This document shows positions 1 through 58,910 of a stretch of 58,910 nucleotides of DNA, one piece after another (position 1 is the stretch's first letter; each line of letters opens with the position of its first letter). The stretch lies in NCBI RefSeq assembly GCF_001438845.1, contig NZ_JQCL01000103.1, forward strand, positions 166,417-225,326, given 5' to 3'. The position numbers were made by a program, and so were the translations under genes. This stretch comes from Lactiplantibacillus xiangfangensis (GTDB lineage Bacteria > Bacillota > Bacilli > Lactobacillales > Lactobacillaceae). The notes beneath the pieces are model-generated. The model saw only the letters and a list, made by a program, of their open reading frames with translations. It was not told where the DNA came from and did no database searches.

Positions 1-63
1 GCTTGATGAATATGATGAAGTATGAGTACCTGGTAAAATGTGGAAATCATTGAAAAAGCTCAT
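1..63 (-). CDS. Tandem small peptide, copy A (partial)
   Basis: Only the first 21 codons lie in the window; the gene runs off the left edge. The visible start MSFFNDFHILPGTHTSSYSS is almost identical to the two copies upstream. A purine-rich ribosome binding site (GGGAGA) lies 8 to 9 bases before the ATG at 63. It is the last of three same-strand genes separated by about 35 to 40 bases, so they are probably one transcript. Function is unknown; see copy B for the whole protein. Confidence 0.75.
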   Translation of the reverse strand, partial: MSFFNDFHILPGTHTSSYSSS

Positions 64-103
64 GTTGTATATCTCCCTTAATTAATAATTTTTTAGGTTT
101 AGC

Positions 104-247
104 TTATTTGTTGAATAAACCCTTAAGTGCTGAAACTAAGCTCAAAACGAATGAATGGAATCCGCCGAATGGATCGTTTGAAACACTTGATGAATATGAT
201 GAAGTATGTGTACCTGGTAATACGTGTAAATCAGTAAAGAAACTCAT
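104..247 (-). CDS. Tandem small peptide, copy B (47 aa)
   Basis: This 47-codon gene has a strong AGGAGG site 8 bases before its ATG. The peptide has an N-terminal half rich in Ser, Thr and His with the motif LPGTHT, then SNDPFGG, then an 18-residue amphipathic cationic tail (FHSFVLSLVSALKGLFNK). It contains no Cys. The glycine pair followed by an amphipathic helix recalls double-glycine bacteriocin precursors, and the length and tail recall staphylococcal beta-type phenol-soluble modulins, but I recognise no family. It differs from copy C mainly by conservative changes (F/L, I/V, N/S), as expected of genes under selection. Coding status is well supported; secretion or antimicrobial activity is only inference. 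Confidence 0.8.
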   Translation of the reverse strand: MSFFTDLHVLPGTHTSSYSSSVSNDPFGGFHSFVLSLVSALKGLFNK

Positions 248-282
248 AATTTTTGCCTCCTAATGGCGTTAAAAATTTGGAT

Positions 283-420
283 TTAGAATAAACCCTTAAG
301 TGCTGAGATTAAGTTCAAAACGAATGAATGGAATCCACCGAAGATATCATTTGAAACGCTTGAAGAATATGATGCAGTGTGGGTACCTGGTAAAATATGA
401 AAATCATTAAAGAAACTCAT
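283..420 (-). CDS. Tandem small peptide, copy C (45 aa)
   Basis: This is the first gene of the array in transcription order. A site reading AGGGGGC lies 6 bases before the ATG at 420. The 45-residue product has the same layout as copy B: MSFFNDFHILPGTHT, a Ser-rich linker, SNDIFGG, and a hydrophobic amphipathic tail ending SALKGLF. It ends two residues earlier than copy B because a TAA replaces the AACAAA codons. No modification enzyme or dedicated exporter directly adjoins it. The ABC exporter to the right is on the same strand but is cut off by a terminator. Confidence 0.8.
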   Translation of the reverse strand: MSFFNDFHILPGTHTASYSSSVSNDIFGGFHSFVLNLISALKGLF

Positions 421-1112
421 GTTGTTGCCCCCTTTTCTGATTAATACTTTTTTTAATTGATTTAGCCTTTTACGGCGTCAATCACATTGAAAACAAATTT
501 ACAAAAACATGAAGTGATTAATCGATTAAGCCATCATCATGTTAGATATTTTGATGGTCATGTTATTGAACTATCAGATTGAAGTTCTCATTCAATTTGT
601 TCTTCCAACACATCATTGACTTGAAATATTTAAATAAATCGTTCAAGCCATTCAATCTTCATGTGAAACAAGTAACCTTGTTTACGGTTAAATAGTAACC
701 AACCAGGCATACTTGCGTCAATAAAATAACTAATATTTGAATAAATACAGGGCAGTATCATATTCATCGGGCAAATATACACACTATGTACAAGTCACGC
801 GTTTCACTATGATTTAAAAATAGCCCAATTTTGGCTTATTTTCGCATGTTTTAATGCACTTGAGCACCCTATATGACAGCGCTTAATCTACTGGTACTAA
901 AGGGTTTTAATTTTACTGTTGCTGTCAGTAAAATGGTCTAAATTACTAATTAGCCATCTAATATCACTATTAATATTTTTTATTTTTTTAGACCAAAATA
1001 CCCCCTTTTTTTGAAATAATTATTAATAATATTAATACAAAGTCATACTTCCTTCACAATTAGACAAAGTGTCAAACCCATCGTTTACCATGTAAGTACA
1101 TTAAAAATTGCC
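421..1112. other. AT-rich gene-free region upstream of the peptide array
   Basis: About 690 bases with no convincing gene on either strand. It is markedly more AT-rich than the neighbouring operons. A direct repeat AGTAACC occurs at 671-677 and 694-700, spaced 23 bases apart, roughly two helical turns. Such spacing can mark a dimeric activator site, but the match is too short to assign. The region presumably carries the promoter of the peptide genes; no -35/-10 pair stood out clearly. Confidence 0.5.
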
Positions 1113-1157
1113 AAAAAAGTCGACCATGATGACGCTTCCGTCACGGTCGACTTTTTT
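1113..1157. terminator. Bidirectional intrinsic terminator
   Basis: The inverted repeat AAAAAAGTCGACC / GGTCGACTTTTTT has A and T tracts on both sides, so it can act in both directions. It closes the minus-strand exporter operon ending at 1185 and separates it from the peptide genes. Confidence 0.9.
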
Positions 1158-1184
1158 GTGTAACTCATCATAAATCTTTTGTTA

Positions 1185-2951
1185 TTACCCGTGTTGATAT
1201 TGCAAGCGATAAAAATCACGGTAACGGTCATGGGTCGCTATCAAGGTCTCATGATCGCCGTCCCCCGTAATTTGGCCGTCTTCCATAAATAGAATCCGAG
1301 GGTAGGCTTCAATCTGGTTGAGTCGGTGGACGATCGTAATCGTCGTTAATTCTGCTGGTAACGTCGCTAATAGCTGGGTCACCCGTTCCTGGTTCTGATT
1401 ATCTAGGCTCGCCGTCGCTTCGTCTAAGATCAGCAGTGAAGGTTTACGAACTAAGGCCCGCACGATGGCAAGGCGTTGGCGCTGCCCACCAGAGACGTTT
1501 AAACCGCGTTCTCCGACGTCCGTATCCAACCCAGCTGGTAATTCATCTAACCAATCACCAAGCCCAACTTGGCCCAATAACGTCGTTAAACGTTCATCTG
1601 AGACCGGGGTTGTCGATCCAAGTAGTAAATTATCCCGCATCGTCCCGGGCATCAGATCAACTTCTTGGCTCACATACCCAATTTGGTCCCGAATCGACGG
1701 AATCGTATAGCTCGATACTGAGTGTCCGTTCACGTCTAGCGACCCGCTAGTTGGCTCGTAGTAAGCTTCTAGTAACGAAACTAAGGTCGTCTTCCCGCTC
1801 CCACTTTCACCGATTAAGGCAATCCGTTCACCACGGTTGATCTGTAAATCAATGTCTTTCAGGACCGGCTTATCAGCTTCATAGCCAAAGTTCACGTGGT
1901 CAAAGTTAACCGTGTCGATGGTACTTAACGTATCGCCACCTAACCGTTTGTCTTCAACCGGGCTATCCAAAATATCGTCAATCCGTTCAGTCGCACCAAC
2001 CGTTTGTTGAACGGCGGTCACTAACCCCGTCACACTACTCAACGGCGAAATCATCTGAACCGCGTACATTAGAAACGCCACTAAACTCCCGATGGTCAGG
2101 GCCTTCGTCTGCACTAGGACCCCACCATAAACGATAATGACAAAAATGGCGCCTAGGAGCATGATATTTAAAATTGGGTTCAAAAATGAAATCAACTTAA
2201 TCTGACGGACACTAAAGCCTTTGATCCGGTTGACCTGATCCGTCCCCTGTTGTTTCAGGGGCTTTTCAGCAACCATGGCTTTAACCAGTCGGTTCTGTGA
2301 AATCATTTGGACAGATGCACTATTCAAGTTGGCCGTCTCTTTTTGAATCGCCTTTGAAATCCGCGCCAAGACTTGGCCCATCGGTATAATGATGAGCGCC
2401 ATCAACGGCACGACAATCAAAATAATGATCGTTAATTTGAAGTTTAACAAGAGCATCAAGGTCAACGACCCGATGATCGAGATAACCCCGTTAATGGCGT
2501 TTGAAAATTGACTGGAGATCAATTCAAAAATCGTTGACGTATCATTGACCACCCGACTAGACAATTCCCCAGTCCGGTTATGGTCAAAATACGGAATTGG
2601 TAAATCCACAATGTGTTCCCACAACGTACTCCGTAACTTGGATACCGCGTCAACCCCGGTATAGCTCAATAAAAAGCTCGACGCCACACTCGAAAAGAGT
2701 TGCACAATAATTACAACGGACAATTTTCCCAACAGTTGTCCAGACGTACCGTGATTAAACGCATCGATGAAGTCTTTCAGCATTAACGTAATGCCTAAAC
2801 TACAAATCGTTGCTACGAAGGATAATAAGATACCTAAAATGAATAGCCCCTTCTTAGGACTAGCATTCGTCGTAATTAAGCGTAGTAGGTCCCTCGTGCC
2901 ATACTTACGCTTAGGCGGTTGCTTAACCGCACTCGCTGCGTTACTCGCCAT
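1185..2951 (-). CDS. ABC half-exporter, fused permease and ATPase
   Basis: This 588-residue protein has the usual exporter layout: about six membrane helices in residues 1-320, then a nucleotide-binding domain. The Walker A motif GESGSGKTT is near residue 381, the signature LNVSGGQRQ near 485 and Walker B LLILDEATASLD near 507, so the ATPase looks intact. It works as a homo- or heterodimer exporting lipids, drugs or peptides; the substrate cannot be read from sequence. It is the third gene of a minus-strand operon behind a MacB-like ABC protein and a glycosyltransferase, 52 bases after the latter. There is no N-terminal C39 peptidase domain, so it is not a classical double-glycine peptide processor. 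Confidence 0.9.
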   Translation of the reverse strand: MASNAASAVKQPPKRKYGTRDLLRLITTNASPKKGLFILGILLSFVATICSLGITLMLKDFIDAFNHGTSGQLLGKLSVVIIVQLFSSVASSFLLSYTGVDAVSKLRSTLWEHIVDLPIPYFDHNRTGELSSRVVNDTSTIFELISSQFSNAINGVISIIGSLTLMLLLNFKLTIIILIVVPLMALIIIPMGQVLARISKAIQKETANLNSASVQMISQNRLVKAMVAEKPLKQQGTDQVNRIKGFSVRQIKLISFLNPILNIMLLGAIFVIIVYGGVLVQTKALTIGSLVAFLMYAVQMISPLSSVTGLVTAVQQTVGATERIDDILDSPVEDKRLGGDTLSTIDTVNFDHVNFGYEADKPVLKDIDLQINRGERIALIGESGSGKTTLVSLLEAYYEPTSGSLDVNGHSVSSYTIPSIRDQIGYVSQEVDLMPGTMRDNLLLGSTTPVSDERLTTLLGQVGLGDWLDELPAGLDTDVGERGLNVSGGQRQRLAIVRALVRKPSLLILDEATASLDNQNQERVTQLLATLPAELTTITIVHRLNQIEAYPRILFMEDGQITGDGDHETLIATHDRYRDFYRLQYQHG

Positions 2952-3003
2952 ATGCTGCTACTCCCCTCATTGCCTGAATATCTGGCTGAACGACGTGGTC
3001 ATT

Positions 3004-4500
3004 TCATTTTTGCCATACCTTGGCTTCAGAGAATTGACTACTGCGACCGTACGCCGCTTCACTCATTTCCGCTAATTGCTCTGGTTGCCGTAACAGTCCG
3101 AGAATCACCTTGCCTAATTCCACCAAATTGTTGGCCGGAATCAACCGCCCGTTTTGGCCATCTTCAATCATGTCGGATGGCCCGTATTTCACATCGTACG
3201 CCACCACTGGAACCCCGTGACTAAGCGCTTCAAGAATACCCAAGTTGAAACCTTCGTATTGACTTGTCAAGACCATCATCTGAGCCTGATCATAGACGGG
3301 CGCCAAATCGTGAACAAACCCTTTAAAACTAATAAAGGATTGCCACTGTTGCGAATTAACGAGGTTACGAAGCCGCTTTTCTTCCTTAAAGCCCGTCCAG
3401 GAGTCGCCATACCCGTAAATGTCTAACGTGACTTGCGGCAACTTCTCATGCACGTACGCAATGGCTTTAATCAGCTGGTCTAACTGCTTTTCGACTGACA
3501 AGCGGGCAACGGCAATCACTTTACCTGCCTGCCGCTTGCTAAAGTCTACCGGTTGCGCATCCAGCCGTTCATCACTAACACTGCCCACCGGAATCCCGAT
3601 GGTTGGCACAATGTTATGGATATGGTTCGTCATATCATCACACTCAGCCTGAGTGGACATAATGAAACCATTCATCTGGTCAGCGTGATCGAGCCCAATT
3701 TGGGTATACGGCACGATTGGTGAATTGACCACGTCTAAAGGATCCAAGGTAAAGTTACTGTGCAAGAATTCGTACTTGCGCGCCGTAGTCGTCATTTCAA
3801 CTAACGGGTGCATCCCCGCGTCACTACGGTCAACGATCATCGTCCCGTGCCCGCCAAATTCCGTGTTGATTGCATCCAAGAAGAAGGCCGTTAACTGATC
3901 CCAGTCTTCAAATTCATAGGTGTTCCCTTTAAAGTTGAGGACCCGTTGATGGGTCGCCACCGGTTCGTGGTGTTCATTGGGCCGGAAAAAAGTCTCCAAA
4001 ACCGGTTGCTTCTTCGGATTCAGATGTTGCTCGAACACAATAATTTGATTTTCATCAAAATACTGCGCGACGGACAAGAATCCCCGCGTATCGTAGTAAT
4101 CTCGGCGACTAACGGCATCCTGTGGATTTAAAATATCAACGTAATCAACGTTACCCTTTGGATTCAAAACGATCCGCTTGCGCCGCTGATTCCGTTGGAT
4201 GACGTCAAATTCACGCGTATTGACCCGTACTAAGGTTTCCCCCTTAACGCGCGGATAGTTTGCCGCCGTCAGTGGGTCCCCTTCGTAATCGGTCGTTCCT
4301 TGAAAATAATCGTACATATTAACAACAAATTCATCATCAAGCCCGACTTGATGCATATTTTGATGCAAGTCGCGCACGTAATTACGCGTCACAATCATCG
4401 CCGGTACGCGGTGCTTCGTAAAGAGGCGTTGCCGGTTGATCATCGCCAGTTCGATGGCTGATGGTGTTGAATCAATTTTGCTCGTAATGAAAAAGTACAT
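3004..4500 (-). CDS. Family-4 glycosyltransferase, TagE/GtfA-like
   Basis: A 498-residue GT-B glycosyltransferase. The C-terminal half carries the retaining-enzyme motif EGFNLGILEALSHG followed by GVPVVAYDVKYGPSDMI, which is typical of poly(glycerol-phosphate) alpha-glucosyltransferases (TagE) and of GtfA-type protein O-glucosyltransferases. The long N-terminal domain (about 1-310) is the acceptor half seen in that group. There is no signal peptide or membrane helix, so it is cytosolic. The likely role is glucosylation of wall teichoic acid or a cell-surface polymer. It starts 21 bases after the MacB-like gene and lies in its operon. The acceptor is inferred from family only. Confidence 0.8.
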   Translation of the reverse strand: MYFFITSKIDSTPSAIELAMINRQRLFTKHRVPAMIVTRNYVRDLHQNMHQVGLDDEFVVNMYDYFQGTTDYEGDPLTAANYPRVKGETLVRVNTREFDVIQRNQRRKRIVLNPKGNVDYVDILNPQDAVSRRDYYDTRGFLSVAQYFDENQIIVFEQHLNPKKQPVLETFFRPNEHHEPVATHQRVLNFKGNTYEFEDWDQLTAFFLDAINTEFGGHGTMIVDRSDAGMHPLVEMTTTARKYEFLHSNFTLDPLDVVNSPIVPYTQIGLDHADQMNGFIMSTQAECDDMTNHIHNIVPTIGIPVGSVSDERLDAQPVDFSKRQAGKVIAVARLSVEKQLDQLIKAIAYVHEKLPQVTLDIYGYGDSWTGFKEEKRLRNLVNSQQWQSFISFKGFVHDLAPVYDQAQMMVLTSQYEGFNLGILEALSHGVPVVAYDVKYGPSDMIEDGQNGRLIPANNLVELGKVILGLLRQPEQLAEMSEAAYGRSSQFSEAKVWQK

Positions 4501-4521
4501 AACCTACGCCCTCATTTTTTA

Positions 4522-6516
4522 TCATTCATGTGACAAACTTTCAACTGGATCCAACCGGGCAGCCATGTGTGCTGGCGCTAAGGCCGCTAATAAACTAATA
4601 ACCACACTGACCGTCATTCCGCCTAGCATTGCAGTTCCAGAAATCCGCACAATTGGATACTTAATTAAACTATAGATAGCAGCGTTCCCCAGCACTTGCC
4701 ATAACTGGCCAAAAATAATTCCCATAATTGCAGCTAACACCCCAATGGTCAGGGCTTCAGCAAAGAATAAGTGACTAATATCACGCTTACGGGCACCTAA
4801 GGCTCGTAAGACCCCGATTTCACGTGTCCGTTCAGACACACTGACATACAAGACCACGATAATCATGATGGCAGAAACTAATAACGCAATCCCCGCAACC
4901 CCGGTCAAGACGTTCGTTGCTAACCGGATGTAGGTGTTCAAGGAATCAATCAAGTCACCGATTCCAGTGTAGTTATACTGTTGCTTCTTATTGGAGCCCT
5001 TGATGGCCTTGATCTGATGTTCAACGGACTTAACATGACTCAACTTATCAATTTGTACAATGGCAAAGTTTGGCCGGTAAGTGACCTTCTTAGCGTTCAC
5101 CATTGCTTTAGCCGTCTTAGGTGTCACAACGATGTTGGTATCGTTGCTGCTTGTGATCCCGCTAACTTTTAGCCGTTTCTTCACGGTCACGGACTTGTTA
5201 TGCTTGTCGACCATGGCCAACTTAACCGTCACGCGTTTATTCAACGCTTGCTTGTACTTCTTTGTCCCAACTAGCTTCTTAGCGAGTTTCCGGCCAATCA
5301 AAACTTCATTAGTTCCGGGACGAGTCCCATTTTTAATGGTCTTGGCTAAAATGGTCTGATTATCCGTTTGTAAGCTAGCCGTAACCTTGTTCTTCTTATA
5401 ACTAGTCTGGGTGCCCGCGTAGTAACCGAGTGTCGTGGATTTAACGTGCTTGATCTTGGCAATCTTGTTAATGTTTGCACTAGTAATTTGAGCATTCTTG
5501 GCCGCCGCCGTCGTTTCTTTATTGACCGCTGCCTTATAAGCCTTCGCCGTCTTCGCTTTGTCACGCGCTTTGGTGCTGACTTTGCCCGTCTTCTTACTAA
5601 TCTGAACCGCCGTCGGGTTAACCTGCGACGTGATTTGGTGATTCATATAGTTTTGAATCCCAGACCCCAATCCAAGCATCACGACAATACTACTGATCCC
5701 GATTGACGAACCAAAGATAATCAACAGGTACCGTAACCACATCCGGCGCATATGCTGCATCGACATCTTAAACATTTGCCGAAAGCCTAGTACCCGGTAA
5801 CGCGTAGGTTCCTTTTCAACTTCGTCAAACGGGGCCCCAATGACTAACTCATCGTGAATTTTCCCATCATCTAAATGCACAATGCGCGTCCCATAATCGG
5901 CAACTTCTTGTGAGTGGGTCACCGTGATGACTAACTTGCCTTCCGCAGCGATCGAATACAAGATATCCATGACATCCTGCGTATTTTCACTATCTAACGC
6001 TCCAGTCGGTTCATCGGCAATGATAATATCGGGGTCACTTGCCAGCGCCCGCGCAATCGCGACCCGTTGTTTTTGTCCCCCCGATAATTCATTTGGAAAT
6101 TGGCGGGATTGCTTCTCCAAGCCAACGCGTTTTAGCAGTGCCTCACCCTGCTTCACCTGTTCGGCGTGTGAGATTCGCGTCATCTTCAATGAGAGTAAAA
6201 CGTTATCCAAGACATTCAGATAACTAACTAAGTTGAAGTTTTGAAAAATGAACCCAACCGTTTCACGCCGATACCGGTCCATTTGACGTTCATTCATTGA
6301 ACGTAACGATTTTCCGTCCAACAAAACGTCGCCATCATAATGATGATCCAAGCCCCCGATAATGTTCATCAATGTAGATTTACCACCACCAGACTCCCCG
6401 AGAATTGAAATAAATTCCCCGCGGTCAAAGTTTAGGTTAATACCTTTTAAAATCACGTTTTCCTCATGATTTAAGGTATAGGCTTTACGAATATCATGTA
6501 ATTCTAAAAAGCTCAT
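4522..6516 (-). CDS. MacB-like ABC protein, fused ATPase and FtsX permease
   Basis: A 664-residue fusion. Residues 1-225 form an ATPase of the LolD/MacB type (Walker A GESGGGKST near 40, LSGGQKQ near 142, ADEPTGALD near 165). After one membrane helix (about 263-285) comes an extracytoplasmic domain up to about 535, then three helices of the FtsX/MacB permease fold with the conserved REIGVLRALGA stretch. The outer domain begins with a strikingly Lys/Ala-rich segment (about residues 305-350). Such proteins use ATP to drive periplasmic or wall-side mechanical work, often peptide export or antimicrobial resistance. It has a strong GGGAGG site at the ATG and is first gene of the operon running to 1185. 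Confidence 0.85.
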   Translation of the reverse strand: MSFLELHDIRKAYTLNHEENVILKGINLNFDRGEFISILGESGGGKSTLMNIIGGLDHHYDGDVLLDGKSLRSMNERQMDRYRRETVGFIFQNFNLVSYLNVLDNVLLSLKMTRISHAEQVKQGEALLKRVGLEKQSRQFPNELSGGQKQRVAIARALASDPDIIIADEPTGALDSENTQDVMDILYSIAAEGKLVITVTHSQEVADYGTRIVHLDDGKIHDELVIGAPFDEVEKEPTRYRVLGFRQMFKMSMQHMRRMWLRYLLIIFGSSIGISSIVVMLGLGSGIQNYMNHQITSQVNPTAVQISKKTGKVSTKARDKAKTAKAYKAAVNKETTAAAKNAQITSANINKIAKIKHVKSTTLGYYAGTQTSYKKNKVTASLQTDNQTILAKTIKNGTRPGTNEVLIGRKLAKKLVGTKKYKQALNKRVTVKLAMVDKHNKSVTVKKRLKVSGITSSNDTNIVVTPKTAKAMVNAKKVTYRPNFAIVQIDKLSHVKSVEHQIKAIKGSNKKQQYNYTGIGDLIDSLNTYIRLATNVLTGVAGIALLVSAIMIIVVLYVSVSERTREIGVLRALGARKRDISHLFFAEALTIGVLAAIMGIIFGQLWQVLGNAAIYSLIKYPIVRISGTAMLGGMTVSVVISLLAALAPAHMAARLDPVESLSHE

Positions 6517-6810
6517 ATATATGTACCTCCCGATTCTTTTTTGGAGAATACCCCAGAATACAGTTCCTCAGTAATAACTTTGCGATTTTTAGTGAATGAT
6601 GTAAAGTGTTATCGAATACCAGGGGTAACTATTTATTAATCTAACAATTAGTATCTAAATCCCCGTGGTCACTGCTTATTGTTAGTAACAATCAACATAA
6701 ACAAGTTGTGAATTTTCTTTGAAAATGCTTTCTCAGACCATTCAGATACCAGCAAAAGTACACCGGTTAATAAAGCGTTTTAGCTAACTAAACCCACACC
6801 TTCTTGCCAA
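6517..6810. other. Gene-free region upstream of the ABC operon
   Basis: About 290 bases without a supported gene. It should hold the promoter of the minus-strand operon starting at 6516. No clear operator or extra gene was found. Confidence 0.4.
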
Positions 6811-6860
6811 ACAAAAACCCGCCTTCAGGAAGTGATGTTTTCCTGAAGGCGGGTTCTTAT
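6811..6860 (-). terminator. Intrinsic terminator after the 6894 gene
   Basis: A perfect 14-base stem, CCCGCCTTCAGGAA against TTCCTGAAGGCGGG, around an 8-base loop. On the minus strand it is followed by TTTTTGTTT. Confidence 0.9.
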
Positions 6861-6893
6861 GTTATCTGCTGTCAATTTTGAGCTATCATTCTG

Positions 6894-7085
6894 TTATTTA
6901 AAGAAACTCTTCTTGGCAACGATGCGATAAATGGCGTCACCAAGACCGGTTACAAACACGATCCCGAGGCCAACGTATTGGAGCCACGGGAGGCTATCTT
7001 TAATAGTAACAACCTGACTGCCGGCACCAAAGAGAATCAGGCCAAAAACAATCAGAATACTTTCAACTAAGTTCAACGTTCGCAT
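6894..7085 (-). CDS. Small membrane protein, 63 aa
   Basis: A 63-residue protein with two predicted membrane helices (about 6-26 and 34-54) and a basic C-terminus ending KKSFFK. A GAGGAG site lies 9 bases before the ATG, and its own terminator follows at 6811. It stands alone between the ABC operon and pgi. I do not recognise a family. Confidence 0.75.
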   Translation of the reverse strand: MRTLNLVESILIVFGLILFGAGSQVVTIKDSLPWLQYVGLGIVFVTGLGDAIYRIVAKKSFFK

Positions 7086-7196
7086 GTTAACTTCTCCTCA
7101 TCGACTCGGATTATTATTTCCATTATAACTGAAGTGACATCGTTTTGAAATCACCGCAACGATGCGTCACCCATTATCATCACGAGTGCAAGTAAG

Positions 7197-7252
7197 CAAA
7201 AAAACGCCGCTCGGACGCCACAAAAGCAATCCGAACGACGTTATTTTTTTAT
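7197..7252 (-). terminator. Intrinsic terminator of pgi
   Basis: The minus-strand hairpin pairs AACGTCGTTCGGA with TCCGAGCGGCGTT (one G-U pair) and is followed by a T tract. It lies just after the pgi stop codon. Confidence 0.85.
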
Positions 7253-7263
7253 TTACTGTTAGT

Positions 7264-8616
7264 TTAGTCGTCTAAACGTGCAGTTAATTTCTTAGTTAAT
7301 TCTTCGTAACCTGGCTTGCCAAGAAGAGCAAACATGTTGTTCTTGTAGGCTTCAACACCTGGTTGGTTGAATGGGTTGATCCCGTTCAAGTAACCAGAAA
7401 TGGCAACGGCTGCTTCAAAGAAGTAGATCATGTAGCCAAGCGTGTAAGCGTCTTGTGAAGGAATGTTAACGACCATGTTAGGAACACCGCCATCAACGTG
7501 GGCCATAATAACCCCTTCAAAGGCCTTGGTGTTAACTTGGGCCATTGTCTTACCTTCAAGATACTTCAAGCCGTCAAGGTTTTCAGTTTCCTTAGGAACG
7601 TCAACGTCACTAGTGGCGTTTTCAACCTTAACAACAGTTTCCATCAAGTTACGACGACCTTCTTGGATGTATTGCCCCAAGGAGTGTAAGTCAGTCGTAA
7701 AGTTAGCTGATGATGGGTAGATACCCTTTTGGTCTTTCCCTTCGGATTCGCCCATTAATTGCTTCCACCATTCTGAGAACATCGCCATATTTGGTTCGTA
7801 GTTTTCAAGAATTTCAGTGGTGTAACCCTTCCGGTATAAAATGTTCCGGAAAGCAGCGTATTGGTAAGCTTCGTTCTTGCTTAAGTCGGCGTCAGAATAT
7901 TCTGCGCGACCATCAGCAGCACCCTTCATCAATGCGTCGATGTCGGCACCGGAAACAGCGATTGGTAATAAACCAACTGGTGTTAAGACAGTGAAACGAC
8001 CACCAACATCATCAGGGATAACGAATGATTCGTAGCCTTCAGCATCGGCTTCTTGCTTCAACGCACCACGTTTGCGGTCAGTTGTTGCGTAGATACGATC
8101 CTTGGCGCCTTCTTCACCATACTTGGCGATTAAGCGTTCCTTAAATACACGGAAAGCAATTGAAGGTTCAGTCGTGGTACCAGACTTCGAAATGATGTTA
8201 ACAGAGAAGTCACGGTCACCAATCATGTGAATCAAATCGTTGACGTATGAAGATGAAATTGAGTTCCCAGCAAAGACAATTTGTGGGAATTTACGGTCTT
8301 CACGTGAAAGTGATGACCAGAAAGTTTCGTGTAAAAATTCAACGGCAGCGCGAGCACCTAGATATGAACCACCAATCCCGATTACGACTAAGACGTCAGA
8401 ATCATTTTGAATCTTCTTTGCAGCGGACTTAATCCGAGCAAATTCTTCCTTATCATAGTCTACTGGTAAATCTAACCAGCCACGGAAATCTTTACCGGCG
8501 CCGGTACCTTCACGCAGCTCCTTGTCAGCAGCAGTGACCATAGCTTGCATTTCGCCAAGTTCGTTATCTTGAACAAACTTAGTTAAATTAGAGCTGTCAA
8601 ATGAAATGTGTGCCAT
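7264..8616 (-). CDS. pgi: Glucose-6-phosphate isomerase
   Basis: This 450-residue cytosolic enzyme interconverts glucose-6-phosphate and fructose-6-phosphate. It has the family's sugar-phosphate loop ([15 protein letters not shown]) and the catalytic Glu in [10 protein letters not shown] near residue 290. Length is normal for Firmicutes Pgi. The ATG at 8616 has an AGAGGT site 9 bases upstream. It is a single-gene unit with its own terminator. In facultatively heterofermentative lactobacilli it links glucose uptake to glycolysis. Confidence 0.97.
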
Positions 8617-8744
8617 TTACTATTACCTCTTTCTATACGTATTTACAATTGATATTATACAATACGACCGAACCGAATGAAAAGCGCTTGCTCACTTTTT
8701 TCGTAAATTTTCGCAATTTATGTAAAAAATAAGTATTTTTATCA

Positions 8745-8786
8745 TAAAAAAAAGACACGAATAAGTCATCATATCCGCGTCAATTC
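8745..8786 (-). terminator. Probable terminator of the GlcU-type transporter gene
   Basis: On the minus strand GACGCG pairs with CGTGTC (one G-U pair), followed by eight Ts. The stem is short and the loop long, so strength is uncertain. Confidence 0.55.
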
Positions 8787-8837
8787 AACTTTTTAGGTTT
8801 ATCATATTTTTTTATAAATGTAAAAGTAAAAGTTTTA

Positions 8838-9695
8838 CTATGCTTTCATAAGTGATAATGCAATCCCACCGATGATCACTAAGATCGACCCGATGACGAC
8901 GTACACCATTTCACGCTTCGTCTTATGCTCACCGAGCAAGAAGATACTCCCGAAGGTTGAAATAACGATTCCCATTTGTGACAGGGAGTACGCGATTGCT
9001 TGACCAATTTGAGCCATTGCCATGAACATGAACAAGTTACCGACACCCCAGACTAATCCAGTCACGATGTTGCGGTAAGTCGCACTTTCTTTCCATGGTT
9101 GTTCTTTGAACGACCAGATCAAGGCGCCAATCAGCATCCCGATTGCTTGTGGCATCACAACGGCTTGTGCGTTGACGTTCCCATAGTGGACTACGATGGT
9201 ATAGCCAGCGTAACCGATAGTGGACAGAATCAATGCCCGGATACCGACACCCCAGTTTTCACTTCTACTGCGGTTAGGGTCACTACGGTCCGTTAACGAT
9301 GTCAGGACAGCTCCGGCGATTAAAACAATCACTGAAATTGAACCGATCCAGTACATGTTCCCCTTCCATTCATTGAAGAGCAACACACCAGCCAAAGCGT
9401 TGGCCACTAATTGCATCCCCGTTGAAATCGGAGTCGTTCGTGAAATCCCAATCGCCTTCATAGACGTAAATTGTTGTCCCTGACCCACGCTCCAGAATAA
9501 CCCAGAAACAATCCCGGTTACCCATACTGCGGTTGTCAAAGTTGGTTGTTCAAAAATCCAAAGGAGCAGACCAAAGACCAAGGCCCCCATCGTCATCCCA
9601 AGGGTCTGTTGCCGTGCAGAACCGCCTAAACGACCACTAATCAGGCCGATACTACCCCACGCAATTGCAGGAATCAGTGCAATTAGAATTCCCAT
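8838..9695 (-). CDS. GRP-family sugar importer, GlcU/RbsU-like
   Basis: A 285-residue membrane protein with ten predicted helices in two five-helix halves. It carries the GRP-family signatures IPAIAWGSIGLISGRLGG at the N-terminus and the ISRTTPISTGMQLV stretch. Members bring glucose or ribose in by proton symport without phosphorylation. The position next to pgi fits glucose entry feeding glycolysis through a kinase, but the sugar is not proven by sequence. GAGGA precedes the ATG. Confidence 0.88.
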   Translation of the reverse strand: MGILIALIPAIAWGSIGLISGRLGGSARQQTLGMTMGALVFGLLLWIFEQPTLTTAVWVTGIVSGLFWSVGQGQQFTSMKAIGISRTTPISTGMQLVANALAGVLLFNEWKGNMYWIGSISVIVLIAGAVLTSLTDRSDPNRSRSENWGVGIRALILSTIGYAGYTIVVHYGNVNAQAVVMPQAIGMLIGALIWSFKEQPWKESATYRNIVTGLVWGVGNLFMFMAMAQIGQAIAYSLSQMGIVISTFGSIFLLGEHKTKREMVYVVIGSILVIIGGIALSLMKA

Positions 9696-9843
9696 TACTA
9701 ATAATCCTCATTTCTATTTTTTCTCTCAATGCCTAACGACAAAAAATAATTCTAACAGTAAAGTAACCGTTTTACCAGTCATAATCAGCATTGCGTGGTT
9801 AAATATAATTATTTTTATATTTTCATGAATTCGCTTACTTATT

Positions 9844-9882
9844 GATAGGGACCGTTTTCAATTAATGAAAACGGTCCCTAAA
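9844..9882. terminator. Strong hairpin, terminator-like
   Basis: A perfect 14-base inverted repeat (AGGGACCGTTTTCA / TGAAAACGGTCCCT) with a 5-base loop, between the sugar importer and the methyltransferase. It lacks a clean T tract on the minus strand, so it may be a transcript 3'-end stabiliser for the methyltransferase gene. Confidence 0.6.
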
Positions 9883-9932
9883 ATTAACGTTAAATTTTTT
9901 TTATTTTGCTTGTTTATTTAAACGAAAACGGC

Positions 9933-11114
9933 CTAGTTATCAAACGTTAGGACTAATACTTTCAAGTAATTACTTGCTAAGTAAGCTTTACGAGTGACAA
10001 AGTCTGCGGGCAAACGGAACGTGTCGCTGACCGTGTAAGTCCGGTCACTATCATCAAACGCAGCGCTGATTGCTTCTTGGAATTTCTTCATTGAGAAGTT
10101 GTTGGCGGTCGTTGCAACGATCATTTGACCATCGCGGCGAACTGCTGGCAACGCATTTTCCAAAAGCGCCGTTAAATCATTGGCAACTTGGAACTTTTGC
10201 TTCTTGACCCGGGCAAAGGTTGGTGCCGTTACGACCACAACGTCGTAGCTCAAACGGTGTTTAGCGGCGTAATCTAAGTAACTGTTCACGTCAATGGCCC
10301 GGATTTCCTGCTTGTCTGGGTCAATGTTGTTGACGGCTAACTGATCAGCTGTTGCGGCGGCACCCTTTTTATTCGTTTCAATCGAAATCGTCTTGGCAGC
10401 GCCAGCAACTGCGGCGGCGGCCGTAATCCCGTTTTCTTGACTAAAGAGGTTTAAGACCGTCTTCCCTTGTAATTCAGCACCAGCCATCCACTGACGAATT
10501 GGCCGCATGTCCAACAACAAGCCGGTCGTTAACTCGTCTTGCAAATGAACGGGGTAAGTCACGTCCCCTTCCGTAACTAATAATGGTTCGGGAGCAGCTT
10601 CACCAGTCACAAGCTGGCTCTTAAGGTTGGCTTCACCCACGTTAAACCGTAACTTTGCGTAAATCCCCTTGAACTGATGATCCGTAGCCGTTTCAAACGC
10701 AGCGTATAACATCTCACGTTGTTGGTAAATCCCCTGGGCATACCAAGTGAAGACGTAATAGTCTTGATAACGGTCAATCGTGACACCGCCAAGACCATCG
10801 CCATCAGCGTTAAATACCCGTTGTGGCAGGTTAGGATCAAAATTAGTCGACCGCCGAACAAGGGCCTGTTTGAATAGCTTCCGGAAATAATCCGTTGTTG
10901 GGGTTTCACTTTCGTCTCGGCTCAGCACCCAGCCAAGTTGGCGTCGGTGCTTGGCAACTAATGCATAACCCATAAATTGCGAGCTCGCCATCAGCGCTAT
11001 GAATGAGCCGTCCGTTAACTTCATACTTGGATCTTTCAAGTCATCTTCTACTAATAACGGGTACCCGTCTTTGACTTTTCGTTGGGAATTACCTGTAATT
11101 TGTACTCTTTGCAT
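9933..11114 (-). CDS. RlmI-like class I rRNA methyltransferase
   Basis: A 393-residue protein with an N-terminal PUA-like RNA-binding domain (about 1-80), an EEHUD-type linker, and a Rossmann S-adenosylmethionine domain (KTVLNLFSQENGITAAAAVAGA near 218-240). This is the layout of the RlmI/RlmK group that methylates cytosines of 23S rRNA. The acidic Cys/Asn catalytic loop appears diverged (VVTAPTFARVKK), so substrate and activity are less certain than the fold. A good AGGAG site precedes the ATG. Confidence 0.8.
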   Translation of the reverse strand: MQRVQITGNSQRKVKDGYPLLVEDDLKDPSMKLTDGSFIALMASSQFMGYALVAKHRRQLGWVLSRDESETPTTDYFRKLFKQALVRRSTNFDPNLPQRVFNADGDGLGGVTIDRYQDYYVFTWYAQGIYQQREMLYAAFETATDHQFKGIYAKLRFNVGEANLKSQLVTGEAAPEPLLVTEGDVTYPVHLQDELTTGLLLDMRPIRQWMAGAELQGKTVLNLFSQENGITAAAAVAGAAKTISIETNKKGAAATADQLAVNNIDPDKQEIRAIDVNSYLDYAAKHRLSYDVVVVTAPTFARVKKQKFQVANDLTALLENALPAVRRDGQMIVATTANNFSMKKFQEAISAAFDDSDRTYTVSDTFRLPADFVTRKAYLASNYLKVLVLTFDN

Positions 11115-11233
11115 TTTTTTCTCCTATTCGTTCTAAAACTTATCTAAAAAAGCGATAAATCGCTGTCTACAGCCACGTTAAGCGTACCATACTTGTCCCG
11201 GTATCGCTACGGAAACCCAGTCAAAACAAGTCA

Positions 11234-11271
11234 CGGGCTACTAACCAGCAACCATCGCCGTTAGTAACCCG
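11234..11271 (-). terminator. Hairpin after the histidine kinase gene
   Basis: CGGGTTACTAAC pairs with GTTAGTAGCCCG on the minus strand, about 90 bases after the kinase stop codon and followed by TGACTTGTTTTG. A moderate terminator candidate. Confidence 0.5.
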
Positions 11272-11362
11272 CTCATTGATTGGCAGGCTAATCCGCGTAC
11301 GGACGCCCCCGCGTGTTAATTTTCACAAATCTTACTTGTCACACTTACAATTGATAATTGGT

Positions 11363-12886
11363 CTAATCCTCGACGATTGGTTTGTCAAATCCACTATCTG
11401 GGAAGGTAATCGTAAAGCAAGTCCCCTCACCGGCGACACTATCGACCTTGATTGTGCCCCCATGTTGTTGAACCAATTGATGTGAGATGGCTAATCCCAA
11501 GCCGGATTCACCGTACTTCGTATTTTTACGTGACGCATCCGCTTTATAGTAGCGTTCCCAAATATTTTTCACTTGTTCGGGAGTCATCCCAATTCCGTGA
11601 TCCTGGACAGCAATTTCAACTGCGTGGTCCGTGCGGTGCGCCGTCACTTCAATCACGTTGTCCTGTGAGAACTGAATGGCGTTTTGCATAATATTAAACA
11701 ACACCTGCACGAACCGGTCGTAATCGGCCCACACCGGTAACTCTTCCGGTACGGTCAGCTTAAACTGGTCCTCAGCCGCAGCGGCCTTCTTATCCAATTG
11801 CTCAACTAAGTTATGCAACACGGTGCTACCGTCAAAGTTCGTTTTATTCAACGCAATTTGTCCGGTGCGAATCTTTTCGTAGTCTAGATTTTCATTGACT
11901 AGTCGAATCAACCGTTTCGTTTCATTTTGCATCAGTTCAATCGAATGGGCCTTATCCTCTTCAGGAATGGCGTCATACGCCAAGCCTTCCAAGATCCCAT
12001 TGATCGTCGTTAACGGTGTCCGCATTTCATGCGCAGCGTCGGCCATAAACTCGCGCCGCCGTTTTTCTTGACGCTTGATTTCTTCATCGGAAGCCCGTAA
12101 AGAACTCACCATGCCGTTGAAATCATCAGCTAGATCATCGATTTCATCCTTATGATTGCTTTCAACGTGAATATTAAAGTCCCCACTAGCAACGGAGTGC
12201 GTGGCATGTCGCAAGCGGTTGATTCGTCGGACCGAATACCGGGCTAAAATATAGCTGAGGAGTAGCGCCGCAACGCCAGAAACGAGCAACGCAATGAACA
12301 AGTTATTTTCAATCTGTTGTTCATTGGCCTGCAAAGTCTGTTCAAACGACCCAATCGAAATGGCCCCAACAAACTTGCGAACACCGTTATTTTTATAAAA
12401 TAACGGGACCAAGACGTCGATGGTCCGTAACGCCGGTGTGTTTACCGGGCGGTCATGGCGCCGTGAGCGGAAAGTTACGTGTGGCGACTGCGTGATGGTT
12501 TTATTTTGCTTGAGCTTTTTCCAATCGCCAACCGAGATGTGCGGATCATAGATTGACCCACCTGGCACGGCAGCATCGCCAATGACCGTACTATTTGGAT
12601 AAACCACCTTTTTGTTCGCGTCATACACAGAAAAGTGAATGTGCTGATCACGCAAGATTACCGTACCATCATTTAGAAATTGCTGATTAAATCCAACGAC
12701 CTGATGCGTCTTGGTATTATACCGAATAGCTTCTTTTTCAATACTTGCGGCGTACTGTTGCAGTTGTTGCCACGAGTTTTGATAGATCATCGTCTTGGTC
12801 GTGCGAATAAACGCAAACCCCAAGACCACGACAACCGTAATAATGACGGCAAAAAAGGACAGCATTTGCTGATAAATCAGTTTCAT
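11363..12886 (-). CDS. Membrane sensor histidine kinase
   Basis: A 507-residue kinase. A first membrane helix (8-28), an extracytoplasmic sensor of about 165 residues and a second helix (about 196-215) are followed by HAMP (216-270), a HisKA domain with phospho-acceptor His286 in DAAHEMRTPL, and an ATPase domain with N box NIMQNAIQFS, DHGIGM and SGLGLAI. All catalytic motifs are present. The ATG overlaps the stop codon of the response regulator gene by one base (TAATG), so the two are translationally coupled. The signal is unknown; the Cache-like sensor suggests an extracellular ligand. Confidence 0.92.
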   Translation of the reverse strand: MKLIYQQMLSFFAVIITVVVVLGFAFIRTTKTMIYQNSWQQLQQYAASIEKEAIRYNTKTHQVVGFNQQFLNDGTVILRDQHIHFSVYDANKKVVYPNSTVIGDAAVPGGSIYDPHISVGDWKKLKQNKTITQSPHVTFRSRRHDRPVNTPALRTIDVLVPLFYKNNGVRKFVGAISIGSFEQTLQANEQQIENNLFIALLVSGVAALLLSYILARYSVRRINRLRHATHSVASGDFNIHVESNHKDEIDDLADDFNGMVSSLRASDEEIKRQEKRRREFMADAAHEMRTPLTTINGILEGLAYDAIPEEDKAHSIELMQNETKRLIRLVNENLDYEKIRTGQIALNKTNFDGSTVLHNLVEQLDKKAAAAEDQFKLTVPEELPVWADYDRFVQVLFNIMQNAIQFSQDNVIEVTAHRTDHAVEIAVQDHGIGMTPEQVKNIWERYYKADASRKNTKYGESGLGLAISHQLVQQHGGTIKVDSVAGEGTCFTITFPDSGFDKPIVED

Positions 12887-13611
12887 TAATCCGTCACTCC
12901 ACTATCATCAAACTTGTAACCGACCCCCCACACGGTCTGGATAATCTGGGGGCCAGCCTTTTCAATCTTTTGACGAAGTTTCTTAATGTGCGCGTCCACC
13001 GTCCGCTCGTCACCGTAGTATTCGTAGTCCCAAACGAGTTGCAGTAATTGTTCCCGTGAGAACACTTGCCGTGGTTTCTGGGCTAACGTCTTCAGTAGAT
13101 CGAACTCCTTTGGCGTTAAGTCTTGAATCTGCTTATCAGCCAAGTAAGCCTCACGCGTCTTCGTATTGAGCTTAAAGTGGTCGGTCTGGACATCAAAATC
13201 ACTGGCCGCATCACTTGGTTGTTCTTCCGGCACCGTCTTGCTGAGGTCAGCCCGGCGGTGAAGTGCTTTGATTCTCGCGATTAACGTAATGGGTGAAAAA
13301 GGCTTCGTGACGTAATCGTCAGCACCCATTTCTAATCCCAGCACTTGGTCACTTTCCGAGTCACGAGCCGTCAACATAATAATTGGTACAGTTGGGGAAA
13401 CTTTGCGAATCTCTGCACTAACTTGCATGCCGTCCTTGCCTGGTAAATTCAGATCAAGGGTGACCATATCCCAGCCAGTCACATCCGTATTGAACATCTC
13501 AACGGCTTCGTTGCCATCGTAGGCGAAGTGCGCATCCCATTTTTCCTTCTTAAAAAACATTGCCATCATTTCTGAAACAGATTTATTATCTTCAATCATT
13601 AATAACTTCAT
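12886..13611 (-). CDS. OmpR-family response regulator
   Basis: The start chosen is the ATG at 13611 (MKLLMIEDN) because GGAGGA lies 9 bases upstream; an ORF reading further upstream adds 29 residues unlike any receiver. The 241-residue protein has a receiver domain with phospho-Asp53 in TLDLNLPGKDG and the KPFSP switch lysine near 103. A winged-helix DNA-binding domain follows, with the typical LTPKEFDLL start and VWGVGYKF end. It is partner of the downstream kinase. No target sites could be assigned. Confidence 0.93.
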   Translation of the reverse strand: MKLLMIEDNKSVSEMMAMFFKKEKWDAHFAYDGNEAVEMFNTDVTGWDMVTLDLNLPGKDGMQVSAEIRKVSPTVPIIMLTARDSESDQVLGLEMGADDYVTKPFSPITLIARIKALHRRADLSKTVPEEQPSDAASDFDVQTDHFKLNTKTREAYLADKQIQDLTPKEFDLLKTLAQKPRQVFSREQLLQLVWDYEYYGDERTVDAHIKKLRQKIEKAGPQIIQTVWGVGYKFDDSGVTD

Positions 13612-13875
13612 TAACTGATTCCTCCAAGTCACTCGCTTATATTGATAAGCACGTTGGACGTCTTCGATAAGTTGCGTCCTGAACCTACTTATTATCATAC
13701 CCCACTTCGGGCTAGTATTCAGGATAAGTATAACAACAAATTACTAACAAACCGTGCTAGATTTGTGAAAGAAATGTGTAAGCTTGGCCTCACTGTCCAG
13801 GCTTTCCAAAATTGATTCACTAATATAGTAGGAACCGGTCTTTCAAGGCGCCTTCAAAAAAATCGTTGATTTCTA

Positions 13876-13913
13876 ATTAAAACACTTCTCAAGCCTAAAT
13901 GCCTGAGAAGTGT
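13876..13913 (-). terminator. Intrinsic terminator of the ACT/PFL operon
   Basis: A 12-base stem (AAACACTTCTCA / TGAGAAGTGTTT) extended by GGCA/GCTT-type pairs, followed on the minus strand by TTTT. It lies 30 bases after the stop codon at 13943. Confidence 0.85.
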
Positions 13914-13942
13914 TTGCTGGTACGGGCGGATATCCAAGCCCA

Positions 13943-15286
13943 TTAATTTTTAAATGAATGAATTGGCGCGGGAATGTGACCCCCACGTTCAATGAAAGCT
14001 GCCGGTTGACTTGTATTCACCCGCATCACCGGTGCGCGACCGAATAGCCCACCAAACACCACTTCATCCCCAACGGCTTTCCCCGTTGCGGGAATGACGC
14101 GAACGGCCGTGGTCTTGTTATTGATCATCCCAATCGCCGCTTCATCGGCGATCATGCCGCTAATACTAGCAGCACTCGTATCACCGGGAACCGCAATCAT
14201 GTCTAATCCAACCGAACACACCGCCGTCATGGCTTCTAACTTTTCAATGTTCAACCGGCCCGCACTGACGGCCCGAATCATCTCTGCGTCTTCTGACACG
14301 GGAATGAAGGCACCGGACAAGCCCCCAACGTGCTCACAGGCCATGACGCCACCCTTTTTGACAGCATCATTTAACAACGCCAACGCAGCGGTCGTTCCTG
14401 GTGCACCGACACTTTCCAATCCAATCTCTTCTAAGATTTCCGCAACCGAATCGCCCTCGTTAGGCGTTGGGGCCAAGGACAGGTCTACGATGCCAAACGG
14501 GACGTGCAGTCGCTGAGCCGCAATTGTTCCGACAAATTGGCCCATGCGTGTCACCTTGAAAGCCGTCTTTTTAATCTGTTCAGAGACCACGTCGATCGAC
14601 GCGCCCCGAACTTGCTCCAATGCCCGCTTGACCACTCCGGGACCACTGATACCGACGTTGATGACCCGGTCCGCTTCACCGACACCGTGAAAGGCCCCCG
14701 CCATAAACGGGTTGTCATCCACCGCGTTAGCAAAAACGACGAGGCTCATACAGTTCACCGGGTCGTCGGCAGCAATTTGCTTAATAATCCGACCCATCTC
14801 ACCGACCGCATCCAGGTTAATACCGGCACGCGTCGAACCCACGTTGACCGAACTGCAAACGCGACTCGTTTCTGCTAACGCTTGCGGAATCGAGGCAATC
14901 AATTTACGGTCGCCACTCTGATAACCTTTTTGAACAAGCGCGGAAAAACCGCCAATCAAATCGACACCCAGTTCACGAGCGGCTTTTTCCATGGTTAACG
15001 CGTAGGCTACGTAGTTATCATCGCCACTCGCCGCGGCAACGAGCGCAATCGGGGTGACGGCGATCCGCTTATTAATGATTGGAATCCCATATTCCGCTTG
15101 AATCTGATCCGCAACCTTCACTAAGTCCTTCGCACTGGTCGTAATCTTGTCATAGATTTTTTGCCGTGCGGTCGCACCATCACTATCGATACAGTCAAAT
15201 AGCGAGATTCCCATCGTAATGGTCCGAATGTCTAAGTTTTCTTCAGCAACCATTTGAATCGTTTCTAAAATTGATTGACTTTCCAT
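13943..15286 (-). CDS. PFL family protein, UPF0210/DUF711
   Basis: A 447-residue cytosolic protein with the UPF0210 signatures: an N-terminal [16 protein letters not shown] stretch, the [16 protein letters not shown] segment and the Gly-rich [17 protein letters not shown] region. It starts 9 bases after the ACT-domain gene, an arrangement conserved in many Firmicutes, which suggests a joint function. The family is called PFL-like because of distant similarity to pyruvate formate-lyase. No glycyl-radical motif is visible and its biochemical role is not established. AGGGGG precedes the ATG. Confidence 0.9.
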
Positions 15287-15295
15287 GCGGACCCC

Positions 15296-15565
15296 CTACA
15301 ATTTTTGAATGGCGTCGAAAACGGCCTGGCGCTGAATTCGGATCGTCAACCCAGTCTCATTTTCCAACCGTCCCAAAGCACCCTGTGCATCAGCGAAGCT
15401 CAGTTGCTGGTCGTCCCATTCGCCAGACAACATCATCGTAAAATTATGGTCCATCAACGTTTGTGACATATCCACAATGTTAATCTTCAGTTCTGCCAAC
15501 TGATTTGCAACTTTAGCAACGATCCCTACTTGGTCCTGTCCCACTACCGTAATAATTGCCTTCAT
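15296..15565 (-). CDS. ACT domain-containing protein, UPF0237
   Basis: An 89-residue protein made of one ACT domain ([20 protein letters not shown] at the start), a small-molecule binding fold related to GcvR. The start at 15565 is preferred over a TTG further upstream that would place the GGAGGG ribosome binding site inside the gene; the ATG at 15568 is a close alternative. It is the first gene of a two-gene operon with the PFL family gene, which it may regulate allosterically. The ligand is unknown. Confidence 0.9.
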
Positions 15566-15710
15566 CATTGGTCCCTCCAAATTCTGCTGTACTGGTCTTG
15601 ATGTCCATATAATAGCATGAGTTTACTGAAAACGCATCCGTTACCCTACCCTAAGCCTTCATGAGAATAATAAGAGATTACTCAGAAACGTAGGGTCACC
15701 CCAGAAACTT

Positions 15711-15719
15711 TGTTATAAT
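15711..15719 (+). promoter_or_regulatory. Extended -10 promoter of the DMT transporter gene
   Basis: TGTTATAAT matches an extended -10 element (TGn plus a perfect TATAAT), about 43 bases before the proposed start. No good -35 is needed for this class and none is obvious. Confidence 0.6.
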
Positions 15720-15761
15720 GAAAAACGCTTGTTAATTTTCAGAAACGAAAGGGTGGCAGTC

Positions 15762-16694
15762 TTGACGCAACAACATCATTTACGGGGCGTTATTCTAGCG
15801 AGTATCGCCTGTATTCTATGGGGAATCTCAGGGGTCGCGGCGAGCACCCTCTTCATCAGCAACCCGCACTTAACGGCCATCTGGCTGACGGAAGTTCGGA
15901 TGATCAGTGCTGGCCTTATTTTGCTTATCTGGGGACAGTTAGCGGGCAAACACCCGTTAGCCATTTGGAAACAACCCCGCACAGCTTGGCAGGTTGTTAG
16001 CTACGGTTTACTGGGACTCATCCCAGTACAATGGTGCTACTTCGAAGCCGTTCGGGTTGGTAATGCCCCGATTGCAACCATTATTCAGTTCTTGGGACCA
16101 TTCATTATTACATTTTACTTTCTATTTTTTAAACACGTTATTCCTAAACGCATTGAAGTCGTCGGCATGGTCATGGCCTTCGTCGGCACGCTACTCATCG
16201 TGACACACGGTCACCTTAATAGCTTGGCCATCTCACCGGTGATTCTGTTTTGGGGTGGTCTGTCAGCAATCGGGGTTGCGACTAATACCTTGATTCCACG
16301 GTCAATCTTGCCAAAATTTGGCGCCCTTTCCGTTACTGGCTGGGGATTACTGGTTGCCGGATTGTTCTTAACGCTATTTCAACCGATGTGGCGCGTTCAT
16401 CTCACCGTCAACGCGTTTCAAATTGCCCTACTCATGGTGATCATCATTTTCGGTACCGTGGTGCCCTTTTTGATGTTTGCCCACAGTTTAAGCTATATTT
16501 TGCCGACAACGGCCAGCCTACTAGATGCCTTTGAACCATTGGCCGCAACGATCTTTTCCGTGCTCTTCCTGAACGTTCAGCTCACGAGCTTCGACTTGAC
16601 TGGTGGGTTGTTAATTATTTTGGCTGTCATGGCGTTATCGTTGAACATGCATAAGATTCTGCTGCGTTTTCATCGCCGTCGCACGGATTCATAA
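15762..16694 (+). CDS. EamA/DMT-family transporter
   Basis: A membrane protein of about 310 residues with ten helices in two EamA repeats, the fold of small-metabolite exporters such as RhtA and RarD. The start is placed at the TTG at 15762 because AAAGGGTGG lies just upstream; a reading from 15729 would swallow that site. Helix boundaries include TGWGLLVAGLFLTLF and the conserved ASLLDAFEPLAATIFSVLFL near the end. Substrate is unknown. It is monocistronic and just precedes ssrA. Confidence 0.85.
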   Translation: MTQQHHLRGVILASIACILWGISGVAASTLFISNPHLTAIWLTEVRMISAGLILLIWGQLAGKHPLAIWKQPRTAWQVVSYGLLGLIPVQWCYFEAVRVGNAPIATIIQFLGPFIITFYFLFFKHVIPKRIEVVGMVMAFVGTLLIVTHGHLNSLAISPVILFWGGLSAIGVATNTLIPRSILPKFGALSVTGWGLLVAGLFLTLFQPMWRVHLTVNAFQIALLMVIIIFGTVVPFLMFAHSLSYILPTTASLLDAFEPLAATIFSVLFLNVQLTSFDLTGGLLIILAVMALSLNMHKILLRFHRRRTDS

Positions 16695-16703
16695 ACATAA
16701 TAG

Positions 16704-16732
16704 TTGGCACGGTATAACAGCTATGCTAAACT
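16704..16732 (+). promoter_or_regulatory. ssrA promoter
   Basis: TTGGCA (16704-16709), a 17-base spacer and TGC-TAAACT (16727-16732) form a plausible sigma-A promoter with an extended -10. The predicted start is a few bases before the mature tmRNA 5' end at 16748. Confidence 0.6.
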
Positions 16733-16747
16733 AGTAGTGTTGAATTT

Positions 16748-17112
16748 GGGGGTGTTCTGGATTCGACAGGTATAGTTTGAGTTCGGATTGCGTTTCGTGC
16801 ATGCATCACGTTAAAATGCCCAGTTTATTATAACTGCAAAAAATAATAACAATTCTTACGCTTTAGCTGCTTAATAGGCGCTTAACGTAGATCCTCCCAG
16901 GATCGTCCATGTCCTGGATCTGGGTCCTAAATTTAGTGGACTTACGCTCAATGCTTCCACCTGGAGCAACGAGAAGAGACTAATCAGGTTAGCTGTTGCT
17001 GAGTGCCCTGACATACGGCGTTTGTAACGGCGAAATTCAAATAGTATGAATATGAGCGTAGATATTCGAAGGGCAATATGCTTGGACGCGAGTTCGACTC
17101 TCGCCACCTCCA
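16748..17112 (+). ncRNA. ssrA: tmRNA (ssrA)
   Basis: The 5' end GGGGGTGTTCTGGATTCGACAGG and 3' end GAGTTCGACTCTCGCCACCTCCA are the hallmark ends of tmRNA. The acceptor stem GGGGGTG pairs with CACCTCC, and CCA is not encoded. The tag reading frame at 16836-16871 gives AKNNNNSYALAA followed by TAA TAG, the lactobacillus-type degradation tag. tmRNA rescues stalled ribosomes together with SmpB. Confidence 0.97.
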
Positions 17113-17143
17113 TAATAGTTAGTCACCAACCAGAACTGGTGCG

Positions 17144-17178
17144 AAGAAATGCCGTGATTGCGGCATTTCTTTTTTTGT
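17144..17178 (+). terminator. Terminator of ssrA
   Basis: GAAATGCCG pairs with CGGCATTTC and is followed by seven or more Ts, about 30 bases after the tmRNA 3' end. Confidence 0.9.
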
Positions 17179-17200
17179 CTTAAAAACTGACCATCCGTGC

Positions 17201-17231
17201 TTGACTGTAACGTTACGGTACACCTTATACT
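17201..17231 (+). promoter_or_regulatory. MerR-type promoter with operator palindrome
   Basis: TTGACT (17201-17206) and TATACT (17226-17231) are separated by 19 bases instead of 17, the hallmark of promoters activated by MerR-family DNA distortion. The spacer starts with the perfect palindrome GTAACGTTAC (17207-17216). It drives the NTF2-like gene starting at 17270. No MerR gene lies in the window. Confidence 0.65.
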
Positions 17232-17269
17232 GAAGCCATCACGTTGTCATCAAGATAAGGAGTATAACA

Positions 17270-17698
17270 ATGAGCAAAGAAAACGACGCACTAACTAAAA
17301 AAATTATTGGCCTAGAAAAAGATGCCTTGAATAAATGGTTCAAAGGAGACACTTCCGGTTACCTTAACATTTGGTCCAAGGAAAACTTTTCTTACTTTGA
17401 CAGTTTTAAAGCGCAACGGATCGATACTTACACACAAATTAAGCAGTTCGTCCTAGCAAATGTTGAGGGCAAATTATTCGCAGATAGCTACGAATTTAAA
17501 GCGCCTCGTGTTCAAGCTAGCGATGACATGGCCGTTTTGACCTACCAACTCTTTGCGGACACGTCCCTAAACGAGATGCGTTACAACTGTATCGAAGTTT
17601 ACCAACGGGAAGACAATGATTGGAAAGTGATTCACTCCACTTGGTCAGTCATTCGCCCCATGGATATGAACTTTGAACCAAACAAAACGCTCGTTTAA
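17270..17698 (+). CDS. NTF2-like (SnoaL/DUF4440-type) protein
   Basis: A 142-residue cytosolic protein with a predicted alpha+beta cone fold: an N-terminal helix ending in WFKGDTSGYLNIWSKENFSYFDSF, central strands and a C-terminal DWKVIHSTWSVIRP strand typical of the DUF4440/SnoaL group. Such proteins bind small hydrophobic ligands or act as enzymes on them; specific function is unknown. It has an AAGGAG site, its own MerR-type promoter and its own terminator, so it is a stand-alone, probably inducible gene. Confidence 0.85.
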   Translation: MSKENDALTKKIIGLEKDALNKWFKGDTSGYLNIWSKENFSYFDSFKAQRIDTYTQIKQFVLANVEGKLFADSYEFKAPRVQASDDMAVLTYQLFADTSLNEMRYNCIEVYQREDNDWKVIHSTWSVIRPMDMNFEPNKTLV

Positions 17699-17727
17699 TC
17701 GATCGTTCAAAATCATCTCGAAAAACA

Positions 17728-17786
17728 AAAAGAATCGCCCAGAAACCAAATTGTACCTTTACTTGGTTTCTGGGCGATTTTCCTTT
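17728..17786. terminator. Bidirectional terminator
   Basis: AATCGCCCAGAAACCA pairs perfectly with TGGTTTCTGGGCGATT between two convergent genes. A and T tracts flank both sides. Confidence 0.9.
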
Positions 17787-17967
17787 ATTGGTGCCCTTTT
17801 TTACTAGCTAAATTTACAACAAGGACGATGACGAAAATGATTCCGCCATTTTCCATACCAATTAAGGAATCCGAAAACTGTGCATTTTGACTGTAAACCG
17901 TGAATAAATAGCCTAAAACACCGGCTAACACGGCACCTGATAAAACGAACTTAAAGTGCCTGTCCAA
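17785..17967 (-). CDS. Small membrane protein, 60 aa, TTG start
   Basis: A 60-residue protein with two predicted membrane helices (about 7-25 and 40-55), a basic N-terminus and a KKGHQ tail. It begins with TTG; a GAGGTGA ribosome binding site 7 to 8 bases upstream supports this choice. It ends inside the shared terminator with the NTF2-like gene. I do not recognise a family. Confidence 0.6.
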   Translation of the reverse strand: MDRHFKFVLSGAVLAGVLGYLFTVYSQNAQFSDSLIGMENGGIIFVIVLVVNLASKKGHQ

Positions 17968-18060
17968 CCGTTGTCACCTCACTAGACAGATTCACAGCAT
18001 CGTTCAAATTTTGTTAAACTTCCAAACGAGCAATTAGAGCGGACACCGGGTAGCATGGGT

Positions 18061-18184
18061 GTTATAGTAACGATGAATATCAGCAATTGGTATTCACTCC
18101 GCAGATTTTCGTACGTTCCCAGCAGTTTTTTTCACCAAACCCGTGTCCCACGCGGCCAAGCCAGTACGCTTGACCGCTTTTTTA
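18061..18184 (+). ncRNA. Candidate small RNA with promoter and terminator
   Basis: TGTTATAGT at 18061-18069 is an extended -10 element. About 85 bases later GCGGcCAAGC pairs with GCTTGaCCGC (18152-18177) followed by seven Ts. Between them there is no reading frame that ends before the terminator. The pattern is that of a short independent transcript of roughly 110 bases. It is also upstream, antisense, of the 17967 gene. Evidence is limited to these signals. Confidence 0.35.
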
Positions 18185-18211
18185 TTTGCAACTATTATCT
18201 CAAATATATAT

Positions 18212-18255
18212 TAAAAGCCCCAGTGAAGAACACCATTTCTGCCTTCACTGAGACT
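18212..18255 (-). terminator. Terminator of the ECF S-component gene
   Basis: On the minus strand AGTCTCAGTGAAG pairs along its whole length, with G-U pairs, with CTTCACTGGGGCT and is followed by TTTT. Confidence 0.8.
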
Positions 18256-18281
18256 TTCTTAATCTGATGACACGTTACCCG

Positions 18282-18836
18282 CTAAATAGATAACCGTTGG
18301 CGACTGAATCCAACTTGCACGAGTACGCGATAAATTAATGGTACTAGGATAAAGCAAGCGACTGAATTGATTGTTGCAGCTAGGAGACTCGTAAGTGAAC
18401 CAATCATTGCCACTTGCAACGTGGTCCCCACCATCAGCTCAATCACACCCGTCAACCAAGACGTCACGATTTTCGTTAATCCAGCTACCAATGAGACCCA
18501 GTAAAGCTTGACTAGTTGATCTTCCGTATTGCCAACGGACCGGTAGCTCCAACTCACCATGGCAGCCAAGATAATGGCCTCAATCACGGTTAACCAGGCT
18601 GTTGCCGCGTACCCGTTCAGCATATCAAATAAACCTAAACCAATTGCACCGGCTGCGGCCCCGTAACCAAAGCCTAAGAACATGACGGCAACCACCGTTA
18701 AAATGTTACCAAAGTGAATAAACGGACGCCCCACAACTGCGGGGAGCGGAATTCGAATCACGCTAATCCCAATAAAAATAATAGCGGCAAACAAGCCTGC
18801 AAATACTAACTTCTTTAACTGTTCTGATCTTCCCAT
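18282..18836 (-). CDS. ECF transporter S component
   Basis: A 184-residue, mostly hydrophobic protein with about six membrane helices. Its N-terminal LKKLVFAGLFAAIIFIGISV followed by a FIHFGNILTVVAVMFLG segment is typical of substrate-specific (S) components of energy-coupling factor vitamin importers. It would need the shared EcfA-EcfA'-EcfT module encoded elsewhere. The ligand cannot be told; relatives bind pyrimidine, pyridoxine or other vitamin precursors. No riboswitch is visible upstream. Confidence 0.85.
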   Translation of the reverse strand: MGRSEQLKKLVFAGLFAAIIFIGISVIRIPLPAVVGRPFIHFGNILTVVAVMFLGFGYGAAAGAIGLGLFDMLNGYAATAWLTVIEAIILAAMVSWSYRSVGNTEDQLVKLYWVSLVAGLTKIVTSWLTGVIELMVGTTLQVAMIGSLTSLLAATINSVACFILVPLIYRVLVQVGFSRQRLSI

Positions 18837-18929
18837 TTGTTTTCCATCCCTCTTTCGCCATTGGCTTTTTAATCATTTTTTAATGTAATTACTATTCTAA
18901 TCCCATTTGTACTAAATGAGAAGGCCGAA

Positions 18930-19250
18930 TTATTGTTTTGAACTTGAAAATTCAACAACTCTAGCACTGGCCCGCTGATTCGCGTCAATCGCCTGAGCAA
19001 CTGCTAGTAAATCATAGGCTGCCCGTGGCATCTGATAGTGGTGGCAGAACAAGTAATAGCCAAGGTCAACGGCAATTTGCCGTGAGACCGTGACACTATC
19101 CCCACTCACTTTCGGTCGGTGTCCAGCACGCATCACTAACCGTTTTAACACCACGTCTTCGCGAATCTCTTGATTAGCGCTTGCAAGCATCAGCTGGGTT
19201 TTTAGTTGTGTGTTATTCGCCCGTGTTTCCCAAAACTTTGCCTTAACCAT
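18930..19250 (-). CDS. Possible bacteriocin immunity-type helical protein
   Basis: A 106-residue soluble protein, predicted all-helical and basic. The segment VSRQIAVDLGYYLFCHHYQMPRAAYDLL resembles the third and fourth helices of enterocin A-type immunity proteins, which are four-helix bundles of about 100 residues that protect mannose-PTS from class IIa bacteriocins. The similarity is by pattern only. The start at 19250 (MVKAKFW) is chosen for the GGAG nine bases upstream; a TTG nine bases earlier would overlap that site. No bacteriocin gene is adjacent, so it could be an orphan immunity gene. Confidence 0.55.
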   Translation of the reverse strand: MVKAKFWETRANNTQLKTQLMLASANQEIREDVVLKRLVMRAGHRPKVSGDSVTVSRQIAVDLGYYLFCHHYQMPRAAYDLLAVAQAIDANQRASARVVEFSSSKQ

Positions 19251-19312
19251 CCTACTCAACTCCGTTCACTTACTCGGCTATATCATAGGAGTTTGCGCAG
19301 AAGTTCGCAACG

Positions 19313-19352
19313 GAACACACCCCGAAAAACACCGCCTTATCAGGGTGTTCAG
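19313..19352 (-). terminator. Possible terminator after the 19479 gene
   Basis: On the minus strand AACACC and GGTGTT flank a loop and are followed by TTTTC, about 130 bases after the stop codon at 19479. A weak candidate. Confidence 0.35.
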
Positions 19353-19478
19353 CGTTTTTACAAAATAACTTATATACCTAAGCCCACTGTTCACTTGATA
19401 AATACTCGCAACCACTTTCCTAAGTTAATTTAAATTAATTTTATTCACGATTAAATTTATATCAACTCATTACTTTAG

Positions 19479-20636
19479 TTACCAAGCCTCACCGGGTTCC
19501 ATGGCCCACATTGTTCGGTGATAAGGCCCGTCTTCTTCTGAATAGTAGGCGTTGATTAATTGTCCCATCTTGACCTGCGAATTTGAAAATTCACGGTACG
19601 CAGGAACTAGCCCGTTTAAAGCAGAAGGTGTCGTCGCCGTAAACTTATACAATCGAACTTGCCGGTTGGCTAACGCCCCTTTGCCCCGAATTTCAGCCAT
19701 AAATTCAAATGGTCGTTTCGCCTGGTTGGACTTCACAACAATTGTCAACGGCTGACGGTCATTGATAATGTGATAGTTGTACTTGACCCCCGGGTTATGC
19801 TCTAACGCATCAGCGGGGGCCTTTATATAGGCTAAATAGTACATTGCCAGCAACCCCACCTGATCCTGTGTCGTTATATAAGACTGACTCTTAGGCACCA
19901 GTGTTCGGACATACGCCGGATCACGATTGACCCGGGGTTCACGATAACGCGTGTCTTCAGATTGACTGGTCGTAGTCGTTGCTGAAGATTTGCCCTGACT
20001 AGCTGATGAGGCCGCCGTTGCCTGCTGGGCCGTATTCGAACCAGTCACCGGCCAAACGCTTCTAGTAATCGGGCGCCTCGTGCCGACGACCATCAGGCGG
20101 CCTTGAAAACTACCAATTGTCAGAACCGTTCCCATTAAAATTGTGCCAATCATCAGGCCTAACTGGTTTTTCAAAATCTGTTGGCCTAGCTGCCTAGGTG
20201 TGGCTGACAGATCAATAATTACGGCGTTTTCCGCCAAAGCAGTTAATTCATAAAGTTGTTGCGCTACGAGCCGTTCTAACCAAAGTCTGCCGCCAAATGC
20301 AACGGTGCCCACGCCCCAGGTCAATGCTAGCCACAGCTGAGCGTGAGGCGTAAGGTCCAAGACGTCCAATAATTGTGCGGCAACTAAAATCCCAGCGACT
20401 ATCACGACACCCCAGCCGATTCGAGCAACCAGGTCCAACCGGCGGAGTTGTGCCGACTTGCGAATTTCACTCTCAAAAAAGGCCCGCCGACTCCGCCGAA
20501 TTTGTAGCGGCGTCATCGTCTTGTGGTAAGTCCCCTGAAAATCAATAAGTCGCGATTGCCACTGAACCGTTCGAATCCAAAAATAGCCAATTATGGCGAT
20601 ACAAACGACAATTCCAAACCACAACCATAGCTGCAT
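19479..20636 (-). CDS. Uncharacterised membrane protein, 385 aa
   Basis: The start at 20636 is used because GGAAGGCGGA lies just upstream; six more codons upstream would include it. The protein has an N-terminal helix (about 2-20), two helices near 74-115, another near 160-185, a Ser/Thr/Gln-rich low-complexity linker (about 205-240), and a C-terminal mixed alpha/beta domain probably outside the cell. The C-terminal part (DQVGLLAMYYLAYIKAPADAL onward) has no family that I recognise. It is monocistronic with a shared terminator on its right. Confidence 0.7.
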   Translation of the reverse strand: MQLWLWFGIVVCIAIIGYFWIRTVQWQSRLIDFQGTYHKTMTPLQIRRSRRAFFESEIRKSAQLRRLDLVARIGWGVVIVAGILVAAQLLDVLDLTPHAQLWLALTWGVGTVAFGGRLWLERLVAQQLYELTALAENAVIIDLSATPRQLGQQILKNQLGLMIGTILMGTVLTIGSFQGRLMVVGTRRPITRSVWPVTGSNTAQQATAASSASQGKSSATTTTSQSEDTRYREPRVNRDPAYVRTLVPKSQSYITTQDQVGLLAMYYLAYIKAPADALEHNPGVKYNYHIINDRQPLTIVVKSNQAKRPFEFMAEIRGKGALANRQVRLYKFTATTPSALNGLVPAYREFSNSQVKMGQLINAYYSEEDGPYHRTMWAMEPGEAW

Positions 20637-20683
20637 TTTTCCGCCTTCCTTCATGAATTATTGCAATCATACCACGATGATGA

Positions 20684-20718
20684 AAAAAGGATTGAGCCCA
20701 GCTCAACCCTTTTTTCGT
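20684..20718. terminator. Intrinsic terminator of the niaP-like gene
   Basis: AAAAAAGG-TTGAGC pairs with GCTCAA-CCTTTTTT around a tiny loop. A and T tracts on both sides make it usable in both directions. Confidence 0.85.
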
Positions 20719-20720
20719 TC

Positions 20721-21896
20721 TTAATGGCGATCGTTATCGCGTAGCCCAAATAGTAAGACTAAAATACCAACAATTAGTGCCCCAACGAATACCATAAAGA
20801 TTCCTGGGATTTTAATACCGGCACCCATCAACGCACCAACTAAGAATGGTCCGATGGTTGCACCGATTCGCCCAATCGACTGTGCAAAGCCCATCCCCAT
20901 ACCGCGAGCGTCAACGGCAAACTGTCCAGGCGTAAAGGCAATCATAATGCCCCAAGCCCCCAACGTAAAGAATGACAGCCACGCACCACTAATTAAGATC
21001 ATCATTGCACTAGTGGCCAGTCCAAACGCCGCCGCACTGAGCATGGTTCCCATAAGGTAAACGGCTAACAAGGCTTTCCGTGGGACCTTGCCCATTAACC
21101 ACGCAGCAAGATAGTATCCTGGTAACTGCGCCAGACTCATCAAAACGGTATAGCCAAAGCCATGCACGATAGAAAAGCCCCGTAATACGAGTACGCTTGG
21201 TAGCCATAAAAACATGCCATAATAGGCAAACATAATGACAAACCATAGAACACTCAAACAAATCGTTGCACGCCGGTACTCAACTGAGAACACTTGACGT
21301 AAAGCCGCCCCAAATGGCCGTTGATTAGACCGTTCTGCCGGTGCTTCTTCTGGTAAGTGACGACGAACTAATAACGCGTATAACCCCATTAGCGCGGTGA
21401 TCAGCACCGTCATCCGCCAACCAAACTTTGGCATCACTAAAAATGATAACAGTGACGCTATGATCCAACCAAACGCCCAAAAACTATCGACCAATACGAG
21501 CATCCGTGAACGCTTAGTCCCCGTGAAGTTGTCCGCAATAATGGTTGCCGCTACTGGCAACTCACCACCTAGTCCAATCCCCGTGATAAACCGCACGGCG
21601 ATAAACCAACCAACACTTGGTGTCACGGTCAATAATAAATTTCCAACTGAAAATAGCAGTAACGTCCCGATTAAAACGGGCTTTCGACCAACTTTGTCCG
21701 CTAAATAGCCACAAACTAAAGCCCCAATCATCATTCCCAGTGATGTTACCGCACTAACGGCCCCCAATTCACCAGCTGTCAGATGCCAACTCTGTTTAAT
21801 GACTGGCATAATAAATGATAATAATGCAACGTCCAGCGCATCAAATAACCATGCTGTCCCAATCAGCATTAAGAGCTTATTGCCCTTCACTTTCAT
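20721..21896 (-). CDS. niaP: MFS transporter, probable nicotinate importer
   Basis: A 391-residue major-facilitator protein with twelve helices. It has the loop 2-3 signature GYLADKVGRKPVL and the GLGGELPVAATIIADNF stretch of the NiaP/sugar-porter group. The neighbour upstream on the same strand encodes an NrtR-type NAD regulator, and that pairing is the main reason to call it a nicotinic acid transporter. A palindrome (AGGTA-N5-TACCT) sits 50 bases before the ATG. The general transporter call is firm; the substrate is inferred from context. Confidence 0.8.
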   Translation of the reverse strand: MKVKGNKLLMLIGTAWLFDALDVALLSFIMPVIKQSWHLTAGELGAVSAVTSLGMMIGALVCGYLADKVGRKPVLIGTLLLFSVGNLLLTVTPSVGWFIAVRFITGIGLGGELPVAATIIADNFTGTKRSRMLVLVDSFWAFGWIIASLLSFLVMPKFGWRMTVLITALMGLYALLVRRHLPEEAPAERSNQRPFGAALRQVFSVEYRRATICLSVLWFVIMFAYYGMFLWLPSVLVLRGFSIVHGFGYTVLMSLAQLPGYYLAAWLMGKVPRKALLAVYLMGTMLSAAAFGLATSAMMILISGAWLSFFTLGAWGIMIAFTPGQFAVDARGMGMGFAQSIGRIGATIGPFLVGALMGAGIKIPGIFMVFVGALIVGILVLLFGLRDNDRH

Positions 21897-21945
21897 TATT
21901 GCAATCCCCCATCAATTGTCCTAAATAACAGCGCCGTTATATTTT

Positions 21946-21960
21946 AGGTATTTTATACCT
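21946..21960. promoter_or_regulatory. Palindrome upstream of niaP, candidate NrtR operator
   Basis: AGGTATTTTATACCT is a perfect inverted repeat with 5-base arms, within the promoter region of the niaP-like gene and next to the nrtR gene. Assignment to NrtR rests on position alone. Confidence 0.45.
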
Positions 21961-22003
21961 TTAAGGTGCAACAAGGTTACCATGTGAACTAATCAACTGT
22001 CAA

Positions 22004-22759
22004 CTACCCGTTTTTTAACCGGTAGACTCGCGCCGGTCGCCCAGAACCGCTATGCCGGTCAAATCCAACGGCTTCAAATAAATGCCCGTGGGTCTTGCGA
22101 AAGTTTGAATTGTCAATTTGATTAACAGACTCCCGTCTAAGAAGCGCGTATAATTCCCGGGCTTGTTTCAAAGTGAACGCGTCACCTAGCACCCTTAAAA
22201 TCGTTGGGGCATAATCAAGGCGGTTGCGAACGCGTTGCAACGCCGTCCGGACGATCAGTCCGTGATCAGCTGCCAGCATTCCTTCAGTCCACTCCTGTTG
22301 GTAAAAAGTAGTTGGGCTTAAATCATCGGCAACCCCAGTAAACGTCAACGTCCCAGCAACGAGGTCGTCTTGTTGCTCCCGTGGCGTGACCGCAAACCAT
22401 CGGACGTCTCTGGCACCGTAACCGGGAACTAGTTCCGGTTTAACTGGCAAGTAGACCATGTACGTCAACGCAAGCGTCCGCTCATCCGGTACACGCGCAA
22501 CGTTGGTAAAGGTACCGAGTTGTTCCGGTTTTAGCCGTTTTAAGCCAACGCCCAACTTCTCTTTTACTAACCGTGACGCTGCCATATCAGCACTTTCATC
22601 CACTCGCAACGCCGTCGTCGGTAAGCCCCACGCACCGGCAAAGGGGGCCGCACTCCGTTGCAACAATAAGATGAGTAATTGCTTCGTCACCTGATCAAAA
22701 CTAAAAATAACGTTCGTAATACTGACCAGCGGCCGTTCAATAACTTGTTTGGTGGTCAT
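22004..22759 (-). CDS. nrtR: NrtR-type Nudix-related transcriptional regulator
   Basis: A 251-residue protein with an N-terminal Nudix-like domain (residues about 8-145) and a C-terminal winged helix ending in the characteristic GSGRPARVYRLKNG. The Nudix box is degenerate (TALRVDESADMAASRLVKEKLG lacks the usual REXXEE core), as expected of NrtR proteins that bind ADP-ribose without hydrolysing NAD derivatives. The start at 22759 has AGGAGG 9 bases upstream. It lies just upstream of the niaP-like gene on the same strand, 107 bases apart, and probably represses it. Confidence 0.85.
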   Translation of the reverse strand: MTTKQVIERPLVSITNVIFSFDQVTKQLLILLLQRSAAPFAGAWGLPTTALRVDESADMAASRLVKEKLGVGLKRLKPEQLGTFTNVARVPDERTLALTYMVYLPVKPELVPGYGARDVRWFAVTPREQQDDLVAGTLTFTGVADDLSPTTFYQQEWTEGMLAADHGLIVRTALQRVRNRLDYAPTILRVLGDAFTLKQARELYALLRRESVNQIDNSNFRKTHGHLFEAVGFDRHSGSGRPARVYRLKNG

Positions 22760-22779
22760 CTTAGAATTCCTCCTACAAA

Positions 22780-22812
22780 AAGGCCACGACAAATTTGTCG
22801 TGGCCGCTCATT
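22780..22812. terminator. Perfect hairpin between small gene and nrtR
   Basis: GGCCACGACAAATTTGTCGTGGCC is fully self-complementary in its arms and is followed on the minus strand by TTTTTG, then directly by the nrtR ribosome binding site. It can end the 22815 transcript or attenuate read-through into nrtR. Confidence 0.8.
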
Positions 22813-22814
22813 TT

Positions 22815-22979
22815 TTAGTTCATTTGTTGCAACGCTTGAACCATCCAGCCATTAATGGCAGATTTTTCAATAATTGCTTTTTTGATTTCCCAAACGTCGG
22901 CTTTAATATAGCGTTGTCGGGCGGCCATGAGCGGGATGTTATGAACAACCTCTTGGCCTTTGTTAATTGTAACGCGCAT
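22815..22979 (-). CDS. Small basic soluble protein, 54 aa
   Basis: A 54-codon gene with the site AGGAAAGG about 9 bases before its ATG and a strong hairpin right after its stop codon. The product (MRVTINKGQEVVHNIPLMAA, then RQRYIKADVWEIKKAI and a helical tail) has no signal peptide or membrane helix. The mixture of a beta start and amphipathic helices suggests a folded domain. I recognise no family. It lies upstream of nrtR on the same strand. Confidence 0.6.
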   Translation of the reverse strand: MRVTINKGQEVVHNIPLMAARQRYIKADVWEIKKAIIEKSAINGWMVQALQQMN

Positions 22980-23218
22980 CACATTACATCCTTTCCTAAT
23001 GCTCAGGAAATTTGTAAATTATTCTGTGTATTTAATACTGGGGCAAGTATGTGATACTAAAAATATATTTATTCAAAATCCGAGATCCTATAATACTGGC
23101 TTGAAGTCAGCATTGCCTCAAACCAAGGTATAACTTTATCATACTCTGACAACAAAAGCGAATATGTTCTCTCTGAATCACAAATTTTATATTTTTTTAT
23201 CGTCCGAAGTTGTTACCG
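22980..23218. other. Gene-free divergent promoter region
   Basis: About 240 AT-rich bases between two divergent small genes. No further gene was found; promoters for both are expected here. Confidence 0.4.
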
Positions 23219-23247
23219 TTGTCATTTTTAATTAGGCGCTTTACACT
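23219..23247 (+). promoter_or_regulatory. Sigma-A promoter of the 36-aa gene
   Basis: TTGTCA (23219-23224), a 17-base spacer and TACACT (23242-23247) give a good vegetative promoter 32 bases before the ATG. Confidence 0.7.
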
Positions 23248-23278
23248 TAAGGTAACTTAACGAGGAGGGCTTTCACAT

Positions 23279-23389
23279 ATGCGTAATTATAAATATTTAG
23301 TGTATGGAGGTATTTCGGTTGTTTATCTATTTGCCCTATATGCTTTGTTCCACCTTATTCGTACAGCTTATTTTCTATTCTTTGTCTAG
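23279..23389 (+). CDS. Single-pass membrane peptide, 36 aa
   Basis: A 36-codon gene with a textbook GAGGAGG site 9 bases before the ATG, a sigma-A promoter upstream and a strong terminator just after the TAG. The product starts MRNYKYLVYGG and is then almost all hydrophobic and aromatic, with a single membrane helix interrupted by HLIRT. Such complete expression signals make it a real gene. It may be a small regulatory membrane peptide or a type I toxin-like protein; no antitoxin RNA was seen. Confidence 0.7.
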   Translation: MRNYKYLVYGGISVVYLFALYALFHLIRTAYFLFFV

Positions 23390-23399
23390 CCATAAACAA

Positions 23400-23456
23400 A
23401 AATCCGGAAGTTAATGTCGCCTCACTTAACAGGTCGCATTAACTTCTGGATTTATT
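23400..23456. terminator. Bidirectional terminator
   Basis: AAATCCGGAAGTTAATG pairs with CATTAACTTCTGGATTT (one G-U) around a 20-base loop, between the 36-aa gene and the convergent DUF915 gene. Confidence 0.9.
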
Positions 23457-23475
23457 TTATTTTTTATATTAAAGT

Positions 23476-24366
23476 CTAACGGTGCCACAAGTAACGATCG
23501 ACCGCCATTGCGACGGCTGCGTTTTCATGGAGTTGACTATGTTGAGCAGCTTTTCCGTGGAATACTTTTTCGGTGTAATTCACATTAGTCCCGCGTAGTA
23601 GCGGCTTGATTGACCGTGCGGAGACGTTCGTTACCAAACTATCCGAGTTCGTGCCATCATCTAAATTGCCGATTATATTTAGCAGGTGGACGTTATGCGG
23701 GAAGTTCGTCCGTTTACCGGCCAACAATTGATACGCGGCGTGCACGTACTTAGGCTGACCAGAACTTAGAAAACTGTTCTGATTAGCCACGTCATCTTCC
23801 CCAACAACGCCGTCAAACGGACCGGCAATGGTCACCAATTTATTGATTTTTGGAAAATCACTTGCCTGTTTCGTCATTAATAAATTAACACTCGCCACAC
23901 ACCCCGCTGAATGCGCGACGATGTTATACGTCGCAAAATTCTGCTTTGCTTTAACAGCGGTGATGACTTTCGCTAGCCAGGCACTTTGTTGATCGTACTG
24001 CGCTAAATTATTTTGGAAAACGACCTGAATAATCGGATTACGCGTCTTTGCGGCCCAGCTCCCACTCAACGTGACTTGTCCACTAGGACTGACCGTCGCC
24101 ACTAATACTTTATGCGCGCGTGCGGTCTGTTCCGCGTGTTGGATGAGCGTATTAGTCGAATTAGCGCTCCCCTGAAACCCATGAACGTAAAAAGTCGGTA
24201 CCCGACTCGTCAACCACGGTGACTTGGGCTTACTGGTCGGCGCAGTCGATGATGCCGATGTCGCCGTGTGTCCGGAACGACCACAACCACTTAATCCAAT
24301 GACAACCATTAATCCCAATACTAACCATTTCAAAAATCTAACCTTACGCAAAATATTTCGCCTCAT
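23476..24366 (-). CDS. DUF915 alpha/beta-hydrolase lipoprotein
   Basis: A protein of about 296 residues with a lipoprotein signal peptide: basic start, hydrophobic core, and lipobox LSGC near residue 28. The hydrolase domain has the oxyanion region FYVHGFQGSANS, the nucleophile elbow AHSAGC (Ser) and a C-terminal His in KVFHGKAAQHSQLHEN, as in the DUF915 cell-surface hydrolases common in lactobacilli. It is anchored outside the membrane; the substrate is probably an ester or peptide but is unknown. The ATG at 24366 lacks a ribosome binding site; a TTG at 24351 has GAGGCG 7 bases upstream and may be the true start. Confidence 0.88.
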   Translation of the reverse strand: MRRNILRKVRFLKWLVLGLMVVIGLSGCGRSGHTATSASSTAPTSKPKSPWLTSRVPTFYVHGFQGSANSTNTLIQHAEQTARAHKVLVATVSPSGQVTLSGSWAAKTRNPIIQVVFQNNLAQYDQQSAWLAKVITAVKAKQNFATYNIVAHSAGCVASVNLLMTKQASDFPKINKLVTIAGPFDGVVGEDDVANQNSFLSSGQPKYVHAAYQLLAGKRTNFPHNVHLLNIIGNLDDGTNSDSLVTNVSARSIKPLLRGTNVNYTEKVFHGKAAQHSQLHENAAVAMAVDRYLWHR

Positions 24367-24375
24367 TATTTACAT

Positions 24376-25269
24376 TTACCAATTTCGCTTGACCGCAACA
24401 AGCTCATCTTTTAAATAGGTTGCCGCCAACTGCAGGTAGGTGACGTGCTTACCCGGTGTCGGTGCGTGTAACAGCCACCCATCACCAGCGTACATTGCAA
24501 CGTGATGAACAGTCCCGTTACCGTGATCATGTGCAAAAAAGCAAAGGTCACCGGGTTGCGCATCAGCTAACGGAATCGTGGTCCCCATTAACGCCTGGTC
24601 ACTCGCATCACGTGGCAATCGGACCCCAATTGCGCGGTGTAAACTGTAAACAAATCCTGAGCAGTCAAACCCGTACGCACTGATGCCGCCCCACAGATAC
24701 CGCAAATCTAAAAAGTCCCTGCCTAACCGCACCATCTTTGCGCCCGCCGTCAAATGCTGATCAGCGAAAGCAAACTGGGTGGCACGTTTGGCCACTTTTC
24801 CGATTCCGAGTGGTGTTTGAACCAAGTCATAGCGATGGTCCTGACTATCCACTACGGGTAATTCCGTTCCTAACGTTAACAGCCGCAACGTACTGCCATC
24901 CGGACGTAGTAACGGCGTAAAACCGCGTTTAACCGTCACCGTGGTCCCAGTCCGCAAAGGCAACGGCACCAGTGAGAGCTGTGCCGCCCAAACCCAACCA
25001 GGATACCCCTGCGGATGCCGTGCATCGACTTGGGTTGCAACGTAACCGTACGCCCAGCCATCGACAACGCGGTCAATAACAAACGGGTCGTTAAATAGTG
25101 CCTGGGTCACCAACCGATTATTTTGCTCTAACGCCACGGTATCCGCATCGCTTAACCGGGTTAACCACGAAGACAGGCCGTCATTGTCTAAGGCCAGTCG
25201 ATCAATGGACGAGACCCTAGGTTGCCGCCAAACATTAGCGACTGCAGCTGAAATTCGCGCTGTTTGCAT
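24376..25269 (-). CDS. NlpC/P60 cysteine peptidase with SH3 domains
   Basis: The start at 25269 (MQTARISAAVANVWRQP) has GGGGTGA upstream; the longer reading from 25359 has no such signal. The 297-residue protein has two SH3-like modules (about 1-160) and a C-terminal NlpC/P60 domain with catalytic Cys in YGFDCSGFVYSLHRAIG and the His in HHVAMYAGDGWLLHA. There is no signal peptide. This layout matches YkfC-type gamma-D-glutamyl-L-diamino acid endopeptidases that recycle wall peptides in the cytosol. It ends 9 bases before the DUF915 gene, so the two form an operon. Confidence 0.87.
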   Translation of the reverse strand: MQTARISAAVANVWRQPRVSSIDRLALDNDGLSSWLTRLSDADTVALEQNNRLVTQALFNDPFVIDRVVDGWAYGYVATQVDARHPQGYPGWVWAAQLSLVPLPLRTGTTVTVKRGFTPLLRPDGSTLRLLTLGTELPVVDSQDHRYDLVQTPLGIGKVAKRATQFAFADQHLTAGAKMVRLGRDFLDLRYLWGGISAYGFDCSGFVYSLHRAIGVRLPRDASDQALMGTTIPLADAQPGDLCFFAHDHGNGTVHHVAMYAGDGWLLHAPTPGKHVTYLQLAATYLKDELVAVKRNW

Positions 25270-25394
25270 ATCAATCACCCCACTATTCTTAAATTTTACC
25301 ATACCATTACTATACTCTGGAAACACCAGAACAGTAAGGTTGCTATCCTTTCTTGCCAAACTCAGCTATAAAATTAAAAAACAATGTGAAAGTA

Positions 25395-25403
25395 TGCTAT
25401 GAT
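25395..25403 (+). promoter_or_regulatory. Extended -10 promoter of the Lrp gene
   Basis: TGC followed by TATGAT forms an extended -10 element about 32 bases before the ATG at 25435. Confidence 0.5.
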
Positions 25404-25434
25404 ACTAATAATCACTTAGGAGGCGTTTTTTAGC

Positions 25435-25899
25435 ATGGATAAAACCGATTTGAAAATTCTGAACGCCTTGCAGGCGGATGCCCGTATTTCGCTAAAGGCG
25501 CTGGCTGACCAGTGCTTTATCTCCTCACCAGCAATTTCAGCCCGGATTACGCGGTTAAAAAAGAGCGGGATTATCCGTGACTACCAGGCAAACCTAAACT
25601 ACGAAAAACTAAATTATCACATCAAGGCTTACATCCAGCTTCAGTTGGAACCGACAGAAAAAGAGCGTTTTTACCCGTTCGTTGCCAGTATCCCCAACAT
25701 CTTGGAATGTGATTGTGTGACTGGCGAGTACTCACAAATCTTAAAAGTCGTTTTTGAATCCACCCAGGCGTTGGATGAGTTCGTTAACCACTTGCAGTCC
25801 TTTGGCAAGACCAGCACCCAGATTGTCTTTTCTACGAGTGTTGCAAACCGTGGCTTAACGTTGCCAGTCGATCACGATACCAGCCAAATCAAGGAATAG
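25435..25899 (+). CDS. Lrp/AsnC-family regulator
   Basis: A 154-residue protein with an N-terminal helix-turn-helix (DKTDLKILNALQADARISLKALAD...SSPAISARITRLKKSGII) and a C-terminal RAM ligand-binding domain. These are octameric feast/famine regulators that respond to amino acids. Its effector and targets are unknown. AGGAGG lies 11 bases before the ATG. It is transcribed divergently from the NlpC/P60 gene, which could be one of its targets. Confidence 0.93.
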   Translation: MDKTDLKILNALQADARISLKALADQCFISSPAISARITRLKKSGIIRDYQANLNYEKLNYHIKAYIQLQLEPTEKERFYPFVASIPNILECDCVTGEYSQILKVVFESTQALDEFVNHLQSFGKTSTQIVFSTSVANRGLTLPVDHDTSQIKE

Positions 25900-25935
25900 C
25901 CGTGCGTAACATTACCACATCACGGTTTCCAAAAT

Positions 25936-25981
25936 AAAAGGTCTACTCAGAAACTAAAATTTCCGAGTAGACCTTTTTCTT
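25936..25981. terminator. Bidirectional terminator
   Basis: AAAAGGTCTACTC pairs with GAGTAGACCTTTT between convergent transcripts. Confidence 0.9.
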
Positions 25982-26003
25982 TTACGCAACCATCAATTGA
26001 TAG

Positions 26004-26222
26004 TTACCGTTTCAATAAATTCATAATTGCCGTCTGGGTCGTTAATTGGTGTCTCGTCTTGAACATTTCAAGGGTTGTGCCACAGCCCAACATTAAAGCG
26101 ACCCCGATTAAATTCAAGATAAGCGGTTGAATCGTTAAAAAACTAGCCATACAAATACTAATCAAAAATAGAATTGCGCCTAAAATCATTCCGGCAGTCA
26201 AACTAATGAAGCTGGTTTTCAT
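26004..26222 (-). CDS. Small membrane protein, 72 aa
   Basis: The start at 26222 (MKTSFISLTAGM) has GGGAG about 8 bases upstream. The protein has two long predicted helices (about 6-30 and 33-52) and a soluble basic tail. It follows another small membrane protein gene by 27 bases and shares its terminator, so the two are co-transcribed and may interact. No family recognised. Confidence 0.7.
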   Translation of the reverse strand: MKTSFISLTAGMILGAILFLISICMASFLTIQPLILNLIGVALMLGCGTTLEMFKTRHQLTTQTAIMNLLKR

Positions 26223-26249
26223 CTCAAACACTCCCATTTGCGCGACTTA

Positions 26250-26480
26250 TCAAGCAAATCGATTCATGATAAAAATTACGCCCAGTCCTGATAACCACAA
26301 TGCGAACAGCGGTCCAAGTACTAACGGTCCGAAGCTGTACCAACCAACGATTCCAATAAATAGAACCTCAGCACTGTGCACCATCAGCAACAAATCCCGG
26401 TAGGCCCGGTAATACCATTGCCCAACTAATCCTAATGCAAACGCAACTAGAATCACCCCATAGAAAAAGCCGTGTACCAT
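26250..26480 (-). CDS. Small membrane protein, 76 aa
   Basis: A 76-residue protein with two or three predicted helices (about 4-24, 33-50, 52-70) and many aromatic residues. The site AAGGAG lies 12 bases before the ATG. First gene of a two-gene unit. No family recognised. Confidence 0.7.
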   Translation of the reverse strand: MVHGFFYGVILVAFALGLVGQWYYRAYRDLLLMVHSAEVLFIGIVGWYSFGPLVLGPLFALWLSGLGVIFIMNRFA

Positions 26481-26602
26481 GTGACGAACACTCCTTCAAC
26501 TTGGTTTTAAGAACTGCCCTTATTGTGACAACTTTTGTTAAAACTGGTTATCAATTTAATGTAAAGTTGAAGTTATTTTTGAGTAAACCCCTAAAGACTG
26601 AA

Positions 26603-26643
26603 AAAAGGCAACTACCAGCTTTCGCACGCCGCAGTTGCCTTTG
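26603..26643. terminator. Terminator of the ABC-F gene
   Basis: AAAGGCAACT and AGTTGCCTTT form a 10-base stem directly after the ABC-F stop codon. Confidence 0.8.
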
Positions 26644-26649
26644 AATACA

Positions 26650-28203
26650 CTATTTAGGTTGAGCCTTTAAGCTCAACTTTTCAACGTTTAATTCTTTATC
26701 GACCCAGCCATCCACAAAGCTGCTCTCATGGCTAACCAAAATCAGATTACCATTGAAAGCTTGTAACGCCCGCTTCAAGCCTTCCTTTGTTTCGTCATCC
26801 AAATGGTTAGTCGGTTCATCCATAATTAAAAAGTTACTTGGAATCAGTTCCAATAAGGCTAACTTAACCTTCGTCTGTTCCCCACCACTTAATAAGTGCA
26901 TCGGCTTCATTGCGTTGGCGGCGTTGATCCCACACTTCGCCAACTTAGTCCGAATCGTCTTCGGTAACATCGTCGGGTACTTATCTTGAATCGTCTGTAA
27001 CGGGGTTAACTGGGGATTATCCCATTCCAAATCTTGCGTAAAGTAGTTGATTTTAGCCGAAGGTGAGAAGTTTGACTTCCCACTAATAGCTGGAATCACA
27101 CCTAAAATCGACTTAATCAAGGTTGACTTCCCAACCCCGTTAAATCCCTTAAAGGCAAGCTTTTCGCCGTTAGTCATCGTAAACGTCACGGGTTCTAGTA
27201 ACGGCTTACCATAGCCAACGGACAGTTTCGTCACACTTAACGCGTTTTGCGAACCAGTATCCAAATATGGGAAATTGAACGAGGCGTGCGCATTTTCTGA
27301 CGGTGGATCGACCCGATCCAAATGCGATAGCATCTTTTCACGCGATTTTGCCATCGTCGACTTTGAACCGGCCTTGTTCTTCCGAATAAACTTTTCAGCT
27401 TTATCGATAACCACTTGCTGCTTTTCAAAAGCCTTGAGTTGGGCTTCCTTACGCGCTTCTTTTTGACGCATCGCTGATTTGAAATCACCACGATACTTAA
27501 TAATCTTTCCAAAGGCGACGTCACAAATACAGTTGGTGACGTTTTGCAAGAAGTCATAATCATGGGAGATGACCATGACAGCCCCTTCGAAGCCGTTCAA
27601 ATAGTCTTCCAGCCATTCAATATGTGACGTATCAAGGTAGTTCGTCGGTTCATCCAAGATAATCACGTCCGGATTTTCCAGCAGCAATTTGGCCAAAATA
27701 ATCTTGGAACGTTGTCCACCTGACATTTCACTGATAACGTGGTCCCGGCCGATGGCATCTAAGCCTAGCCCCGTAATGACCCGTTCCATTTCAGTTTCAA
27801 TATCATAAAAATTATTAGCTTCGAGAATTTCTTGAATCCGGCCAGCCTTTTCCAGCAGCTTGTCGTCCATGTTTTCCGCATAGTCGGCATAATGTTGTTG
27901 CATCTTATCATCTAATTCATACAGGCGCTTAAACGCGGTTTTCAGAAAGGCGTACAACGTCATTCCAGCTGGAATATCAGCGTATTGGTCTAAATACCCC
28001 GTCCGAATATTACGCTGCCACTTGATTTGACCGGTCAAAGGTAAAATTTGACCCGTTAAAATCTTGATTAGCGTACTCTTGCCGGCCCCGTTTTGCCCCA
28101 CAATTCCCATGTGGTCAGCCTTTTCTAACGTAAAGTTAGCATCATCATACAGTTTCCGATCCGCAAAGCTTTGGGATAAGTCGGTTACTTCTAGTAAAGC
28201 CAT
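26650..28203 (-). CDS. ABC-F family ATPase
   Basis: A 517-residue cytosolic protein with two ATPase domains and no membrane segment. The first has Walker A GQNGAGKST, signature MSGGQRS and Walker B IILDEPTNYLD; the second has GFNGVGKST, LSGGEQT and FLIMDEPTNHLD. Between them lies a charged helical linker (about 240-300) typical of ABC-F proteins, which bind the ribosomal E site to relieve stalling or antibiotic action. It resembles the housekeeping group rather than the resistance group, but that split cannot be made from motifs alone. Confidence 0.92.
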   Translation of the reverse strand: MALLEVTDLSQSFADRKLYDDANFTLEKADHMGIVGQNGAGKSTLIKILTGQILPLTGQIKWQRNIRTGYLDQYADIPAGMTLYAFLKTAFKRLYELDDKMQQHYADYAENMDDKLLEKAGRIQEILEANNFYDIETEMERVITGLGLDAIGRDHVISEMSGGQRSKIILAKLLLENPDVIILDEPTNYLDTSHIEWLEDYLNGFEGAVMVISHDYDFLQNVTNCICDVAFGKIIKYRGDFKSAMRQKEARKEAQLKAFEKQQVVIDKAEKFIRKNKAGSKSTMAKSREKMLSHLDRVDPPSENAHASFNFPYLDTGSQNALSVTKLSVGYGKPLLEPVTFTMTNGEKLAFKGFNGVGKSTLIKSILGVIPAISGKSNFSPSAKINYFTQDLEWDNPQLTPLQTIQDKYPTMLPKTIRTKLAKCGINAANAMKPMHLLSGGEQTKVKLALLELIPSNFLIMDEPTNHLDDETKEGLKRALQAFNGNLILVSHESSFVDGWVDKELNVEKLSLKAQPK

Positions 28204-28240
28204 TGTGTTTTCAACCTACACTTTCATTTCTTCACGTGAT

Positions 28241-28268
28241 AAAACAGACCCCGTTATAAACGAGGCCT
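28241..28268 (-). terminator. Terminator of the GNAT gene
   Basis: On the minus strand AGGCCTCGTT pairs with AACGGGGTCT, with three G-U pairs, then GTTTTA. Confidence 0.65.
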
Positions 28269-28289
28269 GCATTCACAAAGTTAGTGGGC

Positions 28290-28877
28290 TTACGCCATCA
28301 CTAAGTCCTTGTCTAGTTCATATTGCATGTGGAAATACATCCGATCACCAATGGGTTTAATCCCCACGGTTTCATAATGGTAGCGGTCATAGAGCTTCTT
28401 CGCCCCTAAGTTAGCCATGTCAACATTCAAACCGATGCGTTTCATGCCATCGGCTCGTGCATATTTTGGCAAGGCGGCTAATAACTTACCGCCAATTCCG
28501 TGACCCTGGTAATCCGGGTCAACCGCAATCGAATCCAAGTACCATTCGTGCTCATAACTTTCTGCTTCAGCTTCAAATGCTGAACCAAACGCATCATTGT
28601 CCGCAGTGACTCGTGCTAAGACGTCGTCCACTGCGTCCTCATTTTTGTCGGGGTAGCCAAACGCGACCCCGACTACTTGACCATCGGCCTCGGCCACCAC
28701 CGTCGTCGCTTTTCCAGACAAATAATCAGGTGTCCGGTAAGCGGCAGTAATGGCCTGCTCTAAGTCAGGTTCAGGTATGTCGTCTAGTTCCTCAAGTTGC
28801 ATTTCATCAAAAATCATATTAATTAGCGGTGCTATCTGGCCCGCGTCGTCTTGATCGGCTGGTCGAATTGTTATCAC
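28290..28877 (-). CDS. GNAT-family N-acetyltransferase
   Basis: The start is placed at the GTG at 28877 because AAGGAGGG lies 6 to 7 bases upstream; an upstream ATG frame would include this site. The 195-residue protein has the GNAT fold with the acetyl-CoA loop DPDYQGHGIGGKLL and the GLNVDMANLGAKKLYDRYHYE motif. The substrate is unknown. It lies upstream of the ABC-F gene on the same strand, with a hairpin between. Confidence 0.87.
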   Translation of the reverse strand: MITIRPADQDDAGQIAPLINMIFDEMQLEELDDIPEPDLEQAITAAYRTPDYLSGKATTVVAEADGQVVGVAFGYPDKNEDAVDDVLARVTADNDAFGSAFEAEAESYEHEWYLDSIAVDPDYQGHGIGGKLLAALPKYARADGMKRIGLNVDMANLGAKKLYDRYHYETVGIKPIGDRMYFHMQYELDKDLVMA

Positions 28878-28993
28878 GAATAGCCCTCCTTCTTTAGTAA
28901 TTATTAGATTACTATGAAAGCCCGCACTTGTCAAAATAACCGCCGCCGCGTGGTATACTGATAAACGAAATTATTTTGAAGGGATTTGAGCTT

Positions 28994-29374
28994 TTGAATA
29001 TTCGCGACATTGATCACATTACACTAACGGTTACTGATATTGCGCGGTCACTACGCTTTTACCATGAAGTGTTCGACCTACCAATTCTGACTTTTGACGG
29101 TGACCGTAAAGCCGTTTTAGTTGGTAAACAAAAAATTAATTTTCAAGTCATTTCAGAGCCTCACGAACCGCTAGCCGCAAAACCGACTCCCGGTAGTGCG
29201 GACCTGTGCTTCATCGCAAAGGACCCCATTGACGCCATCGAACACCACTTAAAGAGCTACTTCGTTGACATTGTGGAAGGTCCCGTCGAACGAACCGGGG
29301 CACACGGTCACTTGACCTCACTATACGTTCGCGACCCAGACAATAACCTGATTGAAATCAGCAACTATCATTAA
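28994..29374 (+). CDS. VOC-family (glyoxalase-like) protein
   Basis: A protein of about 126 residues with two beta-alpha-beta-beta-beta modules of the vicinal oxygen chelate fold. Metal-ligand positions fit His in DHITLTVTD and Glu in NNLIEISNYH. Start taken at TTG 28994, with GAAGGG upstream; the TTG at 28976 is less likely. Members act as dioxygenases, glyoxalases or fosfomycin/bleomycin resistance proteins; this one resembles the uncharacterised virulence-protein-like group of Firmicutes. Confidence 0.85.
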   Translation: MNIRDIDHITLTVTDIARSLRFYHEVFDLPILTFDGDRKAVLVGKQKINFQVISEPHEPLAAKPTPGSADLCFIAKDPIDAIEHHLKSYFVDIVEGPVERTGAHGHLTSLYVRDPDNNLIEISNYH

Positions 29375-29435
29375 GATACCTATATAATAGTAGAAAACGG
29401 TTTCTTTAACGCTTTAGTTCTTAACCATGAACAAC

Positions 29436-29474
29436 AAAACTGGTAACCCCTTTTAACGGCGGTTACCAGTTTTC
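29436..29474 (+). terminator. Terminator of the VOC gene
   Basis: AAAACTGGTAACC pairs perfectly with GGTTACCAGTTTT, followed by CTTATTT. Confidence 0.9.
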
Positions 29475-29504
29475 TTATTTGTACACTTATTATTGTCGAC
29501 TAAT

Positions 29505-29684
29505 CGGAGGTTGCCACTGATGGCATCGGTCGTGAAGGTGGCGTTTGGCCAATGATTCTTTGGCCTTACACCACGGACGGTCCGGAACAATTGCAAAAAA
29601 ACGCAATTGTTCCGGGCGAGGGGTTAGACCGCTCCTCAGGCTAACCCCGGTCCCACGACCGCATGTCATCAGTGGCAACCGGAC
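29505..29684 (+). repeat. Structured repeat family 1, copy 1
   Basis: A member of a four-copy family of about 180 bases (others at 37245, 42697 and, reversed, 58644). The ends pair as GGTTGCCACTGAT with ATCAGTGGCAACC, then GGTCGTG with CACGACC. Inside are three hairpins: GGCCAA/TTGGCC, CCGGAACAATTGC/GCAATTGTTCCGG, and GGGGTTAG/CTAACCCC around the fixed loop ACCGCTCCTCAGG. It fills the gap between the VOC terminator and the PTS stop codon, ending 3 bases from the latter. Confidence 0.85.
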
Positions 29685-29687
29685 TTC

Positions 29688-31649
29688 CTATTCTGCCGCG
29701 CCAACCATATCGCCAGCGGTGACTGTTTGATCCCCATTGAGGGATAAGTTCGTCACGTGGTCCATATTAGTTATAACGACCATCATCGTTGTCTTTTTCC
29801 CAGCGGCTTTAATCGCTGCTAAATCAACCGTCGCTACGGCTGAACCCGCTGCAATCTGATCACCTTGTTCAACGTGTAATTCAAACGGTGTCCCGTTCAT
29901 TTCCACCGTGTTGATGCCCATATGCAACAAGATTTCTAACCCAGATGCCGTCTTCAAACCGACCGCATGCTTCGTTGGAAAAATACTGGTGACTTCACCA
30001 CTAACCGGTGATACCACTTCCGCATCCGTTGGTTCAACCGCGTAGCCATCACCCAGTAGTTTCTGAGCAAACGTCGAGTCGTCTACCGCGCTAATTGGCA
30101 TCAACTGACCCGTTGCGGGTGCGTGCATGACGGTCGTTACGGGAACACTTGGCGCTTCCGTTGTTTCCGCCTTAGTTGGTGCGACCGTTTCAGCCGTCGG
30201 AGTCGCACTTAATTGACCCGTGAATAGTTGTTGTAAGGCTTCCGCAACAAATTGTACTTCCGTTCCAATTACGATATGAATGTTATGTGTATCCAATACG
30301 TTTAATCCGGGGACTCCCGCTGCTTTTACTGCATTTTGATCGACCTTAGCCGTATCCTTTAATTGTAATCGCAACCGAGTCGTACAGTGGTTGATGACGT
30401 CGATGTTATCCTGACCACCAATCGCTGCGTAGATTTTCTTGGCTTGGCGTTGATACTTATCGTCAGTTTCATCCACTGCCACCGTTTCATCAGCGGTCGC
30501 AACGACGTCTTCACGCCCCGGCGTCTTCAAGTTAAACCGCTTAATGGCAAAGTCAAAGCCGAAGTAGTAAATGACCGCCATTACTAGTCCTTGTACGATC
30601 AACATGTATGGTTGGTTCGCCAGTGGCATCCGGAAACTTAACAAATAATCGACAAGCCCACCACTGAATGAAAAACTAGCGGTCCAGTGCATCAGGGCCG
30701 CAAAGCCGGCTGAAACACCCATTAATACCGCGTGAACCAAATATAATGGCCAAGCAACAAACATGAATGAAAATTCCAACGGTTCGGTCACACCGGTAAA
30801 GAACGATGCAAACGCGCCGGCCAACATCAGTGAGCCCACTTCTTTTTTGCGTTCGGGCCGTGCGTTTCGATAAATCGCGTACGCCCCAGCTGGTAACCCA
30901 AACATCATCACTGGGAAGAACCCGGCTTCATACATCCCGGTCACGCCCTTAACCCCGTGGCTAGCCCAGAAATTACCAATATCGTTGATTCCAGCCACGT
31001 TAAACCAAAATACGGAGTTTAACGCGTGGTGTAACCCAGTTGGAATCAATAACCGGTTAAAGAACCCGTAGAGTCCCGCACCAACAAAACCAAGTTTTGA
31101 GATGCTCGTTGCAAAGGCAACCATGCCATCATAGAAAAATGGCCAAACGAAGTACATTCCCGCAGTAAAAAATAACATGACAAAAGCCGCCATGATTGGC
31201 ACTAATCGTTTTCCACTAAAAAACGAGATGGCCATGGGGAGCTTAACTTCATGAAATTTATTATACAAGGCCGCGGCAATTAACCCGGCACAGATCCCAA
31301 CTAGGACGTTACCGTTAATATATTGAAACGCGGTCTTAACGTGACTCGCTTTAATGTTGAGTAACGTTGCTAACCCGGCTGGTGCTAACATGGTCGTTGG
31401 GACCAAGTACGCAACCAGACCCGCAATTGCAGCTGAGCCATCCTTATTCGTCGTCATCCCAACGGCTAACCCAACCGCAAACAGTAGCGCTAAGTTATTT
31501 AAAATTACATTACCGCCTGAAATCATGAAACGTGATAAGATCCACGCCTTCGGTAAGTAGTTACCGAGCCCCACTAAAATCGCTGCCGCTGGTAACGTGG
31601 CAATCGGCAACATTAGTGATTGCCCGACTCTTTGAAAATATGTCTTCAT
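29688..31649 (-). CDS. pts18CBA: PTS N-acetylglucosamine/glucose transporter, EIICBA
   Basis: A 653-residue three-domain permease. EIIC (about 1-385) has the GlcNAc/glucose-type helices and the GVTEPLEFSFMF motif; EIIB (about 405-480) has the phospho-Cys in INHCTTRLRL; EIIA (about 510-650) has the phospho-His in EILLHMGINTVE. It imports and phosphorylates N-acetylglucosamine and probably glucose, using phosphate from HPr. GAGGAG precedes the ATG. Upstream are a sigma-A promoter and a weak cre-like site, which would fit catabolite control. The domain order matches NagE. Confidence 0.92.
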   Translation of the reverse strand: MKTYFQRVGQSLMLPIATLPAAAILVGLGNYLPKAWILSRFMISGGNVILNNLALLFAVGLAVGMTTNKDGSAAIAGLVAYLVPTTMLAPAGLATLLNIKASHVKTAFQYINGNVLVGICAGLIAAALYNKFHEVKLPMAISFFSGKRLVPIMAAFVMLFFTAGMYFVWPFFYDGMVAFATSISKLGFVGAGLYGFFNRLLIPTGLHHALNSVFWFNVAGINDIGNFWASHGVKGVTGMYEAGFFPVMMFGLPAGAYAIYRNARPERKKEVGSLMLAGAFASFFTGVTEPLEFSFMFVAWPLYLVHAVLMGVSAGFAALMHWTASFSFSGGLVDYLLSFRMPLANQPYMLIVQGLVMAVIYYFGFDFAIKRFNLKTPGREDVVATADETVAVDETDDKYQRQAKKIYAAIGGQDNIDVINHCTTRLRLQLKDTAKVDQNAVKAAGVPGLNVLDTHNIHIVIGTEVQFVAEALQQLFTGQLSATPTAETVAPTKAETTEAPSVPVTTVMHAPATGQLMPISAVDDSTFAQKLLGDGYAVEPTDAEVVSPVSGEVTSIFPTKHAVGLKTASGLEILLHMGINTVEMNGTPFELHVEQGDQIAAGSAVATVDLAAIKAAGKKTTMMVVITNMDHVTNLSLNGDQTVTAGDMVGAAE

Positions 31650-31670
31650 ACCAATTTCTCCTCGTCATCT

Positions 31671-31699
31671 TCTATAACACGTTGTAAATCCTATCACAA
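31671..31699 (-). promoter_or_regulatory. Promoter of the PTS gene
   Basis: On the minus strand TTGTGA (31699-31694), a 17-base spacer and TGT-TATAGA (31676-31671). The predicted leader is very short, about 15 bases. Confidence 0.5.
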
Positions 31700-31750
31700 C
31701 ACGTCATTTGGTGAAAGCCGGATTCTCGCATTTATGTATAGACCAATTAT

Positions 31751-31766
31751 TCACTAAGCGTTTCCA
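31751..31766 (-). promoter_or_regulatory. Weak cre-like site upstream of the PTS gene
   Basis: TGGAAACGCTTAGT shares the AAACGCTT core with catabolite-response elements but mismatches at both outer ends. It lies about 50 bases upstream of the -35. Confidence 0.3.
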
Positions 31767-31796
31767 TTCCCATTAAATTAAGTCTTGATTATACTG

Positions 31797-31829
31797 AAAA
31801 AAGTTCTGAAAATTTTCAGAACTTTTTTC
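31797..31829. terminator. Terminator of the PanE-like gene
   Basis: AAAAAAGTTCTGAAAA and TTTTCAGAACTTTTTT form a perfect, symmetric inverted repeat just after the stop codon. Confidence 0.93.
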
Positions 31830-31838
31830 AAGAACGAC

Positions 31839-32813
31839 TTATTTAGTTGTCACGGGCTCAGCCGCCTGCTTAAATTGACGAACCGTTTCAGCCAGATGGA
31901 CTTCATGGGTCACGAACTCATGAACCCGGCAAACGTAATCATGTTCACGACCGATTTTGGCGATGTACCCATTAATGTAATCGACTTCGGTTGGCCGGCC
32001 CTTTGAAAAGTCTTGATACATTGATGGATAATGATACTTATAAGCGCGGCTGACCGTTTCCACCGAGTCGATTTCTTCTTGGCGGGTCTCAATTAACTTA
32101 ATGCCGGCCCGTTCACAGGCATCGTAAGCTTCATTAAACATCTGGGTCGCCATATCCTTAACGCCCGGATAAGCGATAAACTGGCCCATTTGAATTTCAA
32201 ACATCGTGCAGAGACTATTTGTCACAGCGTTGAAAACTACCTTAGACAGACACATCCCCATAAAATTATCCGACCAAACTGGCCCTAATCCTGCTGCTTG
32301 AAAATCTGCCATGACTTGCTTAGTTGTTGCGTTCATTTCCCCAGCGTAGTTGCTCATATGCATCGTTTCACTACCCACGGGGCCCATGAAATCAACTGAA
32401 CCGGGACCATTTAGCACTGTAGCAATCATCGCCGTCCCGCCAATAATATGGTCTTGTGGAAAGTAATCGTTGAGCTTTTCAAAATGTCCCATCCCGTTCA
32501 TCGCCGCAAAAACGTACTGATCATCGTGGAACAATGGTGCATCCCGTTTTAGTTCGTCTGCTAACTGCATCTGCTTTTTAAACACAATCCAGACATCCGG
32601 ATGCCCGTGATATTCTTCAGGGTAATAAATATTAATGGGCACCATGTGCTGATTTTCATGGTCACGGGCCACCATGACACCACCTTGTTGCCGGACCTTT
32701 TCAACGTTTGGTTGCCACGTCTCGATGAAGTCCACTTCAATGCCTGCATTTTCTTGTAACATAACACCGTACCGATATCCCATGGCACCCGCACCAATTA
32801 CACCATATTTCAT
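31839..32813 (-). CDS. Ketopantoate reductase-family protein (PanE/ApbA-like)
   Basis: The start at 32813 (MKYGVIGAGAMGYRYG) has AAAGGGTGG 8 bases upstream. The 324-residue protein has an N-terminal Rossmann domain with GAGAMG, the MNGMGHFEKL segment, a catalytic Lys in GMCLSKVVFNAVTNSLC and the helical C-terminal domain ending in the conserved KGRPTEVDYINGYIA. The family reduces 2-ketopantoate to pantoate with NADPH, but lactic acid bacterial members can also reduce branched-chain 2-keto acids. A T-box leader lies upstream, so expression follows tRNA charging, unusual for a pantothenate enzyme. Confidence 0.85.
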   Translation of the reverse strand: MKYGVIGAGAMGYRYGVMLQENAGIEVDFIETWQPNVEKVRQQGGVMVARDHENQHMVPINIYYPEEYHGHPDVWIVFKKQMQLADELKRDAPLFHDDQYVFAAMNGMGHFEKLNDYFPQDHIIGGTAMIATVLNGPGSVDFMGPVGSETMHMSNYAGEMNATTKQVMADFQAAGLGPVWSDNFMGMCLSKVVFNAVTNSLCTMFEIQMGQFIAYPGVKDMATQMFNEAYDACERAGIKLIETRQEEIDSVETVSRAYKYHYPSMYQDFSKGRPTEVDYINGYIAKIGREHDYVCRVHEFVTHEVHLAETVRQFKQAAEPVTTK

Positions 32814-32924
32814 ATTAAAAGCCACCCTTTCAATTAATCCTATGAATTTTTTATACTATGTGTTAAATCTTGAAACTAATGCTGAAAATCCATGTTAAAA
32901 CTGCTATGTGTGGTTTAAAAGTCG

Positions 32925-33195
32925 ACAAAAAACGCCCTTTGGATGCAATGATCCAAAGGACGTTTTCACGGGTTACCACCTTTATTCAAATAATGCTCGC
33001 GCACTATTTCTCAGCACGTTCAAAACAACTAAACGTGTGCACAATAATGGGTGCCCCCAGCGAATCTCGAAAAATTCGCGCCTACACTTGTCCTTTTATC
33101 AACTTGACGTGACACCTTCTCATCAATCGGTGCTTTCTGAACACGTCAACCTGACGACTACTACAAATGCTTCGACTTTGCTCATCAACTTTTAA
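32925..33195 (-). promoter_or_regulatory. T-box leader of the PanE-like gene, GAC (Asp) specifier
   Basis: The minus-strand leader has the stem I motifs GATGAG and an apical GATTGATGAGAAGG loop, the T-box sequence AAGGTGGTAACCCGTG near 32970-32985, and a terminator (CGTCCTTTGGAT / ATCCAAAGGGCG plus TTTTTT, 32927-32965). In the specifier loop the 3' strand reads AAAAG-GAC-A (GAC at 33092-33090). This is the same frame as GAAG-ATG-A and GAAT-CAC-A in the other two T-boxes of this window, pointing to tRNA-Asp. The T-box call is firm, the specifier tentative. Confidence 0.88.
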
Positions 33196-33325
33196 TGTTC
33201 TAACCATAATATCATTAACTAAATAAGTCAACCCACTTTGCTGAAAAAAACAGTTGCCCGTTATTTCTTAATGCCGATAGACCGTTTAGTCTTACAAGTC
33301 AGGCTACTAGCTTAATTTTATTAAG

Positions 33326-34222
33326 TTAGTGAGCTTGTTGACCGTTTAACGTCGTCAATAATGGTTTCCAGTCCAACGACCAGATCATGCCAAGCGCATG
33401 GTCGCCCGTTAAGACCCCCATCAACGGGCCGATTTCACCCGTCTTGACCCGGACAGCTGGGAACTGGTAGCGGAGTTCGCTCGCCCAGTCCTCAGCAATC
33501 TGCTCATCATTTGCGCTAATAACGTCCAACCGTACCGGCAACTGACTCGTGATAACAAAGCGGCCAAACTGTTCCTGAACGGCCTGTTGGGCATTCTTTA
33601 ACGTCCGCTCTTTACCTAGGACCTGGATCTTACCGTGCTCATTAAAACTAATAATCGGCTTATTTCGTAAAACCATCGTTCCGGCCAAACTACTATTATT
33701 ATAGATCCGGCCGTTTTTAACTAAGTGGCGCATACTATTGACGATTAACACCGTGGTCGTGGCCGCCCGTAAATGCGTCAGCTGTGCCATAATCTCATCC
33801 ATATCATAACCAGCCAACGCCATTGCAGCCGCAAGTTTAACCATGTTAGCAGTCCCAGCACACGCTGTCCGCGAATCAAAGACTTGAACGTCCAAGTCTT
33901 TGACTGAAGGGGCGTAGGCCTTTAAGTTATTGACCCAGCCACTAATCCCACTACTTAACCCAACGACTAACACCTGATCATAGCCAGCCGCTTTCAGCTG
34001 ATCAAAGACGACTTGCATTTCCGCCATTGAAATTTGGGAAATCGTTGGAATATCTTTCTCAACTTTTAATAACCGGTAAAATTGATCAGTGGTAATGTCA
34101 CTATTCTCGTGATAAACGTGATTGCCAAACATAATGGGATCATTTACCACGGTTATCTTATAATCGGCGGCCGCTTGTGGGGATAAATTCGCGGAACTAT
34201 CCGTTACTACCGCAATCTTCAT
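33326..34222 (-). CDS. DegV family fatty-acid-binding protein
   Basis: The start at 34222 (MKIAVVTDSSANLSPQ) follows TTGGAG by 8 bases. The 298-residue protein has the DegV N-terminal TDSSANL motif and the SGISGWVNNLKAY segment of the ligand-binding cleft. Family members (FakB-type) bind fatty acids and hand them to the kinase FakA for phosphorylation and phospholipid synthesis. No fakA-like gene is in the window. Monocistronic. Confidence 0.9.
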   Translation of the reverse strand: MKIAVVTDSSANLSPQAAADYKITVVNDPIMFGNHVYHENSDITTDQFYRLLKVEKDIPTISQISMAEMQVVFDQLKAAGYDQVLVVGLSSGISGWVNNLKAYAPSVKDLDVQVFDSRTACAGTANMVKLAAAMALAGYDMDEIMAQLTHLRAATTTVLIVNSMRHLVKNGRIYNNSSLAGTMVLRNKPIISFNEHGKIQVLGKERTLKNAQQAVQEQFGRFVITSQLPVRLDVISANDEQIAEDWASELRYQFPAVRVKTGEIGPLMGVLTGDHALGMIWSLDWKPLLTTLNGQQAH

Positions 34223-34324
34223 TAATTTCACTCCAATTATGCGCGCGGAACAACCGGCGCACCCGTTTCTCCGGATAACCCGGACATCCCCACCACCTTA
34301 AAGCACGGCAGGGTTTAACGCCCG

Positions 34325-34375
34325 TAAAAAAAGACGCTCCCATACAGTATACTGTACGAGCGCGTTCTTTTTCAA
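34325..34375 (-). terminator. Terminator of metA-hom
   Basis: On the minus strand GCGCTCGTACAG pairs with CTGTATGGGAGCGT and is followed by seven Ts; it overlaps the last codons of hom. Confidence 0.85.
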
Positions 34376-35652
34376 ATGGCAATCCCCGCTTGGACTGGTA
34401 ACGCTGCCACCCGCTTCGGCCAAACCGCAGATTCCGCGATGGGAATCGCTGTGACGTGAGCTTCTGCCTCTAAATTGGCGAGTTGTTCTGGCCACAGGGT
34501 ACCCGTTTGATAGCTTTGATTACCAAGCACCTTCAACGTAAACCGTTCCTCACTGGCATACCGTGTCAAAATTGCCGTCGGTAAATCGCTAAAGATGAGG
34601 TACGATTGGGCCAGCTGGTTAAAATGAGTGACCGTCAATTGGTGATGATTACGATTAAACGCAGCGCCCCGAATGCCCGTCCGGATACGCTGACCAGCCA
34701 CGACCATATCATTTAAGACACTATTTGCCGTGGCGCTACTCCCAGCACCGGGACCCGTGTATAAGCTGTCACCAATAGCTTGACTCGCAATCATGATGCC
34801 ATTTTGAACCCCGCCGACTTGGCTTAAGGCTTGGTCTTGCCCCACCGCAACCGGCGCCACCCGACAATATAAGCGCTGACCGTGTTGCCGCGCCTGTGCC
34901 AACAATTTAATCTGCCAGCCATTGACGGCTGCTTGGCGACACTGCGCCGCCGTCACGCTAGTAATCCCGACTGGCTGTACTTGCTTAACCGTTAGACCTT
35001 GACCAAATGCAAACCGGCTCAAAATAATCAGTTTGTAGGCGGCATCAATCCCCTGTACATCGTGACTGGGGTCTGCTTCCGCGTAACCTAAACGTTGCGC
35101 TGTTGCTAGAGCTTCGGCGTACGATTGCCCGGTTTGCGTCATCGCACTCAAGATATAATTAGCCGTTCCGTTGATAATCCCAGTAACGGATTGAACCGTA
35201 TCAGTCGCATAACTGTCGGTTAGCGTCCGTAAGATTGGAATCCCACCGGCGACACTCGCCTCGTAGAATAAATCACAGCACCGTTGTTGGGCTAAGGCTA
35301 CCAACTGATCCCCAGCAGTGGCAATCAAATCCTTATTAGCCGTTACGACCGACTTGCCATGCTGTAACGCCGTTATGATGGCGGCCTTGGCCGTTGCTAC
35401 CGTGCCCATCACTTCGACGACCAGTTGGATCTCCGGGTCCGTCACAACCGCATCAATCGAATTGGTCAGCCGCGTCCCAACTGGCAAAACTACTCTACGG
35501 GGCGCATTCAAATGGTGGACGGCAACCGCTGCTAGTTGAAAACGCACTCCCTGCATCTGTTCAATTTTAGTTGCCGCTTCGCGTAACCGTTCCACCACCC
35601 CACTGCCGACGGTGCCTAATCCTAACATGCCCACTTTGATTGTCGTTACCAT
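34372..35652 (-). CDS. hom: Homoserine dehydrogenase
   Basis: A 426-residue enzyme that reduces aspartate semialdehyde to homoserine. It has the NAD(P) fold (GMLGLGTVGSGVVERL), the VTANKDLIA loop, the catalytic GIINGTANYILSAM motif with Lys in the ...GYAEADPSHDVQGIDAAYKL stretch, and a C-terminal ACT-like region. It is second gene of a unit with metA, 54 bases downstream, under a Met T-box; this copy therefore serves methionine rather than threonine synthesis. GGAGGG lies 9 bases before the ATG. Confidence 0.95.
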   Translation of the reverse strand: MVTTIKVGMLGLGTVGSGVVERLREAATKIEQMQGVRFQLAAVAVHHLNAPRRVVLPVGTRLTNSIDAVVTDPEIQLVVEVMGTVATAKAAIITALQHGKSVVTANKDLIATAGDQLVALAQQRCCDLFYEASVAGGIPILRTLTDSYATDTVQSVTGIINGTANYILSAMTQTGQSYAEALATAQRLGYAEADPSHDVQGIDAAYKLIILSRFAFGQGLTVKQVQPVGITSVTAAQCRQAAVNGWQIKLLAQARQHGQRLYCRVAPVAVGQDQALSQVGGVQNGIMIASQAIGDSLYTGPGAGSSATANSVLNDMVVAGQRIRTGIRGAAFNRNHHQLTVTHFNQLAQSYLIFSDLPTAILTRYASEERFTLKVLGNQSYQTGTLWPEQLANLEAEAHVTAIPIAESAVWPKRVAALPVQAGIAI

Positions 35653-35706
35653 TTGATCACCCTCCTATAATTCGTGCGTTTGCCACTGTTAGTTTCAAGT
35701 CAACCA

Positions 35707-36576
35707 TTAGACTAGTCCCACTTTTGCTAGATCCAACGTAGCCAACCAGTTTTGGTACAGTTGCCGACTTGCATCTGGCCAACTGTAATCAACCGTGCTT
35801 AAAGTCGATTCTTTAAAATAATGTTGTGGTAAGTTAATGGGCAGGTGCTTGCGGCGGTCCCGAAAATATTCATTTGCTAGCGTTGTTGCTTCATATTCCG
35901 GGTGGCCGGTCACGTAAACGGCCCGTTGACGGGGAGCGTTTAACACTAATGGTCCCACTTGATTGTTGGTCGCCACCACGTGCAAATCAGCTGGTAAATC
36001 TTCTGGCAAAATGAGTTGTGTGTGCCGAGACTGGGGCATCTTCAGGGCTCCATCCGTACTTAATCCCCGCGTCAGCCGTGAGTCTTCGTCAACGGCGGTC
36101 GCGGTGTAAATGCCAAAAATCTTTTCCGACACTTCTTGTTTTTGGACGTTAAACGCTGCGTACAATCCCGCCTGGGCGGCCCAACATTCAAATAACGTCT
36201 GGGTAACGTGCCGCTGCGCCCAACTAATGATTGCTAGGAACTCATCCCAATAATCCACTGCCTCAAAGTCCAACTGTTCAACCGGCGCCCCAGTGACGAT
36301 CAGGCCATCAAAATGCCGGTCAATGACTTGATTTAACGAGACGTAGTTGGCAGCCACAACGGCTTTAGGCAAGCTCTTAAAGTGATGGCTGACTGGATAC
36401 ATGAACGTCACGGCCACGTCTTGTTCTACCGCCGCAAGCCGTTGTAAAAATTGCCGCTCCGTATCCTGCTTATTGGGCATCAAGTTCAAGATTAAAACTT
36501 GTAGCGGTTCCTTGACCGCTGCGTTATCCCATTGTCCCTGCGCCTTTAATAATCCATTTACTGCTGTGACTGCCAT
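35707..36576 (-). CDS. metA: Homoserine O-acyltransferase (MetA)
   Basis: Start at 36576 (MAVTAVNGLLKAQG), preceded by GAGAGGAAG; upstream reading adds only leader sequence. The 289-residue protein is a glutamine-amidotransferase-like acyltransferase with nucleophile Cys in LFECWAAQAGLYA and the His/Glu pair in YVTGHPEYEATTLANEY. It activates homoserine with an acyl group as the first committed step of methionine synthesis. Whether it uses succinyl- or acetyl-CoA cannot be told by eye; Firmicute members often use acetyl-CoA. First gene of the metA-hom unit. Confidence 0.95.
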   Translation of the reverse strand: MAVTAVNGLLKAQGQWDNAAVKEPLQVLILNLMPNKQDTERQFLQRLAAVEQDVAVTFMYPVSHHFKSLPKAVVAANYVSLNQVIDRHFDGLIVTGAPVEQLDFEAVDYWDEFLAIISWAQRHVTQTLFECWAAQAGLYAAFNVQKQEVSEKIFGIYTATAVDEDSRLTRGLSTDGALKMPQSRHTQLILPEDLPADLHVVATNNQVGPLVLNAPRQRAVYVTGHPEYEATTLANEYFRDRRKHLPINLPQHYFKESTLSTVDYSWPDASRQLYQNWLATLDLAKVGLV

Positions 36577-36602
36577 GTTGATCTTCCTCTCTTCTTTAGA
36601 AC

Positions 36603-36895
36603 GCAAAAAAGCTTTCGTCCATTAGCTTCATATACTGAAACTAACGGACGAAAGCTTTCGCGTTACCACCGTTATTCATCGTCATCTCACAATGACAACC
36701 TCGACAAGTACCCACTGGATACTCCGCAATATATCGGTTGCCACCGCACCCGTAGCCTTACGACCCGGGTCATGACTCCAAGCTCATCTTCACCGTACCA
36801 ACGATTACTTCTCTCACCAAACTGAAGCTCTCTGAAAATCGTTCGCACCGTTACTCTTCTCTTCAACGTCTTAATGTTTTTTAATTTAAAGTTAA
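36603..36895 (-). promoter_or_regulatory. T-box leader of metA-hom, ATG (Met) specifier
   Basis: The minus-strand leader contains AGAGAGCTTCAGTTTGGTGAGA in stem I, the T-box sequence ACGGTGGTAACGCG near 36657-36670, and a long terminator (GCTTTCGTCC.../...GGACGAAAGC plus TTTTTT, 36606-36660). The specifier loop reads GAAG-ATG-A with ATG at 36787-36785, so uncharged tRNA-Met turns on metA-hom. Confidence 0.93.
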
Positions 36896-37025
36896 TCTAA
36901 CACCTGGATGAGTGCCTGTCAACTTTCTGCTTCAAACTTTTCTTCATCCGCCTATTTAGTCCGAAAGTTAACTAATTATGACTAAATACTTTCTAAAAAG
37001 TAAAAGGCCTAAAATCACTGTAGGT

Positions 37026-37204
37026 TATCCACTCCGTCGGGGAGCACTGGGTGCTATGGGGGATGGCCCCCAGCCATAGTTCGGTCTGGGACCTCAATTC
37101 AAAGCCGACAGCCCACGTCTTTGAATTGCCCCGCAAGATTGGCGCAAAGAGCGTCCGCCAATCTTGCCGACACAGCACGCCAACACTCCCCGCCTTCGCT
37201 CAAA
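37026..37204 (-). repeat. Structured repeat family 2, reversed copy
   Basis: Second repeat family, about 180 bases; other copies at 40771 and 58857 and a remnant at 53478. Read on the minus strand, the outer stem is CGGGGAGTGTTGG against CCAGTGCTCCCCG. Inner hairpins are CAAGATTGGCG/CGCCAATCTTG and CAATTCAAAG/CTTTGAATTG. Compared with the 40771 copy, the outer stem and the second hairpin change on both sides so that pairing is kept. It lies back to back with family 1 at 37245. Confidence 0.8.
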
Positions 37205-37244
37205 TTAGCTTTCCTATTATTGATTCAAAAATTCATTGAATCAT

Positions 37245-37427
37245 CGAAGGCTGGCGCTGATAACATCAGTCGTGAAGGTGGCGTTGAATCGGCAGTTTTT
37301 CTGCCGATTTTACACCACGGACGGTCCGGGACAATTGCGACTTTTGCAACTGTCCCGGGCGAGGATTGAGACCGCTCCTCAGGCTTAATCCGGTCCCACG
37401 ACTGCATGTTATCAGCGCCAACCGGAC
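37245..37427 (+). repeat. Structured repeat family 1, copy 2
   Basis: Outer stem GGCTGGCGCTGAT / ATCAGCGCCAACC and AGTCGTG / CACGACT, hairpins ATCGGCAG/CTGCCGAT, CCGGGACA/TGTCCCGG and GGATTGAG/CTTAATCC around ACCGCTCCTCAGG. Every stem differs in sequence from the other copies yet still pairs. It lies 40 bases from the family 2 copy. Confidence 0.85.
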
Positions 37428-37616
37428 TGGTAGGTTCAACAAGAGAATGTTTTTCATTATCAATCTTAATTATTCTGTTAGCATCGGCTGTTCACATTAT
37501 TTTTTAATTATTTTCAAATTTATCTTATTAGCCAATTTTGCTGGCTACATCAGGGATTAACCCCTTAAAATTCCGACTGATTTCTAATGATTCTGTGAAC
37601 AATTTCAGAAAAAGCC
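37428..37616. other. AT-rich gene-free spacer
   Basis: Between the repeat pair and the ABC operon promoter. No gene or hairpin of note. Confidence 0.4.
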
Positions 37617-37645
37617 TTGACACGCTTTTTTCCTTTGCCTATACT
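37617..37645 (+). promoter_or_regulatory. Strong sigma-A promoter of the ABC operon leader
   Basis: Perfect TTGACA (37617-37622), a 17-base spacer and TATACT (37640-37645). The start of transcription should be near 37652, giving a leader of almost 290 bases. Confidence 0.85.
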
Positions 37646-37651
37646 AAACTC

Positions 37652-37888
37652 AATTAATAAACGAAAGCGAGGAACCAAGGATGACAAAGTTAGTGCTCAA
37701 CTTGAACAGTTCATGGCAAAGCCGGCCGTTCAGATTGTAATTCCGTTGCACGGATACAATCTGGCAAACAGTTTGTATCTGTGCCGGCTTAACTTTGATA
37801 TCCAAAGGAGTCTGCATGGGTTTTAGACACAGCAGGCTTCGGTTCCCTAAAGGGCAAACCAGGCTTACTGGTTTGCCCTTTTTTTGAC
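37652..37888 (+). promoter_or_regulatory. Attenuator-like structured leader of the ABC operon
   Basis: The leader folds as CAAAGTTA (37685-37692) against TAACTTTG, enclosing GCCGGC against GCCGGC and the hairpin AGATTGTA/TACAATCT. It ends in an intrinsic terminator, GGGCAAACCAG/CTGGTTTGCCC plus seven Ts (37851-37885). GGTT-CCC-TAAA-GGG just before could form a competing hairpin. It is neither a T-box nor any riboswitch consensus I know. A 19-codon leader ORF lies inside, so translation could steer folding. Confidence 0.65.
37681..37740 (+). CDS. Possible leader peptide, 19 aa with one Trp
   Basis: A 19-codon frame (MTKLVLNLNSSWQSRPFRL) with GCGAGG about 9 bases before the ATG. It covers the 5' arms of the leader stems, and its stop codon falls inside the AGATTGTA hairpin. 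The single Trp codon sits just before the GCCGGC stem. This geometry fits ribosome-controlled attenuation, but a coding role is unproven. Confidence 0.4.
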   Translation: MTKLVLNLNSSWQSRPFRL

Positions 37889-37938
37889 GACTTTGCCCGA
37901 ATCAGTTCTTCATTCTAAATTATTTTGAGGTGACAATA

Positions 37939-38949
37939 TTGAAACGTATGATTGCATTTATTAGTGCCCTAATCGTTTTTCTAGGCGTCGCGTTCTTCGC
38001 GACCGGCAATAAAAAAACGACTAGTGCTCAAGATACAGCCGGTAAGATTCCAACGGTCGGCATCTTACAACTCCAGACCCACCCCGCACTTGACGCGATT
38101 CATCGCGGCGTGATCGCCGGCTTAAAGGAATACGGCTACGTCCCGGGCAAGACCGTTAAGATTGACTATCAAAATGCTCAAGGTGACCAAAGCAACTTAA
38201 AGACGATGAGTCAAAAGTTCACCAACGAAAACGCTGCGGAAACGATTGGGATTGCCACACCAGCAGCCCAAGCTCTAGCAACCGCGGCTAACAAGGAAAC
38301 ACCAGTTATCCTTGCCGGTATTACCGATCCATCCGGGAGTGGCTTAATCAAAAGTGACCAACATCCCGGTGCCAACATTACGGGGACTTCGGGTGAATCA
38401 CCATTAAAGTCCCACCTAGATTTACTCAAGCAATTAGTCCCAAAGGCTAAAACCATTGGAATTATCTACACGACTTCCGATCATGGTGGCGAATACAACG
38501 CGAAGAAGTTTGCCCGGATCTGTAAACAAGCTGGTGTGAAGTACAAGCTCTACACCATCGCTAACACCAACGATATGCAACAAGTTGCCGAAACGATGGC
38601 TTCCCAAGTAGACGCCGTTTACGCGCCACAAGATAACGGGGTCGCCAGTGCGATGAAGACCTTAGTCTCCGTCACAAACAAAGCAAACGTTCCCGTCATT
38701 CCAGCAGTTGATACCATGGTCAAGGCTGGTGGTCTAGCCACCCTCTCCGTTGACCAGTACCAATTAGGGAAACTCTCAGGCGAAATGGCTGCCCAAGTTT
38801 TAAAGGGGAAGTCCCCTAACAACTATGCCATTAAGATTATTTCTAAAGGTAAAATGACGTTAAATTTATCCGCTGCCAAGAAATTAGGCATCAAATTCCC
38901 AGCCAGCGTGCTGAAGGAAGCCAAAACGAAAGGGGTTATTTACAAATGA
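37939..38949 (+). CDS. ABC importer substrate-binding protein (PF04392 type)
   Basis: Start at TTG 37939 (MKRMIAFISALIVFLG), which has GAGGTGA 5 bases upstream; the ATG 9 bases further on is a less likely alternative. The 336-residue protein has an N-terminal signal helix and the two-lobed fold of the ABC_sub_bind family (VGILQLQTHPALDAIHRGVIAGLKEYGYVPG). Relatives bind aromatic amino acids, notably tryptophan, or other small ligands. It lacks a lipobox cysteine, so it is probably held by an uncleaved signal anchor or released. First gene of a three-gene operon. Confidence 0.88.
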   Translation: MKRMIAFISALIVFLGVAFFATGNKKTTSAQDTAGKIPTVGILQLQTHPALDAIHRGVIAGLKEYGYVPGKTVKIDYQNAQGDQSNLKTMSQKFTNENAAETIGIATPAAQALATAANKETPVILAGITDPSGSGLIKSDQHPGANITGTSGESPLKSHLDLLKQLVPKAKTIGIIYTTSDHGGEYNAKKFARICKQAGVKYKLYTIANTNDMQQVAETMASQVDAVYAPQDNGVASAMKTLVSVTNKANVPVIPAVDTMVKAGGLATLSVDQYQLGKLSGEMAAQVLKGKSPNNYAIKIISKGKMTLNLSAAKKLGIKFPASVLKEAKTKGVIYK

Positions 38950-39854
38950 GTATGATCGTATCTAGTATCGGCCAGGGCCTCTTATGGGCTACCTTAGGCG
39001 TCGCATTATTCTTAACTTTCCGAATCTTAGATTTCCCTGATATGACCGTTGAAGGCACGTTCCCACTAGGTGCCGCTACCGCCGTCATGGCAATCAGTCA
39101 CGGCATGGGGCCACTTACCGCTTCGCTCCTCGCCTTTGTGGCCGGCGCCGTCACCGGACTCGTTACCGGCTTGCTATACACCAAGGGTAAGGTTCCCATC
39201 CTGTTAGCCGGAATCCTAGTCATGACCGCTTGTCTCTCCATTAACTTACGGATCATGGGCGGCAGTTCGAACGTTTCACTATTAGGAAAAACGACGCTAT
39301 TTTCCAACCACTTTCTCGCAACGTTACCAAAATATTTCGACAGTGTCTTCGTTGGGTTAGTCGTGATTTCCGTCATTACAATTTTACTGATGGTCTTTTT
39401 ACAAACGAACCTAGGCCAAGCCTTCATTGTCACTGGCGACAACCGTGAGATGGCCCGCTCAATCGGAATCAACACCGACAACATGACCATCATGGGACTA
39501 ATGGTTTCTAACGGAATCATTGGTTTAGGCGGTGCTTTAATTGCTCAAAACAATGGTTACGCTGATGTCAGCATGGGGATTGGGATCATCGTCATCGCGT
39601 TAGCTTCAATTATCATTGGCGAAGTCGTCTTTGGTGAATTGACGTTAAACCAACGTTTAATTGCCGTAACCTTAGGGAGTATTCTCTATCAATTCGTCCG
39701 GTTACTCGTCCTTCAACTTGGATTCAATACCAACGACATGAACCTGTTATCCGCCTTGATTTTGGCCATTTGCTTGATGTTGCCACAATTCAGTAAAGCC
39801 CTACACCTAAACCACGTTTTGAAGAGAGGAGTTGCCCGTTATGACGAAAACTAA
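38946..39854 (+). CDS. ABC importer permease
   Basis: A 302-residue membrane protein with about eight helices, of the BPD_transp_2 type (LIV/sugar-like), with FRILDFPDMTVEGTFPLGAA at the start and TGDNREMARSIGINTDNM as the loop contacting the ATPase. Its ATG overlaps the stop of the binding-protein gene by 4 bases (ATGA), and its end overlaps the ATPase start by 14 bases. It forms the membrane channel. Confidence 0.9.
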   Translation: MSMIVSSIGQGLLWATLGVALFLTFRILDFPDMTVEGTFPLGAATAVMAISHGMGPLTASLLAFVAGAVTGLVTGLLYTKGKVPILLAGILVMTACLSINLRIMGGSSNVSLLGKTTLFSNHFLATLPKYFDSVFVGLVVISVITILLMVFLQTNLGQAFIVTGDNREMARSIGINTDNMTIMGLMVSNGIIGLGGALIAQNNGYADVSMGIGIIVIALASIIIGEVVFGELTLNQRLIAVTLGSILYQFVRLLVLQLGFNTNDMNLLSALILAICLMLPQFSKALHLNHVLKRGVARYDEN

Positions 39855-40623
39855 TCAACCCTTACTTGCGTTAAACGACATCGTTACGAAGGTCAACGCC
39901 GGCACCCCTAACGAAGTCATGATTTTAAAGCACCTCAACTTGAATATTTACGACGGCGACTTCATTACCGTTCTTGGCTCCAACGGTGCGGGTAAGTCGA
40001 CTCTCTTCAATACGATCAGTGGTGAACTCCCCGTCACCGACGGCCAAATCAAGTTACGCGGCCGTGACATTACCCACCTTTCCGTTGAAAAACGGACGGC
40101 CTTCTTAGCCCGGGTCTTCCAAGACCCCAAGATGGGAACCGCCCCACGAATGACGGTCGCTGAAAACCTCTTGTTAGCCAACCAACGTGGCAAACGCCGC
40201 ACGTTGCGCTTACGCCGGCTGAAGCAGCACATGGCCCAATTCAAGGAACTGACGGCTTCCATGGATAGTAACGGTTTATCCGACCGACTCAATACCGCCA
40301 CGGAAAATCTTTCCGGTGGCCAACGCCAAGCCTTGAGTTTCTTAATGGCGACGGAACAACGGCCCGACTTATTACTGCTCGATGAACACACGGCCGCCCT
40401 CGACCCTAAAACCAGCGAACAGCTGATGGTGCAAACTAATCAGCGGGTCACTCAGGAAAAATTGACTTGCTTGATGATCACCCACCACTTAGACGACGCT
40501 TTAAAGTACGGCAACCGCCTCATCGTCTTAGATCAGGGCCAAATCAAGTACGACGTTCGTGACGAAGAGAAAGCCCAACTTACGAAGGAACAACTTCTTA
40601 GCTTCTTCGATACGATCGAATAA
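39841..40623 (+). CDS. ABC importer ATPase
   Basis: Start at 39841 (MTKTNQPLLALND) with AGAGAGGAG upstream. The 260-residue ATPase has Walker A GSNGAGKST, signature ENLSGGQRQ and Walker B DLLLLDEHTAALD, where His replaces the more usual Pro, as is common in this subfamily. It powers the PF04392-type importer. Third and last gene; a strong terminator follows. Confidence 0.92.
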   Translation: MTKTNQPLLALNDIVTKVNAGTPNEVMILKHLNLNIYDGDFITVLGSNGAGKSTLFNTISGELPVTDGQIKLRGRDITHLSVEKRTAFLARVFQDPKMGTAPRMTVAENLLLANQRGKRRTLRLRRLKQHMAQFKELTASMDSNGLSDRLNTATENLSGGQRQALSFLMATEQRPDLLLLDEHTAALDPKTSEQLMVQTNQRVTQEKLTCLMITHHLDDALKYGNRLIVLDQGQIKYDVRDEEKAQLTKEQLLSFFDTIE

Positions 40624-40640
40624 TTTTGACACGACAACCT

Positions 40641-40688
40641 AAAAATCTCCTTAAGCTAATCACTACGGCTTAAGGAGATTTTTTTCAG
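40641..40688 (+). terminator. Terminator of the ABC operon
   Basis: AAAAATCTCCTTAAG pairs with CTTAAGGAGATTTTT around a 13-base loop, followed by Ts. Confidence 0.93.
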
Positions 40689-40770
40689 ATAAAGGTTGAA
40701 AGTTGAGTTTGAGAATTAACTACTTGTAAACCAGTCCGGTTATTTGATGGTAATAGCAATAGTAAGACTG

Positions 40771-40950
40771 TTTTGAGCGCAGTCTGGTAGAGTTGGCGTG
40801 CTGTGTCGGCAAGATTGGCGGGTGAATTTTACGCCAATCTTGCGGGGCACTTCAAAGACGTGGGTTATCGGCTTTGAAGTGAGGGCCCAGACCGTCCTCT
40901 GGCTGGGGCCGTCCCCCATAGCACACCAGCTCTACCAGACGGAGCGGATC
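40771..40950 (+). repeat. Structured repeat family 2, forward copy
   Basis: Full-length copy bounded by TTTTGAGCGCAG and GACGGAGCGGATC. The outer stem GTCTGGTAGAGTTGG / CCAGCTCTACCAGAC is perfect. Inner hairpins are CAAGATTGGCG/CGCCAATCTTG, CACTTCAAAG/CTTTGAAGTG and CCCAGAC.../GGCTGGGG. Upstream, TAATAGCAATAGTAAG matches the linker seen in the composite at 58840, as if a family 1 partner had been lost. Confidence 0.8.
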
Positions 40951-41068
40951 ATTTAGGAATAGTTATCGTAACGATGTTAATAGTAATTTTAGACTTTTTA
41001 ACCGTTAACTTTCACTAATCAGAATCAATAAATAGATGCCCCCGTAATTAATTATGTAACCGTTTTGT

Positions 41069-41097
41069 TTGCTAGTCCACCGAGGTAGTGTTATATT
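41069..41097 (+). promoter_or_regulatory. Promoter of the NADH peroxidase gene
   Basis: TTGCTA (41069-41074), a 17-base spacer and TATATT (41092-41097). Confidence 0.6.
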
Positions 41098-41101
41098 CAA
41101 T

Positions 41102-41116
41102 TTAGAATAGTTCTAA
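41102..41116. promoter_or_regulatory. PerR-box-like palindrome at the npr start site
   Basis: TTAGAATAGTTCTAA is a 7-1-7 inverted repeat matching the PerR consensus TTATAATNATTATAA at 11 of 14 defined positions. It overlaps the expected transcription start, a position suited to repression of a peroxide-detoxifying gene. Confidence 0.5.
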
Positions 41117-41138
41117 ACTAAAATTGGAGGTCGTCATA

Positions 41139-42494
41139 ATGAAAGTTATTGTCGTTGGTTCTTCACATGGTGGTTATGAAACAGTTCGTGGTATTTTGGC
41201 CGCTCAGCCGGATACAGAGATTCAGTGGTACGAAAAGGGCGATTTTCTGTCCTTCCTATCCTGCGGGATGCAGCTCTACCTTGAAGGCGTCGTCAAAGAC
41301 GTTAACAAGGTGAGCTACGCCACCCCTGAAGGTATGCAGGCTCAGGGCGTTCACGTTTTCCTCAACTCGGAAATTGCTAAAGTTCAACCTGATCAACATA
41401 CGGTGCACGTCATTGATCACGCTAGCGGTCAGGAACGTGACGAAAGCTATGACAAGTTAGTCTTAAGTGTCGGTGCCGTCCCATTTGACCTGCCCGTTCC
41501 CGGACACGACCTTCAAAACGTCTACGCCATGCGGGGACGTGATTGGGCGATGAAGTTGAAAGCCAAGACGGTTGATCCATCCGTTAAAAACGTGGTTGTC
41601 ATCGGCTCCGGTTACATTGGTATCGAAGCGGCCGAAGTCTTTGCGAAAGCCGGCATGCACGTCACGGTCATCGACCTCTTACCACGCTTGCTCAGCCTCT
41701 ATTTGGACCAAGAATTTACTGACATTTTGACGAAAACCATGACGGCACACGGTATTTACCCCGCCGTTGGTCAAGGTATCAAGTCGTTTGAAGGTCAGGA
41801 TGGTCACGTCACCAAAGTCGTAACTGACCAAGGCGAATACCCAGCAGACTTGGTTGTTTCAGCGGCCGGAATTCGGCCAGCTACCGGCTTCTTAAAGGGC
41901 GTTGTTGATTTAGACGACCACGGCCTGATCAAGATCAACGACCACCTGCAAACTAGCGAACCAGACATTTACGCCGTTGGGGATGCAACCTTAGTGCCAT
42001 TCGCACCAACTGGTAAGGACAACCGGATTGCCTTAGCGACGGTTGCACGTCGCCAAGGTCGGATTGCCGCACAAAACTTATTAGGCGGCGATTTTCCAAT
42101 GGTACCCGTTTCAGGTTCATCGGCCCTCTCCGTTTTCGACTATCACTTTGCCTCAACCGGGATTAAGGAAGGAACGAGTGATAAGCTAGGCGTCAAGAGC
42201 GCGTCAGTCCTAGTGACCGACACCATTCGGCCAAAGTTCGTTCCCGAATCGGACGGTAATACCAAGGTTTGGTTCAAGTTGACCTTTGACCCAGAAGACG
42301 GTCGGGTCCTTGGCGCACAAATCATGTCAAAAGCTGACGTAACGGCAAACATTAACGCCATTTCCGTCGCCATTCAAGCGAACATGACCGTGGCGGACCT
42401 CGCCTACGCTGACTTCTTCTTCCAGCCTGGCTTTGACCGGCCTTGGAACATCATTAACGTGGCCGCACAAAAAGCGCTCGTTGATTTGAAATAG
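41139..42494 (+). CDS. npr: NADH peroxidase / NADH oxidase family flavoprotein
   Basis: Start at 41139 ([16 protein letters not shown]), with TTGGAGG upstream. The 451-residue protein has the FAD site at the N-terminus, the single redox Cys in [15 protein letters not shown] (about residue 43), the NADH fold [17 protein letters not shown] and the second FAD motif [10 protein letters not shown]. These enzymes reduce H2O2 or O2 to water with NADH through a Cys-sulfenic acid. Peroxidase and oxidase cannot be separated by motif alone; the PerR-like box favours a peroxide role. Monocistronic. Confidence 0.9.
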
Positions 42495-42518
42495 TCCACT
42501 TTAAACCTTAATTACATC

Positions 42519-42577
42519 AAAACTGCGTAGCTACTCCTGACAATGAATGTCAGCGGTAGCTACGCAGTTGTTTTTAT
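42519..42577 (+). terminator. Terminator of npr
   Basis: AACTGCGTAGCTAC pairs with GTAGCTACGCAGTT, then GTTTTTATT. Confidence 0.9.
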
Positions 42578-42696
42578 TATTAAAATCTGAAAATATTGCT
42601 GTCAACATTTTAATAACAGCAATAAGACTTTCCAAATCAGTCGTTCTAACGTAAGATTTTCCACCTCCGCTAAATCGATGTTAATATCGAAGCCAT

Positions 42697-42875
42697 CGGA
42701 GGTTGTCGCTGATAGCATCGGTCGTGAAGGTGACCTTTGACCGGTGATTTTCCGGTCTTAGGCCACGGACGGTCCGGAACAATTGCGTTCTTGGCAAGTG
42801 TTCCGGGCGAGAGGCTAGACCGCTCCTCAGGCTAGCCTCGGTCCCACGACCGCATGTTATCAGCGACAACCGGAT
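42697..42875 (+). repeat. Structured repeat family 1, copy 3
   Basis: Outer stem GGTTGTCGCTGAT / ATCAGCGACAACC and GGTCGTG / CACGACC; hairpins CCGG/CCGG, CCGGAACA/TGTTCCGG and GAGGCTAG/CTAGCCTC around ACCGCTCCTCAGG. It ends 13 bases from the stop codon of the convergent dehydrogenase gene. Confidence 0.85.
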
Positions 42876-42887
42876 TTGAATATATGG

Positions 42888-43745
42888 TTAATAAATATTA
42901 ATTAATCCCTGAGTCCCTTGGTCTCCCAGGCCCTTAACGTCGACCATGACTTCATAAAGTCGTTTGGCCTGAGCCGTTGCGACTAAGTCCAGACCCATGG
43001 CGTCCGCCTCACTCAACGCAATTCTCAAGTCCTTCAAGAAATGGCGGGCAAAGAATCCTGGGGTATAGTCATCCTTCAAGATGCGAGGCACGTAATTTTC
43101 CATGCTCCAGTTGTCAGCACCACCGCTAGATAAGGTTGCTAACACCTTCTGTGGGTCTAAACCAGCTGCCTTAGTGTAAAGTAACATTTCGGTTAACCCC
43201 GTCATCGTACCAGCAATCATAATTTGGTTGGCCATCTTGGCATGCTGACCCGTGCCAGCGGCCCCAAAATGATTGACCTTATGTCCGATAACGTTGAACA
43301 ACGGTAACATGGCTTGGTAAGTTGTCACGTCACCACCAACCATGATCGTTAGCGTGGCGTTCTTTGCGCCAATATCACCGCCAGATACCGGTGCATCCAA
43401 CGCGTGCATGCCGTGCGCCGTGGCGTAAGCGGCAATCTTTGCCGCCAGCTTAGGCTGACTCGTTGTCATGTCGACGACCGTCTTACCTTTTGCTAAACCG
43501 GCAAAAATCCCCGTCTCGCCAAAGTAAACTCCTTCGACATCTTTTGGAAAACCAACCATGGTGAAGACCACGTCACTTTGCTGCGCAACTTCGGCTGGCG
43601 AAGCGGCCCAAACCGCCCCTTGTGCCACTAAGTTGTCGGTCTTACGTTTGGTCCGATTATAAACTACCAACTGATGACCCGCAGCCATCAGATTTTGAAC
43701 CATCGCGGCGCCCATGACGCCGGTTCCAATCCAACCAATTTTCAT
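42888..43745 (-). CDS. Beta-hydroxyacid dehydrogenase (HIBADH/GarR family)
   Basis: A 285-residue NAD(P)-dependent oxidoreductase with GWIGTGVMGAAMVQNL (Rossmann loop), the substrate motif DAPVSGGDIGAKNATL and the catalytic Lys in GTGQHAKMANQIMI. Family substrates include 3-hydroxyisobutyrate, tartronate semialdehyde and other small hydroxyacids; which one is used here is not clear. AAAGGGA precedes the ATG. Possibly co-transcribed with the TerC gene upstream (26-base gap). Confidence 0.9.
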   Translation of the reverse strand: MKIGWIGTGVMGAAMVQNLMAAGHQLVVYNRTKRKTDNLVAQGAVWAASPAEVAQQSDVVFTMVGFPKDVEGVYFGETGIFAGLAKGKTVVDMTTSQPKLAAKIAAYATAHGMHALDAPVSGGDIGAKNATLTIMVGGDVTTYQAMLPLFNVIGHKVNHFGAAGTGQHAKMANQIMIAGTMTGLTEMLLYTKAAGLDPQKVLATLSSGGADNWSMENYVPRILKDDYTPGFFARHFLKDLRIALSEADAMGLDLVATAQAKRLYEVMVDVKGLGDQGTQGLINIY

Positions 43746-43771
43746 TTTTAACGTCCCTTTCTAAACCACCG

Positions 43772-44518
43772 TTAACTGACTTGACGTTGACGCCAAACGT
43801 GCACAATCATCGTCACAACAAATGCCACTAAAACAATGCCGCCAAACGCACTGGCGGGAATTTCAATCCCGATAGCCGGAATCGACAGGAATAATTTAAT
43901 CGCAATGATCACGATCAAACAATACGCCATCGTTTCCAACTCGGGAATCTTACGCATTAGTCGCATAATGACCTCGGCAATCCCCCGCATGCAGGCGATC
44001 CCAATCATCCCACCGATGAGGACAATGACCGGGTTGTCCGAGATAGCAAGCGACGCTAATACCGAATCAATCGAAAAAATAATGTCCATCATTTCAATTT
44101 GTAACACCACCGACCAAAAACGACTAAGCCCTAAGAACCGGCGCTGACGACGTTGCTTTTTAGGCCGCGCCTCCCCCGGCTTTGGTTGTGTAAAGAAACG
44201 ATAAACTAAATATAAAAGATACCCAGCGCCCAGAACTTTGATTTCCCAAAAACCAATTAGGTAGGTGCCAATGCCAATAATCAAAAAACGAAATAGATAC
44301 GCGCCCCATAAACCATAGAATAATGATTTTTCACGTTCCTGCAAATTATCCAAACTCTGAGTTTGTGCTGCTAACACAACGGCATTATCAACCGACAGTA
44401 AGCACTCGATCACCGCCAACGACAGGATAATTAACCAATCCTTGGCTGACGTGATCACGCTGCCCCAATTAGCAACACTAAAGAAGGGTTCGTATAATTG
44501 TTCCAGTAAATGTAACAC
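43772..44518 (-). CDS. TerC family membrane protein
   Basis: Start at GTG 44518 (encoding MLHLLEQLYEPFFS), with AGAGG upstream; the longer frame from 44635 begins with promoter-like DNA. The 248-residue protein has seven or more helices with the TerC motifs ECLLSVDNAVVLA and MMDIIFSIDSVLASLA, whose Asp residues may bind metal. TerC proteins in Firmicutes help metallate secreted enzymes and export Mn. No manganese riboswitch is visible upstream. Confidence 0.9.
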   Translation of the reverse strand: MLHLLEQLYEPFFSVANWGSVITSAKDWLIILSLAVIECLLSVDNAVVLAAQTQSLDNLQEREKSLFYGLWGAYLFRFLIIGIGTYLIGFWEIKVLGAGYLLYLVYRFFTQPKPGEARPKKQRRQRRFLGLSRFWSVVLQIEMMDIIFSIDSVLASLAISDNPVIVLIGGMIGIACMRGIAEVIMRLMRKIPELETMAYCLIVIIAIKLFLSIPAIGIEIPASAFGGIVLVAFVVTMIVHVWRQRQVS

Positions 44519-44657
44519 GCAACAACCTCTTTCTGTTTGTAAATAATTACTCTCTTCTAGTATACCTGTTATAGGGTGGCCTGAAATAATCAAACCTAAT
44601 TTTCTGTAAATAATCGGCTGACTAATTAAACCCAAACGAGGTGTGCGGATGCTGTTT

Positions 44658-44715
44658 ACATTAAAATGGCGTTTAAGAAATAAGTTAATTCATTTCTTAA
44701 ACGCCATTTTAATGT
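44658..44715. terminator. Long inverted repeat after hisC
   Basis: A perfect 24-base stem (begins ACATTAAAATGGCGTTTAAG) with a 10-base loop, directly after the his operon. It lacks a long T tract, so it may act as a terminator or as a 3' stabilising hairpin. Confidence 0.7.
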
Positions 44716-44733
44716 AGTCATATGAAATTCACC

Positions 44734-45804
44734 CTAACGTTTAAATTCCGACATTAACCGGCGCAGTTCAGCATTATCTTCCGCCGTCCCAATCGTCAAT
44801 CGTAGCCACCCGGGACGCAATCCCGTCCGTAATAAATACCCATTTTGGCGTAAATACTCGGCTAGCTCATCGGCTTGCGGGTCCGCAAAGAAAATAAAGT
44901 TCGCGGCGGACTCGTCAAACTGGTACCCGTTAGTCGTAAAATAGGCCTGCCAGTGCCTGCGTTCGACCGCGTTCTTAGCGACGGTTTTCTTCACAAAGTC
45001 TTGATCAGCCAAAGCGGCAACCGCTGCTACCTGTGTCAGCGAATTGACATTATAGGGCAACCGCACCGCCTGCATCGTCGGGGCGTACTTAGGCGCAAAG
45101 ACGGCATACCCGATTCGAAAATTAGCCAGCCCGTATGCTTTGGAGAAGGTCCGCATCACAACAACGTTTTCGTACTTGGACGGTAACTGCATCGCCGTCG
45201 TTTCCGACGCATCCGGCACAAAGTCCAAGTAAGCTTCGTCAATCAGCACCATGGTCGTCGCGGGGACTTGGCGAATAAACGCTTCAATGGCTGACAGGGA
45301 TTCCACCGTCCCGGTCGGATTATTCGGGTTACAGAGCCAGACCATTTTAACGGCCGGGGTCAGTGCACTCGCTAACCCGGCAAAGTCGACGTGGTCATTT
45401 GCAAGCGTTGGGACCGTTACGAGCTCAGCGCCCTCAATGGCCGCGTGCAAGCCATATTCTGAGAATGTCGGCCCTGAAACGAGGACTTGGTCACCCGGCT
45501 CCAAAAACGTCCGTGACACCATCACAATCATTTCATCCAGCCCAACACTAAAAACGAGCTGGTCGGGGGCGACCCGTTCCCGTTTTGCGACGGCTGCTCG
45601 GAGCACCCGCGCCTCGGCGTCCGGGTAACGATTTGCTTGGTCAAAAGACCAATTTTTTACCGCCTGCTCAACGGCCGGTGACGTTCCGTATGGATTTTCG
45701 TTAGCCGAAAGTCGGACCAACTTTTTTACGCCCAGCTCCCGCTGCAATTCAGCGAGCGGCTTTTCCGGGACGTAAGGTTGTAACTGTCGAATGCTTGCTT
45801 TCAT
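44734..45804 (-). CDS. hisC: Histidinol-phosphate aminotransferase
   Basis: A PLP enzyme of 356 residues (start 45804, GGGGG upstream). It has SANENPYGTSP, the CNPNNPTGT loop, the DEAYLDF Asp and the Schiff-base Lys in RTFSKAYGLANFRIGY. It converts imidazole-acetol phosphate to histidinol phosphate. Last gene of the his operon, 12 bases after hisE. Confidence 0.95.
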   Translation of the reverse strand: MKASIRQLQPYVPEKPLAELQRELGVKKLVRLSANENPYGTSPAVEQAVKNWSFDQANRYPDAEARVLRAAVAKRERVAPDQLVFSVGLDEMIVMVSRTFLEPGDQVLVSGPTFSEYGLHAAIEGAELVTVPTLANDHVDFAGLASALTPAVKMVWLCNPNNPTGTVESLSAIEAFIRQVPATTMVLIDEAYLDFVPDASETTAMQLPSKYENVVVMRTFSKAYGLANFRIGYAVFAPKYAPTMQAVRLPYNVNSLTQVAAVAALADQDFVKKTVAKNAVERRHWQAYFTTNGYQFDESAANFIFFADPQADELAEYLRQNGYLLRTGLRPGWLRLTIGTAEDNAELRRLMSEFKR

Positions 45805-45816
45805 AAGCACAGCCCC

Positions 45817-46137
45817 CTATAAGTTTTTGATTTCTGGACGATCCTTGTAGTCACTCATCTTGCCTTCACGCTTAGCCAACTCCGCCTTGATTTGGTCAAA
45901 ACTGACCCCGCGTTCAACTAGCAACACTAGCACGTGATAAAACAAGTCCGCCGTTTCGTAGACCAGCTCATCATCCCCGGGGTTCTTGGCCGCCACAACG
46001 ACTTCGGTCGATTCTTCCCCTACCTTTTTTAAAATCTTATCCAAGCCCTTAGTAAATAAGTAATCCGTATACGACCCCGCTTTAGGGTTTTGTTTACGTT
46101 CAGCAATCATTTGATAAAGTTCTTCCATATTTTGCAT
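45817..46137 (-). CDS. hisE: Phosphoribosyl-ATP pyrophosphatase
   Basis: A 106-residue protein with the helical MazG-like HisE fold: [21 protein letters not shown], then [14 protein letters not shown] and [13 protein letters not shown], which hold the Mg-binding Glu/Asp residues. Start at 46137; the frame further upstream overlaps hisI and is not HisE-like. It is a separate protein from HisI rather than the HisIE fusion of enterobacteria. Confidence 0.94.
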
Positions 46138-46153
46138 ATTTAAGTCCCACTTT

Positions 46154-46465
46154 CTATTTAATCGTATTGAAAAAGCAACTGCGGTGGCCCGTGTGACAAG
46201 CCGGACCGTGCGGATGAACCGCAATTAACAAGGTGTCTTGGTCACAATCCAACTGAATGCTGACGACGTCTTGCAAATTGCCGCTCGTTGCGCCCTTGTG
46301 CCATAGCTCTTGTCGCGACCGGGACCAGAACCACGTCTGGCCCGACGCCAACGTCCGCCGGTAACTTTCCGCGTTCATCCACGCCACCATTAAGACGTCC
46401 TTAGTTTCTGCATCAGTGACGACGGTCGTTACTAAGCCGCCACCCTTCTCAAAGTCTGGTTTCAT
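46154..46465 (-). CDS. hisI: Phosphoribosyl-AMP cyclohydrolase
   Basis: A 103-residue enzyme with metal-site Cys and Asp residues ([24 protein letters not shown]) and the [13 protein letters not shown]-type active-site helix (here WMNAESY). Opens the purine ring of PR-AMP. Overlaps hisF by 4 bases. Confidence 0.95.
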
Positions 46466-47220
46466 CGTACGACCACCCCTTGCTGTCTCAACGTCTGCTT
46501 AACATCACCAATCGTCAGTTCACCATAGTGGAACACGGAAGCAGCGAGCGCCCCGTCAACCGGGGTATTTTTGAAAACAGAGACAAAATCTGCGACCCGG
46601 CCAGCACCACCCGAAGCAATCACGGGGACGGGAACAGCTGCACTGATTAACCGATACAACCGTTCGTCGAACCCCGCCTTAGTGCCGTCCCGGTCCATAC
46701 TGGTGACGAGCAATTCGCCGGCACCTAAGGCCACTGCGTGTTTTGCCCAATCGACTGCGTCGAGATCCGTCGCTTGCCGACCACCATGCGTGTACACCCG
46801 GTACGTTTGACTAGTGGCATCCCACGCCGTATCAATGGCGACGACGATGCACTGGTTTCCAAATTTGCGAGCACCCGCTTGAATGAGGGCCGGGTCGGCA
46901 ACGGCCGCCGAATTAATCGCCGTCTTATCCGCGCCAGCGCGTAGCATGCGTTGCATGTCCGCAACACTACTAATACCGCCGCCAATCGTCAGTGGCATAA
47001 AAACTTGTGCCGATACCTTTTCGACCATGGTTGCCATCGTTTGACGGTGTTCGTTCGTCGCGGCAATGTCTAAAAACACTAATTCATCGGCACCCTGCTG
47101 CTGATAAGCACTGGCAATGGCGACGGGATCGCCCACATCGGTCAAATGCACAAAGTTGACGCCTTTTTTGACGCGGCCATCAGCAACGTCTAAACAGGGA
47201 ATAATCCGTTTTGCAATCAT
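46462..47220 (-). CDS. hisF: Imidazole glycerol phosphate synthase, cyclase subunit
   Basis: A 252-residue TIM barrel with the [19 protein letters not shown] start, catalytic Asp11 and Asp in [13 protein letters not shown], and GGGIS/ASGGAG phosphate loops. Pairs with HisH. Overlaps hisA by 4 bases. Confidence 0.97.
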
Positions 47221-47933
47221 CCGTCCACCTCCGCTAACGCTGGCAGCGTTACCTTACCGGCCGCCAACGCCTTGCCGATAATCACGTCCTGAAACCCACT
47301 GGCTTGTAGCAACTGGACGTCACTCAGATTCCGGACGCCGCCACTGGCAATCAGATTAGCTTCGGGACACTTTTCTTTTAACTGTAAATAGAGACCAATA
47401 TTAGGCCCTCGAAGCGTGCCATCGCGGGCAACATCCGTCACGATAAAGTGTCGCGCCCCCGCTTGGACCATGTCTCGCATGAGTTGACTCATTTTAGTTT
47501 GGGATTGTTCAAACCACCCGTTAATGGCGACGTAACCATCCTGACCGTCAATTCCAATGACAATCCGTTCCGGACCATACTCAGCTAAAAGTCGTTTCAC
47601 TAATGCCGGCTGGGTTAACGCCACTGAGCCCAAGATCAACCGGTCAATGCCTAGCGTTAAGTAACGCTGCGCAAGCTCAAAGCTCCGAATTCCACCGCCA
47701 AGTTCCATCAGGCCCGTAAAGGCCTTCCGAATGGCTGCAATCGTCGCGTAGTTTTGGGGTTGACCATCCTTAGCGCCGTCCAAATCAACCACGTGTAATT
47801 GCTGGAGTCCCGCCGCGTTAACGGTACGAGCCTGCGCAACGGGGTCGGCGTTAACGACCGTGGTCTGATCAAAGTCGCCCTGATAGAGGCGCACGCTCTG
47901 ACCGGCCTTTAAATCAATTGCTGGAAAAATCAT
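47217..47933 (-). CDS. hisA: ProFAR isomerase
   Basis: A 238-residue TIM barrel (start 47933, [16 protein letters not shown]) with catalytic Asp8 and Asp in [14 protein letters not shown] and phosphate loops GGGIRS and ASGGV. It starts inside the end of hisH. Confidence 0.96.
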
Positions 47934-48540
47934 TAGCACTCACCATTTCCTTGAAAGCGGCTAACTGTGCTAAGCCCACCCGGCCGCTTTTTTCCGGGTG
48001 AAACTGCATGCCAATCACGTTCTTTGCCTGCACGATACTCGGGACCGTTACCCCGTGTTCAACCGTCGCCACGATTTCATCTTCCGGACACACCGCGTAG
48101 TATGAGTGAACAAAGTAAGTAAACGCTGCATCGATACTAGCAAAGGGACTATTTGATTGCCGGATCACATTTTGATTCCAGCCCATCTGGGGAACCTTCA
48201 CCTTAGGACTAGCCGGCAACGCGGCAACGCGCCCTTGTAATAGCCCTAATCCAGCATGTTCACCATACTCACTGCTGCTTTCAAATAACAGCTGCATCCC
48301 TAAACAGATGCCAAGCAACGGTTTGCCGTGCCGCCCAAGTTGTTGCAACACGTCCACTAATTGGCGGGAACGTAAGGCGTCCATGGCAGCGGCGAAGGCC
48401 CCGACCCCTGGTAAAATCACGGCATCTGCGGCCGCCAAAGTTTGCGGATCAGCCGTCAAGCACGTTGGAACATTTAAATACGTCAACGCTTTTTGTAAAT
48501 TGCGCGTATTACCGGTGTCATAATCCACAATCGCAAACAT
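47914..48540 (-). CDS. hisH: Imidazole glycerol phosphate synthase, glutaminase subunit
   Basis: A 208-residue class I amidotransferase with PGVGAFAAAMDAL, nucleophile Cys in GICLGMQLLFE, and the His/Glu pair in GMQFHPEKSG. Starts immediately after the hisB stop codon. Confidence 0.96.
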   Translation of the reverse strand: MFAIVDYDTGNTRNLQKALTYLNVPTCLTADPQTLAAADAVILPGVGAFAAAMDALRSRQLVDVLQQLGRHGKPLLGICLGMQLLFESSSEYGEHAGLGLLQGRVAALPASPKVKVPQMGWNQNVIRQSNSPFASIDAAFTYFVHSYYAVCPEDEIVATVEHGVTVPSIVQAKNVIGMQFHPEKSGRVGLAQLAAFKEMVSANDFSSN

Positions 48541-49125
48541 TTAAATCACGCCCTTAGTTGAGTTGACGCCAATAATGTCGGGATTAATGGTAACGGCATC
48601 CCGCATTGCCCGACCAAACGCTTTAAACAGGCTTTCAACTTTGTGGTGGGTGTTGCGTCCGTATAAAATCCGGGCGTGTAAATTCATCTCAGCCGCAAAG
48701 GCACACGCCTGAAAGAAGTCTTCCACCGTTTCGGTGTCCAGTCCGCCCAAGCGGGGATTCGTCAATTCGGCGTCAAAAACCAAGTATGACCGACCACTCA
48801 AGTCAACACTCACTTGGCCTAACGTTTCATCCATGGGAACAAATTCAGTGCCGTAGCGTTCAATGCCCGCTTTATCGCCAAGCGCCTGTTTGAAACATTC
48901 GCCCAGTACAATGCCCGTATCCTCAGTCGTGTGGTGCGGATCAACGTCCAGGTCACCATGGCACTTGACGATCAGTCCAAAGCGCCCGTGCTTTGCGAAG
49001 AGGTTCAACATGTGATTCAAAAAGCCAATCCCCGTATCAATTTCAATGCCGCTCTGTTCATCCAAGTTCAAACTAATTTCAATTTGCGTCTCTTTAGTGA
49101 CCCGTTTAATCGTTGCTTGTCGCAT
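48541..49125 (-). CDS. hisB: Imidazoleglycerol-phosphate dehydratase
   Basis: A 194-residue monofunctional IGPD with the metal-binding HHTTEDTGI and [16 protein letters not shown] motifs. It lacks the N-terminal phosphatase domain of enterobacterial HisB, so histidinol-phosphate must be dephosphorylated by another protein, most likely the PHP enzyme at 52580. Confidence 0.96.
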
Positions 49126-49149
49126 ATCGGTTCCTCCCTTTTAAAAAAG

Positions 49150-50436
49150 CTAGTCATAGTAAGTGTCGAAGCGCGATTCAATGGCCCGCGCGTGGCCTTC
49201 CAATCCTTCGACCCGCGCTAGCGTCGTAATCGCTGACGCTTCACGCGCCAACGCATCCTTGGTGTACTGAATGAAGGACGTCCGCTTAACGAAGTCGTAG
49301 ACCCCGAGTGGTGAAGAAAAACGTGCCGTCCCACTCGTTGGCAAAATGTGATTAGGACCCGCAACGTAATCGCCCAAGGGTTCCGAAGCGTATTTGCCTA
49401 AAAAGACGGACCCCGCATTGCGAATTAGATTTAGGTATTGGGTTGGATCACGCAACTGAATTTCCAAGTGTTCTGGCGCCACCGTGTTCATTAAGTCAAA
49501 CATGTCTTCGACTTGGTCGACCACCGCAATGAACCCTTTTTCATCAACCGCCTGTGTCGCAATTTCAGTTCTAGGAAGAACCTTCAACTGGGACGTCACG
49601 TTATCACTGACCGCCTGCGCCAACTTTTGACTATCAGTAATTAAGATTGGCCGGGCCCGACGATCATGTTCCGCCTGACTCAATAAGTCGGCCGCAAGTT
49701 GCCGGGGGTCCGCACTGTCATCCGCAATAATCCCAATTTCAGAAGGTCCGGCCACCATATCGATGGCTACTTGACCAAAGACTTGCTTCTTAGCGGTGGC
49801 CACGTAAATGTTCCCCGGGCCAATAATCTTATCGACCGCTGGAATGGATTCCGTGCCGTACGCTAAGGCTGCAATGGCCTGCGCACCCCCAACTTGATAA
49901 ATCGCATCGACGCCCGCCAACTTTGCGGCGGCCAAAACTGCCGGATTAATTCCGTCTTTTTGGGGTGGCGTGACCATGATCACCTGTTCAACACCCGCAA
50001 TTTTGGCTGGTAACGCACTCATCAGGAGTGTGGACGGGTAAGCTGCGGTCCCACCCGGAACGTACAACCCGACCCGTTTAAGGGGTAACAGCTTTTGCCC
50101 CCGTAACACGCCCGGTTGCTCCGCATCAATGAATCCCGTTGCCTTTTCCTTTTCGTGAAAGCTCGTAATGTTGCGCTTCGCAAGCTGTAAGGCTGCTTTG
50201 ACGTCCGGGTCTAAGTTCGCATACGCGTCATCGATAACGGCAGCGTCCAACTTAAACTGCTTTGGTGCCACCCCATCAAACTTAGCTTCATATTGACGCA
50301 GCGCCGCGTCACCGTTTTGAATCACATCGGTAATAATGTCGCGGACCGTTGCTTCCACTTTTAAATCAGTCAGTTGCTGGGTCTTGGTCTGAACTAGTTT
50401 TTTTAAGTTGCTTAGATTTTCATTAATAATTTTCAT
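49150..50436 (-). CDS. hisD: Histidinol dehydrogenase
   Basis: A 428-residue enzyme with VGLYVPGGTAAYPSTLLM, GPGNIYVATAKK, MVAGPSEIGI, catalytic EH in VAPEHLEIQL, and Zn ligands in AGPNHILPTSGTARF. Oxidises histidinol to histidine in two NAD-linked steps. Overlaps hisG by 4 bases. Confidence 0.97.
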   Translation of the reverse strand: MKIINENLSNLKKLVQTKTQQLTDLKVEATVRDIITDVIQNGDAALRQYEAKFDGVAPKQFKLDAAVIDDAYANLDPDVKAALQLAKRNITSFHEKEKATGFIDAEQPGVLRGQKLLPLKRVGLYVPGGTAAYPSTLLMSALPAKIAGVEQVIMVTPPQKDGINPAVLAAAKLAGVDAIYQVGGAQAIAALAYGTESIPAVDKIIGPGNIYVATAKKQVFGQVAIDMVAGPSEIGIIADDSADPRQLAADLLSQAEHDRRARPILITDSQKLAQAVSDNVTSQLKVLPRTEIATQAVDEKGFIAVVDQVEDMFDLMNTVAPEHLEIQLRDPTQYLNLIRNAGSVFLGKYASEPLGDYVAGPNHILPTSGTARFSSPLGVYDFVKRTSFIQYTKDALAREASAITTLARVEGLEGHARAIESRFDTYYD

Positions 50437-51086
50437 TTCGAAAACTCCTTTGATGGCTGCGTAATGACGGCCGCTAATCGGTCAACAAGGTCATAAATGG
50501 CTTGTTGATGTTGTTTTAACGCTAAGCGGTTCACAACTAGCCGGGTCGAAACCGGCTGTAAATAATCATAAATTTGAAGTTGGTTTTCTCGTAACGTCGT
50601 GCCCGTTTCCGTAATGTCCACGATGGCATCCGCTAACCCGGTCAACGGTGCAAGCTCGACCGAGCCTTCAATCTTAATGATTTCAACGTCTTGGCCTAAC
50701 TGGTCGAAGTAGCGTTGCGTAATACGAGGATACTTGGTCCCAATGATTTTTCGTTGCGGTGCCCGGGGGTCAAAATCACTCGTCGATGCGAGGACAAATT
50801 GACAAACCCCAACACCTAAATCTAACAGCTCATATTGGGTACTCTGCCGCTCCGTTAAAATATCGCTACCAACGATACCAATGTCGGCTGCCCCCCGTTC
50901 AAGGAAGGTTGTCACGTCTGGTCCCTTTGCCAAAATGAACTCGTACGGTTGGCTTTCTGAATCGAAAATCAAGCGTCGCTGTTTGTTGCGTACCAGGGAA
51001 CAATCGACCCCCGCCGTTTCTAACAACGGTAAAACCTGCTGTTCAACGCGCCCCTTTGTCAGGGCAATTTTAATTCGCTCACTCAT
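50433..51086 (-). CDS. hisG: ATP phosphoribosyltransferase, short form
   Basis: A 217-residue short HisG (GADIGIVGSDIL, ATGs at 51086 or 51089 both possible) with the PRPP loop VDITETGTTLREN. It lacks the C-terminal regulatory domain and so needs HisZ, whose gene is directly upstream and overlaps it. Confidence 0.95.
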   Translation of the reverse strand: MSERIKIALTKGRVEQQVLPLLETAGVDCSLVRNKQRRLIFDSESQPYEFILAKGPDVTTFLERGAADIGIVGSDILTERQSTQYELLDLGVGVCQFVLASTSDFDPRAPQRKIIGTKYPRITQRYFDQLGQDVEIIKIEGSVELAPLTGLADAIVDITETGTTLRENQLQIYDYLQPVSTRLVVNRLALKQHQQAIYDLVDRLAAVITQPSKEFSK

Positions 51087-52230
51087 CATCGACGCCTCCC
51101 GTTAAATCAATCAACTGTGCCCCTAATCGTTGTGCTTCAGCCCGCGCACCGGCCAAATCAGATGCCAAACTCAACATCGCGTTCGCTTGCTTTGCCAAGT
51201 AGGCTTCCGCTTCCGGCCACTGACTCGCGTTGAAATAAATCAGTTTCTGAGGGCCCAATACTGGGGGCTGAGCAGCGAGCGTGGTAAGCAAATCAACGTT
51301 GATGCCCATACCAACGGCTGGTTCGGACTCGGCCTGAAAATTAGCTAGCAGCTGATCATAACGTCCGCCACTAAATAGGTAACCTGCGCCAGCCTGCGAA
51401 TAGCCCCGAAATGTCAAACCAGTGTAATACTTCTGTGGCGCCTGACTACTCAGATCCAGTGATACGGCCTGATTAGGCATTGTGGTTTTCATCCACGTCA
51501 CCACGCGTCGCAACCGTTTCAAGCTCGGTTGAACGTTTTCTGGTAGTGGTGCCACAGTTAATTGCGCTAAAACTTGGTCCGGCCGGCCAAATAAACGTGG
51601 CCACCCCTGTAGAAATGGATAAATGGCTTGATCCTGATAAGCCGCAATTAAAGCCTGATACTGTGGCACCCGCTTATTGAACAGGGCGTTTAAAATGGCT
51701 GCTTGGGTTGGACCGTCGCCCGTTAAGCTGGCCACTACGCGTTGCGCAAACTGCGCGTCACCTAATTCAATTTCAACGTCATCCGCGATTAATTCCTGAC
51801 TAAGTTGTTGGGCAATCGTCAAACATTCAAATTCAGCCTTGATCGTGTCGTACCCGATCAATTCCACCCCGGCTTGCGTGACCTGGTTGTAAGACCCTGA
51901 AAGTTGGCGACTGACCCGAAAAATGTCACCGACGTAACTAAACTTGCAAGGTAACGAAACGTTTGTTGCACTGATAAAGCGCGCAATGGGTAAGGTCAAA
52001 TCTGGCCGTAACACTAAGGTCTGCCCCGCATCACCAAGCAAGCGGTATAACTGGTAATTGCCTTTTTGGTAAGGATCAAAGACCGCTTCATTTTCTAGTA
52101 ACGGTGTCGCAATTGGCGCCAGCCCCCGTTGTTTAAAATGGGCTTGAATCACCGTGATCAGTTGTTGCTTACGCTGTGCCCACTGCCCAAATTCGTCGCG
52201 AGTTCCTAATGGTAATAAGTGTTGTAACAT
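51079..52230 (-). CDS. hisZ: ATP phosphoribosyltransferase regulatory subunit
   Basis: A 383-residue histidyl-tRNA synthetase-like protein (PLLENEAVFDPYQ, LRPDLTLPIARFIS, FSGGRYDQLL) that binds short HisG and gives feedback inhibition by histidine. First gene of the operon; AAGGAGG lies 7 bases before the ATG. Confidence 0.94.
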   Translation of the reverse strand: MLQHLLPLGTRDEFGQWAQRKQQLITVIQAHFKQRGLAPIATPLLENEAVFDPYQKGNYQLYRLLGDAGQTLVLRPDLTLPIARFISATNVSLPCKFSYVGDIFRVSRQLSGSYNQVTQAGVELIGYDTIKAEFECLTIAQQLSQELIADDVEIELGDAQFAQRVVASLTGDGPTQAAILNALFNKRVPQYQALIAAYQDQAIYPFLQGWPRLFGRPDQVLAQLTVAPLPENVQPSLKRLRRVVTWMKTTMPNQAVSLDLSSQAPQKYYTGLTFRGYSQAGAGYLFSGGRYDQLLANFQAESEPAVGMGINVDLLTTLAAQPPVLGPQKLIYFNASQWPEAEAYLAKQANAMLSLASDLAGARAEAQRLGAQLIDLTGGVDDE

Positions 52231-52260
52231 GCTAACGCCTCCTTAAATTGCGCTGTTAAA

Positions 52261-52550
52261 AAAAAAACGTCCCTCTAGCAAATTTGCTAAAAGGACGTTT
52301 ACACGTGGTTCCACCTTAATTCGTCATCAGCTCACACTGATAACCTCATGTTGACCGAAGTCAACTTGGATAACGAATCCAATTCGGCTGGAGCTAATGA
52401 GACTGGTTCACCCCAGCAGTTCATAGATGTGATTCGTTAATCATGTCTGTTCGGTTCGCAGCTACCCGAGCTCTCTGGATTGAGGGATGATTAATTACTT
52501 TTTCTAATCACGACTGTTTTATTAAAATTTGATTAGTTATTTAATTTAAA
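52261..52550 (-). promoter_or_regulatory. T-box leader of the his operon, CAC (His) specifier
   Basis: The minus-strand leader has AGAGAGCTCGGGTAGCTGCGAACCG in stem I, the T-box AAGGTGGAACCACGTG near 52300-52316 and a terminator (ACGTCC.../...GGACGT plus seven Ts). The specifier loop reads GAAT-CAC-A (CAC at 52431-52429). It ties the operon to tRNA-His charging. Confidence 0.94.
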
Positions 52551-52579
52551 ACTCATTCTAATGATTAACACGGCATCTG

Positions 52580-53416
52580 TCAACCATTAATTAATTTTTT
52601 TATTAAATGGTATCCGTGACCGACACTCTTAATATCGTGCGCATCGGAGCCATAAACTAGCGGAATGCCAAGCTTTTGAGCCCGTACCAAGATTTGATTT
52701 CCCGGGTAAAAATCATTACATTCTGGTTTGTATAACCCCGCAAGGTTCAAGTCTAATTCACGGTTCTGCTGCTTGATTCGAGCTAACGCTTGATCGACCA
52801 GAGCTAAGTTAGCTGAGTCTAACGGCGCCGTCAGCCCAAAGTAGTCCTGATATTTCCGGACCAGGCTCATATGCCCAATTCGTTGGGGCGTATACGGTCC
52901 GAAGTCCGCTTGCACTGAACCTAACACCGTCCGGTAATACTGCTCAAAGAGCCGTTGCGGGTCCTCAAACCACTGTGAAAATCCGGCTTGAAAGTCAGTC
53001 GTTGATAGATCAATGCACCAAAAGTGACCTTGCGCGCCCCGCATAAAGTGCACCGACAAAATATTTTCTTGGGTTTGAGCCCCGTATTGCGCTAAAAACT
53101 GTTTCGTCCACGCTTCGTAGCCCGGTAAAAAGTCAACTTCAAAGCCAATTGAAATGTCGATTTGATTGGCATACTTAGCCTGTAAGCCACGCGCCAAGTC
53201 TAAGTAGTCGTCGACTTGGTCTCCCCGTAAAGAAGCTTCGGTATAACCTACTGGGTCACCAGCCAATTCCGTTTGAAACTCTGGCGGTAACGGCGCGTGT
53301 TCAGTTATACAATAGCGTTGAAATCCCATCCGAATCGCCCGTTGAACCATCTTTTCAGTTGATTCACCACTACCATGGGGACAAAGTTCCGTATGGGTGT
53401 GTCCGTCTACTAGCAT
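52580..53416 (-). CDS. hisK: Histidinol-phosphatase, PHP family
   Basis: Start at 53416 (MLVDGHTHTELCPHG), with AGGCGATGAG upstream. The 278-residue protein has the PHP metal site HTHTELCPHG, the ITEHAPLP loop, SVHFM and the C-terminal VYGSDAHDIKSVG. It dephosphorylates histidinol phosphate and completes the his pathway. It lies upstream of the his T-box with its own transcription, so it is not under that T-box. Confidence 0.92.
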   Translation of the reverse strand: MLVDGHTHTELCPHGSGESTEKMVQRAIRMGFQRYCITEHAPLPPEFQTELAGDPVGYTEASLRGDQVDDYLDLARGLQAKYANQIDISIGFEVDFLPGYEAWTKQFLAQYGAQTQENILSVHFMRGAQGHFWCIDLSTTDFQAGFSQWFEDPQRLFEQYYRTVLGSVQADFGPYTPQRIGHMSLVRKYQDYFGLTAPLDSANLALVDQALARIKQQNRELDLNLAGLYKPECNDFYPGNQILVRAQKLGIPLVYGSDAHDIKSVGHGYHLIKKLING

Positions 53417-53477
53417 CTTCTCATCGCCTTTTAATATTTTAATCATATTCAAACATAGTTTAACGGCTAATACAAGT

Positions 53478-53535
53478 CAGACCGCACTTCGGCTAGGGCC
53501 GTCCCCTAGCACACTAGTTCTGCCAGACGAAGCAG
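53478..53535 (+). repeat. Remnant of structured repeat family 2
   Basis: This 58-base stretch aligns with the 3' third of the 40771 copy (CAGACCG, GGGCCGTCCC, TAGCACAC, CCAGACGAAGCAG), while the 5' two thirds including the outer stem are gone. A decayed copy. Confidence 0.7.
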
Positions 53536-53567
53536 CAAATTTAAACTTTCTCCATGCAATCGTGACA

Positions 53568-53613
53568 CAAAAAAACTAGCCTTACAGTAAATGACTTACT
53601 GAAGACTAGATTA
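53568..53613 (-). terminator. Terminator of the ica-like operon
   Basis: On the minus strand CTAG...TTCAGTAA pairs with TTACTGTAA...CTAG, followed by seven Ts, 12 bases after the stop codon at 53625. Confidence 0.8.
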
Positions 53614-53624
53614 AAATTGATTCC

Positions 53625-54515
53625 TTATTTGCTTAGCCAAGTTCGAATACTTGGCCAACTTTCATGGTTAATAATCATCCGTGGTAACTGATTCATACTA
53701 GTTTGGTCCGTGACGATCCCCACGTTCAGCGTAGCAATCCCAGACGTCAGGTGTTGTCGACTTAGGAACCGGTTGATGCGGTCGGGGCCACTACCATACG
53801 GATACGCAAACATATCGGCGTTAACGCCCATGTGTTGTTTCATTTCACGCTTGCTCGTGGCAAAATCTTGCGTAAAGCGGTGGTATTCCTTCGGTTGATC
53901 AAAAATGGGGTTAAACTTTTTCGTTAAGTAGTGCATATCATGGGTATGCAACCCTAATGTCATAAGATCACCGGCTCGTCGTTTGGCCCCCTTGATTTCT
54001 GACCAAGTGGCTAATTGGGTCCCTTCACGGTAACGCCCAGTATTCCCCGTAATAATGAACACCGTAAATGGCAAGTGGTACTTTTTCATCGTTGGTAACG
54101 CGTTATCGATCATCGTTCGATCAATATCATCAAAAGTTAGAACCACGTACTTCCCTTTGATTGGTTGGTGACTGGCTTTCATACGCGCCATTTCCGCACT
54201 AGAAATCACTTTAACGTGGTGCTTGTGCAAGTAGGTCATTTGACTTGCAAACTGGTCAGCGGGCACGTCAAAATCATGTAACTGTGAATTACTGGATAAC
54301 ACCCGGGAAATATCGACACCCGGCGTATTTTTTAAAATCCGATGATAACAAAACACAATAATTCCGTTTTTAGTCTTGGCATCGTCAGCTGGTAACGCGT
54401 AGTTGGTGTCTTTTTCACGGTTAAACTCAAAATTCTTTTGCACCGTAAAGCCCATGCCCACAACGATTAAAATCGCGACGGCCCAAATTAATAGTTTACG
54501 CCTGCTTCTTTTCAC
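53625..54515 (-). CDS. Polysaccharide deacetylase (IcaB/PgaB-like)
   Basis: A 296-residue protein, GTG start with GGGGGCGG upstream. An N-terminal membrane helix (about 8-26) anchors an outer NodB domain with motif 1 VLTFDDIDRT, metal-binding motif 2 GLHTHDMHYL and motif 3 MFAYPYGSG. It resembles IcaB, which removes acetyl groups from poly-N-acetylglucosamine. Last gene of a three-gene operon; its start overlaps the preceding gene. Confidence 0.85.
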   Translation of the reverse strand: MKRSRRKLLIWAVAILIVVGMGFTVQKNFEFNREKDTNYALPADDAKTKNGIIVFCYHRILKNTPGVDISRVLSSNSQLHDFDVPADQFASQMTYLHKHHVKVISSAEMARMKASHQPIKGKYVVLTFDDIDRTMIDNALPTMKKYHLPFTVFIITGNTGRYREGTQLATWSEIKGAKRRAGDLMTLGLHTHDMHYLTKKFNPIFDQPKEYHRFTQDFATSKREMKQHMGVNADMFAYPYGSGPDRINRFLSRQHLTSGIATLNVGIVTDQTSMNQLPRMIINHESWPSIRTWLSK

Positions 54516-54807
54516 TGTTTGTCCGCCCCCGTAATTTTCTTAAGCGCATTGCTGCGTATAGGCCAACCACCAGTGAAACTAGCGCGATAATGCCAATCAC
54601 AATGCCGTATAACTTATAGTCAAGGTTTAATAACAAATAAAAACTAACTAACGAGTCACTGTAAATGTGCAGGATAAAACTAACGTTCACCACAATCACA
54701 AACGCCACGAACAGCCACAGCGCAAGTAAAATTAAGCTCCGGCCAACGGTTCGTGGACGACTCGTTTTCTTACGAATAATATAATGTCTTCTTTGTCCTG
54801 GTTGCAT
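54496..54807 (-). CDS. Small membrane accessory protein (IcaD/PgaD-like)
   Basis: A 103-residue protein with a basic N-terminus and two membrane helices (about 22-45 and 60-85), the size and layout of IcaD/PgaD. Its ATG overlaps the stop of the glycosyltransferase gene (TAATG), implying coupling. Sequence similarity to IcaD is weak; the call rests on position and shape. Confidence 0.6.
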   Translation of the reverse strand: MQPGQRRHYIIRKKTSRPRTVGRSLILLALWLFVAFVIVVNVSFILHIYSDSLVSFYLLLNLDYKLYGIVIGIIALVSLVVGLYAAMRLRKLRGRTNSEKKQA

Positions 54808-56030
54808 TACTTCAACCCCCGATCAGGACTTGTCCAAGTACCAATCCGGTCTGGATCCAAGATAAATGAAATGATGGCTGCAATACAGCTAATCAGGTTA
54901 ATCATCCAGTAGTACAAAATATAAATCGGCACTAACAAGAAATCACGCCACTGTAGATAAGCCGCAGCTTGTGATGCCCGGAAACCAATTGCAAATTGTG
55001 TAAAACTAATGATCAAAAGAATCAGTAAAATATCCCCATCCAATTGAACCGTGTGGACAAACGCTAAGTTTAAGACCCATGAAACCAGGCTCAGTGCGGT
55101 ACAAATCGCCCACACGTTACTGATAACCGTTTCTGATAATAGGGCGCGCTTACTGAGTGACCCGTGCATGAGAATATCCCAATTTCCAGCTAACACTTCT
55201 AGGCCACCTCGTGACCAGCGTTGCCGTTGCCGAATTAGGTTTCGAATTGATTCTGGCACAAGAATCCAGCAAATTGCCCGTGGTTCATAGCGCACTTGCC
55301 AGTTATGCCGATACATCCGCCAAGTAATGTCGATGTCTTCAGTCATGACGGCTGCGTTCCAGCCCCCTACTGATTCCAACGCTTCCCGCCGAAACGCCAC
55401 AATCACGCCAGAAACTGTCGTAATCCGCCCAGCCAAAAAGGCCTGCGCCTTTTTGATAATGTCAATCACACCGATATATTCCAATAATTGGAGCCGGCCT
55501 AAGATGGTCGTTCGGTTACGAACAACCGGTTTCCCCGCAACAGCGCCAATGTGCGGATTACTGTTAAGCGTTTTGACCAACTCCGTCAACGACTGGTAAT
55601 CCAAAATGGAATCCGAATCGATTCCCAAAATATATTCACCCGTCGCCACCTTCAGTCCTTGGTTAAGCGCGTTCGCTTTTCCTTGATTGACCTCGATTGG
55701 CACAATCTTAATCGTAAATTTATCTTGATAAGCTTTTTGTAACTCGTACATCATTGTTAGCGTCTGGTCGTCACTCTTGTCATCAATCAAAATTACTTCA
55801 AAATGATGATAATGTAACGCAGCAATTGAAGCGACCGCTCCCTTCAGCGTGTCCTCTTCATTATGTGCTGGTACCAAAATCGAAACAAGCGGCGACGTGG
55901 CCACCGTTAACTTTCCCCGCTGTTCAGACCGTTGTAAGCGTCCAAAATAAAGACACCCAATGATCCAAATCGCTGCTACTAAAATTGGATACCCAATCAC
56001 AAAGTCGTTCATGACGTTTATAACCCACAT
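54807..56030 (-). CDS. Processive family-2 glycosyltransferase (IcaA/PgaC-like)
   Basis: A 407-residue membrane enzyme with an N-terminal helix, GT-A domain (LVPAHNEEDTLKGAV, IDDKSDDQT, the GIDSDS metal site, MTEDIDITWRM and QRQRWSRG), then several helices. This is the cellulose-synthase-like set of polysaccharide polymerases; the closest group is the poly-beta-1,6-N-acetylglucosamine synthases. It uses UDP-GlcNAc on the inner face and extrudes the polymer. AAAGGAG precedes the ATG. Confidence 0.87.
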   Translation of the reverse strand: MWVINVMNDFVIGYPILVAAIWIIGCLYFGRLQRSEQRGKLTVATSPLVSILVPAHNEEDTLKGAVASIAALHYHHFEVILIDDKSDDQTLTMMYELQKAYQDKFTIKIVPIEVNQGKANALNQGLKVATGEYILGIDSDSILDYQSLTELVKTLNSNPHIGAVAGKPVVRNRTTILGRLQLLEYIGVIDIIKKAQAFLAGRITTVSGVIVAFRREALESVGGWNAAVMTEDIDITWRMYRHNWQVRYEPRAICWILVPESIRNLIRQRQRWSRGGLEVLAGNWDILMHGSLSKRALLSETVISNVWAICTALSLVSWVLNLAFVHTVQLDGDILLILLIISFTQFAIGFRASQAAAYLQWRDFLLVPIYILYYWMINLISCIAAIISFILDPDRIGTWTSPDRGLK

Positions 56031-56327
56031 GTATAAAAAACTCCTTTAATCCATTAACCCCGTTGTGTCCAAAAAATCGAAACGCAATTCTGAAATATTA
56101 AACAAATTATTTTACCACGATAAACTTAGTTAACCGGTTGAACGACATAAATCATTAATTTAACGTCATAATCGTTGCTATTGAAATTCTGTTGGGCCGT
56201 TTTCCGTCCCACGTTGTTCTCTAAACTTTCCCTAATTTATTCATATTGATTACAAAAATAGCCGTACTAATGATATGCTCAAATCAATCGATCGCCAGTA
56301 TTTTCATTATTTTTAAAGGAAGTTATT
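56031..56327. other. Divergent promoter region
   Basis: AT-rich, about 300 bases between the ica-like operon and the VanZ gene. It must carry both promoters; no clear operator was found. Confidence 0.4.
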
Positions 56328-57488
56328 ATGCACGAACTCATCTTAAAACTTTATCAACTCGCCCTTTCCAGCCACATCGTCAGCACACTGCTTGAACCCG
56401 TTCACATCGTGATCCTACTCTTACCGGTAGCCACACTTGCATTAGCAATGATCGTTTTAACGGGTCAGCTCCGATTAAGAACAACGTTAACGACTCGTAA
56501 TCTCATCAGTACCTACTCCTTTATCTGGTACATCGCCGTTGCCTACCTGCTAATTATCTTACCGTTGCCGACCCGTTCTTCAGTCAATGCGATGACAACG
56601 GCATCTTATAATCTGCACCCGTTCTACTTTCTTGAACAGTTGAAATTACTGACACCATTTCAACTACACGATACCAGTACTTGGGTCAGCGCCTTTACCT
56701 CATCCACTTTCTTTCAGCCATTTTTCAACATCTTGCTCTTTATGCCGATCGGCGCTTACTTAAAATGGCGGCACCACTGGTCATTAGGCCTGATTACCTT
56801 GATTAGTTTCACGCTATCGCTCTTTTTTGAAACGACACAGTTAACAGGGTTGTACGGTTACTATTCCCGTGCCTATCGAATGTTTGACGTGGACGATCTG
56901 CTCATGAACACTTTGGGTGGCATTATTGGTGCGGTCGGGCTCGTCTTCATTCCACAACGGTGGCGCAACCAGGATCACTCGCCGGTACTGAACTGGCAAA
57001 ATCATCCCATCAACTGGCAGCGAATCGGTGCACTTTTAGTTGACTGGCTCCTGATTGCCGGTTTCGACAGCGTCTACTTTGTCCTAGTAAAACACTACGG
57101 CTGGCAACTACCACATGATTTTCGGTGGTTATACATTGCCAATATCTTAATATTTTTCATTTTGCCAGCACTGCTTACCGGAAAGACCATTGGGGGATTA
57201 CTATTCAATAGTCAGATTCAATCTCAAACTGGGCAGCGCGCAACCTTTTTTCAAGTCATCATTCATTACGGGGGGCTCTACTTCGTTGGACTGCCACTAC
57301 TTTTCTTGGACCTATGGCTCTTTAATCGCCTTGGCAACGTCCCTAGTCCGTCACTGAACCGGTTAGACGTCTACCTAGTCGTCGTGTCACTATTGCTCCT
57401 CATTATTAGCTACGATTTGTTGCTAGCTTTGTTTAATCGGCAGCACCGATTGTGGTGTGAACAATTGAGTCATACGCTCATCGTCTAA
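56328..57488 (+). CDS. VanZ-RDD family membrane protein
   Basis: A 386-residue protein. Residues about 60-215 form a VanZ domain (NILLFMPIGAYLKWR, FFETTQLTGLYG, FDVDDLLMNTLGGIIG), then an RDD-like domain of three helices (QRIGALLVDWLLIAGF) follows. VanZ gives low-level teicoplanin resistance in enterococci, but most homologues are of unknown function. AAAGGAAG precedes the ATG. Facing away from the ica-like operon. Confidence 0.85.
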   Translation: MHELILKLYQLALSSHIVSTLLEPVHIVILLLPVATLALAMIVLTGQLRLRTTLTTRNLISTYSFIWYIAVAYLLIILPLPTRSSVNAMTTASYNLHPFYFLEQLKLLTPFQLHDTSTWVSAFTSSTFFQPFFNILLFMPIGAYLKWRHHWSLGLITLISFTLSLFFETTQLTGLYGYYSRAYRMFDVDDLLMNTLGGIIGAVGLVFIPQRWRNQDHSPVLNWQNHPINWQRIGALLVDWLLIAGFDSVYFVLVKHYGWQLPHDFRWLYIANILIFFILPALLTGKTIGGLLFNSQIQSQTGQRATFFQVIIHYGGLYFVGLPLLFLDLWLFNRLGNVPSPSLNRLDVYLVVVSLLLLIISYDLLLALFNRQHRLWCEQLSHTLIV

Positions 57489-57583
57489 CGCCTAGTCCTA
57501 CCCCGATTACAAAAATCTACCTTTACGTTAGCCGGTCACTCGTGTTAAATTGAGAGTAAATCAAACTTCTGGAAGTTAAAACT

Positions 57584-58492
57584 ATGATAAAAGTACAAGA
57601 ATTAAGCGACGATTTTCGGTGGGTCGCGGTTAATAACTATACTGATAACGACTATCGGCAACTGATCAACGAAGAGCACGTCACCGATGAAATGCTAGGC
57701 TACGCCACCGACCAACATGAGCGTGGTCGGTTAGAATATGATTCCAAAAGTGCCATTACGACGATCATTTTCGACGTTGTCACCAATAACGAAGATGAGG
57801 GGACTTATACGGCTCAAGTCAGCTTTATGTTGATTGACCACACCCTCCTCTCCTTTACGACTGCGAATACTAGCTTTGTCGAAGACATGATTGCGGATGA
57901 GATCGATGCCGACTGGGAGCACGTCTTGCATCCGTTCGACTACATCTTTGAAGTACTCTACAAATTGTCACGGCAATACTTTTCCGCCATTAATCAAATC
58001 AATAAAGAGCGTCAAAACATTCAAACTAAAATGAAAAAGCAGATCCAACGATCCGTTATTTTGCAGTTGATGGATTTAGAAACGACGTTGGTTTACTTTT
58101 TAACTTCCCTAAAAAGTAATAACGACCTATTGCAATCACTCAAACGGTTTGCACCCGTAAAATTTTCAACCTCGCAAAAAGAACGGCTCGACGATATCAT
58201 TGTTGAAGCTCAGCAAGGGTTGGAAATGGCTAACATTGCGTCAGATATTATCGGGCGCGTTTCCAACGCCTATTCCAACATCTTGGATAATAGTTTGAAC
58301 AATACCATGTGGCTGTTGACCATCTTCTCGATCGTCCTGACCATGCCGAACATCGTCTTTGGCTTCTTCGGGCAAAACGTTGATCTACCGTTCATGAAGA
58401 ATCCGTTCGGTTGGGAAATCACCGTGATCATTGCAATTGGACTATGCGTTTTGACCATCTGGTTACTACGGCGCAATTCGTTTCGTAAATGA
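57584..58492 (+). CDS. CorA-like divalent cation transporter
   Basis: A 302-residue protein with a cytosolic alpha/beta domain, long helices and two C-terminal membrane helices. The pore signature at the end of helix 1 is MPNIVFGFFGQNVDLPF, so the usual GMN is replaced by GQN. GMN is essential in CorA, and CorA-like subgroups with GxN variants may transport other ions or work in the other direction. Monocistronic, followed by a terminator. Confidence 0.85.
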   Translation: MIKVQELSDDFRWVAVNNYTDNDYRQLINEEHVTDEMLGYATDQHERGRLEYDSKSAITTIIFDVVTNNEDEGTYTAQVSFMLIDHTLLSFTTANTSFVEDMIADEIDADWEHVLHPFDYIFEVLYKLSRQYFSAINQINKERQNIQTKMKKQIQRSVILQLMDLETTLVYFLTSLKSNNDLLQSLKRFAPVKFSTSQKERLDDIIVEAQQGLEMANIASDIIGRVSNAYSNILDNSLNNTMWLLTIFSIVLTMPNIVFGFFGQNVDLPFMKNPFGWEITVIIAIGLCVLTIWLLRRNSFRK

Positions 58493-58504
58493 ATCTTAAT
58501 ACCA

Positions 58505-58555
58505 CCAAAGGCCTTGCTACCAACAATTTTGTTGATAACAAGGCCTTTTTTATTT
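58505..58555 (+). terminator. Terminator of the CorA-like gene
   Basis: AAAGGCCTTG pairs with CAAGGCCTTT, with an inner CAACAA/TTGTTG stem, then TTTTTATT. Confidence 0.9.
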
Positions 58556-58643
58556 AAATAATTAAAAGTTGAAGGCTAAATTTAGTGACTGATTACGACT
58601 GTATCAGTGTTCAGGCTACTACAAATTAGCGACGTTTAAGCTG

Positions 58644-58826
58644 GTCCGGCTGACACTGATGCCATGTGGTCGTGGGACCGGATCGAGCCTGAGAAACGGT
58701 CTCGACCTTCGCCCGGAACACTTGCAAAAGACGCAATTGTCCCGGACCGTCCGTGGTGTAAGCTCGGCAAAAGAAACGCCGCGCTAACGCCACCTTCACG
58801 ACCAATATCATCAGTGACAGCCTCCG
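58644..58826 (-). repeat. Structured repeat family 1, copy 4 (reversed)
   Basis: Read on the minus strand: outer stem GGCTGTCACTGAT / ATCAGTGTCAGCC and GGTCGTG / CACGACC, hairpins CCGGGACA.../...TGTTCCGG and GGTCGAG/CTCGATCC. The loop ACCGTTTCTCAGG differs slightly from the other copies. It abuts a family 2 copy in the same relative order as at 37 kb. Confidence 0.83.
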
Positions 58827-58856
58827 ATTATCCGACAATCATAGCAATAGTAAGCT

Positions 58857-58910
58857 TATTTTGAGCGCAGTCGGGTAACCTTGGTGTGCTGTGTCGGCAA
58901 GATTGGCGGG
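58857..58910 (+). repeat. Structured repeat family 2 (partial at window end)
   Basis: Begins with TTTTGAGCGCAGTC, then GTGCTGTGTCGGCAAGATTGG as in the other copies, and runs off the window. Confidence 0.8.

Follow-up and report, generated by a model that had tools for sequence, protein, structure and literature searches.

Elements with some of the properties reported here have been described in several bacterial groups. MITEs, including the Correia elements, appear in passages of a review (PMC10969869) as short, intergenic, folded repeats with terminal inverted repeats, target duplications and ends shared with insertion sequences (IS), as do the repeats studied here; the term 'Lactobac' is absent from the main text of that review. 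Unlike the elements in those passages, our repeats have an interior of two inverted complex modules that are diverse in sequence yet conserved in shape across genera. REPINs, i.e., doublets of REP units associated with RAYT transposases, are similar in that an inverted pair of palindromic units replicates and single units are read as remnants, and passages of the same source report compensatory changes to be common in their hairpins, REPINs being mobile DNA (PMC3116915). REP units are short, about 20–40 bp according to part of PMC3733652, whereas our modules measure ~174–186 nt. Compared with REPINs as portrayed in those excerpts, our units (~175–185 nt) also contain nested three-way junctions, have the ends of an IS4-family element and are accompanied by target duplications.

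Another member of the order Lactobacillales is the pneumococcus. Its BOX, RUP and SPRITE elements are presented in passages of PMC3049150 as high-copy folded repeats, some of them transcribed, and are in this respect like ours, which are probably other elements; 'covari' and 'compensatory' are absent from the text of that paper. The STAXI motif (PMC2864571) is likewise a comparative-genomics motif for which a role in single-stranded DNA was considered by its authors, but it consists of pseudoknot repeats near DNA-handling genes, and the passages concerned describe no transposon interior, unlike ours. A published stem-loop survey includes Lactobacillus johnsonii among its genomes, according to part of its text. 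No title or abstract start in the literature searched, which left subscription papers mostly outside, named the present family, and it may be in print elsewhere.

The window, i.e., the whole stretch of 58,910 nt analyzed here, corresponds to C53:166417–225326 of a 2.99-Mb genome in 103 contigs (G000). Four copies of a structured repeat had been proposed in it by an earlier note, and all four were recovered at their places as matches to a model of one ~185-nt module, designated E1 (192–201 bits each). The repeat found 5′ of many E1 copies is a diverged homolog, E2, to which the E1 model matches on the opposite strand. E1 and E2 are homologous modules of ~175–185 nt with one common fold containing two nested three-way junctions. 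The features in the window were as follows.

~29500–29685, + strand: single E1 module scoring 198.7 bits with the E1 model; neither an E2 partner nor a terminal repeat recognized
29688–31649 (frame), − strand: gene beside the first E1 module, with its stop codon ~3–5 nt from the E1 3′ end; putative PTS transporter by translation
37032–37202, − strand: E2 module, inverted partner of the E1 module at 37240–37427 (51.4 bits with the E1 model, matched at 37032–37203; 156.8 bits with its own model)
37203–37239, no strand: AT-rich spacer of 37–38 nt between the head-to-head modules
37240–37427, + strand: E1 module of the head-to-head pair; the same site is occupied in the related genome G004 (L194)
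40689–40701 (C53:207105–207117), + strand: terminal inverted repeat ATAAAGGTTGAAA of a copy lacking E1; one mismatch to CTAAAGGTTGAAA
40774–40944, + strand: E2 module of this E1-less deletion copy (73.7 bits with the E1 model, matched at 40773–40944; 167.5 bits with its own model)
42692–42875, + strand: E1 module (201 bits); no E2 partner recognized
42888–43745 (frame), − strand: gene beside the third E1 module, with its stop codon ~13 nt from the E1 3′ end
53449–53532, + strand: E2 fragment (37.0 bits; model positions 82–174 of 174)
58562–58574, + strand: terminal inverted repeat of the right-edge pair in degenerate form, TTAAAAGTTGAAG; its mate lies outside the window at C53:225501–225513
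58644–58831, − strand: E1 member of a head-to-head pair that the window end interrupts (191.9 bits)
58862–58909, + strand: start of E2, partner of 58644–58831, truncated at the window end (33.0 bits)

The count of four was correct as far as given but too low, and the genome proved far richer: near-full-length modules numbered 111 in G000 (window plus fetched stretches) and 72 in G004 (fetched stretches), with decayed copies under-represented because loci were picked by model score. Four subfamilies of ~174–186-nt units were distinguished (E1, E1b, E2, and E2b). Another module was located within 300 nt of 65 of the 119 E1-class modules of at least 60 bits in these two genomes, and 54 had none; per genome, an E2-class neighbor was present for 40 of 73 in G000 (33 without) and for 25 of 46 in G004 (21 without). 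In all 65 pairs the partner was an inverted E2-class module, placed head-to-head on the 5′ side of E1. Close pairs were also found in G035, a genome of another genus with 124 model matches, where 15 of the 16 pairs extracted were inverted and one (L257) was same-strand. The G035 modules had sharp ends (TTAGCYGGAGG to CCGCAGGCGAC) and mutually unrelated pair spacers of 130–413 nt, and no terminal repeat was seen around the extracted pairs. One intergenic site held an E1–E2 pair in G004 (L208) and an E1b module in G000 (L182), as if reused or replaced.

A complete element is a transposon-like unit of ~540 nt with 13-bp terminal inverted repeats and 7–9-bp target duplications; a mechanically called 82-aa ORF overlaps 37121–37369, within the window's head-to-head pair. 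Its parts are, in order, a terminal repeat, an AT-rich arm of ~50–70 nt, E2 pointing outward, a short spacer, E1 pointing outward, a like arm, and the second terminal repeat. The ends common to copies are CTAAAGRTTGAAA...TTTCAAYCTTTAG, with TTTCAAYCTTTAG lying ~50–70 nt past the module 3′ end in copies of all four subfamilies. The sequence CTAAAGGTTGAAA is present at both ends of complete copies and had 81 matches in the genome (at most one mismatch) vs. 9 for the reversed control. Among the window copies, a recognizable terminal repeat accompanied only the one at 58644 and the E1-less copy at 40689. Young copies (n = 17, from 18 fetched loci with L302 left out) measured 362–549 bp, 13 of them 538–549 bp, and showed target duplications such as TTAACCAA and GACGCGAC, some with a mismatch. 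Two G000 copies were absent from G004, and the target TTAATAA was single in G004 and duplicated around the G000 insert.

An exact scan found the terminal repeat in 12 of the 21 genus genomes. Among the matches listed, repeat pairs ~540 bp apart marked young copies (G020, G015), and a spacing of 1565–1567 bp marked insertion sequences (G008, G020). These insertion sequences, which have the element's ends (1567 bp in G020, L284; 1565 bp in G008, L285), encode transposases of 451 and 457 aa, respectively, with DDE domains (Pfam) and assignment to the IS4 family (NCBIfam NF049925; 460 and 482 bits, cut-off 250). An IS4-family transposase probably acts in trans on the element ends. Relatives of the G020 transposase were detected in four of the 21 genus genomes (protein search, E ≤ 1e-50). 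No relative was found at this threshold in G015, despite its many young copies, or in G000, and present-day mobility in G000 is therefore not demonstrated. Terminal repeats, target duplications and empty sites nevertheless identify the complete copies as mobile DNA, and the repeats almost certainly constitute a family of small non-autonomous transposable elements resembling MITEs and REPINs. The earlier note had set a conserved RNA structure against a simple mobile DNA repeat, a contrast not supported in view of these features of complete copies, including their IS4-family ends.

The RNA fold calculated for positions 29502–29685 had a free energy of −116.2 kcal/mol (z = −13.4), which was equaled in none of 200 shuffles; the antisense strand of the same copy folded less stably (−108.4 kcal/mol). 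The closing stem of E1 (P1) has 26 pairs and one bulge on its 3′ side. It opens into a three-way junction from which hairpin P2 and a 4-bp helix branch; next comes a second such junction, bearing hairpins P3 and P4. A pseudoknot between loop and junction (GACCG/CGGTC) was considered by eye and set aside; both sides are nearly constant in E1. The fixed unpaired blocks and the stems varying in step that had been reported were present in the window copies, but two of the stem examples quoted were imperfect, with one C-A mismatch inside GGCTGGC/GCCAACC and one G-T inside the loop stem GGATTGAG/CTTAATCC.

In 32 genomic copies, standard pairs accounted for 94.8% of the cells in 66 pairs, and two-sided changes occurred at 34 of the 66 pairs, compared to a shuffle mean of 17.2 and to 6–10 with slid partners. 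In 88 modules from several genomes (alignment A4, built from 66 selected loci with a match threshold of E ≤ 1e-16), two-sided changes were seen at 65 of 66 pairs and the covariation score was 0.598 vs. 0.188 in shuffles, in an alignment that was fitted to the model and is therefore biased towards the structure. A tree-aware null, a custom test rather than R-scape in which Fitch changes were redistributed by branch in 60 simulations and G was APC-corrected, yielded 18 pairs at E < 0.05, all inside the structure, with 48 of the 66 pairs below significance. The conserved secondary structure and strong covariation claimed for the repeat were thereby supported. Alignment A3 comprised 131 rows, and 13 rows overlapping a better match were dropped before counting. 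Across 17 groups, at least 90% conservation was reached by 19 of 53 unpaired columns vs. 20 of 132 paired columns, and the loop and junction letters AGACCG....GGCT were kept across groups and genera.

Evolution in place could be followed at 14 E1 loci orthologous between G000 and G004. Changes affected 29 of 1016 sites in columns at least 97% conserved in the family and 80 of 255 in columns less than 60% conserved, with 52/258, 45/276, and 59/533 in the intermediate classes. Family-conserved columns thus changed little and variable ones often, so that the structure was kept per locus, by selection, conversion, or both. There were 41 two-sided pair differences, 27 of them from Watson-Crick to Watson-Crick, and 102 one-sided differences; a pair is broken by 51 of the latter, and a G-U is created or removed by 48. 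Two distant G004 copies, L080 (5563–5745) and L220 (3097–3281), have an identical P3 unlike that of their G000 orthologs, pointing to gene conversion between copies, and swapped hairpins appear to distinguish L132 from L041 and L166 from L195. Exchange of whole hairpins between copies thus seems to be the source of some two-sided changes. The apparent exchanges in these three sets and the frequent two-sided changes at the 14 loci would be expected if the hairpins had no function and were kept by mutation alone, through template switching at imperfect palindromes and gene conversion. This explanation is highly improbable, as it does not account for the loop and junction letters conserved across groups and genera, nor for the fact that family-conserved columns change slowly at a given locus, unless conversion alone suffices. 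Selection on the fold is very probable.

The pairing types within the stems bear on the molecule in which the fold acts. A G-U pair on one strand is an A-C mismatch on the other, and a functional RNA is therefore expected to show many G-U pairs and few A-C mismatches. RNase P RNA (RF00011), a structured RNA of the same bacterial family as the modules, taken from 30 of 41 Lactobacillaceae genomes searched, served as the sole yardstick and was richer in G-U and poorer in A-C: 297 G-U and 19 A-C in 2708 cells (11 and 0.7%) vs. 265 and 166 in 5665 cells of the modules (4.7 and 2.9%). In columns with 70–100% Watson-Crick pairs, the G-U:A-C ratio was 2.3 in the modules (136:58) and 7.6 in RNase P RNA; by subset, it was 2.0 in the 32 E1 copies, 1.7 in the Lactiplantibacillus rows, and 4.3 in G035 (47:11). 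The corresponding count in 135 E1 rows (columns at least 70% Watson-Crick), to which up to 32 copies contributed twice with different edges, was 203 G-U and 167 A-C. The consensuses of 17 groups, eight of which consist of one or two sequences, had 35 G-U, 27 A-C, and 72 non-pairs, a count to which E1-model pairs forced onto distant groups add noise. Differences between orthologs favored G-U over A-C (48 vs. 26, p = 0.014).

The modules are thus wobble-poor, yet not symmetric between strands. The excess of G-U over A-C points to one strand, the E1-sense strand, and fits either RNA or single-stranded DNA; neutral decay in old copies may have diluted a G-U bias. Covariation had been taken as the mark of an RNA, but here it does not point to RNA alone: relative to RNase P RNA from the same bacterial family, G-U pairs are scarcer and A-C mismatches more frequent. 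Since the stems are mostly Watson-Crick with few G-U, folded DNA or an RNA of both strands is inferred, with less certainty, and we give roughly even chances to a fold that acts at the DNA level or on both strands, as against a single strand of RNA.

Genes adjoining the modules were taken from a mechanical ORF caller, with orthologous loci of G000 and G004 counted in both. The gene on the 3′ side pointed at the module for 96 of 113 E1-class modules (96:17) and 42 of 73 E2-class modules (42:31) in these genomes (Fisher p = 6e-5). The E1 bias was present with terminal repeats (23:4) and without them (73:13), and was 18:2 in 20 modules of other Lactiplantibacillus genomes; other genera showed it weakly (29:16, p = 0.07), as did the 17 young copies (11:6; difference from old copies p = 0.08). 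Between tandem genes of G000, 26 modules were antisense and seven sense. The median distance from module to facing gene was 61–86 nt in copies without a terminal repeat. For replication direction as a possible cause of the orientation, the counts were 6:3 for copies in the minority orientation and 22:4 for those in the majority orientation. The facing of module 3′ ends and gene 3′ ends is unexplained by a pure DNA parasite; it would be explicable by selection against copies reading into gene starts, or by a role behind genes.

A role behind genes is specified by the proposal that the antisense strand works in 3′ UTRs, as a transcription barrier or as a stabilizer of mRNA 3′ ends, or that both strands act as a bidirectional insulator. 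E1-class modules are antisense to the gene that they face, at the short distances given above and with the 26 vs. 7 bias in tandem pairs, and function on both strands would disfavor G-U and so explain the Watson-Crick stems. We nevertheless regard this as unlikely: no T-run followed the fold in either direction when inspected by eye, for which reason the module was also rejected as an intrinsic terminator, some genes keep a terminator of their own between stop codon and module, and the orientation bias is weak in other genera and in E2.

Promoter-like scores exceeded those of shuffles in E1 (7.47 vs. 6.26, n = 95) and E2 (7.44 vs. 6.46, n = 52), two excesses that are not independent because the copies are homologous. 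No such excess was seen for E1b, E2b, or other genera, and only a small one in G035 (6.23 vs. 5.84, sd 0.36). A dedicated spacer promoter (GATAAT before CGGAGG) was dropped as a candidate on account of its absence from E1b, E2b, and other genera, and a short peptide past GGAGG, noticed by eye, was set aside for lack of a conserved start codon. Outward terminators were found in 0–12% of 3′ flanks, except for E1b (55% of 11), with 2–7% in shuffles; inward terminators were found in 17% of 30 G035 flanks and in 12% of 17 flanks in other genera. It is somewhat unlikely that the module is a structured non-coding RNA (E1 sense), transcribed outward from the spacer, carried by the mobile element and acting in trans or in cis, with copies surviving where this transcript encounters the 3′ end of a gene in convergent orientation. 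Such an RNA would agree with the fold and its conserved unpaired blocks, the G-U excess in the E1-sense strand (highest in G035), the stabler sense fold of the one copy folded, the promoter-like scores of E1 and E2, and the gene 3′ ends facing the E1 3′ end. It does not agree with the missing promoter signal in E1b, E2b, and other genera and its near absence in G035, with the rarity of outward terminators outside E1b, or with a G-U:A-C ratio below that of RNase P RNA.

Taking the evidence as a whole, we lean slightly towards a mobile element with twin folded modules in which selection acts on the fold at the level of DNA or on the RNA of both strands. As DNA, the fold would be a hairpin or cruciform, formed while the DNA is single-stranded or supercoiled. 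It would serve the element, for example by making insertion tolerable beside gene ends or, alternatively, by displaying a structure for a DNA-processing protein of the host. The further proposal, that a large covarying fold owes its conservation to a role in DNA (or in both strands at once) rather than in an RNA, with twin outward modules as the working part of a transposable element, is put forward tentatively. If the DNA-level reading is true, covariation alone would no longer be proof of RNA. Structured-RNA discovery relies on covariation, and this family, which combines very strong covariation and more than 100 modules in each of two genomes with other marks of mobile DNA, lends itself as a natural test of how a covarying fold should be interpreted. 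It also offers a way to study the use of structure by inverted-pair elements such as MITEs and REPINs, and a feature lacking an Rfam entry adjoins many genes of lactic acid bacteria.

The claimed spread of the family rests on strong matches only. A 35-base element pattern, in a search that may miss records very near the window, matched 50 stretches, five in Lactiplantibacillus nangangensis and 45 in one uncultured Lactobacillus assembly (CALFSK). A first model (R1) matched 14 of 60 relatives, i.e., 13 of the 21 genus genomes (G001 weakly) and G035. Of 397 genomes of Lactobacillaceae, representing 40 genera, 108 in 10 genera had a match to a broader model (R2) at E ≤ 1e-5, and 58 in five genera had one at E ≤ 1e-30 (tallied by eye from the table); module matches were weaker in five further genera of the family. 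The order-wide search matched 16 of 295 genomes, five of them outside the family and weakly (E 3.5e-9 to 1e-5), and in a phylum sample of 398 genomes only G000 matched. The weak matches in further genomes (E 1e-5 to 1e-28), including those in other families of the order, may represent other palindromic repeats. Many weak matches of ~145–155 nt were seen in G010, G013, G091, and others, and may belong to another palindromic repeat family of lactobacilli. No related DNA was found in phages with one E1 module as query, in plasmids with one E2–E1 pair and modules of two other genera as queries, or in viral contigs with one exact pattern.

The earlier statement that no named RNA family fits agreed with Rfam 15, in which none of the modules searched matched at gathering score. 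When 36900–43100 was searched at E ≤ 5, two weak microRNA matches overlapped E2, mir-310 with 19.2 bits (gathering 48) and mir-15 with 18.8 bits (gathering 57.3). Modules from three other genera, at eight loci, were searched at E ≤ 0.5; the two weak matches obtained both lay outside the modules. The only matches of the whole window at gathering score were a tmRNA (RF00023; 16748–17115, + strand) and a T-box leader (RF00230; 52288–52520, − strand). Two further repeats were observed in the window: copies of 75–135 nt spaced 173–184 nt apart at its left edge (1–434), and a loopless inverted repeat of 30 + 30 nt with 93% complementarity at 44657–44716.
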